Notes under the pieces: model-generated
What the model saw: only the letters and a program-made list of their open reading frames with translations
The model's database searches: none
What the model was told of the DNA's origin: nothing
Source of the DNA: Streptomyces aquilus
Lineage (GTDB): Bacteria > Actinomycetota > Actinomycetes > Streptomycetales > Streptomycetaceae
Length of the DNA stretch: 64,000 nucleotides
Direction: 5' to 3'
Assembly: GCF_003955715.1 (NCBI RefSeq)
Contig: NZ_CP034463.1
Coordinates: 1,302,001-1,366,000 of the forward strand
Made by a program: the position numbers and the translations under genes
In this document: piece by piece, positions 1 to 64,000 of the stretch
How positions within the stretch are numbered: position 1 is the first letter of the stretch
Layout of the letters: each line of letters starts with the position of its first letter

Positions 1-1
1 C

Positions 2-427
2 GCCGATGCGCGGCGCGCCATGGACGACATGCCGATGGAGGGCACCGACTACGGCACGGTCGTGTGGGACGTCGAGCGCGTGGTCGCGGCCGCCGAGGCG
101 GTCGCGCGGCGCGGGGAGCTGCTGCACACCGTCGCCGCGGTCGACAGGGGGGACGGGTCGATCGTCGGCTTCTCGGAACTGGTGGTGCCCGGTGACGGAC
201 TCGGCGACGGCCAGCACTACGGCACGGCCGTCCTGCCGGAACACCGCGGCCGGGGCCTGGCCCGCTGGATGAAGGCGACGTCGATCCGCCGGGCCCGCGA
301 GCGGCACCCGGACCTCGCCGGGCTCCTCACCGACACCGCGGACAGCAACGCGCCGATGCTCGCGGTCAACGCGGCCCTCGGCTACGTACCCACGCACAAG
401 GCGGTGGAGTACCAGCTGGACCTCTGA
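2..427 (+). CDS. GNAT-family N-acetyltransferase, C-terminal part (5' end outside window)
   Basis: The frame is open to the left window edge, so the true start lies outside. The visible 141 residues include a GNAT acetyl-CoA-binding signature (AVLPEHRGRGLARWMK) and a C-terminal segment with TADSNAPMLAVNAALGY, the usual 'N..M..vN..LGF' motif of two-domain GNAT proteins. An internal ATG at 20 has no convincing ribosome binding site and would delete the first GNAT half, so I treat this as a fragment. The substrate cannot be told. It converges on the next gene across a small hairpin. Confidence 0.8.
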   Translation, partial: ADARRAMDDMPMEGTDYGTVVWDVERVVAAAEAVARRGELLHTVAAVDRGDGSIVGFSELVVPGDGLGDGQHYGTAVLPEHRGRGLARWMKATSIRRARERHPDLAGLLTDTADSNAPMLAVNAALGYVPTHKAVEYQLDL

Positions 428-434
428 AAGGCTC

Positions 435-455
435 TCCCTCCTGGAAGGGGAGGGA
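435..455. terminator. Candidate bidirectional terminator hairpin
   Basis: A perfect 7-bp inverted repeat (TCCCTCC / GGAGGGA, 7-nt loop) lies in the 37-bp gap between two convergent genes. There is no T-tract, as is usual in Streptomyces. Confidence 0.4.
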
Positions 456-464
456 TCTCCTGGC

Positions 465-1403
465 TCAGGCCGCCGCCCGCAACGCCGCCAGACCCTCCCG
501 AGCCGACGGGTACACCGGCGTCCAGCCCAGCTCCCGCTCCGCCTTCGCGAGGGACACCCGCAAGGTCGACGCCATGATCGCGTGGGCGTACGACATCGGA
601 CGCATCATCCACAGCGGCACGGGCAGCGGCTTCGGGAGCCCGAACTCCTCCGCCACGGCGAGGAGATGGGCGCGGAACCCGAGGGGTGTGCGGTCGGCGA
701 TGTTGTAGGCCTGGCCGGGGCGGCCGTGCTCGACGGCGGCGACCATCGCGCGGGCCGCGTCGGTCAGCTCGACCCAGGGGACGACGTGGCCGTGGTCGGC
801 GGGGGCGGGCAGTTGCCGCCTGCGCAGCATGGGCAGGAGGTTCTCGGTGCCGCCGGGGCCGTAGAACGCGCCGTAGCGCAGGGCCACGCCTTCCAGACCG
901 GGGGCCTCGAAGGTCAGCCGCTCCTTGGTGCGCATCCCGGCGAGGTGCCGTTCGAACTCCGGGTTCGTGCCGCGCGGGCCGAAGGCGTCGTCCTCGGCGA
1001 GCTCCCGGTCGCCGTGGTCGCCGTAGCCGTATCCGAAGACCATCGACTCCGCGACGAAGCGGCGGGCGCCGGTCGCGTGCGCCGCCTCGATCAGATGGGC
1101 GGTGCCCTCGATGCGCAGCGCGTCGGTGGCGTACATGTCGCGGTGGCGCAGGGGCGGCTTGCTCAGGGCCGTCACGGCGTGGATCACCGTGTCGAAGTGG
1201 TGACCGTCGACGGCGCGGAGCACGGCGTCGCGGTCCATGAGGTCGGCCCGCACGCCGTTGTCCCGGCCGCGGCCGAGGCCCGTGACCTTGTGCCCGGCCT
1301 CGGTCAGAGCGCGCGTGATGTGCCGGCCGAGGACGCCACTGGCACCCGCGAGCAGGATGCTCTGGCTCTGGTTGTTGCTGGGTTCGCTCCGGTTCGTCGT
1401 CAT
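465..1403 (-). CDS. NAD(P)-dependent epimerase/dehydratase family protein (extended SDR)
   Basis: 312 residues with a Rossmann fold at the N terminus: the dinucleotide motif GASGVLGRH is near residue 19, followed by a beta-alpha pattern typical of extended short-chain dehydrogenases/NDP-sugar epimerases. A 'VALRYGAFYGPGG' segment matches the family's 'LR....YGPG' motif near residue 190. The expected catalytic YxxxK is not visible; where it should lie the chain reads HLAGMRTKER, with Lys but no Tyr four residues before it. It could be a redox-inactive or atypical member acting on a small metabolite. ATG start with GC-rich leader; no obvious operon partner. Confidence 0.8.
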   Translation of the reverse strand: MTTNRSEPSNNQSQSILLAGASGVLGRHITRALTEAGHKVTGLGRGRDNGVRADLMDRDAVLRAVDGHHFDTVIHAVTALSKPPLRHRDMYATDALRIEGTAHLIEAAHATGARRFVAESMVFGYGYGDHGDRELAEDDAFGPRGTNPEFERHLAGMRTKERLTFEAPGLEGVALRYGAFYGPGGTENLLPMLRRRQLPAPADHGHVVPWVELTDAARAMVAAVEHGRPGQAYNIADRTPLGFRAHLLAVAEEFGLPKPLPVPLWMMRPMSYAHAIMASTLRVSLAKAERELGWTPVYPSAREGLAALRAAA

Positions 1404-1459
1404 GACTCTGCGACGGATCGGGCGGGCACCGGCGTGACATCCCGTCCGCGTGCGCTACG

Positions 1460-2236
1460 TCACGGTGTGTACAGGTACGGCGTCGTCGTGGTCAGTGGTT
1501 CGAAGCCGAGGCGTTCCAGGATGGGGCGGCTGGTGCTCATGGCGTCGACCTGGAGGTAGCGGTAACCGCGTTCGGCGGCCTCGCGGGCCCGCAGGGCCAC
1601 CAGGGCGCGGTAGATGCCGCGACCACGCCAGGCCTCGACGGTTCCGCCGCCCCAGAGGCCGGCGAACCGGGTGCCGGGGACCAGCTCCATCCGGGCCGCG
1701 CTGACCGGGGTGTCCCCGTCCAGGGCGAGGACGGCGACCACGGTGTCGGGCTCGGCGGTGAGCTGGGCCAGCAGCTGGTGGCGCAGCCGGGTGCTGTCGG
1801 TGCCGAAGGCCGCCTCGTGCACGTCGGCCACGAGGTCGACACCGGCCTGGTCGGTGACGGGCAGGACGCGGATGCCCTCGGGCGGCTCGGCGTCCAGGGT
1901 GAGGTCGTTGACCTCACCGATCATCAGGGTCTCCTCGGGCTGCGGAGTGAACCCCGCCGACCGGAGCCGCTGTCCGAGGTCCACGGGCAGGTCGTGGCCG
2001 TAGAGCTTCCACTCGAACTCGTGACCGAGCCCGGAGTAGTACGCGATCTGCTCGGCGATCGCGGCGTCCGCGCTGCCGGCGTCCAGGTCGGACCACACCA
2101 CGCCGTTCCAGCCCTGCGCGGTGGAGACCTGCCGGACCACCTTCCCCGTCCGTTCGATCCGGGACTCCGGACTGTCCGGCTGCGCGCCCTCGCGCATGTC
2201 CCGGTCGTACAGGGCGAGCACCGCGTCATGATCCAT
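1460..2236 (-). CDS. GNAT-family N-acetyltransferase
   Basis: 258 residues beginning MDHDAVLALYDRDM. The start is the ATG at 2236, preceded by GGAG 9 nt upstream; the open frame runs much further upstream but only as antisense to the divergent deaminase gene. The C-terminal half is a GNAT domain: ELVPGTRFAGLWGGGTVEAWRGRGIYRALV holds the acetyl-CoA pyrophosphate-binding R/Q-x-x-G-x-G/A motif (RGRGIY), and ILERLGFEPL is the usual last strand. The N-terminal half resembles the divergent GNAT-like domain of two-domain acetyltransferases. Substrate unknown. Confidence 0.85.
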   Translation of the reverse strand: MDHDAVLALYDRDMREGAQPDSPESRIERTGKVVRQVSTAQGWNGVVWSDLDAGSADAAIAEQIAYYSGLGHEFEWKLYGHDLPVDLGQRLRSAGFTPQPEETLMIGEVNDLTLDAEPPEGIRVLPVTDQAGVDLVADVHEAAFGTDSTRLRHQLLAQLTAEPDTVVAVLALDGDTPVSAARMELVPGTRFAGLWGGGTVEAWRGRGIYRALVALRAREAAERGYRYLQVDAMSTSRPILERLGFEPLTTTTPYLYTP

Positions 2237-2336
2237 GGGTTCACTCCAGCACCAGGAGGCACCCGGGGCAACACCTTTACGGGCCATGATGTCCGGGAAC
2301 ATTCCGCAGCCGCCGGGTCGAGGAGGGCCGTACGCC

Positions 2337-2816
2337 ATGGTCGTGAAGGACGAGGAGCTGCCGTATCTGCGCCGCTGTGTGGAGCTGGCCGCCGAGGCGC
2401 TGGAGGCCGGGGACGAGCCGTTCGGCTCGGTCCTGGTGGGCGGGGACGGCGCGGTGCTCGCCGAGGACCACAACCGGGTCGCTTCGGGGGACCGCACCCG
2501 GCACCCCGAGTTCGAACTGGCGCGCTGGTCCGCGGCCCGCCTGACCCCCGAGGAGCGCGCGGCGGCGACCGTGTACACCTCCGGCGAGCACTGCCCGATG
2601 TGCGCCGCCGCGCATGCCTGGGTGGGTCTCGGCCGCATCGTGTACGCGGCCTCCTCCGAGCAACTGGTCGAGTGGCTCGGCCAGTTGGGCGTGCCCGCGG
2701 CTCCGGTGCGCGCCCTGCCGGTGCGGGAGGTGGCGCCGGACGTGGTGGTGGACGGGCCGGTGCCGGAGCTCACGGAGCAGGTGCACGCGCTGCACCGCCG
2801 CTTCCACGAGCGCTGA
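2337..2816 (+). CDS. Nucleoside deaminase (CMP/dCMP deaminase zinc-binding family)
   Basis: 159 residues. The zinc-dependent cytidine-deaminase-like fold is shown by H-P-E (first zinc ligand and catalytic Glu, in RTRHPEFELARW) and the second zinc motif CPMC (TSGEHCPMCAAAH). DEPFGSVLVGGDG matches the substrate-side 'PFGAVIV..G' segment of guanine/tRNA-adenosine deaminase relatives, so it may deaminate a purine or pyrimidine base. Two upstream in-frame ATGs exist, but the one at 2337 has a clear GAGGAGG 10 nt upstream. It is divergent from the GNAT gene and about 110 bp before the large c-di-GMP gene. Confidence 0.85.
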   Translation: MVVKDEELPYLRRCVELAAEALEAGDEPFGSVLVGGDGAVLAEDHNRVASGDRTRHPEFELARWSAARLTPEERAAATVYTSGEHCPMCAAAHAWVGLGRIVYAASSEQLVEWLGQLGVPAAPVRALPVREVAPDVVVDGPVPELTEQVHALHRRFHER

Positions 2817-2925
2817 GGCCCGTGGGGCTCGGGATGCAGCCGTCCGGGTGGGGTGCCTACGATCGGTAAGGATCCCGGACCAGGTAGGACGGCCCGGTCT
2901 CCGCCACAGGGGGAGGCGCTTGCCC

Positions 2926-5900
2926 TTGCTGCCGGCACATCGGCTGATGGCGGCCTACATCGCGGCGGTCGCCGTCGCCACCCTCGTCTATCTGACGGTT
3001 CCCAGCGCGCGTACGCCGTTGTGGGCCGTCATCGGACTCTCCGGTGTCGCCGCCGTACTCACCGGTAGCCGGCTGCACCGCCCCGCGCACCGCTGGCCCT
3101 GGTGGGTGCTCGCCGCCGGGCTGCTGACCTTCACCGCGGGCGACACGTACTACAACGTGATGGAGGACTACTTCGGCGCCTCCAACCCGTTCCCCTCCCC
3201 CGCGGACGCCTGCTACCTCGCCACCTACCCGCTCTTCGCGATCGGCCTGTCCGGCCTGGTCCGCTACCGGTGGTCGGGCCACGACCTGCCGAGCCTGCTC
3301 GACGCGCTCATCCTCACCAGCGGTCTCGCGCTGCCGGTGTGGGTGTACCTGGTGCAGCCGCTGACCGAGGTGGAGGGGCAGACCTGGCAGCAGCGGGCCA
3401 TCAGCATCGCCTACCCGCTCGGTGACGTGCTGGTCCTCGCCCTGCTGGCCCGGCTGCTCACCCCCAGCCCGGTGGACGGCCACAACCGGTCGGTGCAGCT
3501 GCTGTTCGTCGGCACCGCGACACTGCTGGGCTTCGACATCGCGTACGGCATCCTCCAGCTGAACTCCATGTGGGAGACCGGCACCCTGCTGGACACCGGG
3601 TGGATCGTCTTCTACACGGCGTGGGGACTGGCCGCCCTGCATCCGTCGATGGTGGCGCTGACCGCGGCCGTACCGCAGAAGGTGTCGCTGCTCCCCCGGC
3701 CGCGCCGGCTGCTCCTGCTGGCCGCCGCGACCCTCATCGCGCCCGCCGTCCTGCTCCACGAGGGGCTCACCGGCTCACCCCACCACGCCGCCGTGATCGC
3801 CGGCTTCTCCAGTGTGCTGTTCCTGCTGGTCATCCTGCGGCTGGCGGGCATCGTCGTGGTCCACCGCAAGGCGGTGGCGCGGGAGCTGGCACTGCGCCGG
3901 GCGGGGGCCTCGCTGGTCTCGGCGGTACGGCTGGAGGAGGTCGCCCGGTCCTGCGAGACGGCCGTCGACACCCTGCTCGGCCCCACGGTGCGCCACCGCA
4001 CCCGGCTGCTGCTCGCCGAGCGGGCCGCGGCGTTCACCCCCGACGGCAGCCGCATGATGTCCCGCGCCGAGATCGACGGCGTCCTCGCCGCCGGCTTCGG
4101 GGGGCTGCCCGCCGTCCTCGCCTGCCCGATGACACCGCCCGACCGGCCCGCGGCACAGATCCCGGGGGTGCTGCTGGTCGGCGGCCCGCCCCAGCCGCTG
4201 CACGAGACGCGGGCCTCCCTGGAGATCCTCGCCTCCCACGCGGGCCTGGCCGTCGAGCGCGTCGCGCTGCGCCAGGAGATCGTCCGCCGCGAGAACGAGG
4301 CCTACTTCCGTACGCTCGTGCGGAACACCTCCGACGTCATCCTGATCGTCGAGGACGACAACACCGTCCGCTACGCCAGCCCGTCCGCGGCCTCCGTCTT
4401 CGGCCACACGAACCTCGTCGGGGCCTCCCTGCCCGACCTGGTCGACCCGCGCGACCGCAACCGGGCGGCCCGGCAGCTCGACGCCGTACGGGAGAGCGGG
4501 CCACGGGCCACCCACGACCACTGGTGGGTGCGGCACCGGGACGGCCGGGTCGAGGTGGAGGTGCGGTGCAGCGACTTCCGCGACGAGCGCACGGTCGCCG
4601 GACTCGTGGTCACCCTGCGCGACGTGACCGAGCAGCGGCGCCTGGAGCACGAGCTGACCCAGCGGGCCTTCCACGACTCCCTGACCGGCCTGCCCAACCG
4701 GACCCTGCTGCTGGAGCGCATCGAGCGGGCCCTGCTGCGCGGCCGCCGCGAGTCCTCCCTGACCTGCCTGCTCTTCATCGACCTGGACGACTTCAAGCTG
4801 GTCAACGACACCCTCGGGCACTCGGCGGGCGACCATCTGCTGATGGCCGTCGGCAGCCGGCTGTCCAAGGCGCTGCGGCGCACCGACACGGCGGCCCGGC
4901 TCGGCGGCGACGAGTTCGCGGTGCTGATGGAGGACGCGCGCGAGCCGCTGGACGCGGAGCTGCTGGCGGCACAGGTGATCCAGACGCTGACCCGGCCGTT
5001 CGTGCTCGGCGAGGAGTCGGTGACCGTCTCCGCGAGCGTCGGGGTGGCCACGGCCCGGGACAGCACCGACGCGGAGGAACTGCTGGGCCACGCCGACCTG
5101 GCGCTGTACGCGGCGAAGGCGGCCGGCAAGCGGCAGTGGCGGCGCTTCCAGCCACTGCTGCACAGCCGCATGGTCGAGCGGCACGACCTCCAGAGCCGGC
5201 TCGCCCAGGCGGTCGCCGGAAAGGAGTTCGCGCTGCGCTACCAGCCCGTCGTGGACATCACCGCGGGCGAGGTGGTCGGCTTCGAGGCGCTGGTGCGCTG
5301 GCCGTCCCCGCGCCGCCGGCCGGTGTCGCCGGAGCAGTTCATCTCGCTGGCCGAGGAGACCGGACACATCGCGGTGCTGGGCTCCTGGGTGCTGGAGAAC
5401 GCGGTCCAGGACATCGCGGGCCTGCAACGGCTGCCGCGGCCGGGCGAGCCGCCATACGTCAGCGTCAACGTCTCCGCCCGGCAGTTCCGCGACGCCGGTT
5501 TCGTCGACCAGGTCGGCGAGGCGCTCAGGACGCCCGGGCTGGCGCCGGGGTCACTCCAACTGGAGCTCACCGAGACGCTGTTGCTGCGTCACGACATCCA
5601 GATCCAGGGAGTGCTCCAGGCGCTCAAGGAGCTGGGCGTGCACATCGCCGTGGACGACTTCGGCACCGGCTTCTCCTCGCTGCGCTATCTGCGGGACTTC
5701 CCGATCGACGTGCTGAAGATCGACAAGACGTTCATCGACGACATCACACGCGACCCGCAGCAGGTCGCGCTCGTCGAGGGCATCGTGCGCATCGCCGACA
5801 CGCTCGGGATGCAGGTGATCGCCGAGGGGATCGAGGAGCCCGGGCAGCGGGACCTGCTGGCGGGGATGGGGTGCCGGTTCGGGCAGGGCTATCTGTTCGC

Positions 5901-7230
5901 CCGGCCGATGACGGTGCAGCAGAGCGAACGGGTACTGCGGGAGCCGGAAGGCGTCCGGAGCGCGACCGCCGGCAACGGGGCGCCCGCCGCCGGGAAGACG
6001 CCGGTGCGGGGTGAACGGGCGGTGCGCTGGGCCGACCTGGAGCATCTGCGGCGTACCAGCCTGATGAGCGACGCGGTCCTCGACGAGGTGCGGGGCCGGC
6101 ACATCCGCAGCCGCGGCCACTGGCTGATCGACTTCGCGTCCTGCAACTACCTCGGCTTCGACTGGGACCCGGAGATCGCCGCCCGCATCGAGCCCATGGT
6201 GCGCCGATGGGGCACCCACCCGAGCTGGTCGCGGCTCATCGGCAGCCCGCGGCCTTACCCCGAGATCGAGGAGCGGCTGGCCGAACTCCTGGGCGCCCCC
6301 GACACGTTGCTGCTGCCGACGCTCACCCTCATCCACTCCTCCGTCATCCCGGTGCTCGCCGAGGGCGGCCATGTCCTCGTCGAGGCGGCCGCGCACCGGA
6401 CCGTGTACGACGGGTGCGTCGCCGCCCGCGGCCAGGGCGCCACCCTGCGCCGCTTCCACGCCGAACGTCCCGAGGAACTGGACGCGTTGCTCGCCGCGGT
6501 GCCCGGCAGCGGCCCCCGCCTGGTGTGCCTCGACGGCGTCAACAGCATGAGCGGCAACGTGCCCGACCTGCCCGCGCTGGCGGCCGTGTGCCGCAGCCGG
6601 GGCGCGACGCTCTACGTGGACGACGCGCACGGCTTCGGGGTGCTCGGCGAGCGCGGCCCCGACGAGAGCTGCCCGTACGGTTCGCGCGGCAACGGCGTGC
6701 TGCGGCACACCGGGGAGACGTACGACGGGATCGTCCTCACCGCCGGTTTCTCCAAGGCGTACTCCTCGCTGCTGGCCTTCCTCGCGCTGCCGACCGGGCT
6801 CAAGGAGCGGCTCAAGACGGCCGCGGCCCCCTATCTGTACTCGGGACCGTCGCCGACCGCGTCCCTCGCGACCGTGCTGGCCGGTCTGGACGTCAACGAG
6901 CGTCGCGGTGACGTCATACGGGCCGAGCTGTACCGCAAGACGGTCCGGGTGCTCGACCATCTCGACGACCTGGAGGTGCTGACCCTCAACAGGGACCGGC
7001 TGCCCATCGTGGAGATCCCGCTGGCGGACCCGTCCGACCTCGACGCGGTCGCCGCGTTCCTGTGGGAGGAGGGCATCTACGTGACCCTCGCCGCCTATCC
7101 CCTCGTCCCCCGTGACCGGGTCGGTTTCCGCGTCCAGATCACGGCGCTCAACTCCGACGAGGACATCGAGCGGCTCACGGCGACGCTGTCGCGGCTGGCC
7201 GCCAGGTTCCGGCTGCGGTCGAAGGGGTGA
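2926..7230 (+). CDS. Membrane PAS-GGDEF-EAL c-di-GMP protein fused to an alpha-oxoamine synthase domain
   Basis: A single uninterrupted 1434-residue protein. Residues 1-310 hold about eight hydrophobic segments (membrane sensor). A linker leads to a PAS domain (about 457-572), an intact diguanylate cyclase (GGDEF at 660-664), and an intact phosphodiesterase (EAL at 787-789, with DDFGTGFSSLRYL). After a low-complexity linker (about 993-1030) comes a full PLP-dependent alpha-oxoamine synthase domain like 8-amino-7-oxononanoate synthase or CqsA: DDAHGFGVLGERG for the cofactor Asp/His and Lys1277 in GFSKAYSS as the probable Schiff-base lysine. c-di-GMP enzymes and AONS enzymes are normally separate. 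Start chosen at TTG 2926, 9 nt after GGGAGG; ATG 2947 is the alternative. The following methyltransferase is probably translationally linked. Confidence 0.85.
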   Translation: MLPAHRLMAAYIAAVAVATLVYLTVPSARTPLWAVIGLSGVAAVLTGSRLHRPAHRWPWWVLAAGLLTFTAGDTYYNVMEDYFGASNPFPSPADACYLATYPLFAIGLSGLVRYRWSGHDLPSLLDALILTSGLALPVWVYLVQPLTEVEGQTWQQRAISIAYPLGDVLVLALLARLLTPSPVDGHNRSVQLLFVGTATLLGFDIAYGILQLNSMWETGTLLDTGWIVFYTAWGLAALHPSMVALTAAVPQKVSLLPRPRRLLLLAAATLIAPAVLLHEGLTGSPHHAAVIAGFSSVLFLLVILRLAGIVVVHRKAVARELALRRAGASLVSAVRLEEVARSCETAVDTLLGPTVRHRTRLLLAERAAAFTPDGSRMMSRAEIDGVLAAGFGGLPAVLACPMTPPDRPAAQIPGVLLVGGPPQPLHETRASLEILASHAGLAVERVALRQEIVRRENEAYFRTLVRNTSDVILIVEDDNTVRYASPSAASVFGHTNLVGASLPDLVDPRDRNRAARQLDAVRESGPRATHDHWWVRHRDGRVEVEVRCSDFRDERTVAGLVVTLRDVTEQRRLEHELTQRAFHDSLTGLPNRTLLLERIERALLRGRRESSLTCLLFIDLDDFKLVNDTLGHSAGDHLLMAVGSRLSKALRRTDTAARLGGDEFAVLMEDAREPLDAELLAAQVIQTLTRPFVLGEESVTVSASVGVATARDSTDAEELLGHADLALYAAKAAGKRQWRRFQPLLHSRMVERHDLQSRLAQAVAGKEFALRYQPVVDITAGEVVGFEALVRWPSPRRRPVSPEQFISLAEETGHIAVLGSWVLENAVQDIAGLQRLPRPGEPPYVSVNVSARQFRDAGFVDQVGEALRTPGLAPGSLQLELTETLLLRHDIQIQGVLQALKELGVHIAVDDFGTGFSSLRYLRDFPIDVLKIDKTFIDDITRDPQQVALVEGIVRIADTLGMQVIAEGIEEPGQRDLLAGMGCRFGQGYLFARPMTVQQSERVLREPEGVRSATAGNGAPAAGKTPVRGERAVRWADLEHLRRTSLMSDAVLDEVRGRHIRSRGHWLIDFASCNYLGFDWDPEIAARIEPMVRRWGTHPSWSRLIGSPRPYPEIEERLAELLGAPDTLLLPTLTLIHSSVIPVLAEGGHVLVEAAAHRTVYDGCVAARGQGATLRRFHAERPEELDALLAAVPGSGPRLVCLDGVNSMSGNVPDLPALAAVCRSRGATLYVDDAHGFGVLGERGPDESCPYGSRGNGVLRHTGETYDGIVLTAGFSKAYSSLLAFLALPTGLKERLKTAAAPYLYSGPSPTASLATVLAGLDVNERRGDVIRAELYRKTVRVLDHLDDLEVLTLNRDRLPIVEIPLADPSDLDAVAAFLWEEGIYVTLAAYPLVPRDRVGFRVQITALNSDEDIERLTATLSRLAARFRLRSKG

Positions 7231-7262
7231 GTGTCGGTGACGGCCCAAGAGGTGAGTGGGTG

Positions 7263-7997
7263 ATGACGACGCACAACGACGACGTGGACTGGGACCGTTG
7301 GCCGGTCGCGGACTACCTCGCGGAGAACTACCGCGAGCTGCACCCCTCGGACGCCGCCGTCATCGCCCACCACTCGGCCTTCTACCGCCGCTTCGCACCG
7401 GGCGAGATCGCGCGGTCGGTGGAGTTCGGCGCGGGACCCAATCTCTACCCGCTGATCCTCGCGTCGGCCGCCAGCCGCCGCATCGAGGCCGTCGAGGCGG
7501 GCGCCGGCAACATCGCCTACCTGGAGCGGCAGATCCTGTGCGGGCCGGAGGCGAGCTGGCTGCCCTTCCACGCGTTGTGCCGACGCCTCAACCCCGACCT
7601 GCCCGCCACGCTGGCCAGGTCGCTCGCGCCCGTGCACGTGGTCCACCAGGACGTCCGCGCCCTCGAACGGGGCGGATACGGGCTGGCGTCGATGCACTTC
7701 GTCGCGGAGGGGGCCACCGAGGACCGTGAGGAGTTCGCGGACTTCTGCCGCGCGTTCGTGCGGTGCGTCGCGCCGGGCGGGAGTCTGGTGGCGGCGTTCA
7801 TGGAGAACTTGCCGACGTACCGGATCGGGCCGGCGTCGCGGTGGCCGGGCTGCCCCGTGGACCCGGCGACCGTGAGGGCCGTATTCGCTCCGCTGACCGT
7901 CGAATTGACGGTCCATCACATCGATTCCGATCCGACGCTGCCGGACTACGGGGACTCGGGGATGGTGCTCCTGACGGCTACCGTGGCGGCTCGGTGA
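7263..7997 (+). CDS. SAM-dependent methyltransferase-like protein
   Basis: 244 residues. Near residue 55 VEFGAGPNLYPLILA is a class I SAM-binding motif I, and RRIEAVEAGAGNIAYLERQI is motif II-like. LASMHFVAEGATEDREEFADFC and VRCVAPGGSLVAAFMENL fit the post-motif strands. It resembles the NNMT/PNMT-like methyltransferases of Streptomyces (the SCO2525-type family), from memory only. AAGAGG lies 10 nt before the ATG; GTG 7260 is an equal alternative. The gene begins 32 nt after the fusion gene, so it probably shares its transcript and may methylate a product of the oxoamine synthase. That link is inference. Confidence 0.75.
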   Translation: MTTHNDDVDWDRWPVADYLAENYRELHPSDAAVIAHHSAFYRRFAPGEIARSVEFGAGPNLYPLILASAASRRIEAVEAGAGNIAYLERQILCGPEASWLPFHALCRRLNPDLPATLARSLAPVHVVHQDVRALERGGYGLASMHFVAEGATEDREEFADFCRAFVRCVAPGGSLVAAFMENLPTYRIGPASRWPGCPVDPATVRAVFAPLTVELTVHHIDSDPTLPDYGDSGMVLLTATVAAR

Positions 7998-8110
7998 GCA
8001 CCGCGGAGGCCCCACCAACGGCTGTCGCAGCACCTCGGTGAGCACCGCGGAGGCCCCACCAACGGCTGTCGCAGCACCTCGGTGAGCGCGGCGGAGGCCC
8101 CGCCGGTCGC
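7991..8110. repeat. 44-bp tandem direct repeat, two exact copies plus a degenerate third
   Basis: Copies start at 7991, 8035 and 8079 with a 44-bp period. The first two are identical; the third diverges after about 15 bases. The first copy contains the stop codon of the methyltransferase gene, so the array forms its 3' untranslated region, between convergent genes. Confidence 0.9.
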
Positions 8111-8150
8111 CATTCCGGCAGGGTCTTCCGTCGTCCTCGCGGGAAGGGGG

Positions 8151-8798
8151 TCAGCGCTCCGCCCCGGGGCGGAACCGCCGGTACAGCGCCGCTCCGCCGA
8201 GCAGCAGCGCGGCACTGCCCGCCGCGGCCGGGAGCGTGAGATCGGTGCCGGTGTGGGCGAGGGAGGCCACGGGCTGCCGGGGCGCGGGCACGGTGGCCTT
8301 GGGGCCCGGGTGCGCCTTGGGCGGCACGGACGGCTTCGGGGCCGGGTGCCGCGGGGTCTCGCCGGGTGCGTCGCCGGGGGTGTTGACGGACTCGTTGCCG
8401 GTGGCCGGGTTGCCGACGCCGACCACGTTCACGCTGTTGCCCGTGATGTTCACGGGCAGGTGGACGGGGAGCTGGACGCCGTTGCCGGAGATCACGCCGG
8501 GCGAGTCCTGCTCGTCGCCCTGGGCCGTGGCGCCCGCGGGTGCCCCGGAGGCCGCCCCGCTCTCGTCGGCGCAGCTGTTGCCCGCGGCCGGGTTCAGGAG
8601 CCCCACCACGTTCACGGTGTTGCCGCACACGTCGACCGGTACGTGCACCGGCAGCTGGATCGTGTTGCCGGAGATCACCCCGGGCGAATCGGCCGCGGCA
8701 CCGTCCGCCGAGGAATCGGCGTACGCCGGCATCGACACAGCCATGGCGCCGGACACCGCGGCGACGGCGATCACACCGTTTCGGGTAACCCGTTTCAT
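8151..8798 (-). CDS. Long chaplin with two chaplin domains and sortase-sorting signal
   Basis: 215 residues: signal peptide (MKRVTRNGVIAVAAV...PAYA), two chaplin domains each with the 'SPGVISGN..QLPVH.PV' core, a Pro-rich spacer, a sortase motif LAHTG near residue 181, a hydrophobic helix (LTLPAAAGSAALLLGGAALY) and a basic tail. This is the architecture of ChpA/B/C, which are anchored to the wall by class E sortase and help form the amyloid rodlet layer of aerial hyphae. The first chaplin domain carries the Cys pair (DVCGNTV ... GNSCADE); the second has none (NITGNSV ... GNESV). A BldN-like promoter lies just upstream. Confidence 0.95.
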   Translation of the reverse strand: MKRVTRNGVIAVAAVSGAMAVSMPAYADSSADGAAADSPGVISGNTIQLPVHVPVDVCGNTVNVVGLLNPAAGNSCADESGAASGAPAGATAQGDEQDSPGVISGNGVQLPVHLPVNITGNSVNVVGVGNPATGNESVNTPGDAPGETPRHPAPKPSVPPKAHPGPKATVPAPRQPVASLAHTGTDLTLPAAAGSAALLLGGAALYRRFRPGAER

Positions 8799-8848
8799 AG
8801 GTTCCCTGCCTTCCAGACTTGGTCACGGGCAGTCGCCCGCACCGGATA

Positions 8849-8876
8849 GAACGCGGGTGAACCAATCCGAGTTATG
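8849..8876 (-). promoter_or_regulatory. BldN-type ECF sigma promoter for the chaplin gene
   Basis: Read on the minus strand: CATAAC, 16 nt, CGTTCT. The published sigma-BldN consensus as I recall it is CGTAAC-N16-CGTTGA, giving 5/6 and 4/6 matches with exact spacing. The expected start is about 45 nt upstream of the chaplin ATG. Chaplin genes are known BldN targets. Confidence 0.6.
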
Positions 8877-9070
8877 GCTTATCGGCCTTTCACCCCATCG
8901 AGCGGCACGGTTGTCGAACTAGCAGTAAAACCGTCGAATGCGTACGGAGCGGCGCAGGATAAGGCACTTCATATGATCCCGCCCGCCCGGAGGCGCCCCT
9001 TCCGGACGCCGCCTATCGTGAGCGTGGGTGCCGTTCTCCCGGTCCGCGACGGGCGCCCTTGGAGGCATCG

Positions 9071-10666
9071 ATGCTGGCCAAGCTGTCTGGGCGGCCCCTG
9101 CTCCGGCACTGCGCGGTCACCGGGGCGGTCGGACTGGCGCTGCTGGGCGCGGGGCTGCCGACGGTGACCACGGACAAGGACAAGGACGAGCCGGACCTGT
9201 CGCGGTTCTACGACCAGAAGGTCACGTGGTCCAGGTGCAAGGGCCTGGACGCGCCCAAGGACCTTCAGTGCGGCAAGGTCACCGTCCCCCTCGACTACTC
9301 CCGGCCCAAGGCGGGCACGCTCGAACTGGCCCTGGCCCGATACCGGGCGACCGGCGATTCCCGGGGTTCGCTGCTGCTGAACTTCGGCGGTCCGGGCGGC
9401 GCCGGCGTCAGCGAACTGGCCGCCGGTGGCGACGAGTTCATGGGCCTGACCAAGGGCTACGACGTGGTGTCCTTCGATCCGCGCGGCGTCGGCCGGTCCT
9501 CGCCGGTCAGTTGCGGGGACGGCACCGACGAGGCGCTGGCGGCGACGGACGACGGTTCCGAGGTGAGCGACGATCCGCGGTCCGTGCTCACGCAGTTGAA
9601 GAGGGCCGCCGCCGCGTGCGCCGAGCACTCCGGCCCCGTCCTGCCCCACATAGGCACCGTCGACGCGGCTCGCGACCTCGACGTGATGCGCCAGGCACTC
9701 GGCGACAAGAAGCTCAACTACCTCGGTTTCTCCTACGGAACCCGGCTCGGCGCGGTGTACGCGGCCCAGTTCCCGGGGAAGGTGGGGCGGTTGGTCCTCG
9801 ACGGCGTCGACACCCTGACCGAGCCCATGACGGAGCAGGCCCTGGTGGGCGCCGAAGGGCAGCAGAAGGCGCTGGACGACTTCATCGACTGGTGCGCCGA
9901 GGACATCGCCTGTCCGTTCGGCCAGGACCCGCGCAGCGCCCGGGACCAGGTGGTACGGCTGATCGACTCCCTGGACGAGGACCCGGTGCCGACCGACTGG
10001 GGCGGCACCTTCTCCGGCCAGGACCTCGTGGGCGCCATCTCCCAGGCCCTCTACAGCAGGGAGCTGTGGCCGTCCCTGGAGCGGGCCGTCGCCCAGCTCG
10101 TCGAGGACGGCGACACGCGTGGCGTCCTGAGCTTCACGGGCGGCGGCTACGCGCTGCCGCGCCGGGCGGCCGGCGACGACGGCGACGGCGGGCTCGCCGA
10201 CGAGGAGGACGTCCCGCTGGACAACCTGCCGGCCGCGCTGATGGCGATCAACTGCGCGGACGACCCGGACCGCCCCGGGGCCGACGAGATCACCCGGAAC
10301 CTCGGCCGGCTGCGCGCCGAGTACGAGGAGGTCTCCCCCGTCTTCGGCCGCTACCGCCTGACCGAGGTCCTGATGTGCTACGGCCGCCCCAAGGGCACCG
10401 ACTACATCCGCGAGGACGTCCGGGACGTCGACAGCCCGAAGATGCTGCTTGTCGGCACCCGCGGCGACCCGGCGACGCCGTACCGCTGGACGGTGGAGAC
10501 CGCGAAGCGGCTGGGCGACGCGGCCGTGGTGCTCGACAACAAGGGCGACGGCCACACCGGGTACGGCTCCTCGAAGTGCGTGCAGCGCAAGGTCGACACC
10601 TTCCTGCTGTACGGCTCCCTGCCGCCCAGCGGCAGCTCCTGCGGCTCGGAGGAGGACGACCGGTGA
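9071..10666 (+). CDS. Secreted alpha/beta hydrolase, tripeptidyl aminopeptidase (SlpD/Tap-like) family
   Basis: 531 residues. A hydrophobic N-terminal segment (HCAVTGAVGLALLGAGL) indicates export. The alpha/beta hydrolase core shows an oxyanion strand LLLNFGGPGGAG, the nucleophile elbow GFSYGT, an acid residue in VGTRGDPATP and the catalytic His in GDGHTGYGSSKCV. The paired cysteines (e.g. SRCKGL, LQCGKV, INCADD, SKCVQ) and the C-terminal TAP-like domain match Streptomyces mycelium-associated tripeptidyl aminopeptidases, which trim N-terminal tripeptides from secreted proteins. GGAGG lies 5 nt before ATG 9071. The 270-bp gap before it carries the divergent chaplin promoter. Confidence 0.9.
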   Translation: MLAKLSGRPLLRHCAVTGAVGLALLGAGLPTVTTDKDKDEPDLSRFYDQKVTWSRCKGLDAPKDLQCGKVTVPLDYSRPKAGTLELALARYRATGDSRGSLLLNFGGPGGAGVSELAAGGDEFMGLTKGYDVVSFDPRGVGRSSPVSCGDGTDEALAATDDGSEVSDDPRSVLTQLKRAAAACAEHSGPVLPHIGTVDAARDLDVMRQALGDKKLNYLGFSYGTRLGAVYAAQFPGKVGRLVLDGVDTLTEPMTEQALVGAEGQQKALDDFIDWCAEDIACPFGQDPRSARDQVVRLIDSLDEDPVPTDWGGTFSGQDLVGAISQALYSRELWPSLERAVAQLVEDGDTRGVLSFTGGGYALPRRAAGDDGDGGLADEEDVPLDNLPAALMAINCADDPDRPGADEITRNLGRLRAEYEEVSPVFGRYRLTEVLMCYGRPKGTDYIREDVRDVDSPKMLLVGTRGDPATPYRWTVETAKRLGDAAVVLDNKGDGHTGYGSSKCVQRKVDTFLLYGSLPPSGSSCGSEEDDR

Positions 10667-10760
10667 GCGCCTTCACCGTCCTCGGGTGAACCCGTCCGCC
10701 GCGGGGCCGCTGCTCGCGCTCGGACTGGCGGACGGTGGACCCGCCGGCTTCGCGCGCGGG

Positions 10761-11189
10761 TCACGCCTCCCAGTACGCCAACCGTCGCAGCGCCTGGGCG
10801 GCCTGGCCGAAGCCGTCGTCGCCGAGCACGGCACGCAGCTCCGCGTTGAAGCGGTCGATCTCCGGCTGCGCGGCGGTCAGCGCCCGCTCACCCGCCTCGG
10901 TCAGCTCCAGGACCACGGCCCGGTGTTCAGTCGGGTGCGCCGACTTCGCGACGAGCCCCGCCGCGGTGAGCCGGGCGACGAGCGCGGTGACCGCCGACTC
11001 GCGCAGGCCGAGCGTGCGGGCGAGCTGCTGCTGGGTCTGCCGGGGCTCGTCGCGCACCGCGAACAGCGCGCCGATCTGGGCCGTGGTCACCCCCGCGGCG
11101 GCCACGCAGCGCCGGTCGGCGCTCGTCCGCAGACGGTGGGCCGCCCGCTGGAGCAGGAAGTAGAGGCGCAGGTCGGGCTCGGCGGACAT
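10761..11189 (-). CDS. MarR-family transcriptional regulator
   Basis: 142 residues with a winged helix-turn-helix: GVTTAQIGALFAVRDEPRQTQQQLARTLGLRESAVTALVARLTAAGLVAKSAHPTEHRAV-type layout, where the wing (HPTEHRAVVLELTEAG) is the classic MarR 'D.R...v.LT..G'. The start at 11189 was chosen because the upstream in-frame extension covers the operator and the divergent gene's start. It probably represses the divergent thioesterase gene and itself through the palindrome at 11227-11248. Ligand unknown; MarR proteins commonly sense phenolic or aromatic compounds. Confidence 0.9.
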   Translation of the reverse strand: MSAEPDLRLYFLLQRAAHRLRTSADRRCVAAAGVTTAQIGALFAVRDEPRQTQQQLARTLGLRESAVTALVARLTAAGLVAKSAHPTEHRAVVLELTEAGERALTAAQPEIDRFNAELRAVLGDDGFGQAAQALRRLAYWEA

Positions 11190-11226
11190 GGGCCGATGTT
11201 GACAGAGGACACTGGCTCGCGCCACC

Positions 11227-11248
11227 CTCACTTCACTGATGAAGTGAG
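11227..11248. promoter_or_regulatory. Perfect palindromic operator, probable MarR site
   Basis: Nine-bp arms (CTCACTTCA / TGAAGTGAG) separated by 4 nt, in the 67-bp divergent region between the MarR gene and the thioesterase gene. Size and position match MarR operators. Confidence 0.65.
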
Positions 11249-11256
11249 ATGACGGG

Positions 11257-11700
11257 GTGAGCGGCGTGAGCGACACGATGGATCTGGAGCTGGCCCGGAA
11301 GGTCCTCGGAGAGCAGCCCTTCAGCAGACTGCTGGGCGCCCGGGTGACGGCCTTCGGGGACGGTGAGGCCACCCTGGAACTGGACATCCGAGAGGAGCTG
11401 CTCCAGCAGTACGGCTTCGTCCACGGCGGGGTGCTCGCCTACGCGGCCGACAACACCCTCACACTCGCCGCGGCGACCGTCGCGGGGCCGGGCCTGATCA
11501 CGTCCGGGTTCACCGTCGACTATCTGCGTCCGGCGACCGGCACGGTCCTGCGGGCGCACGGCCGGGTGGTGCGGGCCGGCCGCACCCGGGTGGTGACCCG
11601 CTGCGACGTCGTCACGGTCGACGACACCGGCGCGGAGAGCCTGTGCGCGGTCGCGCAGGGCAACATCGCCCTGCTCCAGGGACCGGTAGGGAAAGGCTAG
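11257..11700 (+). CDS. PaaI-type hotdog-fold thioesterase
   Basis: 147 residues or slightly fewer. The hotdog signature is GFVHGGVLAYAADNTLTLAAAT, equivalent to the PaaI/4HBT 'g.vHGG.la.l.D....aa' helix with the catalytic Asp in AADN; a strand TVDYLRPATGTVLRAHGRVV follows. These enzymes hydrolyse acyl- or phenylacetyl-CoA thioesters in the cytoplasm. GTG 11257 is the longest start; GTG 11266 and ATG 11278 are possible and none has a strong ribosome binding site. It is divergent from, and probably controlled by, the MarR gene, and ends 1 nt short of the convergent arcA stop. Confidence 0.85.
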   Translation: MSGVSDTMDLELARKVLGEQPFSRLLGARVTAFGDGEATLELDIREELLQQYGFVHGGVLAYAADNTLTLAAATVAGPGLITSGFTVDYLRPATGTVLRAHGRVVRAGRTRVVTRCDVVTVDDTGAESLCAVAQGNIALLQGPVGKG

Positions 11701-11701
11701 T

Positions 11702-12961
11702 TCAGAACTCGACCGGGTCCCGCACGATCGGGCAGGTCATGCAGTGGCCGCCGCCCCGGCCGCGGCCCAGCTCGGCGCCGACGATGGTGATGACCTCGAT
11801 GCCGGCCTTGCGCAGCAGGGTGTTGGTCTGGGTGTTGCGGTCGTAGGTGAAGACCACGCCGGGTTCCAGGGCGACCGCGTTGTTGCCGCTGTCCCACTGC
11901 TGGCGCTCGGAGGCGTACACGTCCCCGCCGGTCTCCACGACCCGCAGCCCGGGCAGTCCGAGCGCCTTGGCGACGACGTCGACGAACGGGGTCGAGCCCT
12001 CGTCGATCAGTTCGATGCCGGGCGCCTTGTCGCCGGGGCGCAGGGAGAAGGTGTGGACGCCGTCCATGATGGTCGGGTAGAGGGTGACCAGGTCGCGGTC
12101 GGCGAAGGTGAAGACGGTGTCGAGGTGCATCGCGGAGCGCAGTTTCGGCATGCCGGCGACGATGACGTGCTCGGCGGCGCCGTTCTTGAACAGCGCGGCG
12201 GCCACCTGGGTGATGGCCTGGCGTGAGGTGCGCTCGCTCATGCCCATCAGGACGACGCCGTTGCCGACGGGCATGATGTCTCCGCCCTCGAACGTGGCCT
12301 GCCCCCAGTCGAGTTCGGGGTCACCCCACCAGACGGTGGAGCCCACGTAGTCGGGGTGGAAGCTGTAGACGGCCTTCATGAGCAGCGTCTCGTCGTGCCG
12401 GGCGGGCCAGTACAGCGGGTTGAGGGTGAGGCCGCCGTAGAGCCAGCACGTGGTGTCGCGGGTGTAGAGGGTGTTGGGCAGCGGCGGCATCAAGTACTCG
12501 CGTACGCCGGTGGATTCCCGGGCGAGGTCGAGATAGCCGGAGCGGAAGTCCTCGGGCAGGTCGGTGGTGGCCAGGCCGCCGATCAGGTATTTCGCGAGGC
12601 GTTCGGGTTCGAGGGTCTCCAGGTACGCGCGGGTCTGCTCGACGAGGCCGAGGCCGACCTCGTTGGCGACGATCTTCCGGTCCAGGAGCCAGTCCCGGGC
12701 GCCCGGCACCGCCATGGTCTGGGCGAGCAGGTCGTGCAACTCGACGACCTCGACGTCCCGTTCGCGCAGCTTGTTGACGAAGTCGGCGTGGTCGCGCTGG
12801 GCGTTCTCCACCCACATGACGTCGTCGAAGAGCAGGTCGTCGGAGTTGGTGGGGGTGAGCCTGCGATGGGCGAGCCCGGGGGCGCAGACCAGCACCTTGC
12901 GCAGTCTGCCGACCTCGGAGTGGACGCCGTACGCGGGACGGGTGTCTTGACTACTGGTCAC
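11702..12961 (-). CDS. arcA: Arginine deiminase
   Basis: 419 residues, the normal length for the enzyme that converts L-arginine to citrulline and ammonia. Diagnostic motifs: the N-terminal [70 protein letters not shown], and the C-terminal catalytic cysteine in [12 protein letters not shown]. It lies 18 nt after arcD, in the order arcD-arcA, so the two form an uptake-and-deimination operon. No ornithine transcarbamylase (arcB) or carbamate kinase (arcC) gene is next to it, so ATP formation would need genes elsewhere; the pair may serve ammonia release or acid tolerance. Confidence 0.97.
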
Positions 12962-12979
12962 GGTGCACCTTCCGGGTCT

Positions 12980-14398
12980 TCACAGGCTGATCCAGCCCAC
13001 CGCCAGGGCCACGATGCCGAGGGCCGCGCCGGCCACCGACACCGCGAGGATCACCAACTCACGTGCGGAGAACGGCCGTCGGCCCTGTTCCTTGCGGGCC
13101 ATCACGAACAGCACGGTGGCGGGGGCGTAGATGATGAAGGAGACGAGGACGAACTTCAGGCCCGCCGCGTAGATGAGGAACGCGGTGTAGACGGTGGCGA
13201 CGACGGCGATCGCCAACTGGCCCCGCGGTCCGCCCCAGCCGATCTTCACCGCGAAGGCCGCCGCCAGCAGGAACGGGATCAGGGTCAGGGCGCTGGTCAG
13301 GTCGAGGGCGAAGTTGAAGGCGTCGTCGGAGAACAGGGTGACGACGAGGACGATCTGACTGAGCACCGTGGACATCACGAGCGCCGGCACGGGCACGTCG
13401 GCGGCGGTGGCGCGCTTGAGGAAGCGGGGCATGTCGTCGTCCTTGGCGGCCACGTACAGCACTTCGGCCGCCATCAACGTCCAGGCCAGATAGGCGCCGA
13501 GCACGGAGACGATCAGGCCGACGCTCACGAAGACCTTGCCCCAGGTGCCGACCGCGTGCTCCAGCACCTCGGCCATGGAGGGCTGGCGCAGTTCGGCGAT
13601 CTCCGCCATCGGCATGATGCCGTACGACACGATCGTCACCGACGCGAAGATCGCGAAGACGCTCACGAAGCCGAGGATCGTGGCCCGGCCGACGTCCTCA
13701 CGGCGCCGTGCGTGCCGGGAGTAGACGCTCGCGCCCTCGACCCCGAGGAACACGAACACCGTGGCCAGCATGGTGCCCTTGACCTGGTTGAAGAGGGAGC
13801 CGGCGTAGTCGGCGCCGCCGAAGTTGTCGGCGAAGACGCTCGGTTTGAGATAGAAGAGCGCCAGGATGACGAAGACGATGATCGGCACGACCTTGGCGAC
13901 CGTGACGATCCGGTTGATCGCCGCCGCCTCCTTCACCCCGCGGCTGATCAGCGCGAAGAACAGCCACAGGCCGACCGAGGAGAGCACCACCGCGAGGACG
14001 GTGTCGCCGTCGCCGAGCGCGGGGGCGATCGCGCCGATGGTCGACATGATCAGCACCCAGTACGTCACGTTGCCGACGCAGGCGCTCGCCCAGTAGCCGA
14101 ACGCCGAGAAGAAGCCCAGGTATTCACCGAAACCGGCCTTGGCGTAGGCGTACACACCCGCGTCGAGATCGGGCCGGCGCACCGCGAGCGTCTGGAAGAC
14201 GAAGGCGAGCATCAGCATGCCGGTACCGGCCACGGCCCAGGCGATGAGCGCCCCTGCCACCCCGGTCTCCTGCGCGAACCGGCGCGGGAGGGAGAACACA
14301 CCGGCGCCGACCATCGAGCCGACCACCATGGTGGTGAGCGTCGGCAGGGACAGTTTCGCGGCGGGGGGCGCCTGGGTCTTGGTGTCGGCCTGACTCAT
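12980..14398 (-). CDS. arcD: Amino acid permease, probable arginine:ornithine antiporter
   Basis: 472 residues with 12 predicted membrane helices of the APC superfamily (basic amino acid/polyamine antiporter family). The first helix has SMVGAGVFSLPRRF, the glycine-rich substrate-backbone loop, and DAGVYAYAKAGFGEYLGFFSAFGYWAS is characteristic of ArcD/LysI-type antiporters. It is the first gene of the arcDA operon; ArcD normally exchanges arginine for ornithine across the membrane. Specificity is inferred from the gene pair. Its upstream region is shared divergently with the baeRF gene and contains repeated TGATTGCC elements. Confidence 0.9.
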   Translation of the reverse strand: MSQADTKTQAPPAAKLSLPTLTTMVVGSMVGAGVFSLPRRFAQETGVAGALIAWAVAGTGMLMLAFVFQTLAVRRPDLDAGVYAYAKAGFGEYLGFFSAFGYWASACVGNVTYWVLIMSTIGAIAPALGDGDTVLAVVLSSVGLWLFFALISRGVKEAAAINRIVTVAKVVPIIVFVILALFYLKPSVFADNFGGADYAGSLFNQVKGTMLATVFVFLGVEGASVYSRHARRREDVGRATILGFVSVFAIFASVTIVSYGIMPMAEIAELRQPSMAEVLEHAVGTWGKVFVSVGLIVSVLGAYLAWTLMAAEVLYVAAKDDDMPRFLKRATAADVPVPALVMSTVLSQIVLVVTLFSDDAFNFALDLTSALTLIPFLLAAAFAVKIGWGGPRGQLAIAVVATVYTAFLIYAAGLKFVLVSFIIYAPATVLFVMARKEQGRRPFSARELVILAVSVAGAALGIVALAVGWISL

Positions 14399-14454
14399 CG
14401 GAGACCTATCCGTCCGTCATGAGGAGACCCCAGCGACGCTAACAGCGAAATGCC

Positions 14455-14509
14455 CTGATTGCCTGACTTGATTGCCCCTAATGCCCTATCGGGCAATCAG
14501 TCCTATCGT
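14455..14509. promoter_or_regulatory. Divergent control region with three TGATTGCC half-sites
   Basis: TGATTGCC occurs at 14456-14463 and 14470-14477, and inverted (GGCAATCA) at 14492-14499. The inner pair forms a 9-bp-arm palindrome with a 12-nt spacer. TATCGT at 14504-14509 could be the -10 element for the plus-strand gene, placing transcription start on or next to its ATG. Confidence 0.5.
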
Positions 14510-14515
14510 GCTGAT

Positions 14516-15616
14516 ATGGAGCACGCACTCAGTCCCACGACCCTCTCCGAGCTGCGGCGCCCGCGCCCCTATCCGGCGGTGTCCGTGCTGACCCCGACCC
14601 ATCGCCGGGAACCCGAGAACACCCAGGACCCGGTCCGGCTGCGCAATGTCGTGGCCGAGGCCAAGAAACAGCTGGAGGCCGATCCGGCCGTTCCCCGGGA
14701 GCGGCGCATCGACGTCGCCCGCCAGCTCGACCAGGCCCTCACCGAGGTCGACCTGGCCCACGCCGAGGACGGTCTGGTGATCTTCGCCGCGCCGGGTGAG
14801 CACCAGGTGTGGTCGCTCGCCCGTTCGGTGCCCGAACGCGTCGTACTGTCGGACACCTTCCTGACCCGCAACCTCGTCTCCGCGCAGGCCTCCGAGCGCC
14901 CCTTCTGGGTCCTCTCGGTCGCCCCCGACCGCGCCACGCTCTGGAACGGCGGCACGGACCGTGTCGTCGAGGAGCACCTGGCGGGCTTCCCGCTCACCAG
15001 GGACCACCGTGAGAACTTCGACGCCGAACGCCAGGAACGCATCGGCGACATGCCGAGCACGTTCCGGGACGAGAGCACCCGCCACTTCCTGCGCGACGCC
15101 GACACCGCGATGGCCAAGATCCTCCGGGACCAGCCACGCCCGCTCTACGTCACCGGCGAGCAGGCCGCGCTGTCGGTGCTGGACGAGGTCGGCAGCGTCA
15201 CGAAGGAGGCCGTGCACGTCCCGCACGGCGGCCTGGCCCACGGCACGCCGGACGCCGTCTGGCAGGCGGTACGGCCGCTGCACGAGGCCGAGAACCGCAA
15301 GAACACCGCAGCCGTGGCCCGCGAGCTGGAGACGGCGCGCGGCCGGCGGGCCTTCGCGGCCGGCGTCGACGAGGTCTGGCAGAACGCCCGGGAGGGCCGG
15401 GTGCGGCTGCTGGCCGTGGAGGAGAACTACCGGATCACCGTGCGTGACGCCGGTGGCGATCATCTGGTCCCGGCCGCGAGCGACGACCTCGACGCCCGCG
15501 AGGACATCGTGGACGAGATCGTCGAGCAGTGCCTGGAGACGGGCGCCGACGTGCGCTTCGTCCCGGACGGCACGCTGGGCGACGCCCGGGGGATCGCGGG
15601 GGTGCTGCGGTACTGA
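14516..15616 (+). CDS. baeRF-family (eRF1/Pelota-like) protein, candidate Balon-type ribosome hibernation factor
   Basis: 366 residues. The overall pattern matches bacterial relatives of archaeo-eukaryotic release factor 1 (baeRF, family 3 type): an N-terminal 'YPAVSVLTPTHRREPE' strand, long helix with NVVAEAKKQLEADP, a central 'TFLTRNLVSAQASERPFWVLSVAPDRATLW' domain, and a C-terminal domain ending VRFVPDGTLGDARGIAGVLRY. Such proteins were once labelled 'chemotaxis protein'; the related Balon protein binds the ribosomal A site of dormant ribosomes. No Shine-Dalgarno is visible before ATG 14516 and a -10-like TATCGT sits just upstream, so a leaderless mRNA is likely. Pairing with arcDA suggests a low-oxygen or energy-stress role (inference). 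Confidence 0.75.
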   Translation: MEHALSPTTLSELRRPRPYPAVSVLTPTHRREPENTQDPVRLRNVVAEAKKQLEADPAVPRERRIDVARQLDQALTEVDLAHAEDGLVIFAAPGEHQVWSLARSVPERVVLSDTFLTRNLVSAQASERPFWVLSVAPDRATLWNGGTDRVVEEHLAGFPLTRDHRENFDAERQERIGDMPSTFRDESTRHFLRDADTAMAKILRDQPRPLYVTGEQAALSVLDEVGSVTKEAVHVPHGGLAHGTPDAVWQAVRPLHEAENRKNTAAVARELETARGRRAFAAGVDEVWQNAREGRVRLLAVEENYRITVRDAGGDHLVPAASDDLDAREDIVDEIVEQCLETGADVRFVPDGTLGDARGIAGVLRY

Positions 15617-15659
15617 GGCCGATCTCGGGGATGACCACACCGCACGGAAAGGCCCTGAA

Positions 15660-16085
15660 ATGGCGCAGACATCCAGCGGGGTCCGACGCCCCGAATACAG
15701 CGCACGACACCTGGGCGGCGGCCTCACCCTCTTCGCCGGCTGGGCGCTGGAGCTCAGCGGGACGCTCAGCATCCTCCTCGGTGTCGTCGGCGTCACCCGC
15801 GACACCATCTTCAGCTCGCCCGACTACACCTACGAGTTCAGCCTGACGGCCTGGGGCTGGATCCACATCGTCGTCGGCATCGGACTCGTCGCCGCCGGCC
15901 TGGGGGTACTCCTCGGCAAGAGCTGGGGCACGGGGGCCGGCGCCGCGCTGGGCGCGATCAGCCTGATCACACAGTTCATGTTCATCCCGTTCTATCCGCT
16001 GTGGTCGATCAGCGTGATGACGCTCGACATCGTCGCCGTCTGGACCCTGGCCAGAGCCATGGCGGTGGACGACCGGCGCCCCTGA
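15660..16085 (+). CDS. Small four-helix membrane protein (DUF7144-like)
   Basis: 141 residues with four hydrophobic helices: GGLTLFAGWALELSGTLSILLGVVGV, WIHIVVGIGLVAAGLGVLL, WGTGAGAALGAISLITQFMFI and WSISVMTLDIVAVWTLARAMA. The YEFSLTAWGWIHIVVG segment between helices one and two is typical of the DUF7144 family, common in actinobacteria beside stress genes. ATG 15660 follows GGAAAGG. It lies 43 nt downstream of the baeRF gene in the same direction, so probably one operon. Function unknown; located in the cytoplasmic membrane. Confidence 0.8.
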   Translation: MAQTSSGVRRPEYSARHLGGGLTLFAGWALELSGTLSILLGVVGVTRDTIFSSPDYTYEFSLTAWGWIHIVVGIGLVAAGLGVLLGKSWGTGAGAALGAISLITQFMFIPFYPLWSISVMTLDIVAVWTLARAMAVDDRRP

Positions 16086-16109
16086 CAGGGGGCGGCGGCA
16101 AGAGTCCCT

Positions 16110-16523
16110 TCAGACGCTCCCGAACAGCGCGCTCAGCCCCCGCTCGACCTCCGCTCCGACGTCCTCCTGCCCGGCCGCCACGACCGCGTACGTGCGCAGC
16201 AGGAAGCGGCGCAGCGCCGACGTGTCGAACTGGAGCAGCGCCAGCCCGTACGGCGAGTGCAGCTCCACGACCGTACGGGCCCGGCCGCACGGCCACAGGT
16301 GCACGTCCCCGCTGCCCGCCGGTCCGCGCAGGCCCGCCTCCAGCAGAGCGCGCCCGAAGGTCCAGGTGACCACGTCGCCGTCGAGGGAGATCTCCGGCGG
16401 GAAGTCGATGTGCACCGCGAGCGGGTCGGCGGCGGTGTAGCGGAAGGTCGCGGCGACGGGCAGCTCCTGCTCGTCGGCCGTGACCAGACGGCCCTGGGCG
16501 GGCTGCTCGATGGTGATGTCCAT
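16110..16523 (-). CDS. SsgA-like sporulation/cell-division protein (SALP family)
   Basis: 137 residues. Family marks: YTAADPLAVHIDFPPEISLDGDVVTWTFGRALLEAGLRGPAGSGDVHLWPC-type central block (the 'DPyAV...F' and 'W.FaRdLL..Gl..p.GeGDV...P' pattern of SsgA/SsgB), then a conserved LLRTYAVVAAGQE near the C terminus. SALPs are unique to morphologically complex actinomycetes; SsgB places FtsZ at future septa and SsgA steers it, while the paralogues SsgC-G have narrower roles in spore wall and septum maturation. Which one this is cannot be told by eye. It is divergent from the ECF sigma gene, with a Crp-like box between them. Confidence 0.92.
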   Translation of the reverse strand: MDITIEQPAQGRLVTADEQELPVAATFRYTAADPLAVHIDFPPEISLDGDVVTWTFGRALLEAGLRGPAGSGDVHLWPCGRARTVVELHSPYGLALLQFDTSALRRFLLRTYAVVAAGQEDVGAEVERGLSALFGSV

Positions 16524-16622
16524 GGTCGGTCTCCACTACGGGTCGGAGGTCGGCCCTATTGCCGATGTCTTTACGACCTCGCAGGGGCCGTCTGCATTAC
16601 GCGGAAGCCCTCATCAATTGCT

Positions 16623-16636
16623 GTGACCTGCGTCAC
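16623..16636. promoter_or_regulatory. Crp-like binding site GTG-N6-GTCAC
   Basis: GTGACCTGCGTCAC is an inverted repeat (GTGAC/GTCAC) that fits the Streptomyces Crp motif GTG-N6-GNCAC as I recall it. It sits in the 188-bp divergent region between the SsgA-like gene and the ECF sigma gene. Confidence 0.55.
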
Positions 16637-16711
16637 CCTCAAAAGGTGCATTCGTCATCTAAGGTTACGAACTTGTCCGAACCCACCGCAGGGGACGGGA
16701 GAGTTCCTGCC

Positions 16712-18280
16712 ATGTCCGACGGCCCCGCCGCCGCGTCCACGTCCGCCTCGGAGTCCCCCGACTCCTCCATAGCCGCGTACACCCGCGTCTACGAGCAGGA
16801 GCAGCAGCGCCTGATCGCCTACGCCCACTCACTGACCCGTGACCCCTGGGTTACCGAGGACCTGGTGGCCGAGGCGCACTTCCGGGTCTGGCGGCGGCTG
16901 GCGGCGGGCCACGAGGTCGACAACGTCCCGGCGTACCTGATGACGACCGTCCGCCATCTCGCCGCGACGGTCGGCAGCACGGCGGCGCGCGAGACCCCGC
17001 AGGACCCGTGGGCCGCCGAGGGCATCCAGGGGGCGGCCGTCGGCGACGACCCGGCCGAGCGGGTCTCCTCCGTCGACCTGCTGTCCCGGGTGCTCGGTCA
17101 GCTCCCGCGGCGGTGGGTCAAGGCGCTGTGGCTCGCGGAGGCGGAGGACGTCCCACTGGAGGACATCGGCCGCCGCATCGGCACCCGGCAGGGGGCCACC
17201 GCCGTGCTGCTGCACCGGGCTCGCGAGGGCATGCGCCAGGCGTTCCTGCGGGCGCATCCCGGCACCCCGGCCGACCCGGGGTGCCAGGCGCACTGGGACC
17301 GCATGCCGGCCCATGTACGCGAGGCGTCCACACCTCGCCGGTCCGAGCAGCTCCTCGCCCACCTCGACGACTGCGCCGACTGCCGGGCGCGGCTCGCGGT
17401 GCTGATGCGCGCCAACGACCGGCTGCCGGCACTGGTGGGGCCGGCACTGGTGATCTTCGTCCTGGGCGGCTCGGGCACGTTCCTGCTGCCGTCGGCAGCC
17501 GGGTCGGCGGGTGCGGGCGCGGCCACCGCCTCGGGCTCCGGGGCCCATGGGGGTGACGGCCTGCTGCACGCCGTACGTCATGTCGTGACCGGCGGGTCCA
17601 AGGTGCCGGCCGCGACGGTGACCGCGATCGGGGCGTCGGTGGCGGGGGCGGCGATCGCCGCCGGGATCGCGCTGAGCGGGGCGGGCCACCCGGCGCCGGC
17701 GCCCGAGCCACGAGCGGCCGCGACGCAGAGCGCGCCCGCACCGACACGGGAGGCGGGGCCGACGGGGGCGGAGCCGGGCGAGGCCGGGAACGGCGACGAG
17801 GCGCCCGCCGCCGATGTGCCGGGGGTGGCCGCGGCCGGCGTGAGCCCGGCGGCGCCGGGGACGGTCGCCGCGGAGGAGGGGGCCACGCCGGGGGCACCCG
17901 CGGAGGCGGAGGAGGGGACCACGCCGCAGGCACCCGCGAAGGCGGAGGAGGCATCGGCCCAGGCCCCGGCACCGGAGGCCGCCACCCAGCCCTCCGCCGG
18001 CGCGACGCCACCCGCGCCGGCACCGGTCACACCGACGCCCGCACCCACGCCGCGCGTGGTGCCACCCACGCCCACATCCGCGTCACCGACCCCCGTCGAG
18101 CCGACCCCGGAGCCGGTCACCCCGACGCCCACGCCGGTGACTCCCACCCCGATCGACACCCCGGCATCCGTCGACCCGACACCCGTCGATCCCCACCCCG
18201 TCGAGCCCGCTCCCGAGCCCACCGTCCCGCCCCGGATCTGCGTGGCGCACGGCCCTGTCCTGATCTGTTACGCCTCTTAG
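16712..18280 (+). CDS. ECF sigma factor fused to anti-sigma-like zinc motif, membrane segment(s) and Pro/Thr-rich tail
   Basis: 522 residues. Sigma region 2 spans about 22-95 (YEQEQQRLIAYAHSLTRDPWVTEDLVAEAHFRVWRRL), region 4 about 127-180 (QLPRRWVKALWLAEAEDVPLEDIGRRIGTRQGATAVLLHRAREG). A zinc anti-sigma-like motif follows: H217-x3-C221-x2-C224 in HLDDCADC. Then one or two hydrophobic helices (LVGPALVIFVLGGSGTFLL and TVTAIGASVAGAAIAAGIAL), an Ala/Pro/Glu-rich stretch and TPTP-type repeats, ending in a short CVAHGPVLIC loop with two cysteines. Comparable ECF groups with fused zinc-finger/membrane extensions (e.g. ECF52/53) are known. The sigma and its inhibitor are thus one chain tethered to the membrane. 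Start supported by GGGAG about 10 nt upstream. Confidence 0.85.
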   Translation: MSDGPAAASTSASESPDSSIAAYTRVYEQEQQRLIAYAHSLTRDPWVTEDLVAEAHFRVWRRLAAGHEVDNVPAYLMTTVRHLAATVGSTAARETPQDPWAAEGIQGAAVGDDPAERVSSVDLLSRVLGQLPRRWVKALWLAEAEDVPLEDIGRRIGTRQGATAVLLHRAREGMRQAFLRAHPGTPADPGCQAHWDRMPAHVREASTPRRSEQLLAHLDDCADCRARLAVLMRANDRLPALVGPALVIFVLGGSGTFLLPSAAGSAGAGAATASGSGAHGGDGLLHAVRHVVTGGSKVPAATVTAIGASVAGAAIAAGIALSGAGHPAPAPEPRAAATQSAPAPTREAGPTGAEPGEAGNGDEAPAADVPGVAAAGVSPAAPGTVAAEEGATPGAPAEAEEGTTPQAPAKAEEASAQAPAPEAATQPSAGATPPAPAPVTPTPAPTPRVVPPTPTSASPTPVEPTPEPVTPTPTPVTPTPIDTPASVDPTPVDPHPVEPAPEPTVPPRICVAHGPVLICYAS

Positions 18281-18417
18281 AACACGCGACCGTAGAACAC
18301 GCAGATGAATCCGCGCCCGAGTCCCCCGGCGTTCCGTCAACTCACGTACGCTGCCTACGACTTGCCCCATCAGGCGGCGTACGGCAACAGCACGACGAAA
18401 CCCCTCCGTGAAGACTG

Positions 18418-18429
18418 TGGCATATGCCA
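18418..18429. promoter_or_regulatory. 12-bp perfect palindrome TGGCATATGCCA
   Basis: Lies in the 264-bp gap between the ECF sigma gene and the phosphatase gene, about 115 nt before the latter's start; it could be an operator. I saw no gene or other strong signal in the gap, apart from possible promoter elements around it. Confidence 0.3.
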
Positions 18430-18544
18430 GAAGCACCACCGTATCGTGTGTTGCCAAATCCCTTACAGGGCGTCGCGGGCTGTGCAACAGTCGTAACGGT
18501 CCCTCCGCCCGCCTTGGTCGTACCGTCCCGCATCGGAGTGCGTC

Positions 18545-19972
18545 ATGCCGTCCCACCTCTCCGCGGACCACCCAGCCGCCCAGCCACCCGGGCGCGGCTC
18601 GGTCGACGCGCTGATATCGCAGGCGCGACGACTCAAGGGCGACGTGGACGCCGTACGGCGGGACGCGCGGGAGGACGGATCGGACCCGCAGGGACGCTGG
18701 CAGCGCGCGCTCTGCGACCTGGCGCTGCATCAACTCAACGACCTGGACGCGCACTTGGCCCAGTTGCGGGACGGCCCGTCCGTGCCCGCACCCGCCGGCC
18801 CCGCGCCCGCCGAGCAGTCCACGCCGACCGCTCCCCGGCGCGGCTCCCTGCTCAGCCGGGTGGGCAGCGCGGAGTGGAACCTGCTGACGGACGAGGCGAG
18901 TTGGTCCGGTGAGCTGTACCAGATCCTGGGACGCGACCCGGCCACTCCCCCGCTCACCCTCGACGAACTCCCCTCCCTGGTCCTCGACGAGGACCGGCCG
19001 AAGCTGACCTCGATGGTCACGGACTGTCTCGTCGACGCGCGGCCCATCGACGGCGAGTTCCGGGTGCTGCACACGGACGGTTCCGTGCGCACGGTGCACA
19101 TGATGGGCGAGCCCGTGCTCGACACTGACGGCAGCACCGCCTCGATGTGGGCCGTACTGCGGGACGTCAGCGAACTGCGCCGCAGTCAGAGGGTGGTGAG
19201 CGAGACCCGTGACTCGCTCCAGCACCACCGGCACCGCGCGCAGACGGAGCACCGGCTCGCGGTCGAGCTGCAGGAGGCCGTGCTGCCGCCGTGGCGCGGT
19301 TCCCTGCGGCTCCCGCAGCAGGGACCGGAGCCCCTCGATCTCGCGGCGCACTATCTGCCGTCGTCGACGAGCGCGCTCATCGGCGGCAACTGGTACGACG
19401 CCCTCCAACTCGCCGACGGTGACATGCTGCTCAGCGTCGGCAACCTCACCGGACACGGTGTCGCCGCGACGTCCGGTATGGCGACACTGCTCGGCGCCGT
19501 CCGCGGTATGGCCATGGCGGGCACCGGGCCGGGCCAACTGCTGTCCTGGCTCAACCAGTTACTCGACGCCACCGTCCAACCGGCCCTGGGCAGCACGCTC
19601 TGCTGCCGCTACCGGCCCGAGACCCGCACCCTCACCTGGGCGCAAGCCGGACACCCCGCCCCGCTGCTGTTCCGCGACGGGACGGGGCGCAGGCTGAGCG
19701 CGCCGGACGGCGTCCTGCTCGGCGCGACCTCCGGCGCCGTCTACGAACAGGCCGAAGAGCCCCTCGAAGCGGGCGACCTGCTGGTCCTGCACACCGACGG
19801 GCTGGTGCCCGGGCAGGACAGCACGGAGGCCGTGAACCGTCTCCTCGACCTGGCGCCGCGCTTCGGCGAGGCCGACACCGCACAGGACTGCGTACGGCTG
19901 GTCGTCGAGGAGTTCGGCGGGACCGAGCGCGCGGACGACGCCTGCGTGCTCATCGCCAAGCTCACCAACTAG
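18545..19972 (+). CDS. PAS-PP2C (SpoIIE/RsbU-type) phosphatase, metal-site residues altered
   Basis: 475 residues: a helical N-terminal region (DALISQARRLKGDVDAVRRD...), a PAS domain (about 105-225, with GEFRVLHTDGSVRTVHMMGEPV), a short coiled segment, and a C-terminal PP2C domain. The usual metal-binding motifs GGDxYD and GDVxGHG read GGNWYD (Asn282) and GNLTGHG (Asn300) here; the later HTDGLVPGQ and ADDACVL motifs are normal. Such proteins usually dephosphorylate anti-sigma-antagonist (STAS) partners in sigma-B/F-like switches; with two Asp-to-Asn changes activity may be reduced, or the protein may be a binding-only pseudophosphatase. A 21-bp-period duplication covers its stop codon. Confidence 0.88.
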   Translation: MPSHLSADHPAAQPPGRGSVDALISQARRLKGDVDAVRRDAREDGSDPQGRWQRALCDLALHQLNDLDAHLAQLRDGPSVPAPAGPAPAEQSTPTAPRRGSLLSRVGSAEWNLLTDEASWSGELYQILGRDPATPPLTLDELPSLVLDEDRPKLTSMVTDCLVDARPIDGEFRVLHTDGSVRTVHMMGEPVLDTDGSTASMWAVLRDVSELRRSQRVVSETRDSLQHHRHRAQTEHRLAVELQEAVLPPWRGSLRLPQQGPEPLDLAAHYLPSSTSALIGGNWYDALQLADGDMLLSVGNLTGHGVAATSGMATLLGAVRGMAMAGTGPGQLLSWLNQLLDATVQPALGSTLCCRYRPETRTLTWAQAGHPAPLLFRDGTGRRLSAPDGVLLGATSGAVYEQAEEPLEAGDLLVLHTDGLVPGQDSTEAVNRLLDLAPRFGEADTAQDCVRLVVEEFGGTERADDACVLIAKLTN

Positions 19973-19996
19973 CCGAGGAAGCTCACCAACTAGCCG
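19958..19996. repeat. Short direct duplication across the phosphatase stop codon
   Basis: AAGCTCACCAACTAGCCG occurs at 19958-19975 and 19979-19996 (21-bp period), duplicating the last codons and the TAG stop. Confidence 0.85.
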
Positions 19997-20022
19997 GGAA
20001 TCTGTCTCAGCGCACAAACCCC

Positions 20023-21513
20023 CTATGCCCGTGCGCTGTTGCCGCCCTTCACCGGCTTCGGCAGGGCCAGTTTGATCTCCTCCCTCAGCTCGTGGATCTT
20101 CGGGTAGCTGGAGTACTCGGCGGTGAGCCGGTACATCTGGCGCAGCCGGTCCCAGGTGCGGTGCGAGGAGTTGGACCCCATCGACACCAGGGCCAGCCGG
20201 GCGTAGGTACCGCCCTGTTCCGGGTCGTCGGCGATGAAGCAGGCGGAGGCCATCGACAGGAAGTCGAAGATCTTCGACCGCTGCCGTCCGTCGACCCGCA
20301 GGGCCAGGGCCTTCTCCGCGTAGTGCTGGGCGTGCACGGCCGCGCCGGGCTCGTGCTCCGCCAGCGTGCGGTAGGCCAGGGCCTGCATGCCGTACAGGTC
20401 CTCCTCCTTGAACATCTGCATCCAGCTCGGCGGCGGCACATCGCTGCGGTCGGAGACGAAGAGGTCCTCCGCCTGGCCGAGCGTGCGGCGCATCGCCTGC
20501 CCCTTGCCCATGGACGCCTGTGCCCAGGCCTCCACGGTGTGGAGCATCGCCATGGTCCGCGGCAGCACCTCGTCGCCGGAGCCGGACTGGGCGAGCTTCA
20601 TCAGGTCGAGCGCGTCGTCGGGCCGGCCGAGGTGCACCATCTGGCGAGCCGCTCGCGAGAGCGCCTCCCCGGCGCGCGGCCGGTCACCGCCCTCACGGGC
20701 CGCATGGGCGGCGATGACGAAGTACTTCTGGGCCGTGGGCTCCAGACCGACGTCGTGCGACATCCAGCCCGCGAGGACGGCGAGGTTGGCGGCGACGCCC
20801 CACAGGCGCCGCTGGAGATGGTCGGGGTGTCGGTAGGCGAGCATGCCGCCCACCTCGTTGAGTTGGCCTACGACTGCCTTGCGCTGAAGCCCGCCGCCGC
20901 GGGCCGCGTCCCACGCCCGGAACACCTCGACCGAGCGCTCCAGTTCCTCGATCTCCTGCGACCCGATGGGGGCGGCCTCGTAGCGGTCGAACCCAGCGGG
21001 GTCGGCGTGCAGAGGATCGTCGAACTGGGGGGCGTCGGCCGTGAGGGCCGGATCGGTGTGGAGCCAGTCGTGCATGGCGCTGCTGAGTGCGGATCCCGCG
21101 GCGAGCGCGGCACCCGCGCCCACCAAGCCGCGTCGGTTGAGCATGAGGTCCATTCCCGTGAATTCGGTGAGGACCGCAGCAGTCCGCTCGGGCGCCCACG
21201 GCACACCGTCGGGATGTTCCGCATTCCCGCCGTCCTGCCGTTTCCCCGCACGCCCGTGCCGGACCAGACCGAGGTCCTCGATGGTCACGACACGGCCGAG
21301 ACGCTCGGTGAACAGGGCAGCCAGCACCCGGGGCACCGGATCGCGCGGGATCTCTCCCATGTCGATCCACCGCCGCACCCGCGAGGTGTCGGTCGACAGC
21401 TGGGGGTGGCCCATGGCCGCCGCCTGCCGGTTGACCAGCCTCGCGAGTTCACCCTTGGACCAGCCGGCCAGGCCGAACAGGTCCGAAAGTCGGGTGTTGG
21501 GTTGTCCGCTCAC
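20023..21513 (-). CDS. NsdA-like transcriptional regulator (N-terminal DNA-binding region, TPR-like C-terminal half)
   Basis: 496 residues. The N-terminal GWSKGELARLVNRQAAAMGHPQLSTDTSRVRRWIDMGEIPRDP region matches the DNA-binding part of NsdA-type proteins (negative regulators of differentiation and antibiotic production in Streptomyces coelicolor), followed by a 'MLNRRGLVGAGAALAAG' segment and a long helical repeat region (about 190-490) of TPR type, e.g. AGEALSRAARQMVHLGRPDDALDLMKLAQ. Start is GTG 21513 after a G-rich leader. This may be NsdA itself or one of several paralogues; the divergent APH-like neighbour is a pairing I associate with the paralogue group. Likely a cytoplasmic pleiotropic repressor. 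Confidence 0.8.
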   Translation of the reverse strand: MSGQPNTRLSDLFGLAGWSKGELARLVNRQAAAMGHPQLSTDTSRVRRWIDMGEIPRDPVPRVLAALFTERLGRVVTIEDLGLVRHGRAGKRQDGGNAEHPDGVPWAPERTAAVLTEFTGMDLMLNRRGLVGAGAALAAGSALSSAMHDWLHTDPALTADAPQFDDPLHADPAGFDRYEAAPIGSQEIEELERSVEVFRAWDAARGGGLQRKAVVGQLNEVGGMLAYRHPDHLQRRLWGVAANLAVLAGWMSHDVGLEPTAQKYFVIAAHAAREGGDRPRAGEALSRAARQMVHLGRPDDALDLMKLAQSGSGDEVLPRTMAMLHTVEAWAQASMGKGQAMRRTLGQAEDLFVSDRSDVPPPSWMQMFKEEDLYGMQALAYRTLAEHEPGAAVHAQHYAEKALALRVDGRQRSKIFDFLSMASACFIADDPEQGGTYARLALVSMGSNSSHRTWDRLRQMYRLTAEYSSYPKIHELREEIKLALPKPVKGGNSARA

Positions 21514-21574
21514 GTCAAGCCCCCAGGTTCTCGGCTGAGTTGACAGTAGCCCGGGGAGAGTTGCCGGGCGACTA

Positions 21575-21604
21575 TTCGCCAGGGTTCGCCAGGGTGCGCC
21601 AGAT
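21575..21604. repeat. Three 10-bp tandem repeats in the NsdA-like upstream region
   Basis: TTCGCCAGGG at 21575-21584 and 21585-21594, then TGCGCCAGAT at 21595-21604. Helical-turn spacing in the divergent promoter region is compatible with cooperative regulator binding. Confidence 0.6.
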
Positions 21605-21788
21605 GGTGTGCCACTGGGCATCGGGTGTCAGGTAGGAACGCGCCACCCCGACCCGGTCTCCTACATATGACGGGTGCATTCCCCAGGGTGCACCCGGGCG
21701 GCCGGGCCGGGTGGCGCGATGGCGCAGACGTAACCCGTTTGCGCAGACATACCTGCACTGCTGGCACACGAAGGGATCTGTTTCGCCC

Positions 21789-22928
21789 ATGTACACAGCA
21801 TCGTCCTCCGTGTCCGCCCCGCCCCGGTCGCTGCACCCCCGCCCGGCGGGCAGCGGCCCCTACCTCGATCCCGCCCGCCCGGCGGCCCCCGTACTCGGTG
21901 CCGGCAGGACGCGGCGTGCTCCGGGGATCGGTACCCAACCGCTCAGCGGGAGACTCGACTTGTCCGGCCCTCAGGGCGCGCAGTTGCGTACGGCGATCGC
22001 GTCGGTGCACCGGATCTGCCCGGAGTTCGCTCCGGTGCAGGTGCTGCGCCGCAGCGGACGCTCCGTCCTCCTGGTGGGGACGACCGGGCGCAGCACGGCC
22101 GTCGCGAAGTGTTTACTGGACCACTCCCCTGCGTGGGCCGAGCGGATCCGCCACGAGATAGCGGCATACCGCTCGTTCGTCCGGCAGCGCCCGCCCGTGC
22201 GGGTGCCCCGGCTGATCGCGGCGGACCCGGACAACTGCACCCTCGTGATCGAGCGGATGCCCGGACGGGTGGCGGCCCTGCACCGGCACCCGGCGGAGGC
22301 GCCGCCCCGGGCGGACATCAGGGCGGCACTCGGCGCGATCTGCCGGCTCAACGCCTGGCGGCCCCCGGCGGGCACCTTCGACGCCCCGCTGGACTACGCG
22401 GCGCGGATCAACCGCTACCACGAGCTGGGCCTGCTGACCGACCGGGACATGGGCGACCTTCAGAAGCTGCTGCACGGCATCGCGCTCTCCGCGGGCCGGC
22501 AGGGCATGGGCCAGTTCTGCCACGGCGACGCACTGCTCTCGAACATCCTGCTCTCACCGGCCGGTCCAGTGCTGGTGGACTGGGAGCACGCGGGCTGGTA
22601 CCTGCCGGGGTACGACCTGGCGACGCTGTGGTCGGTGCTCGGGGACGCGCCGGTGGCCCGGCGTCAGATCAGCCAGATCGCGCAGTCGGCCGGTCCGGCC
22701 TCGCGCGACGCGTTCCTGGTCAATCTGATGCTCGTGCTGACCCGTGAGATCCGTACGTACGAGACGGCCGTGCAGCGTTCGATGCACGACACGACCCCGG
22801 CGGCACCGGGAGCGGCCCACCCGGGTGCTGCGCCGTCCGGCGAGGAACAGCGGCTGCTGCTGAGGCGGCTGCACGACGACTGCCAGCTGGCCCGGCGGGC
22901 CGTACGCGCGGCGGTCGGCACTCGCTGA
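21789..22928 (+). CDS. Aminoglycoside-phosphotransferase-fold protein
   Basis: 379 residues. A disordered, Pro-rich N-terminal 60 residues precedes a kinase-like fold. The catalytic loop [13 protein letters not shown] holds the H-G-D-x4-N motif, followed by the metal-binding [18 protein letters not shown] in place of the usual D-x-[22 protein letters not shown] corresponds to the hinge region. Members phosphorylate aminoglycosides, choline, homoserine or other small hydroxyl compounds; nothing points to a resistance role here. ATG 21789 is chosen because the upstream frame is repeat-rich and lacks a start context. Divergent from the NsdA-like gene and ended by a strong hairpin. Confidence 0.8.
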
Positions 22929-22933
22929 CGGGG

Positions 22934-22982
22934 ACGAAGGTCCGCGGTGCGCCAGGGACAGCGGCGCACCGCGGACCTTCGT
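22934..22982 (+). terminator. Strong terminator hairpin
   Basis: Perfect 20-bp stem (arms 22934-22953 and 22963-22982) with a 9-nt loop, starting 6 nt after the APH-like stop codon. No T-tract. Confidence 0.85.
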
Positions 22983-23199
22983 ATGTCCGCTCGCCTTCCC
23001 TGTCGGGCCGGTCCATTGGTGTACGCCACTGACGCCCCGCAGGCCCGCGGGCCGCCGCCACGAAACTCCCGCACCCCCTGGTTGACAAGGGAATTCGCCC
23101 TTCCCTGGGCATGATTGACGGATCGTCGGCAAGCCGGTACCACTGACGCACGCCCGGCCCCGCACGGCTCATCGCGCCCGACCGTCCCAGGAGGCTGCT

Positions 23200-25146
23200 T
23201 TGCGAGTCCCTGCCCACCGTGCCTCCGGGCACAGACGTACGCGCACCGTCATCGCGACGGCGGCCCTGCTGCTCCCCCTCCTCGGCGCGGCCCCGTCCGG
23301 CGCGCAGACGTCGGCGAACAGCCTCCAGCTGGCCTTCGCCTCGGCGGCCGCCGAGTATCAGGTACCGCAGAGCGTCCTTCTCGGTGTCTCCTACCTCCAG
23401 TCCCGCTGGGACGCGCACGCCGGGGCGCCGAGCGTGACCGGCGGCTACGGCCCCATGCATCTCACCGACGCCCGCACCGCCCTGGCCGGGGCCGCCACTC
23501 ACCACGGCGAGGGCACGGAGGACGCGCGCGGCGACAGCGCCCGCACGCCGCTCCTGCCGACCGCCGAGGTGCCGACGCCCGCCGAGCTCCCTGCCCGGCT
23601 GAGGACGCTGCCGAAGGCGGCGGAACTGACCGGCCTGAGCGCACAGGAGCTGCGCACCGACCCGGCGGCGAACGTCGCCGGCGGTGCCGCGCTGCTCGCC
23701 GACGCCCAGAAGGACCTGGGCGAGCCGCTCAGCGACGACCCGGCGGACTGGTACGCCGCGGTGGCCCGCTTCTCCGGCGCGGACGACACCGCGACGGCGG
23801 CGGCGTACGCCAACGACGTGTACGACGTGATCCGTACCGGCGAGGAGCGCACCACGGACGCCGGGCAGCAGGTCGCCCTCGCGCCGCAGCCCGGCCTCTC
23901 CCCCGCCACCGCGCAGCTCGCCGAGACCGGCCTGCGCACGCTCGACACCGGTGGCACCGAGTGCCCGAAGTCGGTGTCCTGCGAGTGGATCCCGGCGCCG
24001 TACGAGGAGTTCGGCGACAACGACTACGGCAACCACGACCTGGGCGACCGTCCGGCCGCGCAGAGCATCAAGTACATCGTCGTCCATGACACGGAGGGCG
24101 CCTGGGACGGCGTCCTCAACCTGGTCCAGGACCCCACCTACGTGTCGTGGAACTACACCCTGCGCTCCACCGACGGCCACATCGCCCAGCATGTGAAGGC
24201 CAAGGACGTGGCCTGGCACGCGGGCAACTGGTACATCAACGCCAAGTCGATCGGTCTGGAGCACGAGGGCTTCCTGGCGAACCCGGACGCCTGGTACACG
24301 GAGGCCATGTACCGCTCGTCGGCCCGGCTGGTGAAGTACCTCGCGAAGAAGTACGGCATCCCGCTGGACCGGCAGCACATCCTCGGCCACGACAACGTGC
24401 CGGGCCCGACCACGTCGACCGTCCCCGGTATGCACACCGACCCCGGCCCGTACTGGGACTGGCGGCACTACTTCGCCCTGCTCGGCCACCCCTTCAAGGC
24501 CACCGCGAAGAAGAACTCCGGGGTGGTGACGATCCGTCCCGGCTACGCGACGAACCAGCCCGAGTACACCGGCTGCGTCACCAAGGACGTGCCGTGCGCG
24601 GCGCACGGGTCGAGCGAGGTGCGCCTGTACTCCGGCCCCGGCGAGTCCTACCCGCTGATCAAGGACATCGGCCGGGGCACCGCACCGACGACCGGAGTGA
24701 ACGACATCTCCTCGCGGGTCTCCACCGGCCAGCAGTACGCGGTCGCCGACCGCGACGGGGACTGGACGGCGATCTGGTACCTGGGCCAGAAGGCCTGGTT
24801 CAAGAACCCGGCGAAGGACCCGACCGCCGTGCCCGCGTCCGGCCGGGTCATCATGCCCAGGGCCGGCCTGAAGGAGATCCCGGTGTACGGCCGCGCCTAC
24901 CCCGAGGCCTCCGCCTATCCGGCGGGGGTGCCCGCGCAGGCGGTGTCGCCGTTGCCGTACAAGGTGCTGGAGAACCAGCAGTACGTGGTCGGCGACAAGG
25001 TGCCCGGCGAGTACTACTACGCGGTCACCTTCACCACGGACTCCCACAAGGTCGTGGTCGGCAAGGACCTCTACTACGAGATCCAGTACGGCCACCGCGT
25101 GGCGTTCGTGCGGGCCGCCGACGTCGACGTGCGGCCGTCCCGCTAG
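23200..25146 (+). CDS. Secreted N-acetylmuramoyl-L-alanine amidase (Amidase_2) with lytic-type N-terminal domain
   Basis: 648 residues. A signal peptide (TVIATAALLLPLLGAAPSGAQ) is followed by a helical domain (about 40-210, SLQLAFASAAAEYQVPQSVLLGVSYLQSRWDAH...GGYGPMHL) resembling lysozyme/transglycosylase-like domains. The amidase domain (about 290-425) carries the zinc ligands His296 (IVVHDTEG), His397 (ILGHDN) and Asp414 (MHTDPGP). The C-terminal 200 residues look SH3-like. It should cleave the lactyl-L-Ala bond of peptidoglycan outside the membrane, in remodelling or turnover. TTG start with a perfect AGGAGG upstream. Confidence 0.92.
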   Translation: MRVPAHRASGHRRTRTVIATAALLLPLLGAAPSGAQTSANSLQLAFASAAAEYQVPQSVLLGVSYLQSRWDAHAGAPSVTGGYGPMHLTDARTALAGAATHHGEGTEDARGDSARTPLLPTAEVPTPAELPARLRTLPKAAELTGLSAQELRTDPAANVAGGAALLADAQKDLGEPLSDDPADWYAAVARFSGADDTATAAAYANDVYDVIRTGEERTTDAGQQVALAPQPGLSPATAQLAETGLRTLDTGGTECPKSVSCEWIPAPYEEFGDNDYGNHDLGDRPAAQSIKYIVVHDTEGAWDGVLNLVQDPTYVSWNYTLRSTDGHIAQHVKAKDVAWHAGNWYINAKSIGLEHEGFLANPDAWYTEAMYRSSARLVKYLAKKYGIPLDRQHILGHDNVPGPTTSTVPGMHTDPGPYWDWRHYFALLGHPFKATAKKNSGVVTIRPGYATNQPEYTGCVTKDVPCAAHGSSEVRLYSGPGESYPLIKDIGRGTAPTTGVNDISSRVSTGQQYAVADRDGDWTAIWYLGQKAWFKNPAKDPTAVPASGRVIMPRAGLKEIPVYGRAYPEASAYPAGVPAQAVSPLPYKVLENQQYVVGDKVPGEYYYAVTFTTDSHKVVVGKDLYYEIQYGHRVAFVRAADVDVRPSR

Positions 25147-25158
25147 GGGGCGGCCGGT

Positions 25159-25656
25159 TCAGCCCTGCTGGAACAGCTCAGCCGGGAGCGGTTTCAGCAG
25201 GGCGTACAGGTCGTCGGTGATGGGGCGGTCCCAGGCGGCGATGGTCACCAGGACGTTGTCGCTGCGGTCGAACTGCACGCAGGAGATCCGGCTCTCCGAG
25301 AGCTTGAGGCGGCGCACGATCATGAGGTTGTCGCCCTGCATCACGGGCATGTCCTCGGTCTCGGTGACGGTCACCTCCTCGTCGTTCTCCAGGGCGATCA
25401 GCAGCTGGGCGACCTCGAAGGGGATCTCGCCCTCGGCGAGGTCACGGGCCGGGGAGCCCTCGGGGAGGTTGCCGATGATCATCGCGGGGCCGCGGCCGCC
25501 GAAGAGGTCGTAGCGCAGGAAGACGCCCTGGCAGGTGCCGTCGGGGGCGGGCAGCAGGCCGGCGCCGAGGTTGCCGGGCCAGTCGCCCGGGTCCATGGCC
25601 AGCACGTCGAAGTCTGGGCCGGCGGGAGTCGCGCTGCGGCGGCGGAGGAACGACAT
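25159..25656 (-). CDS. Conserved hypothetical protein
   Basis: 165 residues, no signal peptide or membrane segment. It looks like a compact alpha/beta protein: GTCQGVFLRYDLFGGRGPAMIIGNLPEG, then acidic ENDEEVTVTETEDMPVMQG and a C-terminal QFDRSDNVLVTIAAWDRPITDDLYALLKPLP. I do not recognise a functional family; similar proteins seem common in Streptomyces. ATG 25656. It is upstream of the LAL gene on the same strand (58-nt gap) but its tail converges on the amidase gene. Confidence 0.8.
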   Translation of the reverse strand: MSFLRRRSATPAGPDFDVLAMDPGDWPGNLGAGLLPAPDGTCQGVFLRYDLFGGRGPAMIIGNLPEGSPARDLAEGEIPFEVAQLLIALENDEEVTVTETEDMPVMQGDNLMIVRRLKLSESRISCVQFDRSDNVLVTIAAWDRPITDDLYALLKPLPAELFQQG

Positions 25657-25714
25657 GTGCCTATCGTACGGGGCCTTGAGGTGATGGGGCGGACGCCCCT
25701 TGACGCTCTTGCCC

Positions 25715-28597
25715 TCAGGTCCCTTTCAATGCCTCCCGCAGTCCTGTGCTGTCCGTTCCCGTCTTTCGGTACACCGCCGACAGCAGGCGTACGACCGTCT
25801 GCTCGTCGATGTGCAATTCCGTCGCGATCTCCGCCTTGCCCAGGCCCTCCACCGTCAGGTTGGCCGCCGTGCGCTCCCGGGACGTGAGCGCGTCCGTCTC
25901 GGTGCTGTGCAGACGGCGGGGGCGCAGGCCCGCCGCGGCCAGCTCGTCGCGGGCCTCCTCCACCAGCCCGTCGGCGCCGCACTGCACCGCCGCGTCCAGC
26001 CCCCGGTACAGCTGCTCGGCGGCCTCCGGGGCGCGCCCGGTGCGCCGCAGCTCGGTGCCCAGGGCGACCAGCGCACACGCCAGCTCGTACCCGGCCGGGG
26101 AGCATTCCAGGTGGGCGACGGCCTCCTCCAGGTACTTCACCCGCGCTGAACCCGAGGAGACCTCCGCCGCCGTGCGCAGGGCCTGGCCGATGGCGGAGGG
26201 GGTGCCGAACTGGCGGGCCCTGGAGAGGGCTTCGAGGGCCGTGGTGACCGCGCGTTCGGGGGTGTCGTGGCTCTCGGCGCGGGCCAGGTGGAGCTGCCAG
26301 GGGCACCAGGCGGGGTTGCGGATGCCGCGTGGGTCGAGGCGGCGGCCCGCGGCGGCCAGCTGGCCCACGGCGTCCTTGGTGAGGCCGCGGGCGAGGAGCA
26401 GTTCGCCGTAGACGGTCTGGGCGTCGGGGAAGACGACGGCGGCCGGGAAGGGCTCGCTGAAGGCGTAGTCCTCGGCGGTCCGCGCGGCCTCCGCGACCCG
26501 GCCGCGGGCGAGGAGGACCTCGATGAGGATGCCTACGGCGTACCAGTGGGCGGGGGTGCCGGGGCCGACGCGTTCGGCCAGCCGCAGTCCCGCGCGGACG
26601 AAGTCCTCGGCCTCGGCGAGCCGGCCGCGGCGGTAGCGGAGGTAGGCGAGGAGCGTGTAGCCGAAGGAGAGGTGGGCGCCGCGCCAGCCCTGGCGTTCGA
26701 AGTCGGCGATGCCGGCGGCGAAGAGTTCTTCCGTGCGGCCGGGGCGGTCCGCGTACATGAAGGCGAGCGCGACCAGGACCGGTACCTCGAAGCCGCGGTC
26801 GGGTTCGGCCCAGCCGAGGCCGCCGGCGAGGGCGCGCTCGGCGTGGTGGAGGGCGATGTGGGCGGGTTCGCCGCGCAGGACCGCGTCCCAGGTGCGCAGG
26901 CCGATGATGTACCGCTCGGTGAGGTCGCGGCCCTTGAGGCGGTCGGCGAGTTTGGCGAGGCGGCGGGAGCGGGAGGGGTGGTCGGGTTCGTCGGCCCGGA
27001 AGGCGTCCCACATGAACTGCTCGGAGACCATGCGCAGCTTGACGCGGGCGTCGTCGGTGACGCGGATCTCGCGGGCGAGGGTGTCGGAGGCCTCCGCGAG
27101 GCGGTCGCTGTGGGCGAGGACCTGGGAGAGGCGGTAGACGATCCGGTGGCGCAACTCCGGGTCGGCTATGGGTTCTTCGAGGGCGGCGCGCAGATGGTTG
27201 ACGGTGGTGGCGGGTTCGGTGAGCAGGGAGGCGCTGCCGAGTTCGTGGAGGACGGCGGCCCGGTCCTCGAAGGGCGGGGGTTCGCGCAGGGCGCGGGCGA
27301 GGTAGCTGCGGGCGGCGTCGGGGGCGCCGGAGCGGAGGGTCTCGGCGGCGGCGGCGCGCAGTTGCTGAACGACCCAGTTGTCGCCCTCGGGGTGGGTCTC
27401 TAGGAGGTGGCGGGCGGCGGCGGAGGGGCCCTGGCCGTCGTTGATGAGGCACCAGGCGGCCTGGCCGTGCAGGGCGACACGGACGCCGGAGGGGATGGCC
27501 CGGTAGACGGCGGTGGCGATGAGGGGGTGGACGAACTCCAGGGTCTCGGCGCCGGTGAGGATGCGGGCGCCGCGCAGGGCGTCGGCGGCGTCGGCGGCTT
27601 CTTCGTGGCCGAGCCCGGCGACGGCGGCGGCGAGCGTGGGGTGGATCTCGGTGCCGAGGACGGCGCAGGCCCAGGCGAAGCGGACGGTGGAGGTGCCGAG
27701 GCGTTCGAGGCGGGCGATCAGGCCGCTGCCCTTGACGGCGGCGGCGAGGTCGCGCAGCAGATGGGCGCCGGTCTCGGTGGGGTTGAGGCCGCGGTCGTGG
27801 ACCTTGGCGGTGAGCTCGACGGTCTCGAAGGGGTTGCCGGCGGTGACGGCCCAGCATTCCCGGCAGAACGCGTCGTCGGCATGGGTGCCGAGGGCCTCAC
27901 GGACGAGGCGGGCGACGGCGACGGCGCTGAGCGGTTCGAGGTCGATGGGACGACCGCCCGCGCGCCCCGGAAGTCCCCTGAACGACTCGGCGTGGTCGGG
28001 AAGTTCGTCGGGCCGGTAGGCGACCACCATCAGGAGCGGCAGGTCCTCGGCGCGGGGTGCGAACGCGGCGAGCCAGCCCAGGGATTCGGGGTCGGCCCAG
28101 TGCGCGTCGTCGAGGACCAGGACCATCGGGGCGCGCTGCACGGCGAGATGGGTGAGCACCCAGTCGAGGCCGTCGCGCAGGCCCTGCGGGTCGGGCGGGG
28201 CGCCGTCGGTCGGGGCGCACAGGCCGAGGGCGGGGCCGACGATGTCGTACCAACTGCCCAACCGGGCACGGAGATCGGCCTCCGCCGCGCCGGCGAACTG
28301 GGGTTGCAGCAGTTGCCGGGCGACATGGAAGGCGACGCGCTGTTCCTGGTCGCCGCCGCGGGCGGACAGGACGGTGCAGCCTCGGGCCGCGGCGCGGCGG
28401 CGGACCTCGGCCATCAGGGTGGTCTTGCCGAGTCCGGCGGGTCCGGCGAAGGCGAGGAGCGCGCCGCGGCGCTGCCCGCCCGGTTCGGCGCCGTCGGGGC
28501 GCAGCCCGGTGAGCTCTCCCAAAGCCTCGTCCACCGCAGCGAGTTCACTCTCGCGCTCGAAGAGCGTCCGATTGCTCCGCATGCTGCGCCGACCCAT
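25715..28597 (-). CDS. LAL-type LuxR regulator with AAA ATPase domain
   Basis: 960 residues, the usual size of large ATP-binding LuxR (LAL) regulators. The N-terminal NTPase has Walker A AGPAGLGKTTL (about residue 45) and Walker B MVLVLDDAHWAD (about 145). A long TPR-like middle follows, and a C-terminal LuxR helix-turn-helix: LTSRERTAANLTVEGLGKAEIATELHIDEQTVVRLLSAVYRKT. LALs (MalT, PikD relatives) activate catabolic or secondary-metabolite genes after binding a ligand and ATP. Start ATG 28597 has AGGGGG just upstream. No biosynthetic cluster lies beside it, so its targets are unclear. Confidence 0.92.
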   Translation of the reverse strand: MGRRSMRSNRTLFERESELAAVDEALGELTGLRPDGAEPGGQRRGALLAFAGPAGLGKTTLMAEVRRRAAARGCTVLSARGGDQEQRVAFHVARQLLQPQFAGAAEADLRARLGSWYDIVGPALGLCAPTDGAPPDPQGLRDGLDWVLTHLAVQRAPMVLVLDDAHWADPESLGWLAAFAPRAEDLPLLMVVAYRPDELPDHAESFRGLPGRAGGRPIDLEPLSAVAVARLVREALGTHADDAFCRECWAVTAGNPFETVELTAKVHDRGLNPTETGAHLLRDLAAAVKGSGLIARLERLGTSTVRFAWACAVLGTEIHPTLAAAVAGLGHEEAADAADALRGARILTGAETLEFVHPLIATAVYRAIPSGVRVALHGQAAWCLINDGQGPSAAARHLLETHPEGDNWVVQQLRAAAAETLRSGAPDAARSYLARALREPPPFEDRAAVLHELGSASLLTEPATTVNHLRAALEEPIADPELRHRIVYRLSQVLAHSDRLAEASDTLAREIRVTDDARVKLRMVSEQFMWDAFRADEPDHPSRSRRLAKLADRLKGRDLTERYIIGLRTWDAVLRGEPAHIALHHAERALAGGLGWAEPDRGFEVPVLVALAFMYADRPGRTEELFAAGIADFERQGWRGAHLSFGYTLLAYLRYRRGRLAEAEDFVRAGLRLAERVGPGTPAHWYAVGILIEVLLARGRVAEAARTAEDYAFSEPFPAAVVFPDAQTVYGELLLARGLTKDAVGQLAAAGRRLDPRGIRNPAWCPWQLHLARAESHDTPERAVTTALEALSRARQFGTPSAIGQALRTAAEVSSGSARVKYLEEAVAHLECSPAGYELACALVALGTELRRTGRAPEAAEQLYRGLDAAVQCGADGLVEEARDELAAAGLRPRRLHSTETDALTSRERTAANLTVEGLGKAEIATELHIDEQTVVRLLSAVYRKTGTDSTGLREALKGT

Positions 28598-28706
28598 GGC
28601 ACACCCCCTGCCGCGGTGGTACGTCCGCGCGGGGAGCGGGCGCACACCGTGACCTACAGGCACCTCAGCGTACGCCTCGGGCGGGTCGCGTGACCCGGTT
28701 CGGCCA

Positions 28707-29315
28707 TTACTGACCGAGGCTGTCGGCGGGTCTCCGGTGCCGCTCGTGATGCCGGGCCACCCGAGCCCGGTTCCCGCACGCCGGCTTGCACCACTCCTGG
28801 CGTGGATGCTCCTTGAGGAAGTACCGCACACAGCGCGGCCCATGGCAGGCGCGCAGCCGCTCCCGGTCAGGACCGGTGAGGAAGGCGATCGCGGCCCGTG
28901 CGAGCACCCCCGTGAGGTCCTCCTCGCCGTCCGGCACCCGGTGCTCCACGACGGGATCGGCGTCCTCGGCCCAGTGCAGCACCGGGACCGTGGGCGTGCG
29001 GGCGGCCGCGGTGTTGAGAAGGTCGACGGCGTCAGGCACCGGCATCAGGCGGGCCGCGTCGGCGGGGCTCGGGGCGCCCGGGCGTACCGCGCGGGCGAAC
29101 AAGGCCCGGACCGCCGCGCGCAGTTCGCGTACGGCGGCCAGTTCCGCGTCCCCGGCGGCGAAGCCCGGCGCCACGGTGCCGGGGTGGGCCTGGACCCAGG
29201 CCGTGAGGCCGGCCGGGTCGGTCAGGTCGTCGGCGACGCCGCCCTGGCCGTCGTGGCGGACGGTGAGGGCGAGGTCGAGCGCGAGGCGGGCGTCCCTGCT
29301 GATCGAGTCCTGCAT
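28707..29315 (-). CDS. CGNR zinc-finger / ABATE-domain protein
   Basis: 202 residues. The C terminus has the zinc motif C-x4-C ... C-x3-CGNR-x-R (ACHGPRCVRYFLKEHPRQEWCKPACGNRARVARHHERH), the hallmark of CGNR putative regulators; the N-terminal helical domain (LALDLALTVRHDGQGGVADDLTDPAGLTAWVQ...) is the ABATE stress-induced domain. Probably a DNA-binding regulator. Both the ATG at 29315 and an upstream in-frame GTG at 29336 lack a clear ribosome binding site, so the mRNA may be leaderless. It lies downstream of the universal stress gene, separated by short tandem repeats. Confidence 0.88.
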   Translation of the reverse strand: MQDSISRDARLALDLALTVRHDGQGGVADDLTDPAGLTAWVQAHPGTVAPGFAAGDAELAAVRELRAAVRALFARAVRPGAPSPADAARLMPVPDAVDLLNTAAARTPTVPVLHWAEDADPVVEHRVPDGEEDLTGVLARAAIAFLTGPDRERLRACHGPRCVRYFLKEHPRQEWCKPACGNRARVARHHERHRRPADSLGQ

Positions 29316-29344
29316 GGATCTAATGATAGAGGGCACACTTTCCC

Positions 29345-29392
29345 ATTAGGCGGGCTCCCTATTAGGCGCGCTCCTCATTAGGCGCGCTCCCC
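29345..29392. repeat. Three 16-bp tandem repeats covering the usp stop codon
   Basis: ATTAGGCGSGCTCC units begin at 29345, 29361 and 29377. The third overlaps the TAA stop (29378-29380) of the universal stress gene; each copy carries its own in-phase-shifted TAA on the minus strand. Confidence 0.85.
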
Positions 29393-30289
29393 ATTCGCCG
29401 CCTCGGGCGGCACCACCGCCACCGGGCTCGCCGCGTGCAGCAGCACCGCCTGCGTCACCGAGCCCATCATGCGCGCCGGCGCCAGCAGTCTGCGCCGATG
29501 GCGGCCGACCACGACCAGCTCGGCGTCCTTCGAGGCGGCGACGAGATGGCCCGCCGCGTCGCCCGGCGCCGTGTAGATGTCGACCGTCACGTCCGGGTGG
29601 CGTTTGCGGTGCGGGGCGAGGAATCCCTCGGCGAGCGTGCGGGTCTCGTTCTCGACGGCGTCCTGGTCGACGATCGGCGGGACGAGTTCGCCGGGGACGG
29701 CCCAGGCCTGGAGCGGCCACTGGAAGGCGGCGACGACCTGGAGGCGGGCGCCGCGCAGGGCGGCCTCGGTGTGGGCGAAGGCGAGCGTCGCCTCGCCGGG
29801 GGCGTCGACCTGGAGGCCGACGACCACGCGCGGGCCCGGCTCGACCTCCACCTCCTCATGCACCTCGCGGCCCGGCGGGGGCACCACGATCACCGGGCAC
29901 TCCGCGTCGCGAGCCGCGGCCATGCCGTTGGAGCCGAGCAGCAGGCCGGCGAAACCACCGCGTCCCCGGGAGCCGAGGACCAACAGCTGGGCTGTGGAGC
30001 CGAGTTCGGGTACGACGGTGCTCGATGCGCCCTCCAGCGCGAGGTACTCCGTGACCGGCCGGTCGGGGATGTCCGCGAGGCGGTCGCGTACGTCGTCGAG
30101 GACCGGGTCGTCGTCCGGCGCGGGCGGCCCGGCGGCCAGTACGTCGGGCCGCGCCCAGGCGGCGTACTGCCGTACATGGACCACCCGCAGCGGTGCCTGC
30201 CGTCTGCGGGCGGCGTCCAGGGCCCAGTCCAGGGCGCGCAGGCTGTCGTCCGAACCGTCGACCGCCGCGATGACCGGCAGGGTGCTCAT
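29378..30289 (-). CDS. Universal stress protein, two tandem USP domains
   Basis: 303 residues made of two USP (UspA-type) domains. Domain 1 begins LPVIAAVDGSDDSLRALDWALD and ends with the ATP-binding G-x2-G-x9-G(S/N) loop GSRGRGGFAGLLLGSNGMAAA. Domain 2 begins PRVVVGLQVDAPGEATLAFAH and its loop is degenerate (VVVGRHRRRLLAPARMMGSVTQAVL). Tandem USPs in actinobacteria are typical of hypoxia or stationary-phase regulons and bind ATP in the cytoplasm. The 162-bp gap upstream contains a short GGGTG/CACCC dyad but no gene. Confidence 0.92.
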   Translation of the reverse strand: MSTLPVIAAVDGSDDSLRALDWALDAARRRQAPLRVVHVRQYAAWARPDVLAAGPPAPDDDPVLDDVRDRLADIPDRPVTEYLALEGASSTVVPELGSTAQLLVLGSRGRGGFAGLLLGSNGMAAARDAECPVIVVPPPGREVHEEVEVEPGPRVVVGLQVDAPGEATLAFAHTEAALRGARLQVVAAFQWPLQAWAVPGELVPPIVDQDAVENETRTLAEGFLAPHRKRHPDVTVDIYTAPGDAAGHLVAASKDAELVVVGRHRRRLLAPARMMGSVTQAVLLHAASPVAVVPPEAANGERA

Positions 30290-30451
30290 GGGTTCCTCAC
30301 CTCCGGGATACGACCGTCCCCCGGGGCCAGCCTCGCTCAGGCGGTCACCCCGGAGGTGTGCTCACGGTCGCGTGTCCGGAAAAACGGGTGGAACACCCCC
30401 GGATCAGCGGCTCACACCGAGCCGCGACACGTCACCTCGTCTCGTCTGCTG

Positions 30452-30694
30452 TCAGGTGAGGTCGAACTCCCCTTCCCTCGCGCCCGACACGAAGGCACCC
30501 CACTCGGCGGGTGTGAAGATCAGGGAAGGGCTCTCCGGGCGGCCGCTGTTGCGCATCGCGATGAATCCCTCGACAAAGGCGATCTGGACATCCCCCAGGC
30601 CACGGCTGCTGGACTGCCATTCGGCGGTGCTGAGGTCCAGCTCGGGCTTGTCCCAGCCCATGAGCGGCTGCTGCTGGATGGTGGTCTCGGCCAC
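30452..30694 (-). CDS. DUF397 domain protein
   Basis: 80 residues. LDLSTAEWQSSSRGLGDVQIAFVEGFIAMRNSGRPESPSLIFTPAEWGAFVSGAREGEFDL is a textbook DUF397 sequence, including the final 'F....EW.aF..g...GEFD' motif. GTG 30694 has GGGAGGAG 8 nt upstream. DUF397 proteins usually sit beside an XRE-type regulator (as with BldB-like and WhiJ systems in Streptomyces) and act with it in developmental control; no such partner is adjacent here. Confidence 0.88.
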   Translation of the reverse strand: MAETTIQQQPLMGWDKPELDLSTAEWQSSSRGLGDVQIAFVEGFIAMRNSGRPESPSLIFTPAEWGAFVSGAREGEFDLT

Positions 30695-30800
30695 GTCCGT
30701 GCTCCTCCCGATTGCGTCGTCCGCGGCCAGCCTAGCGATCCACTTCGGCCGCCGACAGGCCACGTGAGGGGGACCTTTCAACGACCTTCCGGGTCGCGTT

Positions 30801-31967
30801 TCACGCATCAGGGGGTTCGGACCCCACGAGCCACATGGAGAAGAACTGCGAGCCGCCGCCGTAGGCGTGCCCGAGCACCTTCCGCGCCCCGTCCACCTGG
30901 TGCTCACCCGCCTGCCCGCGCACCTGGAGGGCCGCCTCCGCGAAGCGGATCATGCCGGAGGCGCCGATGGGGTTGGTGGACAGCACGCCGCCGGACATGT
31001 TGACGGGCAGGTCGCCGTCGAGTTCGGTGACCCCGGACTCGGTGAGCTTCCAGCCCTCGCCCTCGTCGGCGAAGCCCAGGTTCTCCAGCCACATCGGCTC
31101 GTACCAGGAGAACGGCACGTACATCTCGACGGCGTCGATGTCCCGGCGCGGGTCGGCGATGCCGGCCTGCCGGTACACGTCCGCCGCGCAGTCCTTCCCC
31201 GCCTGCGGCGACACCGCGTCCTTGCCCGCGAAGAGCGTGGGTTCGCTGCGCATGGCGCCGCCGAGCATCCAGGCCGCCGGCCGGGGCGCGCGGGCGGCCC
31301 CGGCCCGGTCGGTGAGCACCATCGCGCAGGCGCCGTCGGAGGACGGGCAGGTCTCGGAGTAGCGGATGGGGTCCCAGAGCATGGGCGAGGCCTGGACCTT
31401 CTCCAGGGTGATGTCGTGCTCGTGAAGGTGCGCGTAGGGGTTCTTCAGGGCGTTGCGCCGGTCCTTGTACGCGACCAGGGAGCCGACCGTGTCGGGCGCG
31501 CCGGTGCGGCGCATGTACGCGCGCACGTGCGGCGCGAAGAAGCCGCCCGCCCCGGCCAGCAACGGCTGCTGGAAGGGGATGGGGAGGGACAGTCCCCACA
31601 TGGCGTTGGACTCGGACTGCTTCTCGAAGGCGACGGTGAGCACGGTGCCGTGGACGCGGGCCGCGACCAGGTTGGCGGCGACCAGCGCGGTGGACCCGCC
31701 GACCGATCCCGCCGTGTGCACCCGCAGCATCGGCTTGCCCACCGCGCCGAGCGCGTCGGCGAGGTAGAGCTCCGGCATCATGACGCCCTCGAAGAAGTCG
31801 GGCGCCTTGCCGACGACGACGGCGTCGATGTCGGCCCACGTCAACTCGGCGTCGTCGAGGGCGCGCCCGGCCGCCTCCCGGACGAGCCCGGCGATCGAGA
31901 CGTCCCGGCGGGCGGCGACGTGCTTGGTCTGGCCGATGCCGGTGACGGCCACGGGCTCCTTGCTCAT
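30801..31967 (-). CDS. Thiolase-like lipid-transfer protein (SCP2-thiolase/Ltp type), nucleophilic Cys absent
   Basis: 388 residues with a thiolase fold (VAVTGIGQTKHVAARRDVSIAGLVREAAGRALDDA at the N terminus; NPIGASGMIRFAEAALQVRG and HAYGGGSQFF near the C terminus). The segment that should hold the acylated Cys reads RVHTAGSVGGSTAL, with no Cys. Such proteins, e.g. Ltp2 of steroid-degrading actinobacteria, act as retro-aldolases on CoA thioesters when complexed with a DUF35 partner. Its ATG overlaps the preceding gene's stop by 4 nt, so it is the last gene of a four-gene operon (crotonase, DUF35, thiolase-like 2, this). Confidence 0.85.
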   Translation of the reverse strand: MSKEPVAVTGIGQTKHVAARRDVSIAGLVREAAGRALDDAELTWADIDAVVVGKAPDFFEGVMMPELYLADALGAVGKPMLRVHTAGSVGGSTALVAANLVAARVHGTVLTVAFEKQSESNAMWGLSLPIPFQQPLLAGAGGFFAPHVRAYMRRTGAPDTVGSLVAYKDRRNALKNPYAHLHEHDITLEKVQASPMLWDPIRYSETCPSSDGACAMVLTDRAGAARAPRPAAWMLGGAMRSEPTLFAGKDAVSPQAGKDCAADVYRQAGIADPRRDIDAVEMYVPFSWYEPMWLENLGFADEGEGWKLTESGVTELDGDLPVNMSGGVLSTNPIGASGMIRFAEAALQVRGQAGEHQVDGARKVLGHAYGGGSQFFSMWLVGSEPPDA

Positions 31968-33016
31968 CGCGGATCCCCTTCGAGTACGGCGACCAGGTTC
32001 TGTTGCAGACAGGGGCCGGAGGTGGCGTGGGCGAGGGCCCGGTCGGACTCGCCCCGGTGGATGCGCGCGGCGGCCTCGCCGATGCGGATCAGTCCCGCGG
32101 CCATCATCGGGTTGGCGGCGAGGGCGCCACCGGACGGGTTGACCCGCACGTTCTCGTCCAGCCGCAGCGCCTTGCGCAGCACGACCTCCTGCGAGCTGAA
32201 CGGCGCGTGCAACTCGGCGGTGTCCACGGGCCGTTCGAAGGCGCCCGCCTTCTCGGCGGCCAGGCGGGTGGAGGGTGAGTCGGTGAGATCGCGGACACCG
32301 AGGCCGTGGGCCTCGATGCGGTGGTCGATGCCGCGGATCCAGGCGGGGCGGGAACACAGTTCGCGGGCTCGCTCCCCCGCGGCGAGGACGACGGCGGCGG
32401 CGCCGTCACCGATGGGCGGGCAGTCGCCGGTGCGCAGGGGTCGTACGACATAGTCCCCTTGCGGCACCGAACCTCGCAGCTGGGCACGGGTGTTGTCGGT
32501 GGCGCGACTGCGGGTGCCGATGCCGGCCAGGGCGGGCTCGTCGGTGTCGCCCGCGTCGATCAGGGCCTGTGCCTGGAGGGCGGCGAGGGCGACGGAGTCG
32601 GGCCACAGGGGTGCCACGTAGTACGGGTCGAGCTGACGGGTCAGTACGTCGCGGACGGAGCCGGGCGAGGACTTGCCGTACGAGTACACCAGCGCGGTGT
32701 CGGCGTCCCCCGACAGGAGCTTGGTCCACGCCTCGTACAGCGCCCACGCACCGTCCGTCTCCACGTGCGACTCGGAGATCGGCGGCCAGGCGCCCACGCC
32801 GTCGAGAGCGAGGGTGAAGGAGAAGGCACGCCCGGCGAGGTAGTCGCAGGAGCCGGAGCAGGTGAAGCCGATGTCGGCGGTCTTCAGGCCGGTCCGGTCG
32901 AGGACGTCGTGCAGGACCGGCATGAGCATCTCCACCTCGGACTGTTCCTCGGTGGTGCGCAGGATGTCGGACTGGGCGAAGGCGACGACGGCGATGTCCC
33001 TGGTCACGGCTGTCAC
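31964..33016 (-). CDS. Thiolase-like protein 2 (lipid-transfer type)
   Basis: 350 residues. N-terminal DIAVVAFAQSDILRTTEEQSEVEMLMPVLHDVLDRTGL and C-terminal NPSGGALAANPMMAAGLIRIGEAAARI ... SGPCLQQN identify a non-canonical thiolase. The nucleophile region (SESHVETDGAWALYEAW) lacks Cys. Two such paralogues next to each other suggest a heteromeric complex. GTG 33016 overlaps the DUF35 stop by 4 nt (GTGA), and its own stop overlaps the next ATG by 4 nt; this strict coupling supports a stoichiometric complex. Confidence 0.85.
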   Translation of the reverse strand: MTAVTRDIAVVAFAQSDILRTTEEQSEVEMLMPVLHDVLDRTGLKTADIGFTCSGSCDYLAGRAFSFTLALDGVGAWPPISESHVETDGAWALYEAWTKLLSGDADTALVYSYGKSSPGSVRDVLTRQLDPYYVAPLWPDSVALAALQAQALIDAGDTDEPALAGIGTRSRATDNTRAQLRGSVPQGDYVVRPLRTGDCPPIGDGAAAVVLAAGERARELCSRPAWIRGIDHRIEAHGLGVRDLTDSPSTRLAAEKAGAFERPVDTAELHAPFSSQEVVLRKALRLDENVRVNPSGGALAANPMMAAGLIRIGEAAARIHRGESDRALAHATSGPCLQQNLVAVLEGDPR

Positions 33017-33954
33017 AGCAGCTCCTTGTAGGTCTCGTAGTCCGCGTCGGGTTCGCCGGTGGGCCGGTAGTGGTCGGGGTAGCGGCCCCCGTCGGTCCAC
33101 ACCGGTTCGACCCTGAGTCCCATCCGCACCTGGTCGTACGGGATGCCGCCGATGCGTCCGTGCAGGGCGAGGTCGGCGCCGTCGAGGGCGATGTGGGCGT
33201 AGACGTAGGGGACTTCGATGTCGAGGTTCTTCGCCTTGATGTTGACGATGCAGAAGGTGGTGACCGTGCCGGCCGGGCCCACCTCGACCTGTTCCGCGGT
33301 GGCGACTCCGCACGTGGGGCACGCGCCCCTCGGGGGGACGTACACCTTGCGGCAGGACGGGCAGCGTTCGCCCACGGCGCGGTGGTCGGCGAGGGCGTTG
33401 ATGTAGGCGGTCTGGGCGCGGCCGGGTGAGTAGGTGTAGTCGAGGCGGGCGGCGGCGACGATGCCGGTGACCGGGTCCTCGAACTCGCCACTGTGGCCGG
33501 TGGGTTGGGCGGGATCGCCGTCGTACGGCTCGAAGCAGGCGATGTCGGTGATCGCGCCGACGCGGTCCTCGGCCCAGCGGACGCGGACGCGCAGGCCGGT
33601 GTGGACGGCGTCGGGGCCGGGGGCGTCGAGGGCGTGGAGGAGGGCGGTGTCGGCGCCGTCGAGGCGGACGAGGACCCAGGCGAAGGGCGAGGACAGGGGC
33701 TGACCGCGGCGGGGTTCGTGGTTCCAGGCCCAGGTGGTGACGGTGCCGGTGGGGGCCACCTCGACGAGGTCGCGGATCTCCTCCGCGGTGACGGGGTCGT
33801 ACTCGACGGGCGGGACGAGGGTGCGGCCGTCGCCGGTGCGTACGCCGAGGACGACGCGGTCGCGCAGGCCGGTCAGGAAGGCGCTCTGGACGGGGCCGAG
33901 GGAACGGGTGAAGGGGAACTCGACGACCAGCGGGGCTTTCAGGACTTCCGGCAT
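33013..33954 (-). CDS. Tandem DUF35 OB-fold protein with one zinc ribbon
   Basis: 313 residues containing two DUF35-type OB folds. The second has a complete rubredoxin-like zinc ribbon CPSCRKVYVPPRGACPTC (about residue 215) followed by GPAGTVTTFCIVNIKAKNLDIEVPYVYAHIALDGADLALHGRI. The first (APTGTVTTWAWNHEPRRGQPLSSPFAWVLVRLDGADTALLHAL) lacks a ribbon. DUF35 proteins bind acyl-CoA and dock onto thiolase-like partners (ChsH2-Ltp2 in steroid side-chain cleavage). It lies 12 nt after the crotonase gene. A duplicated DUF35 next to two thiolase-like genes suggests one OB domain per partner (inference). Confidence 0.88.
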   Translation of the reverse strand: MPEVLKAPLVVEFPFTRSLGPVQSAFLTGLRDRVVLGVRTGDGRTLVPPVEYDPVTAEEIRDLVEVAPTGTVTTWAWNHEPRRGQPLSSPFAWVLVRLDGADTALLHALDAPGPDAVHTGLRVRVRWAEDRVGAITDIACFEPYDGDPAQPTGHSGEFEDPVTGIVAAARLDYTYSPGRAQTAYINALADHRAVGERCPSCRKVYVPPRGACPTCGVATAEQVEVGPAGTVTTFCIVNIKAKNLDIEVPYVYAHIALDGADLALHGRIGGIPYDQVRMGLRVEPVWTDGGRYPDHYRPTGEPDADYETYKELL

Positions 33955-33966
33955 CGCCGGCCTCCT

Positions 33967-34767
33967 TCAGTGGCGCTTGTAGACGGGCGGGCGCTTCTCC
34001 GCGAAGGCGCGGGCGCCTTCCTTGGCGTCGGCGGTGTCGAACACCGGCCAGCCGCGCTTGAGTTCGGCGGCGAGACCCTCGGTCTCGGTCAGTTCGGCGG
34101 TCTCGTAGACGGACGCCTTGACGGCTTCGACCGCCAACGGGGCGCAGGCGTTGATCTGTTCGGCGATCTCCAGGGCCTTGGTCAGGGCCGTGCCGTCGGG
34201 GACGACGTGGCCGATCAGTCCGATGTCGGCGGCCTCGCGGGCGCTGTACGGGCGGCCGGTGAGGAGCATCTCCAGGGCGTGGGTGCGCGGGATCTGGCGC
34301 TGGAGGCGGACGGTGGAGCCGCCGATAGGGAACAGGCCGCGTTTGACCTCGAAGAGGCCGAAGGTCGCCGACTCCCCGGCGACGCGGATGTCGGTGCCCT
34401 GGAGCATCTCGGTGCCGCCCGCGACGCAGTACCCCTCGACGGCGGCGATGACCGGTTTGCGGGGGCGGTGATGGCGGAGCATCGCCTTCCAGTGCAGGTC
34501 GGGGTCGGCCTTGAGGCGGTCGCGGTACTGCTCGCCCTCCATGCCCTTCCCGGCGAGGGCCTTGAGGTCCATGCCGGCGCAGAAGGAGCCGCCCGCGCCG
34601 GTGAACACGATCGAGCGGACCGTGTCGTCCGCGTCGGCTTCCAGCCAGCCGTCGTACAGGCCGACGAGCATCGCCAGCGAGAGCGCGTTCTTGGCCTCCG
34701 GCCGGTTGAGCGTGAGCACCAGTGTGGCGCCCTCGCGCCGCACGGTGAGGTGTTCCGTCCCACCCAT
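33967..34767 (-). CDS. Enoyl-CoA hydratase/isomerase (crotonase) family protein
   Basis: 266 residues. Crotonase marks: LTLNRPEAKNALSLAMLVGL, oxyanion-hole segments GAGGSFCAGMDLKAL and EGYCVAGGTEML, with Glu in GGTEM and a second acid in GLFEVKRGLFPIGGS at the positions of the two catalytic glutamates. It probably hydrates an alpha,beta-unsaturated acyl-CoA, giving the beta-hydroxy substrate for the downstream thiolase-like/DUF35 aldolase. First gene of the operon; its promoter region faces the FadD-type ligase gene. Confidence 0.9.
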   Translation of the reverse strand: MGGTEHLTVRREGATLVLTLNRPEAKNALSLAMLVGLYDGWLEADADDTVRSIVFTGAGGSFCAGMDLKALAGKGMEGEQYRDRLKADPDLHWKAMLRHHRPRKPVIAAVEGYCVAGGTEMLQGTDIRVAGESATFGLFEVKRGLFPIGGSTVRLQRQIPRTHALEMLLTGRPYSAREAADIGLIGHVVPDGTALTKALEIAEQINACAPLAVEAVKASVYETAELTETEGLAAELKRGWPVFDTADAKEGARAFAEKRPPVYKRH

Positions 34768-34870
34768 GGACCGTCTCCCCTCCGAGCATCTCTCCGCCGA
34801 GCATCCCTCTGCCGACGGACCGGCAGAACGAGAACAGGTTGCAGGAGCGGACCGACCTCTTCAAGAGTTT

Positions 34871-34887
34871 TCTGACAGACAGTCAGA
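34871..34887. promoter_or_regulatory. Palindromic operator in the crotonase/ligase divergent promoter
   Basis: TCTGACAGACAGTCAGA: 6-bp arms with a 5-nt centre, resembling TetR-type operators. It lies between two genes likely to act in one pathway. Confidence 0.5.
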
Positions 34888-34971
34888 TTTGTTGTGCGCG
34901 GACCCTTCACAGTTGTGCCGCCCTTTGCTCTGATGACCGGCAGCCGGTCATGGGCGAGGTCAGGAGGAGCT

Positions 34972-36582
34972 GTGGAGTACAACCTTGCCGACCTGTTCGA
35001 GTCGGTCGTGGACGCGGTCCCGGACCGCGAGGCGCTGGTGTACCTCGACATCCCCGGCACCGGAGCGGAGCGCCGGTTGACGTACGCGGAGCTGGACGCG
35101 GCCGCCAATCGCATCGCCCACCATCTGATCGACCACGGCATCCGGCCCGGTGAGCACGTCGGACTGCACCTCTACAACGGCATCGAGTACCTCCAGGCCG
35201 CGATCGGCTGCCTCAAGGCGCGGATCGTGCCGGTGAACGTCAACTACCGGTACGTCGAGGACGAGTTGGTGTACCTGTACCGGGACGCCGACCTGGTGGG
35301 GCTGTTCTTCGACGCGGAGTTCGGCGAGCGGGTGGCGGCGGCGCTGCCGCTGACGGAGAAGCTGCGGCACCTGGTGCGGGTCGGGGACGCGGAGTCGGGG
35401 CCGGACGCCGTGGCTTTCGCGGACGCCGAGGCCGCCGGGTCGCCCGAGCGCGGGTTCCCGCGACGCTCGGGCGATGACCAGTTCATCATCTACACCGGCG
35501 GCACCACCGGGATGCCCAAGGGTGTGATGTGGCGTCAGGAGGACCTGTTCTTCTCGGGGATGGGCGGCGGCGCACCGACCGGTGAGCCGGTGAAGAAGCC
35601 CGAGGAACTCGCCGAGCGGGTCGCCGCGGGTGGCTCGGGGATCACCTTCTTCCCCACCCCCCCGCTGATGCACGGCACCTCCACGCTCACCGCCTTCATC
35701 GGCTTCAACTTCGGCCAACGCGTCGTGATCCACCGAAAGTTCACGCCCGAGGAGGTGCTGCGGACCGTCGAGAAGGAGCGCGTCACCAGCATGTCCCTGG
35801 TCGGCGACGCGATGCTGCGCCCGTTGATCGACGCACTCGAAGGGCCCATGAAGGGCACGGACATGTCGTCGATGTTCAGCGTGTCGTCGTCGGGGGCGAT
35901 CATGTCGGACACGGTGCGCCGGCAGTTCCAGGCCCTCGTCCCGAACGCGATGCTGCTGAACAACTTCGGCTCCTCGGAGTCCGGCTTCAACGGCACCGCG
36001 ACGGACGACTCCGGCCCCGAGCGGGGCTTCCGGGTCCGGGTCAACTCCCGTACCCAGGTGGTCGATCCGGCCACCCACGAGCCGATCGCGCCGGGCGAGG
36101 TGGGCCGGGTCGCACAGTGCGGCCACGTCCCCCTCGGCTACTACAACGACCCGCGGAAGACGGCCGAGACCTTCTTCGAGAAGGACGGCGAGCGCTGGGT
36201 GCTGCTCGGCGACATGGCCACCGTCGACGAGGACGGGGTCGTCGTCGTCCTGGGGCGCGGGTCGCAGTGCATCAACACCGGCGGCGAGAAGGTGTACCCC
36301 GAGGAGGTCGAGCAGGCGCTCAAGTCCCATCCGGACGTGTACGACGCCCTGGTGGCCGGAGTGCCGGACGTGAAGTGGGGCCACCATGTGGCAGCGGTCG
36401 TACAGCTGCGGGACGGCGCGGCGCAGCCGTCGCTCGACGACATCCAGACGCACTGCCGGTCCCACCTCGCCGGGTACAAGATCCCCCGGCAGCTGGTGAT
36501 CGCGAAGTCCATACGGCGCTCCCCGAGCGGCAAGGCGGACTACCGGTGGGCGCGAGAGGTGGCGGCGCGGGCGGACGGATGA
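34972..36582 (+). CDS. Acyl-CoA synthetase (FadD-type, AMP-binding)
   Basis: 536 residues. The adenylation P-loop is YTGGTTGMPKG (about residue 172); the A5 motif is NNFGSSESGFN, A7 WVLLGDMATVDEDG, A8 GRGSQCINTGGEKVYPEEVE, and the A10 lysine lies in SPSGKADYRW. GTG 34972 follows AGGAGG. It should activate a carboxylic acid as its CoA thioester via acyl-AMP, feeding the divergent crotonase/DUF35/thiolase-like operon. Its sequence is closest in style to FadD19/FadD17-like ligases that act on sterol side chains or branched acids, but the substrate is not determinable by eye. Confidence 0.9.
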   Translation: MEYNLADLFESVVDAVPDREALVYLDIPGTGAERRLTYAELDAAANRIAHHLIDHGIRPGEHVGLHLYNGIEYLQAAIGCLKARIVPVNVNYRYVEDELVYLYRDADLVGLFFDAEFGERVAAALPLTEKLRHLVRVGDAESGPDAVAFADAEAAGSPERGFPRRSGDDQFIIYTGGTTGMPKGVMWRQEDLFFSGMGGGAPTGEPVKKPEELAERVAAGGSGITFFPTPPLMHGTSTLTAFIGFNFGQRVVIHRKFTPEEVLRTVEKERVTSMSLVGDAMLRPLIDALEGPMKGTDMSSMFSVSSSGAIMSDTVRRQFQALVPNAMLLNNFGSSESGFNGTATDDSGPERGFRVRVNSRTQVVDPATHEPIAPGEVGRVAQCGHVPLGYYNDPRKTAETFFEKDGERWVLLGDMATVDEDGVVVVLGRGSQCINTGGEKVYPEEVEQALKSHPDVYDALVAGVPDVKWGHHVAAVVQLRDGAAQPSLDDIQTHCRSHLAGYKIPRQLVIAKSIRRSPSGKADYRWAREVAARADG

Positions 36583-36696
36583 ATTCCGCCCCCCTCGATT
36601 GAACCGTCGGTGACACACGGACGTACTGGTGGTGGCAGGCTCGCTCCAGGGCTTTGTTCGTCATGCAATCGCAAGACCGTACGGAAGGACCGCCGG

Positions 36697-38469
36697 GTGT
36701 CGCTCTTCACACCTCGCTCTCGTCAGTCGTCGGACAGCACCGAGACGTCGGACGCCACCGGGAGCGAGGAACCGGCTGAGGCGGAAGCGGCAGAAGGGCC
36801 GGAGGAGGCGGCGCCCTCCGGGAAACCCGGCTGGTTCGGCTGGCGTCACCGCTACCCCCGTACCGCGCGCGGTGTGACCATCGGTACGACCGTGCTGGCC
36901 GCCGCGCTGGTGCTCGGCGCACTGCTCGTGCCCAACCGTCTCGACTGGATCAGGTTCGAGTCCTTCCTGCGCCTGCCCGTCGAGGCGATCCTTCTCGCCG
37001 GCCTGCTGCTGGCACTACCGACGAGAGCGCGCCGGATCACGGCCGTCGCCTCGGGCGTGTTCCTGGGCCTGTTCACGGTCGTCAAGTTCCTCGACATGGG
37101 CTTCCGGCAGACCCTGGCCCGCCCCTTCGACCTGGTCTTCGACTGGATCCTGCTGGACGACGCGGCGGACTTCGTCCGGGAGTCGTACGGCCGTTCGGGA
37201 GAGCTGCTCGCGATCACCGCGGTGATCGTGCTCTTCGTGTCCGTGCTCGCGTTGTGCACGCTCTCCGTGGTGCGGCTGTCGAACCTCATGGCCCGGCACC
37301 GCGCGGTGGCCGCCCGTACGACCCTCGTCCTGGGCACCGTCTGGATCGTCTGCTTCACCATGGGCGTGCAGTTCAGCGGGCTCACCTTCGCCACCAAGGG
37401 CAACATCCAGTTCGTCGCCAACCGGGTCCAGCAGGTGCACGACGGCCTCGTCGACGCCAAGGTCTTCGAGAAGCAGGCCAAGGTCGACGCCTTCGCGAAC
37501 ACCCCGCCCGACCAGCTGCTGACCGGACTGCGCGGCAAGGACGTGCTGTTCACGTTCATCGAGAGCTACGGCCGGGTCGCGATCGACGACCCGGCGATGG
37601 CCCCGCAGATCGACGCGGCCCTCCAGGACGGCGACAACCGGCTCAAGGCGGCCGGTTTCCAGTCCCGCAGCGGCTGGCTCAGCTCGCCCGTCACTGGTGC
37701 GGGCAGCTGGCTCGCGCACTCGACGTTCCTGTCCGGCCTGTGGGTCAAGAACCAGCAGCGCTACCGCAGCCTCACCACCGGCGACCGCGCGACCCTCACC
37801 AGCTACTTCCAGAAGACCGGCGCCTGGCGCACGGTCGGCATCGTGCCGGGGGTGCGCAAGGCGTGGCCCGAGGGCAAGTACTTCGGCCTCGACCACATCT
37901 ACGACTCCACCCACCTCGGCTACAACGGCCCCTACTTCAGCTGGACGCCGGTCCCCGACCAGTTCAGCCTCGAATCCTTCGAGCGCCTTGAGCACGGCAA
38001 GCAGAACCGCGACCCGATCATGGCGGAGATCATCCTCGCCTCCAGCCACAACCCCTGGTCGCCGATCGCCCACATGATCGGCTGGGACCAGCTCGGCGAC
38101 GGCTCGGTCTTCGAGCAGATCAAGAAGGAGGGGACGGACCCCAAGGAGGTCTGGAAGAGCGCGAAGCGGGTGCGCACCGAGTACCGCAAGGCCATCGAGT
38201 ACTCGTTGCAGAGCCTCACCGAGTGGGTCGAGCGCTACGGCGACGACAACACGGTCCTCGTCTTCCTCGGCGACCACCAGCCCGTCCCGACCGTCACCGG
38301 CGGCGACACCAACAAGGACGTGCCGATCACGATCGTGGCCCGCGACCCGAAGGTGCTGGACCGGATCTCCTCCTGGGGCTGGACGGAGGGCCTCAAGCCG
38401 GCCGGGAACGCGCCGGTGTGGGCCATGGACAAGTTCCGGGACCGGTTCATGACGGCGTACGCGAAGTAA
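36697..38469 (+). CDS. Membrane-anchored sulfatase / alkaline-phosphatase-superfamily protein
   Basis: 590 residues. An acidic, disordered N terminus (about 1-45) precedes four or five hydrophobic helices (GVTIGTTVLAAALVLGALLV, ILLAGLLLALP, VASGVFLGLFTVVKFL, LLAITAVIVLFVSVLALCTL, LVLGTVWIVCFTMGVQF), then a large extracellular sulfatase-fold domain. Metal/active-site features are FTFIESYGR, a probable Thr nucleophile in LAHSTFLSGLW, and VFLGDHQPVP (Asp-His ligands). This layout recalls lipoteichoic acid synthase-like phosphotransferases, so the substrate may be a phosphoglycerol or sulfate ester at the envelope. GTG start with GGAAGGA about 8 nt upstream. Confidence 0.85.
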   Translation: MSLFTPRSRQSSDSTETSDATGSEEPAEAEAAEGPEEAAPSGKPGWFGWRHRYPRTARGVTIGTTVLAAALVLGALLVPNRLDWIRFESFLRLPVEAILLAGLLLALPTRARRITAVASGVFLGLFTVVKFLDMGFRQTLARPFDLVFDWILLDDAADFVRESYGRSGELLAITAVIVLFVSVLALCTLSVVRLSNLMARHRAVAARTTLVLGTVWIVCFTMGVQFSGLTFATKGNIQFVANRVQQVHDGLVDAKVFEKQAKVDAFANTPPDQLLTGLRGKDVLFTFIESYGRVAIDDPAMAPQIDAALQDGDNRLKAAGFQSRSGWLSSPVTGAGSWLAHSTFLSGLWVKNQQRYRSLTTGDRATLTSYFQKTGAWRTVGIVPGVRKAWPEGKYFGLDHIYDSTHLGYNGPYFSWTPVPDQFSLESFERLEHGKQNRDPIMAEIILASSHNPWSPIAHMIGWDQLGDGSVFEQIKKEGTDPKEVWKSAKRVRTEYRKAIEYSLQSLTEWVERYGDDNTVLVFLGDHQPVPTVTGGDTNKDVPITIVARDPKVLDRISSWGWTEGLKPAGNAPVWAMDKFRDRFMTAYAK

Positions 38470-38516
38470 CGGGTCACTCCACCACGTAAGGGATTACTCG
38501 GCGAAATAACGGGTCA

Positions 38517-39200
38517 CTACGCGAGGAAGGGTTCCACCGCCGCGAAGAACTCGTCCGGACACGTCTCGTGCACGAGATGTCCGGCCCCGTCGACGGTGAC
38601 GAGCCGTGCGTCGGGGATCGCGGCGGCGACCGCGGCGACCTGATCCTGCGGAATGAGGCTCGTGGCCCCGCCCCCGATCACCAGCGTGGGCATGGTGATC
38701 CGCCCCATGTGGTCCCACCACACGGGATCGGGGGCGTTCCGCTGCCGGTCGGTGTCCCGGACCATGGCCCAGTCGAACGGCAGGTCTCCGGCGGGCCGTT
38801 CGGCGGGCGGGCGGGGCGGGTCGAGGGGGAAGGGCGCGGGTACGTCCTCCAGGACGAGCCGCCGTACGAGGTCTGGGGCGTGCTGGGCGAGGAGATAGGC
38901 GACGGTGCCGCCCAGGGAATGCCCGACCACATCCGCCCGCCGGATGCCGAGCGCGTCGAGGAAGCCGTGCACGTCGTCACGCATCGCCTCGCACGCATAG
39001 CCGCCCGGCCAGTCGCTGCGCCCGTGACCGCGCAGATCGGGGGCGTACACCCGACGCGGCCCCGTGGCGAGCCGTTCCGCGACCTCGGTCCAGTCCGCGC
39101 CGTCGGCGCCACGGCAGTGCAGCAGGAGCACGGGCGGCGCGTCCTCGGGGCCCCAGGTGCGGTAGGCGAGGGTGATGCCGTTGGCCTTGACGGTGTTCAT
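38517..39200 (-). CDS. Alpha/beta hydrolase
   Basis: 227 residues. Core motifs: strand and oxyanion loop PPVLLLHCRGADG, the nucleophile elbow GHSLGG (VVGHSLGGTVAYLL), and catalytic His in VDGAGHLVHETCPDEF. DLRGHGRSDWPGGY is the usual 'D.rGhG.S' segment. Typical of esterases or hydrolases on small ester/amide substrates; no lid-specific feature allows closer assignment. It follows the second hydrolase gene on the same strand after 38 nt, so a two-gene transcript is likely. Confidence 0.88.
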   Translation of the reverse strand: MNTVKANGITLAYRTWGPEDAPPVLLLHCRGADGADWTEVAERLATGPRRVYAPDLRGHGRSDWPGGYACEAMRDDVHGFLDALGIRRADVVGHSLGGTVAYLLAQHAPDLVRRLVLEDVPAPFPLDPPRPPAERPAGDLPFDWAMVRDTDRQRNAPDPVWWDHMGRITMPTLVIGGGATSLIPQDQVAAVAAAIPDARLVTVDGAGHLVHETCPDEFFAAVEPFLA

Positions 39201-39238
39201 ACGGGGCAACGTATCCGGGGACGCGACAGGGCGGGCCC

Positions 39239-40105
39239 CTACTCTGCCGTGGGCAGAGCGGGGGTTCCGCTCCCGTCGAGGAACGCGGCGACCCGTCGTA
39301 CGAACCACTCCGGATCGTCGAGCCACGGGTAGTGCGCGGCGCCCGGCTGGACGGCGAGTTCGGCGTGCGGGAAGACGTCGGCGGTACGGCGGGCCAGGTC
39401 GGGCCTGGGGGCTCCGTCGAGTTCACCGGCGAGGACCAGGACCGGGGCGGGCAGCCTGGAGAGCGCCGTGTGCGTGGCGGGCGGGTCGTAGGCACCGGAG
39501 GAGCCGTACACGTCCGCGGCCTCGTCGTTGAACTCCTCGTCGCCGCGGGCGTGGTGCTCCTCGGCGGCCTGGTCCCAGCGGCCGTAGAAGAAGGGTGCGA
39601 TGGCGGGATCGTAGTCAGGCGCCCCGTTCAGCCAGGCCTCGAAGGCCGGGAACGCCGCCGGGAACCACGGTTCGTCCTTCCGCAGGAGCGCCGCGGCCAG
39701 CCGGTCCTCGGGCGGGGCCGCCGTCCCGAGCGCCCACGGATTGGCGGTGACCAGCACCAGCCGCCGTACCCGCTCCGGGTACCGGGCGGCGTACAGCATG
39801 GCGAGGCTGCCACCGGCCGAGTGCGCGAGGACGTCCATGCGCTCCAGCCCCAGCTGGACCCGCAGCGCCTCCACGTCGTCCACGAGCCGGTCGCACCGGT
39901 ACGTCGCCGGGTCCACCGGCACGGCGGAGTCGCCGGCCCCCCGCAGATCGAGCAGCACGAGCTGCCGGTGCGCGGCGAGGCCGCCCAGGTCGCCGAGGTA
40001 GCGGGAGGCCTGCATGGGCCCTCCGGGCAGGACCACGAGGGGATCGCCCGCGCCCTTCAGGTGGTAGGCGAGCTCGGTTCCGTCGGGCGCGGTGAAGATC
40101 GGCAT
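39239..40105 (-). CDS. Alpha/beta hydrolase (proline-iminopeptidase-like)
   Basis: 288 residues beginning with MPIFTAPDGTELAYHLKG. LVVLPGGPMQASRYLGDL is the oxyanion segment with the 'GGPG'-like start of prolyl iminopeptidases, DLRGAGDSAVP matches 'DqRG.G.S', the nucleophile is in LAHSAGGSLAMLY (A-H-S-A-G-G), and the catalytic acid and His are in VLAGELDGAPRPD and QPGAAHYPWLD. It could cleave N-terminal Pro or hydrolyse other small substrates. Divergent from paaK across a 207-bp regulatory gap. Confidence 0.85.
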   Translation of the reverse strand: MPIFTAPDGTELAYHLKGAGDPLVVLPGGPMQASRYLGDLGGLAAHRQLVLLDLRGAGDSAVPVDPATYRCDRLVDDVEALRVQLGLERMDVLAHSAGGSLAMLYAARYPERVRRLVLVTANPWALGTAAPPEDRLAAALLRKDEPWFPAAFPAFEAWLNGAPDYDPAIAPFFYGRWDQAAEEHHARGDEEFNDEAADVYGSSGAYDPPATHTALSRLPAPVLVLAGELDGAPRPDLARRTADVFPHAELAVQPGAAHYPWLDDPEWFVRRVAAFLDGSGTPALPTAE

Positions 40106-40259
40106 ACCGTGATCCTCACGACCGACTGCGCCGGCCGCAACGGAATTCCGTCCGCCGCCCGGCGCATCCGGACAATCCGCCGGCCCGGCCCGTCCGGAAA
40201 AGTGGACGTCCACCTCTTGCTTGATCCCCCGCGGCCTGGATTACTGATCCCCGAGACCT

Positions 40260-40277
40260 CGACCGAATGATCGGTCG
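40260..40277. promoter_or_regulatory. Palindromic operator upstream of paaK (PaaR-like)
   Basis: CGACCGAATGATCGGTCG: 7-bp arms with a 4-nt centre. It contains ACCG-N6-CGGT, the core spacing of the TetR-type PaaR consensus as I recall it. It lies 36 nt before the paaK start, so it could block transcription. Confidence 0.5.
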
Positions 40278-40312
40278 CCCGGATTGCTGTGGTTGGTGAG
40301 GTGGACGTCCCG

Positions 40313-41617
40313 ATGGCGGATGCGGCGGAGTTCCTGGACGCGGGGGAACGGCTGGACGGACAGGCGTTGCGGGCGCTTCAGTTGGAGCGGCTGCGGGCGT
40401 CGTTGCGGCACGCGTACGACCATGTGCCGTTCTACCGCGAGTCCTTCGACAAGGCGGGCGTCCACCCCGACGACTGCCGCTCGCTCGCCGACCTCGCCCG
40501 CTTCCCGTTCACCACCAAGGCCGACCTGCGCGAGAACTACCCGTACGGGATGTTCGCCGTGCCCCGGGACCGTATCCGGCGCATCCACGCCTCCAGCGGC
40601 ACCACCGGCCGCCCGACCGTCGTCGGCTACACCGACGGCGATCTCTCGCTCTGGTCCGACATGGTGGCCCGTTCCCTGCGCGCGGCCGGCGCGCGCCCCG
40701 GCGACACGGTCCATGTGGCGTACGGATACGGCCTGTTCACCGGCGGACTCGGCGCGCACTACGGTGCCGAACGGCTCGGCTGCACGGTCGTCCCCGCGTC
40801 CGGCGGCATGACCGCCCGTCAGGTCCAGCTGATCCAGGACCTCAAACCCCGCGTCATCATGGTGACGCCGTCGTACATGCTGACGATCCTCGACGAGTTC
40901 GAGCGGCAGGGCGTGGACCCGCGCGGCACCTCCCTGGAGGTCGGCGTGTTCGGCGCCGAACCGTGGACGGAGCAGATGCGCCGGGAGATCGAGGAGCGGT
41001 TCGCGATCGACGCGGTCGACATCTACGGGCTGTCGGAGGTGATCGGCCCGGGCGTCGCGCAGGAGTGCGTCGAGACCAAGGACGGACTGCATGTGTGGGA
41101 GGACCACTTCTACCCCGAGGTCGTCGACCCGATCACCGGCGAGGTGCTGCCGGACGGCGAGCAGGGCGAGCTGGTCTTCACCTCGCTCACGAAAGAGGCG
41201 ATGCCCGTCATCCGGTACCGGACCCGGGACCTGACACGCCTGCTGCCGGGCACCGCCCGGGTCTTCCGCCGCATGGAGAAGGTCACCGGGCGCAGTGACG
41301 ACATGGTGATCCTGCGGGGCGTCAACCTCTTCCCCACGCAGATCGAGGAGATCGTGCTGCGCACCCCGGGCGTCGCGCCCCACTTCCAGCTGCGGCTGAC
41401 CCGGGAGGGGCGGCTCGACGCGCTGACCGTGCGCGCGGAGGCCCGGCCCGACGCCACACCGGAGGACCGGGAGGCCGCCGTACGGTCCATCGCCGCGGCC
41501 GTCAAGGACGGCATCGGCGTGTCGGTCTCCGTCGAGGTCGTCGAACCCGAGTCGCTGGAGCGGTCGGTGGGGAAGATCCGGCGGATCGTGGACCTGCGGT
41601 CGAACAACAAGCAGTGA
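40313..41617 (+). CDS. paaK: Phenylacetate-CoA ligase
   Basis: 434 residues, the normal PaaK size. Motifs: LRASLRHAYDHVPFYRESFDKAGVHPDD at the N terminus, P-loop ASSGTTGRPTVVGYT, YGLSEVIGPGVAQEC, and TGRSDDMVILRGVNLFPTQIEE near the C terminus. It makes phenylacetyl-CoA from phenylacetate, CoA and ATP, the first step of the aerobic hybrid pathway. No paaABCDE epoxidase genes lie in the window, so the rest of the pathway must be elsewhere. GTG 40289 is an alternative start. A PaaR-like palindrome sits upstream. Confidence 0.93.
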   Translation: MADAAEFLDAGERLDGQALRALQLERLRASLRHAYDHVPFYRESFDKAGVHPDDCRSLADLARFPFTTKADLRENYPYGMFAVPRDRIRRIHASSGTTGRPTVVGYTDGDLSLWSDMVARSLRAAGARPGDTVHVAYGYGLFTGGLGAHYGAERLGCTVVPASGGMTARQVQLIQDLKPRVIMVTPSYMLTILDEFERQGVDPRGTSLEVGVFGAEPWTEQMRREIEERFAIDAVDIYGLSEVIGPGVAQECVETKDGLHVWEDHFYPEVVDPITGEVLPDGEQGELVFTSLTKEAMPVIRYRTRDLTRLLPGTARVFRRMEKVTGRSDDMVILRGVNLFPTQIEEIVLRTPGVAPHFQLRLTREGRLDALTVRAEARPDATPEDREAAVRSIAAAVKDGIGVSVSVEVVEPESLERSVGKIRRIVDLRSNNKQ

Positions 41618-41674
41618 TGTCGAACAGCCAACAGTAGTAAGGAAGTTGAGCGCACACCGGCCCTCCCTGCGACG

Positions 41675-44600
41675 ATGGGGAGCATGGTGGATTCGGGGGA
41701 GCACCGGTACGACGCCTTCCTGTCCTACGCCCGCGCGGACGATCCCGGCTTCCGCCGGGCGCTGCTGGAGGGCCTCGCCCTCGCGGGGTACCGGGTGTGG
41801 TTCGACCGGGAGGCGATGCCCAACCGCGGGACCACGTTCGGACAGGAGATCCGGCGCGCCATCGAAGCCTCCGACCGGCTCGTCCTGCTGGCCGCCCCGG
41901 GAGCCCTGTCCTCCGACTACGTCGACCAGGAATGGCGGTACGCCGACGACATCGGCAAGCCCGTCGTACCCGTGGTCCGGGCCGTCTCCTTCAGCGACCT
42001 TCCCGACCGGCTCGCCCACTATCACGCGGTCGACGCCGAACGGCAGCCGGTCGACGCGGCCGTGGCCGAACTCGCGAGACTGCTGGGCGAGCCGGTACGG
42101 CCGCTCGGGCAGTGCTTCCACCTGCCGGGGCGGCCCCCGCATGCCCGCGACCGGGCCGAGCTGACCGCGCGGCTGTCCGACGCCCTCCTGTCGGACCGCA
42201 TGGGCCCTCAGGAGGCCGGCCAGGCGCCTCGCGTCGTGGCGCTGTACGGCATCCCGGGGTCCGGAAAGAGCACGGTGGCCGCCGCCTTCGCCGCGGCCAC
42301 CCGCACCCGCCGGGTCTTCTCCGACGGCATCGTCTGGCTCGCCGCGGGTCCGGACTTCCAACCCCTCACCGCCGCCCGCGAGTTGCTGCGGCTGGTGGCG
42401 CCGGGTTCGTTGCTGCCGGAGAGCGAAGGGGAGGTCGACCTCCGGCTGGCGAACGCGCTCGGCAACCGGGAAGTGCTGGTCGTCCTGGACGACGTACGGG
42501 ACGCCGAAGCCGTGATGCCGTTCGTGAGCGCCCTCGGGGCGGGTGCGCGGCTGTTGCTGAGCACGCTCGACCAGGCCGTGGGGACGGCACTCGGTGCCGA
42601 ACAGGTCGCGGTGGACCGCTTCGACGAGGACACCGCGCGCGAGCTCCTCGCCGACTGGGCGGGCGGCGGCCCGCTGCCCCGGGAGGCGGAGGTCGTCCTG
42701 GAGGCCTGCGACGGGCTGCCGTTCGCCCTCGCGATCGTCGGCGCGATGATCGCGAACCTGACGCCCTGGGGAGACGTCGCCGAGGCACTCGACGCCCGAC
42801 GGCTCGACGAACTGGCGGGGCTCTCCCCCGGCTACCCGCACCGCACGGTGCTGGCGGTGCTCGCGGCCTCCTTCGAAGCGCTCAAGGCCGACGATCCCCG
42901 GGCGGCCGAATGCTATCTGGAGCTGGCCGGATTCCAGCCGGGCGCACTGCTGACCCGTGCGGTGCTGGTCCGGCTCTGGTCACGGCCGGGGCGGCTCACG
43001 CCACTGGAGTCGAGGCTCGTCATTCCGGTCCTGGAACGCCGTCTGCTGCTCCAGAGCATTCCCGAGGGCGACCGGTTCCGACTGCACGGCCTCCACGAGG
43101 ACTTCGTGCGCATCCGGCACCCCGATCCGCCGGCCCTGGCGCGGGCCCTCGTCACGAGCTACCGCCACGAGAAGAACCCGGCGAGCTGGGCGGAACTGGC
43201 CGACGACGGTTACGTCTTCGATCACCTGGTCGGTCACCTCGCCGCGCTCGACGACCGGGCCACCCTCTTCGAGGTGGTGACCAGGGAGTGGGTCCAGCGG
43301 CAGTGGCGGCGCCGTGGCGATCTGGGCCAGGCCCTGGACGACACACGTCGGGCGATCGACGTCGCGGTGCAGCCGCCCGTCGATCTGGTGAACCTCGCCC
43401 GCTTGAGCGTCCTCACCGGGCAGATCGCCGTGACGCTGCGCGAGGCGTCGCCCTGGCTGATCGCCGCCCTGGCCAAGGCGGGTGACCTGGATCGGGCGCT
43501 GCGATGGGCGGGTGACCACCCCGACGCGATGGAGCGCTTCGTGGCACTGCTGGAGGTGGCCGAGGTCGCTGTGGACAGCGGCGAGCTGTCCCTGGCCCGG
43601 CGGGTCTGCCGGGTCGCCGCGGAGACGATCGCGGAGCTCGGCGGGTGCGTGGAGAGCGGGGTGCTGGCAGGCCTCACGGGCCTCAACGCCGTACACGCGC
43701 TGGTGCACTTCCCCCATCCGGACGAGTGGGAGGGCACCGAGGACGAGCTGGTCGAGGTGGCCCGGGTCCCCTTGGACTCGCTGGTGCGGCTGGCCCCGGT
43801 GGCCTGGCGGGCCGGCGCCACGGCCGATCTGGTGACGGTCACCAATCCGTCCTGGGAGTTGTACGGCCATCTGCTTCCCCTGGTGGCGGTGGAGCAGCTG
43901 GCGACCGAGGGCGAGCCGGCGGTGGGACGGGCGCTGCTCGACGCCTACCCGGAGCCGCCGGCGGGCCGGGGACGGGACGAAGACTTCGTGAACGCAGCAC
44001 GGTATCGCTACGCCGTCGCCCTGGCGGCCGTCGGCGACCTGGACGAAGCGCGCGCCATGGTCGACGCCCTCTCCCCCGACTACGTGCCGGTCGGACGCCG
44101 CGGGCTGGCGCGCCATCTCGCGCGGGCCGGACGGCTCGACGACGCTGTCGGGCTGCTCGGTTCGATCAGTGACGGAACCACGGCGGGCGAGGCACTCCAC
44201 GACGTCGTCGACGCGGTCCTCGACCGAGGCGTGCGGGAGGAGTGCCTGCGCCTCGCGGACGTGGCGGAGGCCCAAGGCCGACCGTACGCGGCGGACCTCC
44301 TGCGGGCGACGTCCGGCGACCTCACGGCGGGGTACCGGTTCCTCCAGGCCGACGACGTGGAGGTGGCGGTCGGTATCGGCGGGGCCATCGCCGAGACCCA
44401 CTGGCACTGCGGAGCACACGCGACCGCGGTCGACATCGTGCGGCACCTGGTGCGGGTCGCCGAAGAGTCGCTGGGGCCTCAATGGTGGGCGCCGCATTCG
44501 ATCGGCATACCCCAGGGCCTGGCGCAGGCGGCCGTCCTCCTCGCCTCTCTCCTCGTGCGGACCGGTGAGCCGCTGCCCCAGAACCTCGCCGCGGTGACGT

Positions 44601-46234
44601 TCGCGACAGAGCAGCAATGGGGCGGTACGCCGAACTTCAAGCTCACCTTTGTCAAGGACCTCGCGGCGAGCGGCCGTTTCGCCGAGGCGATCGAACTCGC
44701 CGATCTCCCTTCCCTTCCCGGTGGCCGGGCCCTGTGTCTCGCGACCGCCCTCGCCGCGGTGATGCCTTCCCCCGGCGACCCCGGTCTCACCGACCGCTTC
44801 CGGGACGCGGTGCGCGAGTTGGCCGAGGAACTGGGCGCACTGGACGCGGGCCGAGATCTGGACGAGGCCGTGTCCCTCGTGCTGCGCGTCCACGGCCTCG
44901 ACGGCCCGATGGCGCCGCTGGTGACGGCTCTGGAAGCCCGATCGGATGTGCCGCTGTCCCTCGCGGTCCGGGCCAGGCTGCTCGCCGATGCCGGCCGCGC
45001 GGAGGAGGTACGGCGGCTGGCCCGTCGAACCCTGGAGGACCGGGCTCTGGTCGTGCCCGAGGCCAGGGCGCGTGCGATGGTCCTGACCGCCGTGGCGGCT
45101 CGCCGACCTGGACGGTCCGCCGAACTCGATGCCGTTCCCGGCCTGTTGGCCGACCTGCGGCAGGCTGCGGGCGGGCTCGACATCCTGGCCGACACCATCG
45201 ATCTGTACGACCTCAGCGGGGCTCGGAACATCGCCGCCGACATCGCCACGAGTGTGCCTTCGGGTCCGGAAGCGGAGATCGCGGACACGTTGCCGTCCAG
45301 CGACCGGGTGGAGTACCCGATCGAGATGTCGGACCACGCCATCGCCGCGGCGGCGGTGTCCAGGGCGACCGGCGCGGCCTCCATGGCGTTGGTCATGGCG
45401 CGGGCCGGCGAGGAGACGGAGGCCCGGGCATGGCTGCGGACCTGCGAGCAGTTCGTCGAGGGAGCCGGATGGGTGTCCCCGTCCGCCCGCTCCGCCGAGG
45501 CAGTGAGCCGGTACCTGTGGGCCGCGCGGTGCGCACTCGATCCGACGACGGGGCCCGAGGACGGAGCGACGGCCGCCGCTGTCGCCTGGTACCTGTGGGA
45601 TCGAGGCCTTCATCTGGCGGCCGTCCGTTGCGCCGGTACGTTCCTCGACCGGCCGCACCTGCCTTTCGGCCTGGCATCCGACCAACAGGTGATCGGCTAC
45701 GCGGAGGACTATCTGCGTGACATGGACGTCGACCGCGCTGTCCGTGCCTCGTTGACCGCGCTGCTGGCGACCGCGGCGGCCGCGGACGGCGATGCGGAGC
45801 TGGCAGCCGAACTCGCTGCCGAAGTGGATCCGGCCCGCGTGAGCGGTCTGGCGTCGCTCAGCTTCGCCGAGCGCTCCGAGTACCTCGCCACGGTGGCCAT
45901 CGGCCTCGATGCCGCCGGCCGGTCCGACGACGCGACGGAGCTGCTCCGGGAGGCGCTCTCCGACACCCTCACCATGGCCCGCCGCGGCGAACTGGCCCCC
46001 TTCGAAAGGCTGTGCAGGGCCACGGTCCAGATCCTCCCGGTCGACGACGCACACGCCATCTGGGCGTACTGGCTCCAGGCGGCCGCCCTGTCGGGCTCCT
46101 ACGCGGCGCTCGGCATGATCGCCGGCTATCTGCGGTGGCTTCCCCCGGAGGCGCTGGCCGACCTCGTGGTCAACCCGGACACCGGCGACCTCGAACGGCT
46201 GCGGGACGGAGTCGTCAGCCCAACCGGTCCCTGA
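41675..46234 (+). CDS. TIR-NB-ARC NLR-like protein with large helical C-terminal region
   Basis: 1519 residues. Residues about 10-135 form a TIR domain (YDAFLSYARADD; LAGYRVWFD; putative NADase Glu86 in DYVDQEW). An NB-ARC-type STAND NTPase follows: Walker A GIPGSGKST (192-200), Walker B VLVVLDDVRD (Asp272), sensor-like LLLSTLDQ, GLPFALAIVG (the GxP motif) and a winged-helix/MHD-like FRLHGLHEDFVRIRH. From about 510 to the end it is Ala/Leu-rich helical repeats (TPR-like, degenerate), probably the sensor. The layout equals plant TIR-NLRs and bacterial anti-phage STAND proteins, where ligand binding triggers oligomerisation and NAD+ cleavage. ATG 41675 and ATG 41684 are both possible starts. 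Confidence 0.85.
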   Translation: MGSMVDSGEHRYDAFLSYARADDPGFRRALLEGLALAGYRVWFDREAMPNRGTTFGQEIRRAIEASDRLVLLAAPGALSSDYVDQEWRYADDIGKPVVPVVRAVSFSDLPDRLAHYHAVDAERQPVDAAVAELARLLGEPVRPLGQCFHLPGRPPHARDRAELTARLSDALLSDRMGPQEAGQAPRVVALYGIPGSGKSTVAAAFAAATRTRRVFSDGIVWLAAGPDFQPLTAARELLRLVAPGSLLPESEGEVDLRLANALGNREVLVVLDDVRDAEAVMPFVSALGAGARLLLSTLDQAVGTALGAEQVAVDRFDEDTARELLADWAGGGPLPREAEVVLEACDGLPFALAIVGAMIANLTPWGDVAEALDARRLDELAGLSPGYPHRTVLAVLAASFEALKADDPRAAECYLELAGFQPGALLTRAVLVRLWSRPGRLTPLESRLVIPVLERRLLLQSIPEGDRFRLHGLHEDFVRIRHPDPPALARALVTSYRHEKNPASWAELADDGYVFDHLVGHLAALDDRATLFEVVTREWVQRQWRRRGDLGQALDDTRRAIDVAVQPPVDLVNLARLSVLTGQIAVTLREASPWLIAALAKAGDLDRALRWAGDHPDAMERFVALLEVAEVAVDSGELSLARRVCRVAAETIAELGGCVESGVLAGLTGLNAVHALVHFPHPDEWEGTEDELVEVARVPLDSLVRLAPVAWRAGATADLVTVTNPSWELYGHLLPLVAVEQLATEGEPAVGRALLDAYPEPPAGRGRDEDFVNAARYRYAVALAAVGDLDEARAMVDALSPDYVPVGRRGLARHLARAGRLDDAVGLLGSISDGTTAGEALHDVVDAVLDRGVREECLRLADVAEAQGRPYAADLLRATSGDLTAGYRFLQADDVEVAVGIGGAIAETHWHCGAHATAVDIVRHLVRVAEESLGPQWWAPHSIGIPQGLAQAAVLLASLLVRTGEPLPQNLAAVTFATEQQWGGTPNFKLTFVKDLAASGRFAEAIELADLPSLPGGRALCLATALAAVMPSPGDPGLTDRFRDAVRELAEELGALDAGRDLDEAVSLVLRVHGLDGPMAPLVTALEARSDVPLSLAVRARLLADAGRAEEVRRLARRTLEDRALVVPEARARAMVLTAVAARRPGRSAELDAVPGLLADLRQAAGGLDILADTIDLYDLSGARNIAADIATSVPSGPEAEIADTLPSSDRVEYPIEMSDHAIAAAAVSRATGAASMALVMARAGEETEARAWLRTCEQFVEGAGWVSPSARSAEAVSRYLWAARCALDPTTGPEDGATAAAVAWYLWDRGLHLAAVRCAGTFLDRPHLPFGLASDQQVIGYAEDYLRDMDVDRAVRASLTALLATAAAADGDAELAAELAAEVDPARVSGLASLSFAERSEYLATVAIGLDAAGRSDDATELLREALSDTLTMARRGELAPFERLCRATVQILPVDDAHAIWAYWLQAAALSGSYAALGMIAGYLRWLPPEALADLVVNPDTGDLERLRDGVVSPTGP

Positions 46235-47708
46235 GTTCGCGCTTGAGGATCTTCCCGCTGGCGTTCCGGGGCAACTCACCCACGAACACCACCCGCTTCG
46301 GCGCCTTGAAGTGGGCGAGCCGCTCCCGGGCGTGGGCGATCAACGCCTCCTCTGTCACCTCACCGCGCGGCACGACCACCGCCGTGACCGCCTCGATCCA
46401 CCGTTCGTCGGGCAGCCCGATCACCGCGACCTCGGCGACGCCCTCGTGCGTGTACAGGGCGTCCTCGACCTGACGGGAAGCGACCAGTACGCCACCGGAG
46501 TTGATGACGTCCTTCACCCGGTCGACGATGGTGAAGTAGCCGTGCGCGTCGCGGACCGCGAGGTCGCCGGAGCGGAACCAGCCGTCACGGAAGGCGTCGG
46601 CGGTCTCCTCGGGTTTGTCCCAGTAGCCCTCGCACAACTGCGGGGACTTGTAGACGATCTCGCCGGGCGTGCCGTCGGGCACCTCCTTGCCGTCCTCGTC
46701 CACGACCCGTGCGTCGACGAAGAGAACCGGGCGCCCGCAGGAGTCCATCCGGCCCTTGTGCTCGTCGGGGGCGAGGACCGTCGCCAGCGGGCCGATCTCG
46801 CTCTGGCCGAAACAGTTGTAGAAGGCGAGCTTGGGGAGCCGTTCCCGCAGCCGCTCCAGGACCGGCACCGGCATGATCGACGCCCCGTAGTACGCCTTGC
46901 GGAGTCCGCCGAGGTCGCGGGTGGCGAAGTCGGGGCGGTTGGACAGGCCGATCCAGACCGTGGGCGGTGCGAAGAGGCTGTCGGCGCGGCCCGCCTCGAT
47001 CAGGTCGAAGAGGCGGTCGCCGTCGGGCGCGTCGAGGATGACGTTCGTCGCGCCGACCGCGAGGTAGGGCAGCAGGAACACATGCATCTGCGCCGAGTGG
47101 TACAGCGGGAGCGAGTGCACGGGGCGGTCGCCGGCGCTCAGGTCGAGGGCGCTGATCGCGCTGAGGTACTCGTGCACCAGGGCGCGGTGCGTCATCATCG
47201 CGCCCTTCGGGAGGGCGGTCGTACCGGAGGTGTAGAGCAGTTGGACGAGGTCCTCGCTGCGCGGCTCCGGGCCGTCGTACGCGGGGGCCGCGGGCAGGCG
47301 CGCGAGCAGGGAGTCGTCGGCGTCCCGCAGCGGCAACGTCCGCACGCCGTCCGGGAGTCGGGCGGCGAGGTCGGGATCGGTGAGGACCAGCGTGCTGCCC
47401 GACTGGCCGACGATGTACGCGAGGTCGTCGCCGGTCAGGTTCTGGTTGACCGGGACGTGCACGAGGCCCGCACGGGCGCAGGCGAGGAACGCGATGAGAT
47501 AGGCGTCGGAGTTGTGCCCGTAGGCGCCCACCCGGTCGCCGGGCGCGAGGCCCTCGCCGAGGAGGACACTCGCCGCGCGGGAGACGGCCGCGTCGAGTTC
47601 CTCGTACGTCCATGAGCGCTCGCCGTACTCCACCGCGACCCGCGCCGGGGTGCGCCGGGCGCTGCGGCGCAGCACCCCGTCAACCGTGCTGCCGTGTCCA
47701 GACGTCAT
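46215..47708 (-). CDS. Acyl-CoA synthetase (AMP-binding)
   Basis: 497 residues. Motifs: LLYTSGTTALPKGAMMTH (P-loop), NCFGQSEIGPLAT, FRSGDLAVRDAHGYFTIVDRVKDVINSGGVLVASRQVEDAL and the C-terminal LPRNASGKILKRELRD with the catalytic lysine. It forms an acyl-CoA from an unidentified carboxylic acid. ATG 47708 starts MTSGHGSTVDGVLRR. Its 3' end overlaps the 3' end of the convergent TIR-NB-ARC gene by 20 bp. It is divergent from the penicillin-acylase-type gene across a TetR-like palindrome, so both may answer to one regulator. Confidence 0.9.
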   Translation of the reverse strand: MTSGHGSTVDGVLRRSARRTPARVAVEYGERSWTYEELDAAVSRAASVLLGEGLAPGDRVGAYGHNSDAYLIAFLACARAGLVHVPVNQNLTGDDLAYIVGQSGSTLVLTDPDLAARLPDGVRTLPLRDADDSLLARLPAAPAYDGPEPRSEDLVQLLYTSGTTALPKGAMMTHRALVHEYLSAISALDLSAGDRPVHSLPLYHSAQMHVFLLPYLAVGATNVILDAPDGDRLFDLIEAGRADSLFAPPTVWIGLSNRPDFATRDLGGLRKAYYGASIMPVPVLERLRERLPKLAFYNCFGQSEIGPLATVLAPDEHKGRMDSCGRPVLFVDARVVDEDGKEVPDGTPGEIVYKSPQLCEGYWDKPEETADAFRDGWFRSGDLAVRDAHGYFTIVDRVKDVINSGGVLVASRQVEDALYTHEGVAEVAVIGLPDERWIEAVTAVVVPRGEVTEEALIAHARERLAHFKAPKRVVFVGELPRNASGKILKRELRDRLG

Positions 47709-47716
47709 ACAGGTCA

Positions 47717-47730
47717 ACCTACCGGTTGGT
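47717..47730. promoter_or_regulatory. TetR-like palindrome between the ligase and acylase genes
   Basis: ACCTACCGGTTGGT, i.e. ACC-N-ACCGGT-N-GGT, a symmetric site typical of TetR-family operators, placed in the 63-bp divergent gap. Confidence 0.5.
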
Positions 47731-47771
47731 ACGCTCAACCGCTCCTTCCCTCAATGACGTTGGGAGGCACC

Positions 47772-50165
47772 ATGCGCACCCGCCTCAGACGTGCCGTCGT
47801 CGCGGCCGTCGCCCTGCTCACCGCCACCTCCGCCCTGCCGGCCGCCGCCGCTCAGGGCCACGGCCGGCAGCAACACCCCTCGCACGGCGGCCTGTCCGCC
47901 ACCATCCGCTACACCGAGTACGGCATTCCGCACATCGTCGCCAAGGACTACGCGAACCTCGGCTTCGGCACCGGGTGGGCGCAGGCCGCCGACCAGGTGT
48001 GCACGCTCGCCGACGGTTTCGTGACCGTGCGCGGCGAGCGGTCCCGCTTCTTCGGCCCCGATGCCGCGCCCGACTCCTCCCTCTCCTCGGCCACGAGGAA
48101 CCTCTCGAGCGACCTCTATTTCAAGGGAGTTCGCGAGTCCGGCACGGTGGAGAAGCTGCTCGCCGAACCGGCGCCGGTGGGCCCCAGCCGGCAAGTGAAG
48201 GACCTGATGCGGGGCTTCGCCGCCGGGTACAACGCCTGGCTGCGGCAGAACCGGATCACCGATCCGGCGTGCAAGGGTGCCGCCTGGGTCCGGCCGGTGA
48301 CCGAACTCGACGTCGCGGCACGCGGGTTCGCGTTCGCCGTACTGGGCGGCCAGGGCAGGGGTGTGGACGGGATCACGGCCGCCCAGCCGCCGACGACGGC
48401 CGCCGCGGGCGCCCCGAACGCCCAGGACACGGCCCGGGCGGCCCGGGAGCTGCTGGCCGCCGACTCCGCCGACATGGGGTCCAACGCTGTCGCCTTCAGC
48501 GGCGCGACGACCGCGAACGGCCGCGGACTGCTGCTCGGCAACCCGCACTACCCCTGGCAGGGCGGGCGCCGCTTCTGGCAGTCGCAACAGACGATCCCGG
48601 GTGAACTGAACGTCTCCGGCGGCTCGTTGCTCGGCTCGGCGACGATGTCCATTGGCCACAACGCCCGGGTGGCGTGGAGCCACACCGTCGCCACGGGCGT
48701 CCCCCTCAACCTCCACCAGCTCACGCTCGACCCGGCCGACCCGACGACGTATCTCGTCGACGGCGAGCCGGAGCGGATGACGCGACGCACGGTCACCGTC
48801 GGGACGAAGGACGGCGCCCCGGTCACCCGCACTCAGTGGTGGACGCGGTACGGCCCCGTCGTCACGTCGCTCGGCGCGTCCGTCCCGCTGCCGTGGACGA
48901 CCACGACGGCGTACGCCCTCAACGACCCGAACGCGGCCAACCTTCGTGCCTCCGACACCGCGCTCGGCTTCAGCAAGGCGCGCGGCACCGCGGACGTGCT
49001 CAAGTCCCTCCAGCGGACGCAGGGGCTGCCGTGGGTGAACACGATCGCCGCCGACGCGGCCGGTCACTCGCTGTTCACCCAGTCCCAGGTGCTCCCCCGC
49101 GTCACCGACGAGCTGGCCCAGCGCTGCTCCACCCCGCTCGGCAAGGTCACCTACCCGTCGGCGGGGCTCGCGGTCCTCGACGGCTCGCGCGGCGACTGCG
49201 CGCTCGGCGGCGACGCGGACGCCGTACAGCCCGGGATCTTCGGCCCGGCGAAGATGCCGACGCTCACGGACGCGCCGTACGCCGAGAACTCCAACGACAG
49301 CGCCTGGCTGGCCAACGCCGAGCGGCCGTTGACCAGGTACGAGCGGATCTTCGGCACGATCGGCACGCAGCGGTCGCTGCGGACGCGCGGGGCCATCGAG
49401 GACGTGGCGGCGCTGGCGCGGCGCGGCGATCTGACGGTGGCGGACCTCCAGGCGCAGCAGTTCGCCAACCGGGTACCGGCCGGCGACCTGACCGCGGCCG
49501 ACGCGGCGAAGGCGTGTGCCGCGTTGCCCGGCGGCACGGCAACGGGCAGTGACGGCAAGGCCGTTGACGTGACCGAGGCGTGCGGGGTGCTCGCGGCGTG
49601 GGACCGCACGGCGAACACGGGCAGCCTGGGCGCGCTGCTCTTCGACCGCCTGTGGCGGCGCATCCCCGCGGCCCAGCTGTGGAAGGTGCCGTTCTCGACG
49701 GCCGACCCGGTCGGCACCCCGAACACCCTCAACACGGGCACCACGGCGTTCACCACGGCACTCGCGGACACGGTCACCGAGCTCCGCACGGCGAACATCC
49801 CGCTCAACTCCCCCTTGGGAGACCACCAGTTCGTCATCCGGAACGGCAAGCGCATCCCGGTCCCCGGCGGCACCGAGTCGCTCGGCGTCTGGAACAAGGT
49901 CGAGCCGGTGTGGGACGCGGCCAACGGCGGCTACACCGAGGTCTCGACCGGCTCCAGCTACATCCAGGCGGTCGGCTGGAACGGCAGCCGCTGCCCGGTA
50001 GCCCGCACCCTCCTCACCTACTCCCAGTCCTCGAACCCCAACTCCCCGCACTACAGCGACCAGACCCGCCTCTTCTCGCAGGAGCGCTGGGTGACGTCCC
50101 GGTTCTGCGAGAAGGACATCCTGTCGTCGCCGGGGTTGAAGGTGGTGCGGGTGCGCGAACGCTGA
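47772..50165 (+). CDS. Secreted penicillin-acylase-family Ntn hydrolase (acyl-homoserine lactone/lipopeptide acylase type)
   Basis: 797 residues. A signal peptide (VVAAVALLTATSALPAAAAQ) is followed by the alpha chain (IRYTEYGIPHIVAKDYANLGFGTGWAQAADQ), a spacer, and the beta-chain start at the probable autocatalytic nucleophile Ser237 in DMGSNAVAFSG. Further marks: LLLGNPHYPWQGG and NDSAWLANAERPLTRYERIFG, the Asn-based oxyanion region. The order and size match aculeacin A acylase and PvdQ/AhlM acylases, which deacylate cyclic lipopeptides or AHLs outside the cell. GGGAGG precedes ATG 47772. Divergent partner is an acyl-CoA ligase that could re-use the released acid (inference). Confidence 0.9.
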   Translation: MRTRLRRAVVAAVALLTATSALPAAAAQGHGRQQHPSHGGLSATIRYTEYGIPHIVAKDYANLGFGTGWAQAADQVCTLADGFVTVRGERSRFFGPDAAPDSSLSSATRNLSSDLYFKGVRESGTVEKLLAEPAPVGPSRQVKDLMRGFAAGYNAWLRQNRITDPACKGAAWVRPVTELDVAARGFAFAVLGGQGRGVDGITAAQPPTTAAAGAPNAQDTARAARELLAADSADMGSNAVAFSGATTANGRGLLLGNPHYPWQGGRRFWQSQQTIPGELNVSGGSLLGSATMSIGHNARVAWSHTVATGVPLNLHQLTLDPADPTTYLVDGEPERMTRRTVTVGTKDGAPVTRTQWWTRYGPVVTSLGASVPLPWTTTTAYALNDPNAANLRASDTALGFSKARGTADVLKSLQRTQGLPWVNTIAADAAGHSLFTQSQVLPRVTDELAQRCSTPLGKVTYPSAGLAVLDGSRGDCALGGDADAVQPGIFGPAKMPTLTDAPYAENSNDSAWLANAERPLTRYERIFGTIGTQRSLRTRGAIEDVAALARRGDLTVADLQAQQFANRVPAGDLTAADAAKACAALPGGTATGSDGKAVDVTEACGVLAAWDRTANTGSLGALLFDRLWRRIPAAQLWKVPFSTADPVGTPNTLNTGTTAFTTALADTVTELRTANIPLNSPLGDHQFVIRNGKRIPVPGGTESLGVWNKVEPVWDAANGGYTEVSTGSSYIQAVGWNGSRCPVARTLLTYSQSSNPNSPHYSDQTRLFSQERWVTSRFCEKDILSSPGLKVVRVRER

Positions 50166-50177
50166 GCCTCGGCGCTG

Positions 50178-50266
50178 GATGCATTGACCCGCAGGGTTGT
50201 TGACGCGGGTGATGGGCGGCTGGCCGCCGAGTGCGGTGTGGCAGCGGTGGCGGTTGCAGGTGCGCC
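50178..50266 (-). pseudogene. IS481/IS3-type transposase C-terminal remnant
   Basis: On the minus strand the translation RCHTALGGQPPITRVNN looks like the end of an integrase-core transposase ('R.HtaLGG.PP..rv.N'). Only about 27 residues are recognisable; upstream sequence does not resemble a transposase well. It begins just past the acylase stop codon. Confidence 0.5.
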
Positions 50267-50451
50267 ACGGGCCGATGCCGGGTTCGCCTCCGAAGGAGTC
50301 CGCGGTGTACTCCAGCAGGACGGCGGTCCCGGCGTCGTGCGCGTTCGTCAGCGACTGCTCCACGAAGCCGCCGGGGCTGGGGTACGCATCGGACAGGAAC
50401 ACCTGGAACGACTGGTCGGCCGTGGATTCCTCGCCGTGGAACACCTGGAGC

Positions 50452-50838
50452 GTCGCCCTGGCCAAGCCTGACAGCGAACGGCTCCTGCTGGTCAGCCCGG
50501 AACTGGCGGACGCCCTTTCCACCATCATCCGCCGCCTGCTACGCGATATCGACAGGGGGAATGGGACGCTTTCCTCACCACTTTGAGAAGCGCAAGGTCT
50601 CCATCGGCACCTGCGGTCGCCTTTTCAGGCCCTTGTGTTCATGAACACGCTTGCGTTGGCTGCTCGCTTCTCCAGCCGGCCCGACCCGGCCCAGTGCGGC
50701 CGGTTGGAGGTGATCCGCGACAGCCTCGTCGCCCGCATCGCCGAGGCCGAGCGCGAAGGCTGGCTCGGAGAGGTCGAAGGGCTCCGGATCAGCTTGGCTG
50801 GCGCCGAAGACAAGCTCGTTCACATGGACCGACAAACT
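50452..50838 (+). pseudogene. Tyrosine-recombinase/integrase remnant in two pieces
   Basis: In one frame, PDSERLLLVSPELADALSTIIRR (split by a stop at 50584-50586) and, from about 50690, RLEVIRDSLVARIAEAEREGW followed by EVEGLRISLAGAEDKL. Both resemble parts of Streptomyces site-specific integrases, with the catalytic region between them missing. Identity is from memory of such proteins. With the neighbouring transposase scrap, this marks an old integration or deletion site. Confidence 0.45.
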
Positions 50839-50932
50839 TCCGGCGGTACGGCGATCGACCTCGGCATGCCAGGCATAGCCCCAGCTCAAAGTCCCCAGAT
50901 GGAGGGAACGGCTTCGCTGGCACAATCACTGG

Positions 50933-51382
50933 ATGACCAGCAATGACATCCGGTTCCACTGCCGGCACCGTGGCGACGGCGGCCCGCTCGTGATCGTCCC
51001 CCGCATCGACGGAGCACCGCTTACCGAGCTGATCGACGGGTTCGAGATCGCGGCCGGGATGCAGCCCGCAGGCGACGCATACGGCGGTCTGATCCCGGAG
51101 TTCTTCCAGTTCGGCCCGATGCAGGATCACTTCCTCGGACGGTCCGCCAACGCGATGGGCCCCAAGACACCCGTTCTCGGTTGCGAATGCGGCGAATGGG
51201 GATGCTGGCCCCTCCTGGCCCGTATCACCACGACAGCCGGCCTCGTGATCTGGGACTCCTTTGAGCAACCCCATCGCAAGACTCGCGAGTACACGGCATT
51301 CGGTCCGTTCCAGTTCGACCGTCGCCAATACGATGACGCTCTACGCGCACTGAACGCCGAAATCGGCCCCGACGAGACGTAA
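50933..51382 (+). CDS. Hypothetical protein with CxC-x4-C motif
   Basis: 149 residues, cytoplasmic, no membrane segment. The middle holds LGCECGEWGCWPLLARI, a compact Cys cluster seen in a family of small actinobacterial proteins I cannot name. An aromatic C-terminal half (VIWDSFEQPHRKTREYTAFGPFQFDRRQYDDAL) follows. Possible roles are metal binding or structural; nothing firmer. It sits immediately after mobile-element remnants, so it may be cargo or a gene-island member. Confidence 0.7.
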   Translation: MTSNDIRFHCRHRGDGGPLVIVPRIDGAPLTELIDGFEIAAGMQPAGDAYGGLIPEFFQFGPMQDHFLGRSANAMGPKTPVLGCECGEWGCWPLLARITTTAGLVIWDSFEQPHRKTREYTAFGPFQFDRRQYDDALRALNAEIGPDET

Positions 51383-51455
51383 TCCCAACCCGCCACCGAT
51401 GGTTCAGAGAAGCTAGACAGAAGACTGACTCGGCTCCAGGGCGTCGTGGGGCGGC

Positions 51456-52154
51456 GTGACCGAACAGCTCTTCATTCTCGATGAGATCCCCGGCGTGCTG
51501 TGGACGCCTGAAGACACCCACGGCACTCGCCCCCTGATCCTGATGGGACACGGTGGCGGGCAACACAAGAAGGCCCCCGGCATCCTGGCCCGCGCGCATC
51601 GCTTCGCCGCCGAGCGCGGGTTCGCGGTCGCCGCGACCGACGTGCCCCACCACGGCGGTCGGCCGAGGGACCAGGAGTTCGACCGGCTCGCGACCGAGTA
51701 CCGGGCGCGGATGGCCGCCGGAGAGGAAACGGCTGGGCTGGACACCGCCCTGTACACGCTCGTGGTCGGGCAGACCATCGCGGAATGGCAGACGGTCCTG
51801 ACCGCAGTCCAGCAACTCGACCATATCGGCGGCCGACCGGTGGGCTATTGGGGCGTGTCACTGGGCTGCGCGCTCGGTATCCCGTTCGTCGCCGCAGAAC
51901 CTCGAGTCCGCGCCGCGGTGCTGGGCCTGCAAGGGGCGCCCGTGCTGGCCGGGACCGCCGCGCAGATCACCGTGCCGGTGCATTTTCTGGTCCAGCGGGA
52001 CGATGAGCGGATCCCTCGTGCACAGAGCCAGGCGTTGTTCGATGCCATCGGTTCGGCTGAGAAGACGCTGCACGCCAACCCTGGCAAGCACGGAGATCTG
52101 CCGCGGTTCGAGATGGACGACTCGCTGCGGTTCTTCGCCCGGCATCTGGGCTGA
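51456..52154 (+). CDS. Alpha/beta hydrolase (dienelactone-hydrolase-like)
   Basis: 232 residues. Strand and oxyanion segment RPLILMGHGGGQHKKAPG, nucleophile elbow VGYWGVSLGCALG (G-V-S-L-G), acid residue in LVQRDDERIPRAQ and a C-terminal His in NPGKHGDLPRFEMDD. The small size and VPVHFLVQRDDE pattern fit DLH/prolyl-oligopeptidase-like hydrolases of unknown substrate. GTG 51456 follows a GGGGCGG leader. A 156-bp gap after it has no gene. Confidence 0.8.
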   Translation: MTEQLFILDEIPGVLWTPEDTHGTRPLILMGHGGGQHKKAPGILARAHRFAAERGFAVAATDVPHHGGRPRDQEFDRLATEYRARMAAGEETAGLDTALYTLVVGQTIAEWQTVLTAVQQLDHIGGRPVGYWGVSLGCALGIPFVAAEPRVRAAVLGLQGAPVLAGTAAQITVPVHFLVQRDDERIPRAQSQALFDAIGSAEKTLHANPGKHGDLPRFEMDDSLRFFARHLG

Positions 52155-52310
52155 TACTTCTGTAGTCCGCGCCGACGACGAGTGCCTACGCCGACTCGGC
52201 GAGGTCGAGGGACTCCAGGTCCCTTGCGTTGGGACTCCGCGGAGGTTGGCTGAGCCAGTGAACGTCAGCAAGGTCCCACCCCGCTAGGAACGCCGCCCTG
52301 TAGCGTCTTC

Positions 52311-53105
52311 CTACCGAGTTCCGGCCGCATCCTGTGTTGGGTTCACCCGCTCAAGCTTCGTCCAGCCGGTCCAGCCTCGCTTCGTGAGCAGTTCGATCAG
52401 CCGACGGGTCGGCGGCAGGGTGTCGAACACATGTCTATCCAGCAGCTCGGCGAACGGTGGTTCGATGCCGGTGTCGTCGACGTAGAACTCGCCCTGCTCG
52501 TTGGCCATCTGCGTGATGTAGGCGGCCAGCTTGTCGGCCAGTTCGACCAGGCGTGGGTCGTCGTCGGTACGGTCGAGAGCTTTGCCCAGAGTGAGATAGA
52601 AGTCGATGATCTGCGGGTCGGCGATCTGCTCCCGCTTTCGTTCCATCCACTCCGGGACCCGCTCGGGTGAGCGCGCGGCCAGCGGGATCCAGCCGTCGCG
52701 CTCGACCTGGACAATCCGCTCGTCGACCCCGAGCGCCCGCAGCCGGTCAAGGAACTCGACCACCTCCTGGGGCAGTGCCAGGCTGTCCCCGGCGGCGAGA
52801 CGGGCGATCCGCTCGCGATGCCGCTGCCGCTCCCGGATCTCCGTCCGCAGCCGCTTGTCGATTTCTGCCACCGCCGCGGCGAACTCCTCCTCGTCGGCAT
52901 GCAGCAGCTCCCGCACGCGCGCCAGAGGGACGCCGGCCTCGGCGAGGGTCCGGATCTTGACCAGCTCGACCACGGCGCCGGCGCCATACCTCCGATAGCC
53001 GGAGTGGTCCCGCTCCGGCTCTGGCAATAGCCCCTTGGCGTGATAGTGCCGCACCGCGCGCACTGTCACTCCGACATACGACGCCAGCTCGCCGATAGTC
53101 AGCAT
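52311..53105 (-). CDS. MerR-family transcriptional regulator
   Basis: 264 residues. The N-terminal MerR domain is clear: LTIGELASYVGVTVRAVRHYHAKGLLPEPERDHSGYRRYGAGAVVELVKIRTLAEAGVPLARVRELL. A coiled linker (KRLRTEIRERQRHRERIARL) leads to a C-terminal effector domain of about 150 residues, predicted helical and similar in style to multidrug-sensing or TipAS-like domains. It is the last gene of the exporter operon (12 nt after the permease) and probably activates the operon promoter when it binds a drug. Confidence 0.92.
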   Translation of the reverse strand: MLTIGELASYVGVTVRAVRHYHAKGLLPEPERDHSGYRRYGAGAVVELVKIRTLAEAGVPLARVRELLHADEEEFAAAVAEIDKRLRTEIRERQRHRERIARLAAGDSLALPQEVVEFLDRLRALGVDERIVQVERDGWIPLAARSPERVPEWMERKREQIADPQIIDFYLTLGKALDRTDDDPRLVELADKLAAYITQMANEQGEFYVDDTGIEPPFAELLDRHVFDTLPPTRRLIELLTKRGWTGWTKLERVNPTQDAAGTR

Positions 53106-53117
53106 CGGACCAGCCTC

Positions 53118-53912
53118 CTACTTCGCTGCCCGGGTCCGGTAGAGACGCCGTGACCAGAGGTAGCCGACCAGCCCGATCATCGTGCACCCGCCGACGGCCC
53201 AGAGCACGTCCGAACCATCGGGCGATCCGGCCAGCAGACCGCGGAAGGCGTCGATGATCGGCGTGAACGGCTGGTACTCGGCGAACCATCGCAGCCCGGT
53301 CGGCATCGACTCGATCGGCACGAATCCGCTGCCCACGAACGGCAGCATGATGAAGATCATCGGCCAGTTGCTCGCGGCCTCCGGGTTCGGACTGGCCAGC
53401 CCCAGCGCCACGGTGAACCAGGTCATCGCGAGCGACAACAGCGCGAGCAGACCGACCAGGCCCGACCATTGCATCGCTGAGGCGCCGGTCTCCAGACCGA
53501 GCAGGAACGCAACGCCCAGGACCGTTGCGAGTGCCAGCGCAGTCTGGACCATCGCGCCCAGCACGTGGCCGGTCAGCACCGAGACCTTGGCGATGGCCAT
53601 GGTCCGGAACCGGTCGATGATCCCGCCTGTCATGTCGGTGGCGACCGAGACGGCCGTGCTGATGGACACGCTTGCCACTGCCATCACCAAGATCCCGGGA
53701 GTGATGAACGTCAGGTAGTCGCCGCGCTCCCTCGCCGGGGTTCCGGGCAGACCGGCGCCCATGGTGCCTCCGAAGGCGTAGACGAACAGCAGCAGGAACA
53801 GCAGCGGCAGGCCGATCAGCATCAGCGTCTGCGACGGGTACCGGGCCATGTGCTTCAGGTTGCGGCGCAACATGGTCGCCGAATCGCGGACGGCATACGA
53901 CGCGGTGTTCAT
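53118..53912 (-). CDS. ABC-2 type permease, DrrB-like drug exporter
   Basis: 264 residues with six hydrophobic helices, e.g. LMLIGLPLLFLLLFVYAFG, LALATVLGVAFLLGL, LVGLLALLSLAMTWFTVALGLA. MARYPSQTLMLIGLPLLFLLL and the central 'PFVGSGFVPIESMPTGLRWFAEYQPFTPIIDAFRGLL' block are diagnostic of DrrB-type daunorubicin exporters. Its ATG overlaps the ATPase stop by 4 nt. With the ATPase it should export hydrophobic drugs or lipids across the membrane. Confidence 0.92.
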   Translation of the reverse strand: MNTASYAVRDSATMLRRNLKHMARYPSQTLMLIGLPLLFLLLFVYAFGGTMGAGLPGTPARERGDYLTFITPGILVMAVASVSISTAVSVATDMTGGIIDRFRTMAIAKVSVLTGHVLGAMVQTALALATVLGVAFLLGLETGASAMQWSGLVGLLALLSLAMTWFTVALGLASPNPEAASNWPMIFIMLPFVGSGFVPIESMPTGLRWFAEYQPFTPIIDAFRGLLAGSPDGSDVLWAVGGCTMIGLVGYLWSRRLYRTRAAK

Positions 53913-54865
53913 GCCGGCACCTCTTCTGGAGACTCGTCGGCGGTGGAGTGGTCGGTGAGCGCCAGGAACACGTCGTCCAGGTCCGCGGTGTGTACAAAGA
54001 GCCCGGTGACCGCGTCGTCGTCGACCTCGGCCAACAGCCGTCGCAGCGTGGTGAGGCTGCCGTCGTGCGGCAGGGTCAGGGTCAGCGCCGTTACGTTCGG
54101 GTTCGCTTCGGGGAACTGGCGTGCCAAGTCGGCCAGGCCTTCAGTGTCAGCGGCCTGAAGCTCGACGTGTCCGCCGGGGACCAGCCGCTTCAGCTCGGCC
54201 GCGGTGCCCTCGGCGACCAGTCGGCCTCCGTCGAGCACACCGACCCGGTCGGCGAGTTGGTCGGCCTCCTCCAGGTACTGGGTGGTGAGGAAGACGGTGA
54301 CCCCGTCGGCCACCAGCTCCCGCACGATGTCCCACAGGTCACGGCGGCTGCGTGGGTCGAGGCCCGTGGTCGGCTCGTCGAGAAAGATCAGCCGCGGCCC
54401 TGCGACCAGGGTCATTGCCAGGTCCATCCGCCGCTTCATACCGCCGGAGTACGTCACCGCGCGTCGGTCGGCGGCATCAGCCAGGCGGAACCGCTCCAGC
54501 AGTTGCTCTACCGCACTCTCCGCACGACGCCGGTCCAGGTGACCGAGGTCGGCCATCAGCCGCAGATTCTCCCGCCCGGTGAGTAACTCGTCCACGGCGG
54601 AGAACTGCCCGGTCACTCCGATCGACGCACGCACCTGGTCTGCCTCGTGGCGTATGTCGTACCCGGCGACCCGAGCCTCACCGGCGTCCGCAGGCAGCAC
54701 GGTGGACAGGATCCGGACGGTGGTGGTCTTGCCGGCCCCGTTGGGTCCGAGCAGGGCGTACACGGTGCCTGCGGGGACGGTCAGGTCGACTCCGGCTACC
54801 ACCTCGTGGTCACCGTACGACTTGCGTAGCCCGGAGACCTCGATCGCATTGGTTCTCGTCGTCAT
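53909..54865 (-). CDS. ABC transporter ATP-binding protein, DrrA-like
   Basis: 318 residues. Walker A GPNGAGKTTTVRIL (about residue 38), Q-loop in VTGQFSAVDELLTGRENL, signature VTYSGGMKRRMDLAM, Walker B LIFLDEPTTGLDPRSR, H-loop-like TVFLTTQYLEEADQLADRV. The C-terminal 90 residues match the DrrA regulatory tail. ATG 54865 is preferred to the longer frame from 54904, because that TTG forms the -35 box of the MerR-type promoter. The likely transcription start is within a few bases of the ATG, suggesting a leaderless mRNA. First gene of the operon. Confidence 0.93.
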   Translation of the reverse strand: MTTRTNAIEVSGLRKSYGDHEVVAGVDLTVPAGTVYALLGPNGAGKTTTVRILSTVLPADAGEARVAGYDIRHEADQVRASIGVTGQFSAVDELLTGRENLRLMADLGHLDRRRAESAVEQLLERFRLADAADRRAVTYSGGMKRRMDLAMTLVAGPRLIFLDEPTTGLDPRSRRDLWDIVRELVADGVTVFLTTQYLEEADQLADRVGVLDGGRLVAEGTAAELKRLVPGGHVELQAADTEGLADLARQFPEANPNVTALTLTLPHDGSLTTLRRLLAEVDDDAVTGLFVHTADLDDVFLALTDHSTADESPEEVPA

Positions 54866-54887
54866 GCCGACCATGCTGAGAGGTTGC

Positions 54888-54904
54888 CCCTGCGTCAGGG
54901 TCAA
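54888..54904 (-). promoter_or_regulatory. MerR-type promoter/operator of the exporter operon
   Basis: On the minus strand TTGACC (-35) starts at 54904, followed by the dyad CCCTG-ACG-CAGGG (54900-54888) inside the spacer. A dyad between -35 and -10 with a long spacer is the classic MerR activator layout. Confidence 0.6.
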
Positions 54905-55243
54905 CTGTTGCGGCTACGTGGCAGCGCGCCCCGAGACGTCGGCCTCTGCCTCACACCGGCCAGTCGGCTGTCGCATGAGCGCGCCAAGTACTTGGTGACA
55001 GGCCGCCAAGAAGCACGACCACCCCGCAACCGATTCCTGAGGCCGGAAATGAGCCGTGGTCGTGGTCGCACGTCAGCGTCCGGAGTGCCGTCCGGGCCGC
55101 GAGGCGGCGCGGACGGAGTGCCTCTCCCGGTCGGCGGGGCGGCGGCGGAGTCGCGGCGTGCCTGCTCGCGGGACGTTCCTCCCAGCACTGGTTCTCCACG
55201 TTCCAGTGGCGTTGCCGCCCGTCCTGCCCTGCAACCATGGCCC
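54905..55243. other. Gene-free stretch
   Basis: No frame on either strand reads like a protein: open frames here are Arg/Pro/Ser-rich, as expected of shadow frames in GC-rich DNA. I see no RNA gene, terminator or repeat. It may be the scar of a lost gene. Confidence 0.5.
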
Positions 55244-55588
55244 CTACCCCCGCCCCTGCCAATGCACTGTCGCGGCGAGGAAGACGGCGAAGAGCAGGCG
55301 TCCCAGCCGGCGCAGCAACCATGAGGCGAACCGCCGTGAGAGCGGCGGGCGTTCCTCCTTGCCACGGACGCTCACCGCCGCCGCGAGCAGAGCGCTGGGC
55401 AGCAGATGGCCGTCCAGAACCCGGTCGGTCAACGGCAGTCCGATGACCCGCAGGCCCACGAGCCCCGCGGCCCAGGACACTTCGAGGTGCCGGGCACGCA
55501 GCGCATGCGCGACAACACGCGCCGCGTCGAAGCCGAACGACGGGGCACGCTCCGTAATGCCGCCGATGAGGGGAGGGACGCCCCCCAT
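55244..55588 (-). CDS. Possible small hypothetical protein
   Basis: 114 residues with good G/C third-position bias on the minus strand and two moderately hydrophobic stretches (VSWAAGLVGLRVIGLPLTD and a C-terminal LGRLLFAVFLAATVHW). Start ATG 55588 (MGGVPPLIGG). No ribosome binding site or recognised family. It could be a genuine small membrane-associated protein or the tail of a decayed gene. It lies 30 nt from the downstream-facing acyl-CoA ligase end. Confidence 0.35.
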   Translation of the reverse strand: MGGVPPLIGGITERAPSFGFDAARVVAHALRARHLEVSWAAGLVGLRVIGLPLTDRVLDGHLLPSALLAAAVSVRGKEERPPLSRRFASWLLRRLGRLLFAVFLAATVHWQGRG

Positions 55589-55618
55589 CGCCGGGCGTAG
55601 AGGTCCTTCTCCAGGTGG

Positions 55619-57181
55619 TCACACGGGCCGCGTACGCCCCTCCCAGTACGGATCCCGCAACCTCCGCTTGTACAGCTTGCCGTTGGGGTCGCGGGGCATT
55701 TCCGTGATGAAGTCGATGGTCTTGGGGCACTTGTAGCCGGCGAGGTGTTCGGCGCAGTGGGCGAGGAGGGTGGCGGCGAGGTCCGGGCCGGGGTCCTGGC
55801 CGGGGGCCGGTTCGATGACGGCCTTGACCTCCTCGCCCCAGTCGTCGTGCGGGATGCCGAAGGCGGCCGCGTCGGCGACGGCGGGGTGGGACAGGAGGGC
55901 GGACTCGATCTCGGCGGGGTAGATGTTGACGCCGCCGGAGATGATCATGTCGATCTTGCGGTCGCGGAGGAAGAGATAGCCGTCCTCGTCGAGGTAGCCG
56001 AGGTCACCGACGGTGAAGAAGTCGCCGATGCGGTTCTTCCTCGTCTTGGACTCATCCTTGTGGTACGAGAAGCCGCCGGTGTTCATCTTCAGGTAGACGG
56101 TACCGAGTTCACCCGCCGGCAGCCGGTTGCCCTCGTCGTCGAAGATCGCCAACTCGCTGATGGGCCAGGCCTTTCCGACCGTGCCGGGCTTCTTCAGCCA
56201 GTCCTCCGCCGTGGCGAAGGCGCCGCCGCCCTCGCTGGCCGCGTAGTACTCCTCCACGCACGGGCCCCACCAGTCCAGCATCGCCCGCTTGACGTGGTCG
56301 GGACAGGGGGCGGCGCCGTGGATGGCGTGGCGCATCGACGAGACGTCGTACCGTGCGAGGGTCTCCTCGGGCAGTGCCAGCAGGCGGTGGAACTGGGTGG
56401 GGACCATGTGGGTGTGCGTGCAGCGGTGTGTGTCGATCAGGCGCAGCATCTCCTCGGGTGTCCACTTGTCCATCAGGACCAGGCGGTGTCCGATGTGCAG
56501 GGACGCGCTCGCGAACTGGAGGACCGCCGTGTGGTACAGCGGCGAGCAGACGAGGTGGACGTTGTCGTCGTACGGCTTGATGCCGAAGATGCCGAGGAAG
56601 CCGCCCAGGTAGGCCTCCTCCGGCGCCTTGCCGGGCAGCGGGCGGCGGATGCCGCGGGGGCGGCCCGTGGTGCCCGAGGTGTAGTTCATGACCCAGCCGA
56701 GCTCGCGGTCCTCCGGCGCCGACTCCGGTTGTCCGTCGAGGAGTTCGGCGTACGGCCGGAAGCCCTCGACCGCGCCGACGGCGTACCGGTGCGTGGCCGG
56801 GAGGCCCGCCTCGTCGGCGGCGTGGCGGGCGGGCGCGGCGAAGCGCTCGTGGGCGAGGAAGACCTTGGCGCCGGAGTCGGCGACGATCCAGGCGATCTCG
56901 GGGCCGACGAAGTGGTGGTTGATCGGGACGAGGTACAACCCGGCCTGGGTGGCGGCGAGATGAGCGGTGAAGAGCTCGACACCGTTGGGCAGGACCACGG
57001 CGAAGGCGTCACCGCGACGCAGTCCGGCGGCACGCAGGCCGTGGACGAGACGGTTGGCGGCGGCGTGCAGCCGCGCCGCGGTCCACTCCTCGCCGTCCGG
57101 GGCGACGAGGACGGTGCGATCGGGCTCGACGGCGGCCTGCGCCCAGAATCCGGCGGGGGGTGTGCTCGTGGTGCTGGTCAT
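55619..57181 (-). CDS. Acyl-CoA synthetase (AMP-binding, FadD/bile-acid-CoA-ligase-like)
   Basis: 520 residues. P-loop MNYTSGTTGRPRGIRRPLPG, A5 YYAASEGGGAF, A7 FTVGDLGYLDEDGYLFLRDRKIDMIISGGVNIYPAEIE and the C-terminal MPRDPNGKLYKRRLRD lysine. The KAPEEAYLGGFLGIFGIKPYD segment is characteristic of actinobacterial FadD ligases acting on bulky acids such as sterol or bile acids. It follows the nitronate-monooxygenase gene by 64 nt on the same strand, so the two probably form an operon. Confidence 0.9.
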   Translation of the reverse strand: MTSTTSTPPAGFWAQAAVEPDRTVLVAPDGEEWTAARLHAAANRLVHGLRAAGLRRGDAFAVVLPNGVELFTAHLAATQAGLYLVPINHHFVGPEIAWIVADSGAKVFLAHERFAAPARHAADEAGLPATHRYAVGAVEGFRPYAELLDGQPESAPEDRELGWVMNYTSGTTGRPRGIRRPLPGKAPEEAYLGGFLGIFGIKPYDDNVHLVCSPLYHTAVLQFASASLHIGHRLVLMDKWTPEEMLRLIDTHRCTHTHMVPTQFHRLLALPEETLARYDVSSMRHAIHGAAPCPDHVKRAMLDWWGPCVEEYYAASEGGGAFATAEDWLKKPGTVGKAWPISELAIFDDEGNRLPAGELGTVYLKMNTGGFSYHKDESKTRKNRIGDFFTVGDLGYLDEDGYLFLRDRKIDMIISGGVNIYPAEIESALLSHPAVADAAAFGIPHDDWGEEVKAVIEPAPGQDPGPDLAATLLAHCAEHLAGYKCPKTIDFITEMPRDPNGKLYKRRLRDPYWEGRTRPV

Positions 57182-57245
57182 CGGCCGCTCCTTCCGGTGG
57201 ACGTGTGCCTGTCCCTCGCCGCTTCTTCCGGCGGGCGTGTCCTGG

Positions 57246-58355
57246 TCACCGGCCGCTCCTTCCGGCGATGCGGTTGATGCGGTCCACCGTCTGTTCGAAG
57301 CCGCGGGTGAGGTCGTCGAAGACGTCCTGGACGCTGCGTTCGCGGTTCATCCGGCCGACGATCTGTCCCACGGGGGTGCCGAGCAACGGCTCGACCTCGT
57401 ACTTCTGGATGCGGGTGAGGGCGTCGGCGACGAGGAGGCCCTGGAGTGGCATGGGGAGGGCGCCGGGGCCGTCGGGGTCGTCCCAGGCATCGGTCCACTC
57501 GGTGCGCAGCTGCCGGGCAGGCTTGCCGGTCAGGGCGCGGGAGCGGACGGTGTCGGAGGAGCTCGCCGCGAGGAGTTTGCGGGTCACCGCGGGCGAGGAC
57601 ATGTCGGCCTCGGTGCAGGTGAGCCAGAGCGAGCCCAGCCATACGCCCTGCGCGCCGAGGGCGAGCGCGGCGGCCACCTGCTGTCCGCTGCCGATGCCGC
57701 CCGCGGCCAGCACGGGCAGCGGGCCGACGGCGTCCACGACCTCCGGGGTCAGCACCATGGAGGCGATCTCGCCGGTGTGACCGCCGGCCTCGTAGCCCTG
57801 GGCGACGACGATGTCGATGCCGCCCTCCTTGTGCTTGAGCGCGTGCCGGGCGCTGCCCGCGAGGGCGGCCACGAGCACGCCCCGGTCGTGAGCGCGTTCC
57901 ACGACGTCGGCGGGCGGCGAGCCGAGGGCGTTGGCGAGCAGCTTGATCGGGTAGTCGAAGGCGACGTCGAGCTGGGTGCGGGCGACCTGCTCCATCCACC
58001 CGGTGATGCGCCACCCAGACACCTCCCCCTCGGCCAGCTCGGGCACGCCGTACTTGGCGAGGGTGTCCCGGACGAACTGCCGGTGCCCCTCGGGGATCAT
58101 CGCCTCGACGTCCGCCTCCGTGACGCCTTCCACCTTCTTGGCGGGCATGACGACGTCCAGGCCGTACGGCTTGCCGTCCACGTGACCCTCGATCCAGTCG
58201 AGGTCGCGTTTGAGGTCGTCGGGGGCGGTGTAGCGGACCGCACCGAGCACCCCGAAGCCACCGGCCCTGCTGATGGCGGCAGCGACGGCGGGGAACGGCG
58301 TGAAGCCGAAGATGGCGTGCTCGACTCCCAGTTTCTTGCTCAGCTCCGTCTGCAT
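57246..58355 (-). CDS. Nitronate monooxygenase-family flavoprotein (2-nitropropane dioxygenase type)
   Basis: 369 residues, TIM-barrel FMN enzyme. Marks: FGFTPFPAVAAAISRAGGFGVLGAVRYT near the N terminus, HALKHKEGGIDIVVAQGYEAGGHTGEIASMVLTPEVVDAV and VLAAGGIGSGQQVAAALALGAQGVWLGSLWL (FMN phosphate binding). The catalytic His lies in GYEAGGHTG. Such proteins oxidise nitronates or act as trans-enoyl reductases/isomerases in acyl-CoA metabolism; the FadD-type neighbour favours a role on acyl-CoA chains. The first 'ATG' is at 58355. Confidence 0.88.
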   Translation of the reverse strand: MQTELSKKLGVEHAIFGFTPFPAVAAAISRAGGFGVLGAVRYTAPDDLKRDLDWIEGHVDGKPYGLDVVMPAKKVEGVTEADVEAMIPEGHRQFVRDTLAKYGVPELAEGEVSGWRITGWMEQVARTQLDVAFDYPIKLLANALGSPPADVVERAHDRGVLVAALAGSARHALKHKEGGIDIVVAQGYEAGGHTGEIASMVLTPEVVDAVGPLPVLAAGGIGSGQQVAAALALGAQGVWLGSLWLTCTEADMSSPAVTRKLLAASSSDTVRSRALTGKPARQLRTEWTDAWDDPDGPGALPMPLQGLLVADALTRIQKYEVEPLLGTPVGQIVGRMNRERSVQDVFDDLTRGFEQTVDRINRIAGRSGR

Positions 58356-58459
58356 GGGCGCAGGATGCCGCAGTCCTCCGGAGGACGGAAGAGGTTTCCT
58401 GATGCTCCGTCAGATTCCGTGCCGGGGCTGAAGTCACCTGCCGGGGATAGAGTTTCCCG

Positions 58460-60217
58460 ATGACTGATGAGGCGCACACCGGACTGTCCCGCCGTCAGCT
58501 CACCCGAAGAGTCCTCGCACTCGGGGGCGCCCTCGCCATCGCCCCGTTCCCGGCCGGCCCCGCGTCGGCGGCGCCCCCCGGCGGACGGCCCACGCTCCGC
58601 CACGGATCCGCGCGGCAGGCGGGCCTCTTGGCGGACCACCTCCGTCAACTCGTCACCGACGCCGAGTCGTTCCTCGGTCCTTCCCCCAAGCACCCCTGGT
58701 ACGCGGGCGCCGTGCTCCTCGCCGGACGCGGCGGCACCGTGGCCCTGCACCGGCCGATCGGGACGGCGGTGCGCTACTCGGCGTACGACGAGAAGACGGA
58801 CACGGGCGTGGAGTTCCCGCCCGCCGACCAGATCCCCATGGCCGAGGACACCGTCTTCGACCTGGCCTCGGTCTCCAAGCTGTTCACCTCGATCCTCGCC
58901 GTCCAGCAGATCGAGCGGGGCCGCCTGGAACTGGAGGCGACCGTCGCCTCCTACCTCCCCGAGTTCGGCGCCGCGGGCAAGCAGGGCATGACCATCCGTC
59001 AACTCCTCACGCACACCTCGGGATTCCGCGCCTGGATCCCGCTCTACAACGCGCCGACGTACGAGGAGAAGCTGCGCCTCATCTGGAACGAGGCGCCGCT
59101 CAACCCGCCCGGCACCAAGTACCTCTACTCCGACCTGAATCTGATCTCGCTCCAACTGGTCCTGGAGAAGCTGACCGGCCGCACCCTGGACGCCCTCCTC
59201 CACGACGAGATCACCGCCCCGCTCGGCATGCGCCGCACCCGCTACAACCCGCCTACCTCCTGGAAACCGAGGATCGCGGCGACGGAGGACGCCCGTACAC
59301 CGTGGTCGGGTCTCGACCGGGGTCTGGTATGGGGCGAAGTGCACGACGAGAACGCGTTCAGCCTGGGCGGAGTCGCCGGCCACGCGGGCGTCTTCTCCTG
59401 CGCCTGGGATCTGGCGGTCCTCGGGCGGACACTGCTCAACGGCGGCGTCTACGGCCGTGCGCGCATCCTGCGCCCCGAGTCGGTGGAGCTGATGTTCACC
59501 GACTTCAACACCGCCTTTCCCGGCGACGAACACGGCCTCGGCTTCGAGCTCTACCAGCACTGGTACATGGGCGCGATGGCCACGCCGCGCACCGCGGGCC
59601 ACACCGGTTTCACCGGCACCTCCCTGGTCCTCGACCCGACGACCGACTCCTTCCTGATCGTGCTGGGCAACTCGGTGCACCCGGTGCGCAGTTGGCGCTC
59701 GGGCTCGGCACCCCGGGTCGCCGCCGCGAACCATCTGGCGCGCGCGGTCCCCGTCCGCCCACGGCACGGCCGTACCGCCTGGTTCTCCGGCATGGCGAAC
59801 GCCACGACGGCCACCCTGACGCTCCCGGCGCTGGACACCTCCTCCGGCGCCGCACGCCTGCGCTGCGCCCTGTGGTGGGACACCGAACCGCAGGCGGACA
59901 CGCTGACGTTGGAGGCCTCGACGGACGAGGGCACGACCTGGCACGCGCTGCCGTTCACGACCGAGACCGAGGAGCATTCCTCCGGCACGGTCACCGGCTG
60001 GTCGGGGCGGGTGTGGCACCGGCTGACGGCCGCACTTCCGGCACACCGGCAGCTATCCCTGCGCTGGCGTTACACCACGGACCGGCTGTACGTCGGGCGC
60101 GGGGCGTATGTCGACGGACTGCGGGTCGAGACCGCTGACGTCGTCCTCTTCGACGAGTCACGGCCGGGCGACTCCGGACGGGTCGTCGCCGCGGGGTGGG
60201 CCCCAGCCGTCGACTGA
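58460..60217 (+). CDS. Tat-exported beta-lactamase-family serine hydrolase with C-terminal beta domain
   Basis: 585 residues. A twin-arginine signal (SRRQLTRRVLALGGALAIAPFP) is followed by a class C beta-lactamase-like domain: nucleophile SVSK (FDLASVSKLFTSI), second motif YSD (TKYLYSDLNLISLQL) and HTG (RTAGHTGFTG). About 150 C-terminal residues form a beta-rich domain (ATLTLPALDTSSGAARLRCALWWDTEPQADTLTLEAS) resembling MAM/galactose-binding-like folds of secreted peptidases. It probably acts as an esterase or D-Ala-type peptidase outside the cell rather than in resistance. Confidence 0.88.
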   Translation: MTDEAHTGLSRRQLTRRVLALGGALAIAPFPAGPASAAPPGGRPTLRHGSARQAGLLADHLRQLVTDAESFLGPSPKHPWYAGAVLLAGRGGTVALHRPIGTAVRYSAYDEKTDTGVEFPPADQIPMAEDTVFDLASVSKLFTSILAVQQIERGRLELEATVASYLPEFGAAGKQGMTIRQLLTHTSGFRAWIPLYNAPTYEEKLRLIWNEAPLNPPGTKYLYSDLNLISLQLVLEKLTGRTLDALLHDEITAPLGMRRTRYNPPTSWKPRIAATEDARTPWSGLDRGLVWGEVHDENAFSLGGVAGHAGVFSCAWDLAVLGRTLLNGGVYGRARILRPESVELMFTDFNTAFPGDEHGLGFELYQHWYMGAMATPRTAGHTGFTGTSLVLDPTTDSFLIVLGNSVHPVRSWRSGSAPRVAAANHLARAVPVRPRHGRTAWFSGMANATTATLTLPALDTSSGAARLRCALWWDTEPQADTLTLEASTDEGTTWHALPFTTETEEHSSGTVTGWSGRVWHRLTAALPAHRQLSLRWRYTTDRLYVGRGAYVDGLRVETADVVLFDESRPGDSGRVVAAGWAPAVD

Positions 60218-60324
60218 CGGTGGTGCTGCCACAGGCAGGTAGCATCGTCGGGAATCACATGAGCCTTGTGAATCAATGCAGTTCGCGGGTTTTCCTCGCG
60301 CACGACCGTCGACCCGGGATGGAA

Positions 60325-60708
60325 ATGGCGAACGTCTTCATCAGTCATCGCAAGGTCGACGTGTCCCAGGCGGAGCGGCTCGCCGAGGTGGTCTCCGCCG
60401 CGGGGCACCAGGTGTGGTTCGACGAATGGGAGATCGGAATCGGGGATTCCATCGTCGACCGCATCACCACCGGGCTCGAAGGAACGTCCTATCTGGTGCT
60501 CTGCTATTCGGCGGCCGGTGTCATGAGCCCGTGGATCTCCCGGGAATGGATGTCGGCCCTCCACCGCCAGCTGGACGGCTGCGGGGTCCGCATCCTGCCG
60601 GTGAGGTTCGGTGGCTCCGCCCCGGCGATTCTGGCCGATCTCCGCTACGCGGATCTCTCCCAGGACTGGGACACGGGATGCGCGCAGCTCTTGAGGGCCA
60701 TTCGTTAA
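60325..60708 (+). CDS. Stand-alone TIR-domain protein
   Basis: 127 residues from ATG 60325 (MANVFISHRKVD), all TIR domain. Motifs: VFISHRKVDVSQAERLAEVV, VWFDEWEIGIGDSI and the conserved catalytic-type Glu74 in SPWISREWMSAL, matching the W-x3-E signature of NAD+-cleaving TIRs. ATG 60319 and ATG 60259 are upstream alternatives, the latter adding 22 residues of no obvious fold. It lies 30 nt before the NACHT gene, so the two are almost certainly co-transcribed; the TIR would be the effector released or activated by that sensor (inference from STAND-type immune systems). Confidence 0.85.
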   Translation: MANVFISHRKVDVSQAERLAEVVSAAGHQVWFDEWEIGIGDSIVDRITTGLEGTSYLVLCYSAAGVMSPWISREWMSALHRQLDGCGVRILPVRFGGSAPAILADLRYADLSQDWDTGCAQLLRAIR

Positions 60709-60738
60709 AGCCATTCGCTGAACATTTTCGGGGGCACG

Positions 60739-63700
60739 ATGGTCCAGATCCTGATCGCGCATGCCGACGGCGACGAGGCAGTGGCCGCCGAGATCGCGAA
60801 GCCGCTGGAGGACGCCGGGTACGAAGTCGTGCATCACGGCAGCCTGTTCGTCGGCGACTCCCTCATGCAGAAGGCGTCGCAGGCGATCGCGCAGGGCAGC
60901 CCGGTGGTGCTGTGCGGGACCGTCAGGGCGATCGGGACGGGCTGGGCCAACTTCCTCGTCAACGCCGCCAGACGCCATCAAGAGGCGCGGATCTTCGCGC
61001 TCCAGATGGAGGAGAACGCCTATCTCGACTTCCTGACGCTCGACGGCCGGATCGCGCGGTACTGGGAGGACCCCGCCAGAGCCGTCGCCGAACTCCTGGC
61101 GGCGCTGTCGGAGTACTACCCGACCCGGAGGCCGGCCGGCGCCGAACAGCGGCTGGACCAGCTCGAACAGCGTTATCGAGAACTCGCCCTGGAAACCTGC
61201 GACATCGTCGATCTCGCCAACTTCCCCATCGGGGACCGCGAACTCATCACCAGGGATCTGCTGCTGCGCAGCCTGTACGTGTCCCTGCGCGTCACGGTCG
61301 ACATCCCGCCGGGCATGGACGCGCACGACCTCGACCGAAAGCTCCAGGATCTCGAAGCGCGCCGCAAGGAGCACGATCAGGAACTGGACGAGGAGTCCGA
61401 CGACGAACCGGAGGCCGGATCGCGGTTTTCGGTCGGAGAGCGGCTCGAACAGTCGAAGCACCTGGTGGTCCTGGGCGACCCGGGCGCCGGGAAGAGCACC
61501 ATGCTGCGGTGGATCGCGACGGCGTATCTGCTGCGCCTGAAGTCCGACCCCGACTGGAGCCAGCTCCCGGACGTCGACACCCTGCCCGACGCCGACTGGC
61601 TCCCTCTCCTCATCCGCTGCCGTGATCTCGACACGAGCAGGATCGCCGGGTCGCTGGAGGACATGATCCAGCATCACCTGTGCGACACGGAGTTCTCCAG
61701 CGAAGAGGCCGCCGAGCTCACCCCGCTCCTGCTGCGCCGCATACGGGAGGGCCGGGTGCTGCTGCTCATCGACGGCCTGGACGAGATCTCGGACACCGGT
61801 CTGCGGGCCCGGTTCTGCCGCAAGGTCGAGAAGATACACCTCGCCTATCCCGAAGCCCCCATCATCGTCACGTCCAGGATCGTCGGATACCGGGAGATGA
61901 AGCTGCGGATCACCCGGGGCTTCGAGCACGTCACGGTCCAGGAGCTGACGCCTCAGGACAAGGACGACTTCGCCCGCCGTTGGTGCGTGGTGACCGAGCC
62001 GCCGGCGCGGCGTGAGTCGGCGGCCCGGGAACTCATCCGGGACATCCACAGCACCGATCGCATCGAGCGTCTGACCGGCAGCCCCATGTTGCTCACCACG
62101 ATGGCGCTGGTGAAGAAGAAGGTCGGGAAGCTGCCGAGCCGCCGGGCGGACCTCTACCGGGAGGCCGTCGACGTGTTGCTGCACTGGCGCAGTGACGTGG
62201 ACGAGCGCATGGATCCCCACGAGGCGCTCCCGCAGTTGCAGTACCTCGCGTATTCCATGTGTGCGTCAGGGGACCAGCAGATCCGGCAGGACAAGGTCGT
62301 CGAGACCCTGGAGCGGATGCGCCGGGAGTTTCCCGCCGTTCGCCCGGTCCGGAGGCGGTCCGCGGTCGAATTCCTGCGCCGCCTGGAACGGCAGACCGGA
62401 ATCCTCGTCGAATCGGGGCACGTCAGCCATGACGGCGAACTGGTCCCCGTCTATGAATTCCGTCATCTGACCTTTCAGGAGTACCTGGCGGGCCTGGCGC
62501 TCATCGCACGGAGATATCCGGACCGCAATCGGCAGATGTCACTCGCGGAACAGATCGGCGCGCTGACCGCGGAGACCTCCCCCGTCGAGACATCGATGGA
62601 TCGCGTGGAGGCCGCGATCGCCGAGAACTGGCGGGAGGCCATCCGGCTGACCGTGATGACCTGCAACGACGATGACGTGGACGATGTTCTCCGGGCCATC
62701 GCCACGCCGTTGCCCGGGGAGGACGCGGCCACGACGGCACGGGCGCGGGCCGCGCTCGCGTGTGCCTGCCTGGCCGATGAACCCAACGTCAGCGAGGAGA
62801 TTGCGGCCGACATCATCACCCGGTTCGTCGCCGAGCTGACCGAACACGACGGAATCGGCCCCGCGGACACCGTCGCCGACCTCACTCTCGAAGAGGTGGG
62901 AGGCTCCAGTTGGGCCGCCGCTCTCAGCCGGCGGATCGTCGCCGAGTGGTTGCTTGATCCCTCCCAGTACCACCGCCTCGCCGGCCCCGCCGCCACGGTC
63001 CTGGGCCGGTCGGCACCGATCGACGAGGAGGCTCTGCACGACTGGGTCCGGAACCAGGTCGCACTCCTAGATGAGCCCGAGCCCGCGGTGGTCGTCGAAG
63101 CCGCGCTGGCCCTCATGGAGACCGCCTACACCCGCAGACTCGTCACGGTCCCTGATCTGACCTCGAAACTCACGTCCACCCTGTCCAGGGGACCCTGCGA
63201 GGCCACTGCGGCAGCGTGGGCTCTTGGGTGGGTCAAGAGGTCCTCGGCCTGGGAGCCGACGACCGGCGAACTCGCGGATCTGGCCGATGCCGTGGCCTCA
63301 AGACGGCTTCCTCCCCAGGCCGTCGTGTTCCTGTTGTGGTGCATTGACAACACCCAGGCGCCACGACACGGCGAGATGGCCCAGGCCATGATGGAGGCCT
63401 ACATCTCGGCCGACCGGGATGTCCGTCGACACATCGGCGAGAAGTACCTTGCCTTGTTTCCCGAGACGGTGGAGCCCATCGTCCAAGCGAGCCGACACCA
63501 GCGCGCAGACGTCCGGCGCGAGGCGTCGCTGCTGCTGGCACGGCTGGACGGTTCGCTGGCCGTGGACCCCTTGTTGGACGCACTGACCAACGAAGACGGG
63601 GCAGCGCACGACGACGTCGTCCAGGCGCTCGGCACGCTCGGGGACCCCCGGGCGGTGGAACCCCTGCTCGGTATCCTCACGGCCCCCGACGGCACCACGA

Positions 63701-64000
63701 ACCACGCCGTCGCCACGGCCCTTGGGGAGCTGGGCGACCCACGAGCGGTCCAGCCCCTCATCGACGCCCTCCCCCACACCAGCGGAGAGGTGCACACGGC
63801 TGTCGTCCAGGCGCTCGGCACGCTCGGGGACCCCCGGGCGGTGGAACCCCTGCTCGGTATCCTCACGGCCCCCGACGGCACCACGAACCACGCCGTCGCC
63901 ACGGCCCTTGGGGAGCTGGGCGACCCACGAGCGGTCCAGCCCCTCATCGACGCCCTCTCCGACAGCAAGAGAGCGGCGCGCACCGCAGTGGTGATCGCAC
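60739..64000 (+). CDS. TIR-like-NACHT-HEAT STAND protein (3' end outside window)
   Basis: At least 1087 residues, open to the right edge. Residues 1-130 are a degenerate TIR-like domain (VQILIAHADGDEAVAAEIAKPLEDAG) in which the Glu position is lost (GTGWANFLVNAARRH). A NACHT NTPase follows: Walker A GDPGAGKST (246-254), Walker B LLLIDGLDE (Asp345), IIVTSR, GSPMLLTTMAL and the winged-helix motif FRHLTFQEYLAGLAL. From about 540 the chain is helical; from about 930 it is HEAT-like repeats (VVQALGTLGDPRAVEPLL, VATALGELGDPRAVQPLI). Two 62-residue units are identical. ATG 60739 follows GGGGG. A self/non-self or phage-sensor role is likely by family. Confidence 0.88.
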   Translation, partial: MVQILIAHADGDEAVAAEIAKPLEDAGYEVVHHGSLFVGDSLMQKASQAIAQGSPVVLCGTVRAIGTGWANFLVNAARRHQEARIFALQMEENAYLDFLTLDGRIARYWEDPARAVAELLAALSEYYPTRRPAGAEQRLDQLEQRYRELALETCDIVDLANFPIGDRELITRDLLLRSLYVSLRVTVDIPPGMDAHDLDRKLQDLEARRKEHDQELDEESDDEPEAGSRFSVGERLEQSKHLVVLGDPGAGKSTMLRWIATAYLLRLKSDPDWSQLPDVDTLPDADWLPLLIRCRDLDTSRIAGSLEDMIQHHLCDTEFSSEEAAELTPLLLRRIREGRVLLLIDGLDEISDTGLRARFCRKVEKIHLAYPEAPIIVTSRIVGYREMKLRITRGFEHVTVQELTPQDKDDFARRWCVVTEPPARRESAARELIRDIHSTDRIERLTGSPMLLTTMALVKKKVGKLPSRRADLYREAVDVLLHWRSDVDERMDPHEALPQLQYLAYSMCASGDQQIRQDKVVETLERMRREFPAVRPVRRRSAVEFLRRLERQTGILVESGHVSHDGELVPVYEFRHLTFQEYLAGLALIARRYPDRNRQMSLAEQIGALTAETSPVETSMDRVEAAIAENWREAIRLTVMTCNDDDVDDVLRAIATPLPGEDAATTARARAALACACLADEPNVSEEIAADIITRFVAELTEHDGIGPADTVADLTLEEVGGSSWAAALSRRIVAEWLLDPSQYHRLAGPAATVLGRSAPIDEEALHDWVRNQVALLDEPEPAVVVEAALALMETAYTRRLVTVPDLTSKLTSTLSRGPCEATAAAWALGWVKRSSAWEPTTGELADLADAVASRRLPPQAVVFLLWCIDNTQAPRHGEMAQAMMEAYISADRDVRRHIGEKYLALFPETVEPIVQASRHQRADVRREASLLLARLDGSLAVDPLLDALTNEDGAAHDDVVQALGTLGDPRAVEPLLGILTAPDGTTNHAVATALGELGDPRAVQPLIDALPHTSGEVHTAVVQALGTLGDPRAVEPLLGILTAPDGTTNHAVATALGELGDPRAVQPLIDALSDSKRAARTAVVIA
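63616..63957 (+). repeat. Intragenic tandem repeat: two identical 156-bp blocks at 186-bp period
   Basis: Blocks 63616-63771 and 63802-63957 are identical base for base and encode residues 960-1011 and 1022-1073 of the NACHT protein. Each 62-codon unit holds two HEAT-like repeats. No silent differences exist, so duplication or gene conversion was recent. Confidence 0.95.

Follow-up and report, generated by a model that had tools for sequence, protein, structure and literature searches.

A Streptomyces c-di-GMP enzyme carries a fused alpha-oxoamine-synthase domain whose family is genomically coupled to a membrane sensor across Actinobacteria

Results

A single frame with a membrane sensor, c-di-GMP domains, and an alpha-oxoamine-synthase domain

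The window, i.e., the whole 64,000-nucleotide stretch of Streptomyces aquilus DNA analyzed here, contains a long gene for a membrane sensor joined to PAS, GGDEF, EAL, and alpha-oxoamine-synthase (AONS) domains, with a methyltransferase gene overlapping its end (Table 1). Translation of 2926-7230 (+) yields 1434 amino acids with a sole, terminal stop codon, while the codon-model gene caller preferred an alternative start at ATG 2947. A preliminary description of this DNA had read the frame as joining a membrane sensor, PAS, intact GGDEF, intact EAL, and a full AONS domain; translation and Pfam agree with that reading, and the positions it had given for the two motifs and the PLP lysine proved exact.

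Table 1 Features of the fusion gene and its surroundings in the window
Feature	Position	Strand	Details
Shine-Dalgarno-like GGGGGAGG	2909..2916	+	9 nt upstream of TTG 2926; from sequence
Fusion CDS	2926..7230	+	10TM sensor - PAS - GGDEF - EAL - AONS; 1434 aa from TTG
Membrane sensor domain, ~10 helices	2947..3921	+	AF2 pLDDT 91.0, pTM 0.87
PAS domain, residues 466-572	4321..4641	+	Pfam PF08448, PF00989, PF13426; Pfam span 460-572
GGDEF domain, residues 581-736	4666..5133	+	Pfam; motif GGDEF 660-664
EAL domain, residues 758-994	5197..5907	+	Pfam; EAL motif from 787
AONS domain, residues 1033-1434	6022..7227	+	Pfam Aminotran_1_2 at 1106-1419
PLP-binding Lys1277 codon	6754..6756	+	aligns with E. 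coli BioF lysine; invariant in 70/70 rows
SAM-dependent methyltransferase gene	7227..7997	+	GTG start; 4-base overlap with end of fusion

Motif checks found the I-site RxxD (as RRTD, 651-654) and all of the tested EAL residues, whose roles we take to be metal binding and catalysis. With its motifs intact, the protein is a candidate diguanylate cyclase and phosphodiesterase.

Relatives of the methyltransferase gene were found in 53 of 57 fused loci. Links to the neighboring deaminase or chaplin gene were dropped, as that synteny is confined to part of Streptomyces, and other loci adjoin sugar-nucleotide, trehalase-like, or other genes. PADLOC returned no match for a defence system, and the single BldD-like box in 1-12000, by the pattern we assumed for it, lies far off at 11233.

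An alpha-oxoamine synthase outside the profiled families

The predicted structure of the C-terminal domain has the alpha-oxoamine synthase superfamily fold, with serine palmitoyltransferase (SPT) and ThAOS as the closest solved folds. Residues H125, S175, D200, H203, K245, and R370 (domain numbering) are invariant in 70/70 alignment rows, and the catalytic residues match those of E. coli BioF and Kbl; by analogy with BioF, these are presumably the PLP lysine, the PLP-contacting Asp, His, and Ser, the stacking His, and the carboxylate-binding Arg. A Claisen condensation joining an acyl thioester to an amino acid would be the predicted reaction of the domain. The fold is shared with SPT, ThAOS, Kbl, and BioF at ~22-28% identity, but, unlike them, the window's AONS family has Arg or Lys after the stacking His (68/70 rows) and an invariant HPxW-x-R stretch.

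Scores fell below the cut-offs of the family models for CqsA/LqsA alpha-hydroxyketone synthases (NCBIfam NF005526, 63.2 bits against 428; three relatives likewise reached 66-93 bits), BioF (TIGR00858, 176 against 426.45), SPT (NF047599, 142.9 against 500; NF047600, 125.6 against 640), and Kbl (NF005394, 123.1 against 460). The possible autoinducer-synthase domain of the preliminary description thus keeps its synthase fold and catalytic residues but misses the CqsA/LqsA cut-off. Four further AONS-like matches lie elsewhere in the host genome, one of which groups with E. coli Kbl.

Enzyme-derived fold type I regulatory domains exist, as in MocR/GabR, and this precedent, together with fusion to a signalling enzyme as would suit a sensor, favors a catalytically idle domain that binds PLP or an amino acid and tunes the c-di-GMP enzyme. 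The invariance of all six catalytic residues speaks against such a domain, as does the presence of AONS also as a separate gene and in a FAAL-ACP fusion (see below), where regulation makes little sense, and we consider it improbable.

The fusion is old within Streptomyces

Searching with the C-terminal region, among proteins 0.55-1.75 times the length of the fusion, gave 517 matches from 7991 scored candidates, and all 120 matches listed (the window's own included) carry PF00155, PF00563, and PF00990. The AONS part was detected at E≤1e-100 in 41 of 246 Streptomyces genomes, which share ancestry and are not phylogenetically independent; the scan of named genomes detects close relatives only. 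An uninterrupted frame of >1400 aa is present in 32 of the 41, and the remainder have a 421-684 aa frame (7), internal stops (1), or a fragment (1). The fusion is conserved in other Streptomyces and is old within the genus. The contrary concern, that homologues are always two genes and that this frame stems from an indel or lost stop, does not hold: the long fused frames in 32 of 41 AONS-bearing genomes exclude an indel, and with the same domain set in at least 119 further proteins, an artefact (lost stop, indel, or misassembly) has a negligible probability.

FastTree trees indicate that several Streptomyces secondarily split AONS from the sensor part, on several occasions; several inner nodes of these trees have support of 0.75-0.88, the outgroup of one is not a single clade, and another is rooted on an arbitrary member. 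Plasmid carriage was considered and dropped (11 records, all <60% identity).

Correspondence to CdgF of Streptomyces venezuelae

The accessible part of PMC6205966 describes S. venezuelae CdgF (vnz02140/sven0451) as a membrane-bound 10TM-PAS-PAC-GGDEF-EAL protein with all key residues, and the window protein resembles it in having 10TM-PAS-GGDEF-EAL with all key residues. In one genome of our set (G015; 8,223,505 bases), eight GGDEF places follow the order and proportion of the eight chromosomal GGDEF vnz numbers given in that part of PMC6205966, an AONS fusion occupies the cdgF place on this map, and its GGDEF-EAL part is 69% identical to the window's. From this map we infer that G015 is S. 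venezuelae and that the window gene is the orthologue of vnz02140/CdgF.

The main text of PMC6205966 contains no "aminotran", "pyridoxal", or "synthase", the main text of the Streptomyces CdgF papers examined makes no mention of an aminotransferase, and the available portion of a paper on S. ghanaensis gives no cdgF orthologue. Among the matches listed, open-licence titles and abstract openings hold no description of a GGDEF/EAL-AONS fusion. Published cdgF work thus probably dealt with a gene carrying a third, unreported enzyme domain. When cdgF was deleted in S. venezuelae, development showed no phenotype in the conditions of that study (PMC6205966, accessible part).

A membrane sensor domain with changing outputs

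In a Pfam scan of 77 members of the sensor domain, the window's copy matched no Pfam family; structure comparison found no recognizable solved relative, and profile comparison of three sensor domains found no CqsS-like NCBIfam match at E≤1. The domain also occurs on histidine kinases adjoining stand-alone AONS genes. The sensor domain was strongly matched in 43 genomes; 18 of these had no AONS in the stretches examined, some of which are short contigs, and some Streptomyces (G103, G110, and G182) have a TM-GGDEF-EAL gene without AONS. As the sensor domain occurs without AONS in several genomes, it need not sense the AONS product.

Synthase and sensor are coupled across actinobacterial families

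In distant Actinobacteria the AONS family forms a separate gene, and a sensor-domain gene lies ≤2.3 kb from it in 20 of 20 genomes, as compared with an expectation of 0.14 of 20 within 5 kb (neighbors here were called with a custom codon-model gene caller rather than a standard one, and these genomes, too, are not phylogenetically independent). The sensor partner's output in these distant loci is GGDEF-EAL (15) or a histidine kinase (7). All 13 loci of the order-level outgroup likewise have a sensor-domain gene nearby, and gene pairs overlapping by 1 or 4 bases occur among them. An MFS exporter gene, which we take to be DHA3-type, is close by in 10 of 20 distant loci, with none nearby in the other 10, in 13/13 order-level loci, or in 70/72 Streptomyces-type loci. 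One such gene beside AONS (L173) scored 94.2 bits with Pfam MFS_3 (cut-off 27), 221.6 with TIGR00900 (cut-off 319.6), and 103.7 with EntS (cut-off 324). Synthase and sensor domain, and in part the exporter, are thus genomically coupled across many families with shuffled gene order.

This coupling despite shuffled order argues against a fusion of mere convenience, in which co-expressed operon genes with unrelated jobs (e.g., a BioF-like biotin step) were joined by chance. Pairs overlapping by 1 or 4 bases do fuse easily, and several Streptomyces have re-split the two parts, but the BioF model score (176/426 bits) and the four other AONS-like places in the genome, including the Kbl-grouping one, also weigh against chance joining, to which we give little probability.

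Two relatives, L260_1 and L263_6, join FAAL and ACP to AONS (FAAL-ACP-AONS fusions) and adjoin a sensor-domain gene. Their AONS is 39-40% identical to the window's and adjoins the same sensor domain, but their N-terminal part consists of a fatty acyl-AMP ligase plus a carrier domain, and the sensor is a separate protein. These relatives resemble the sphingolipid set of ACP, acyl-ACP synthetase, and SPT (PMC9386255, accessible part), and, together with SPT and ThAOS as closest solved folds and a methyltransferase that fits a biosynthetic pathway, they favor a lipid or metabolite enzyme controlled locally by c-di-GMP: AONS would make the cell's own sphingoid-like or other amino-ketone lipid or building block, with GGDEF-EAL only adjusting AONS or the messenger through local contact, and no intercellular signal would be involved. 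Against this, what stays constant beside AONS is a membrane sensor with changing output, often accompanied by an MFS exporter, the SPT models score far under their cut-offs, and, besides FAAL-ACP, the few annotated neighbors (a minority of all neighbors) include no recognized lipid-pathway gene. We regard the lipid reading as unlikely, albeit weightier than chance fusion.

Discussion

The best explanation as a whole, to which we give about an even chance, is that the window protein is a one-chain descendant of an actinobacterial two- to four-gene signalling module. The occurrence of the same parts as neighboring genes in distant relatives suggests an unrecognized self-sensing communication system, for which AONS activity, substrates, product, export, sensing, and effect on c-di-GMP are inferred as follows. 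The C-terminal AONS would join an amino acid to acyl-CoA or acyl-ACP, giving a lipophilic alpha-amino ketone that, in Streptomyces, the product of the overlapping methyltransferase gene probably tailors. This ketone would exit the cell, in many relatives via the co-encoded EntS/Mef-like MFS exporter, and be sensed by the N-terminal ten-helix domain, which may shift the balance between GGDEF (synthesis) and EAL (breakdown), and thereby the c-di-GMP level and control of development. Synthase and receptor would have fused in the Streptomyces ancestor. Weighing against this explanation are the sensor genes found apart from AONS, the many loci with no MFS gene nearby, the normal development reported after cdgF deletion, and a sensor with no recognizable solved relative to lend structural support to ligand binding. 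Somewhat more tentatively, the protein may be a self-contained circuit that makes an acyl-aminoketone, reads its extracellular level by its own membrane domain, and outputs c-di-GMP, within a large undescribed actinobacterial synthase-receptor class with interchangeable c-di-GMP and histidine-kinase outputs.

Such a pairing has known counterparts in CqsA/CqsS and LqsA/LqsS, where an AONS-fold synthase is genetically paired with a membrane receptor (PMC3376566, accessible part), much as AONS is with the sensor domain in the window's family; by this likeness, the sensor-domain protein would be the receptor paired with AONS, of another receptor family. The window's AONS differs in scoring under the alpha-hydroxyketone-synthase cut-off, its sensor has no CqsS-like NCBIfam match (profiles only), and the family's output is GGDEF-EAL instead of, or besides, a kinase. 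It also differs from both systems in that the Streptomyces synthase is fused to the putative receptor and occurs in Actinobacteria.

According to the accessible part of PMC3376566, AONS-derived signalling was in 2012 apparently restricted to aquatic gamma-proteobacteria, with homologous clusters also in other environmental bacteria. Streptomyces development is under c-di-GMP control, and the signals perceived by its PAS/PAC/GAF enzymes are not known (PMC6205966, accessible part). A built-in small-molecule synthase points to a testable candidate input for such a Streptomyces c-di-GMP enzyme and, if the proposed module is real, AONS-derived signalling would also occur in Actinobacteria and there feed directly into a second messenger.

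Architecture of the fusion and its neighbours

The gene joins a ten-helix membrane sensor (TM), PAS, GGDEF and EAL to an alpha-oxoamine synthase (AONS) domain with PLP lysine Lys1277. The preliminary description had read GGDEF, EAL and PLP domains in a single frame, and this was borne out: the translation is stop-free, Pfam places the domains on one chain, the active sites are complete, and the motif positions proved exact on re-check. Translation likely starts at TTG 2926, which is preceded by GGGGGAGG, with ATG 2947 as a possible alternative.

Features of the fusion, its methyltransferase neighbour and related single-chain proteins
Feature	Position	Strand	Remark
Fusion CDS	2926-7230	+	1434 aa, no internal stop
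PAS in fusion protein			Pfam
GGDEF in fusion protein	residues 581-736		Pfam
EAL in fusion protein	residues 758-994		Pfam
Aminotransferase class I/II fold in fusion protein	residues 1106-1419		Pfam
SAM-dependent methyltransferase gene	7227-7997	+	GTG 7227 start, 4-base overlap with fusion end
FAAL-ACP-AONS single-chain proteins	L260:2730-5960; L263:9459-12806		Beside TM-GGDEF-EAL or TM hybrid histidine kinase gene

The methyltransferase scored below the cut-offs of the SCO2525 family model (123 bits against 240) and of NNMT/PNMT/TEMT (21.3 against 25), and no relative of it was seen in the distant modules. Upstream of the fusion lies a cytidine/deoxycytidylate-deaminase-like gene (2235-2816, +), syntenic in one Streptomyces group; two genes downstream is a Chaplin gene (8151-8798, -) with two ChpA-C stretches, syntenic in many, not all, fused Streptomyces loci. 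Elsewhere in this genome, same-scoring GGDEF genes at ~67.8 kb and 10.326 Mb are mirrored near both ends in opposite orientation, from which the chromosome seems to carry terminal inverted repeats.

Conservation in Streptomyces and probable identity with CdgF

A search with residues 1010-1434, its candidates restricted by length to fusion-sized proteins, gave 517 matches among 7991 scored candidates, and GGDEF, EAL and PF00155 were present on the 120 matches listed of the 517 (one being the window's own protein). Among 246 Streptomyces genomes, 41 carried the AONS part (E<=1e-100), accompanied in all 41 by the N-terminal part (E<=1e-130); the database check proposed beforehand found the architecture conserved, with a frame >1400 aa in 32 of the 41. 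Seven others held AONS in a frame of 421-684 aa, directly behind a TM-GGDEF-EAL gene on the same strand, one had internal stops (G224) and one was a fragment (G009). The N-terminal part occurred without AONS in four more genomes, one of which (G030) is a more distant match (52%). A single scan fetched 52 named loci, one of which (Rhizobium, 23%) is merely a distant AONS relative. Of 72 Streptomyces-type loci, 57 were fused, 53 of these with the methyltransferase. The remaining 15 were split pairs in ten cases and broken copies in three, along with a copy at a contig edge and a fragment from a Parafrankia contig. Broken fusion copies occur in some Streptomyces (L190, L191, L077, L078); the Parafrankia soli fragment (L076), a 238-aa piece with 86% identity to the window's AONS domain, reflects either recent transfer or contamination.

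According to PMC6205966, S. venezuelae has ten chromosomal c-di-GMP genes, eight with GGDEF; cdgF encodes 10TM-PAS-PAC-GGDEF-EAL, and its deletion gave no developmental phenotype in the conditions used. The eight GGDEF places of genome G015 (0.488, 2.843, 4.336, 4.369, 4.956, 5.579, 5.605 and 7.477 Mb) have the order and relative spacing of vnz 02140 (cdgF), 12760, 19760, 19920, 22740, 25525, 25635 and 33675. The first, at the cdgF position, is the fusion, in a frame of 1647 aa. Taking G015 from this map to be S. venezuelae, the fusion is CdgF, and its PLP domain appears so far unreported, judged from the open-licence papers searched.

Synthase and sensor in other Actinobacteria

Of 396 genomes sampled across the phylum, 22 held the AONS domain (E<=1e-90); 20 of these are not Streptomyces and represent seven further families. 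Open frames with AONS in these 20 reached at most 1168 aa, and the called AONS genes measured 330-587 aa. That homologues might always be two genes, with an indel or lost stop behind this frame, had been named as grounds for rejecting the fusion; separate AONS genes are indeed found in distant families, whereas most AONS-bearing Streptomyces genomes have long fused frames. In the order-level sample, a TM-GGDEF-EAL gene lay directly upstream of AONS, overlapping by 1 or 4 bases, in all 13 non-Streptomyces AONS genomes.

The surroundings of all 20 distant loci were fetched and genes called with a codon model. In every one, the membrane sensor domain of the window protein recurred in a gene near AONS, the nearest at most 2239 bases away: TM-GGDEF-EAL within 8 kb in 15, a TM-histidine kinase in seven (three having both), and solely a piece cut by a contig end in one. 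An MFS exporter was near AONS in ten. Because these genomes hold merely 1-7 sensor matches each (E<=1e-8), a sensor within 5 kb is expected by chance in 0.144 of 20. AONS lay upstream of, downstream of or divergent from the sensor gene, and with order and orientation so variable the module is not one frozen block. Across the phylum the sensor (E<=1e-40) occurred in 43 genomes, 22/22 with AONS and 21/374 without (Fisher p 1.5e-24, kinship ignored and the sensor query taken from an AONS locus). Its outputs beside AONS were GGDEF-EAL, HisKA/HATPase (once with an added receiver, then a LuxR-type regulator) and HisKA_3. The partner that AONS has in common across these loci is the sensor and not its c-di-GMP output.

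The AlphaFold2 model of the window's sensor (pLDDT 91.0, pTM 0.87) has about ten long helices. Sequence search against solved structures found no relative, Foldseek gave no match at E<=0.001, and Pfam assigned no family to this copy; MASE5 matched weakly in 6 of 77 sensor members.

For the 21 sensor genomes initially lacking AONS, the surroundings of every listed sensor place were fetched. In G594 an AONS gene is truncated at a contig end (70% identity to the closer of the two AONS queries). G719 and G667 each encode a protein (1076 and 1115 aa, respectively) that ends in 400 residues of AONS (39-40% identity to the window's). The front consists of an AMP-binding part and a phosphopantetheine carrier, and its best matches include fatty acyl-AMP ligases. 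In G719 the adjacent gene is TM-GGDEF-EAL, in G667 it encodes a TM hybrid kinase; the two proteins represent another way of fusing the presumed signal synthase. AONS was not found in the fetched stretches, some of them short contigs, of the other 18. The sensor domain is thus not confined to AONS carriers; conversely, every sampled genome with the AONS family has the sensor. One 1824-aa protein (L257:3277-8751) combines the same sensor with four PAS_3, a kinase, two receivers and Hpt; its short contig carries no AONS.

Evolution of the fusion

Both the AONS tree and the independent GGDEF-EAL tree show fused early Streptomyces branches; just outside them stand the order-level gene pairs, joined in the GGDEF-EAL tree by the AONS-less L192. 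Nested inside fused lineages are split pairs (L065, L162, L159+L161 and a group of six), and nested inside fused or split lineages are TM-GGDEF-EAL genes without AONS (L164, L165, L166, L193), which have probably lost the synthase and kept the presumed receptor. The simplest reading of these trees, with support of 0.75-0.88 for several inner nodes and imperfect rooting, would be one fusion followed by several splits or losses. The label 'split' on L069 is due solely to its contig beginning there. In two fused lineages (L185, L198) an MFS gene still lies between fusion and methyltransferase.

Proposed function

The AONS domain is predicted to have a synthase fold and, from family chemistry, would join an amino acid to an acyl thioester, giving an alpha-amino ketone. 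CqsA converts aminobutyrate and decanoyl-CoA to aminotridecanone in vitro (PMC3376566), and ThAOS yields alpha-aminoketones (PMC10230504). The main alternative is a lipid or metabolite pathway with local c-di-GMP control, since the nearest folds include serine palmitoyltransferase (SPT), which in sphingolipid synthesis is accompanied by ACP/acyl-ACP synthetase genes (PMC9386255). We prefer a synthase-receptor pair mainly because the shared partner is the sensor rather than the c-di-GMP domain, and give signalling roughly an even chance: the product would be exported from the cell and read by the membrane domain, and this reading would change c-di-GMP.
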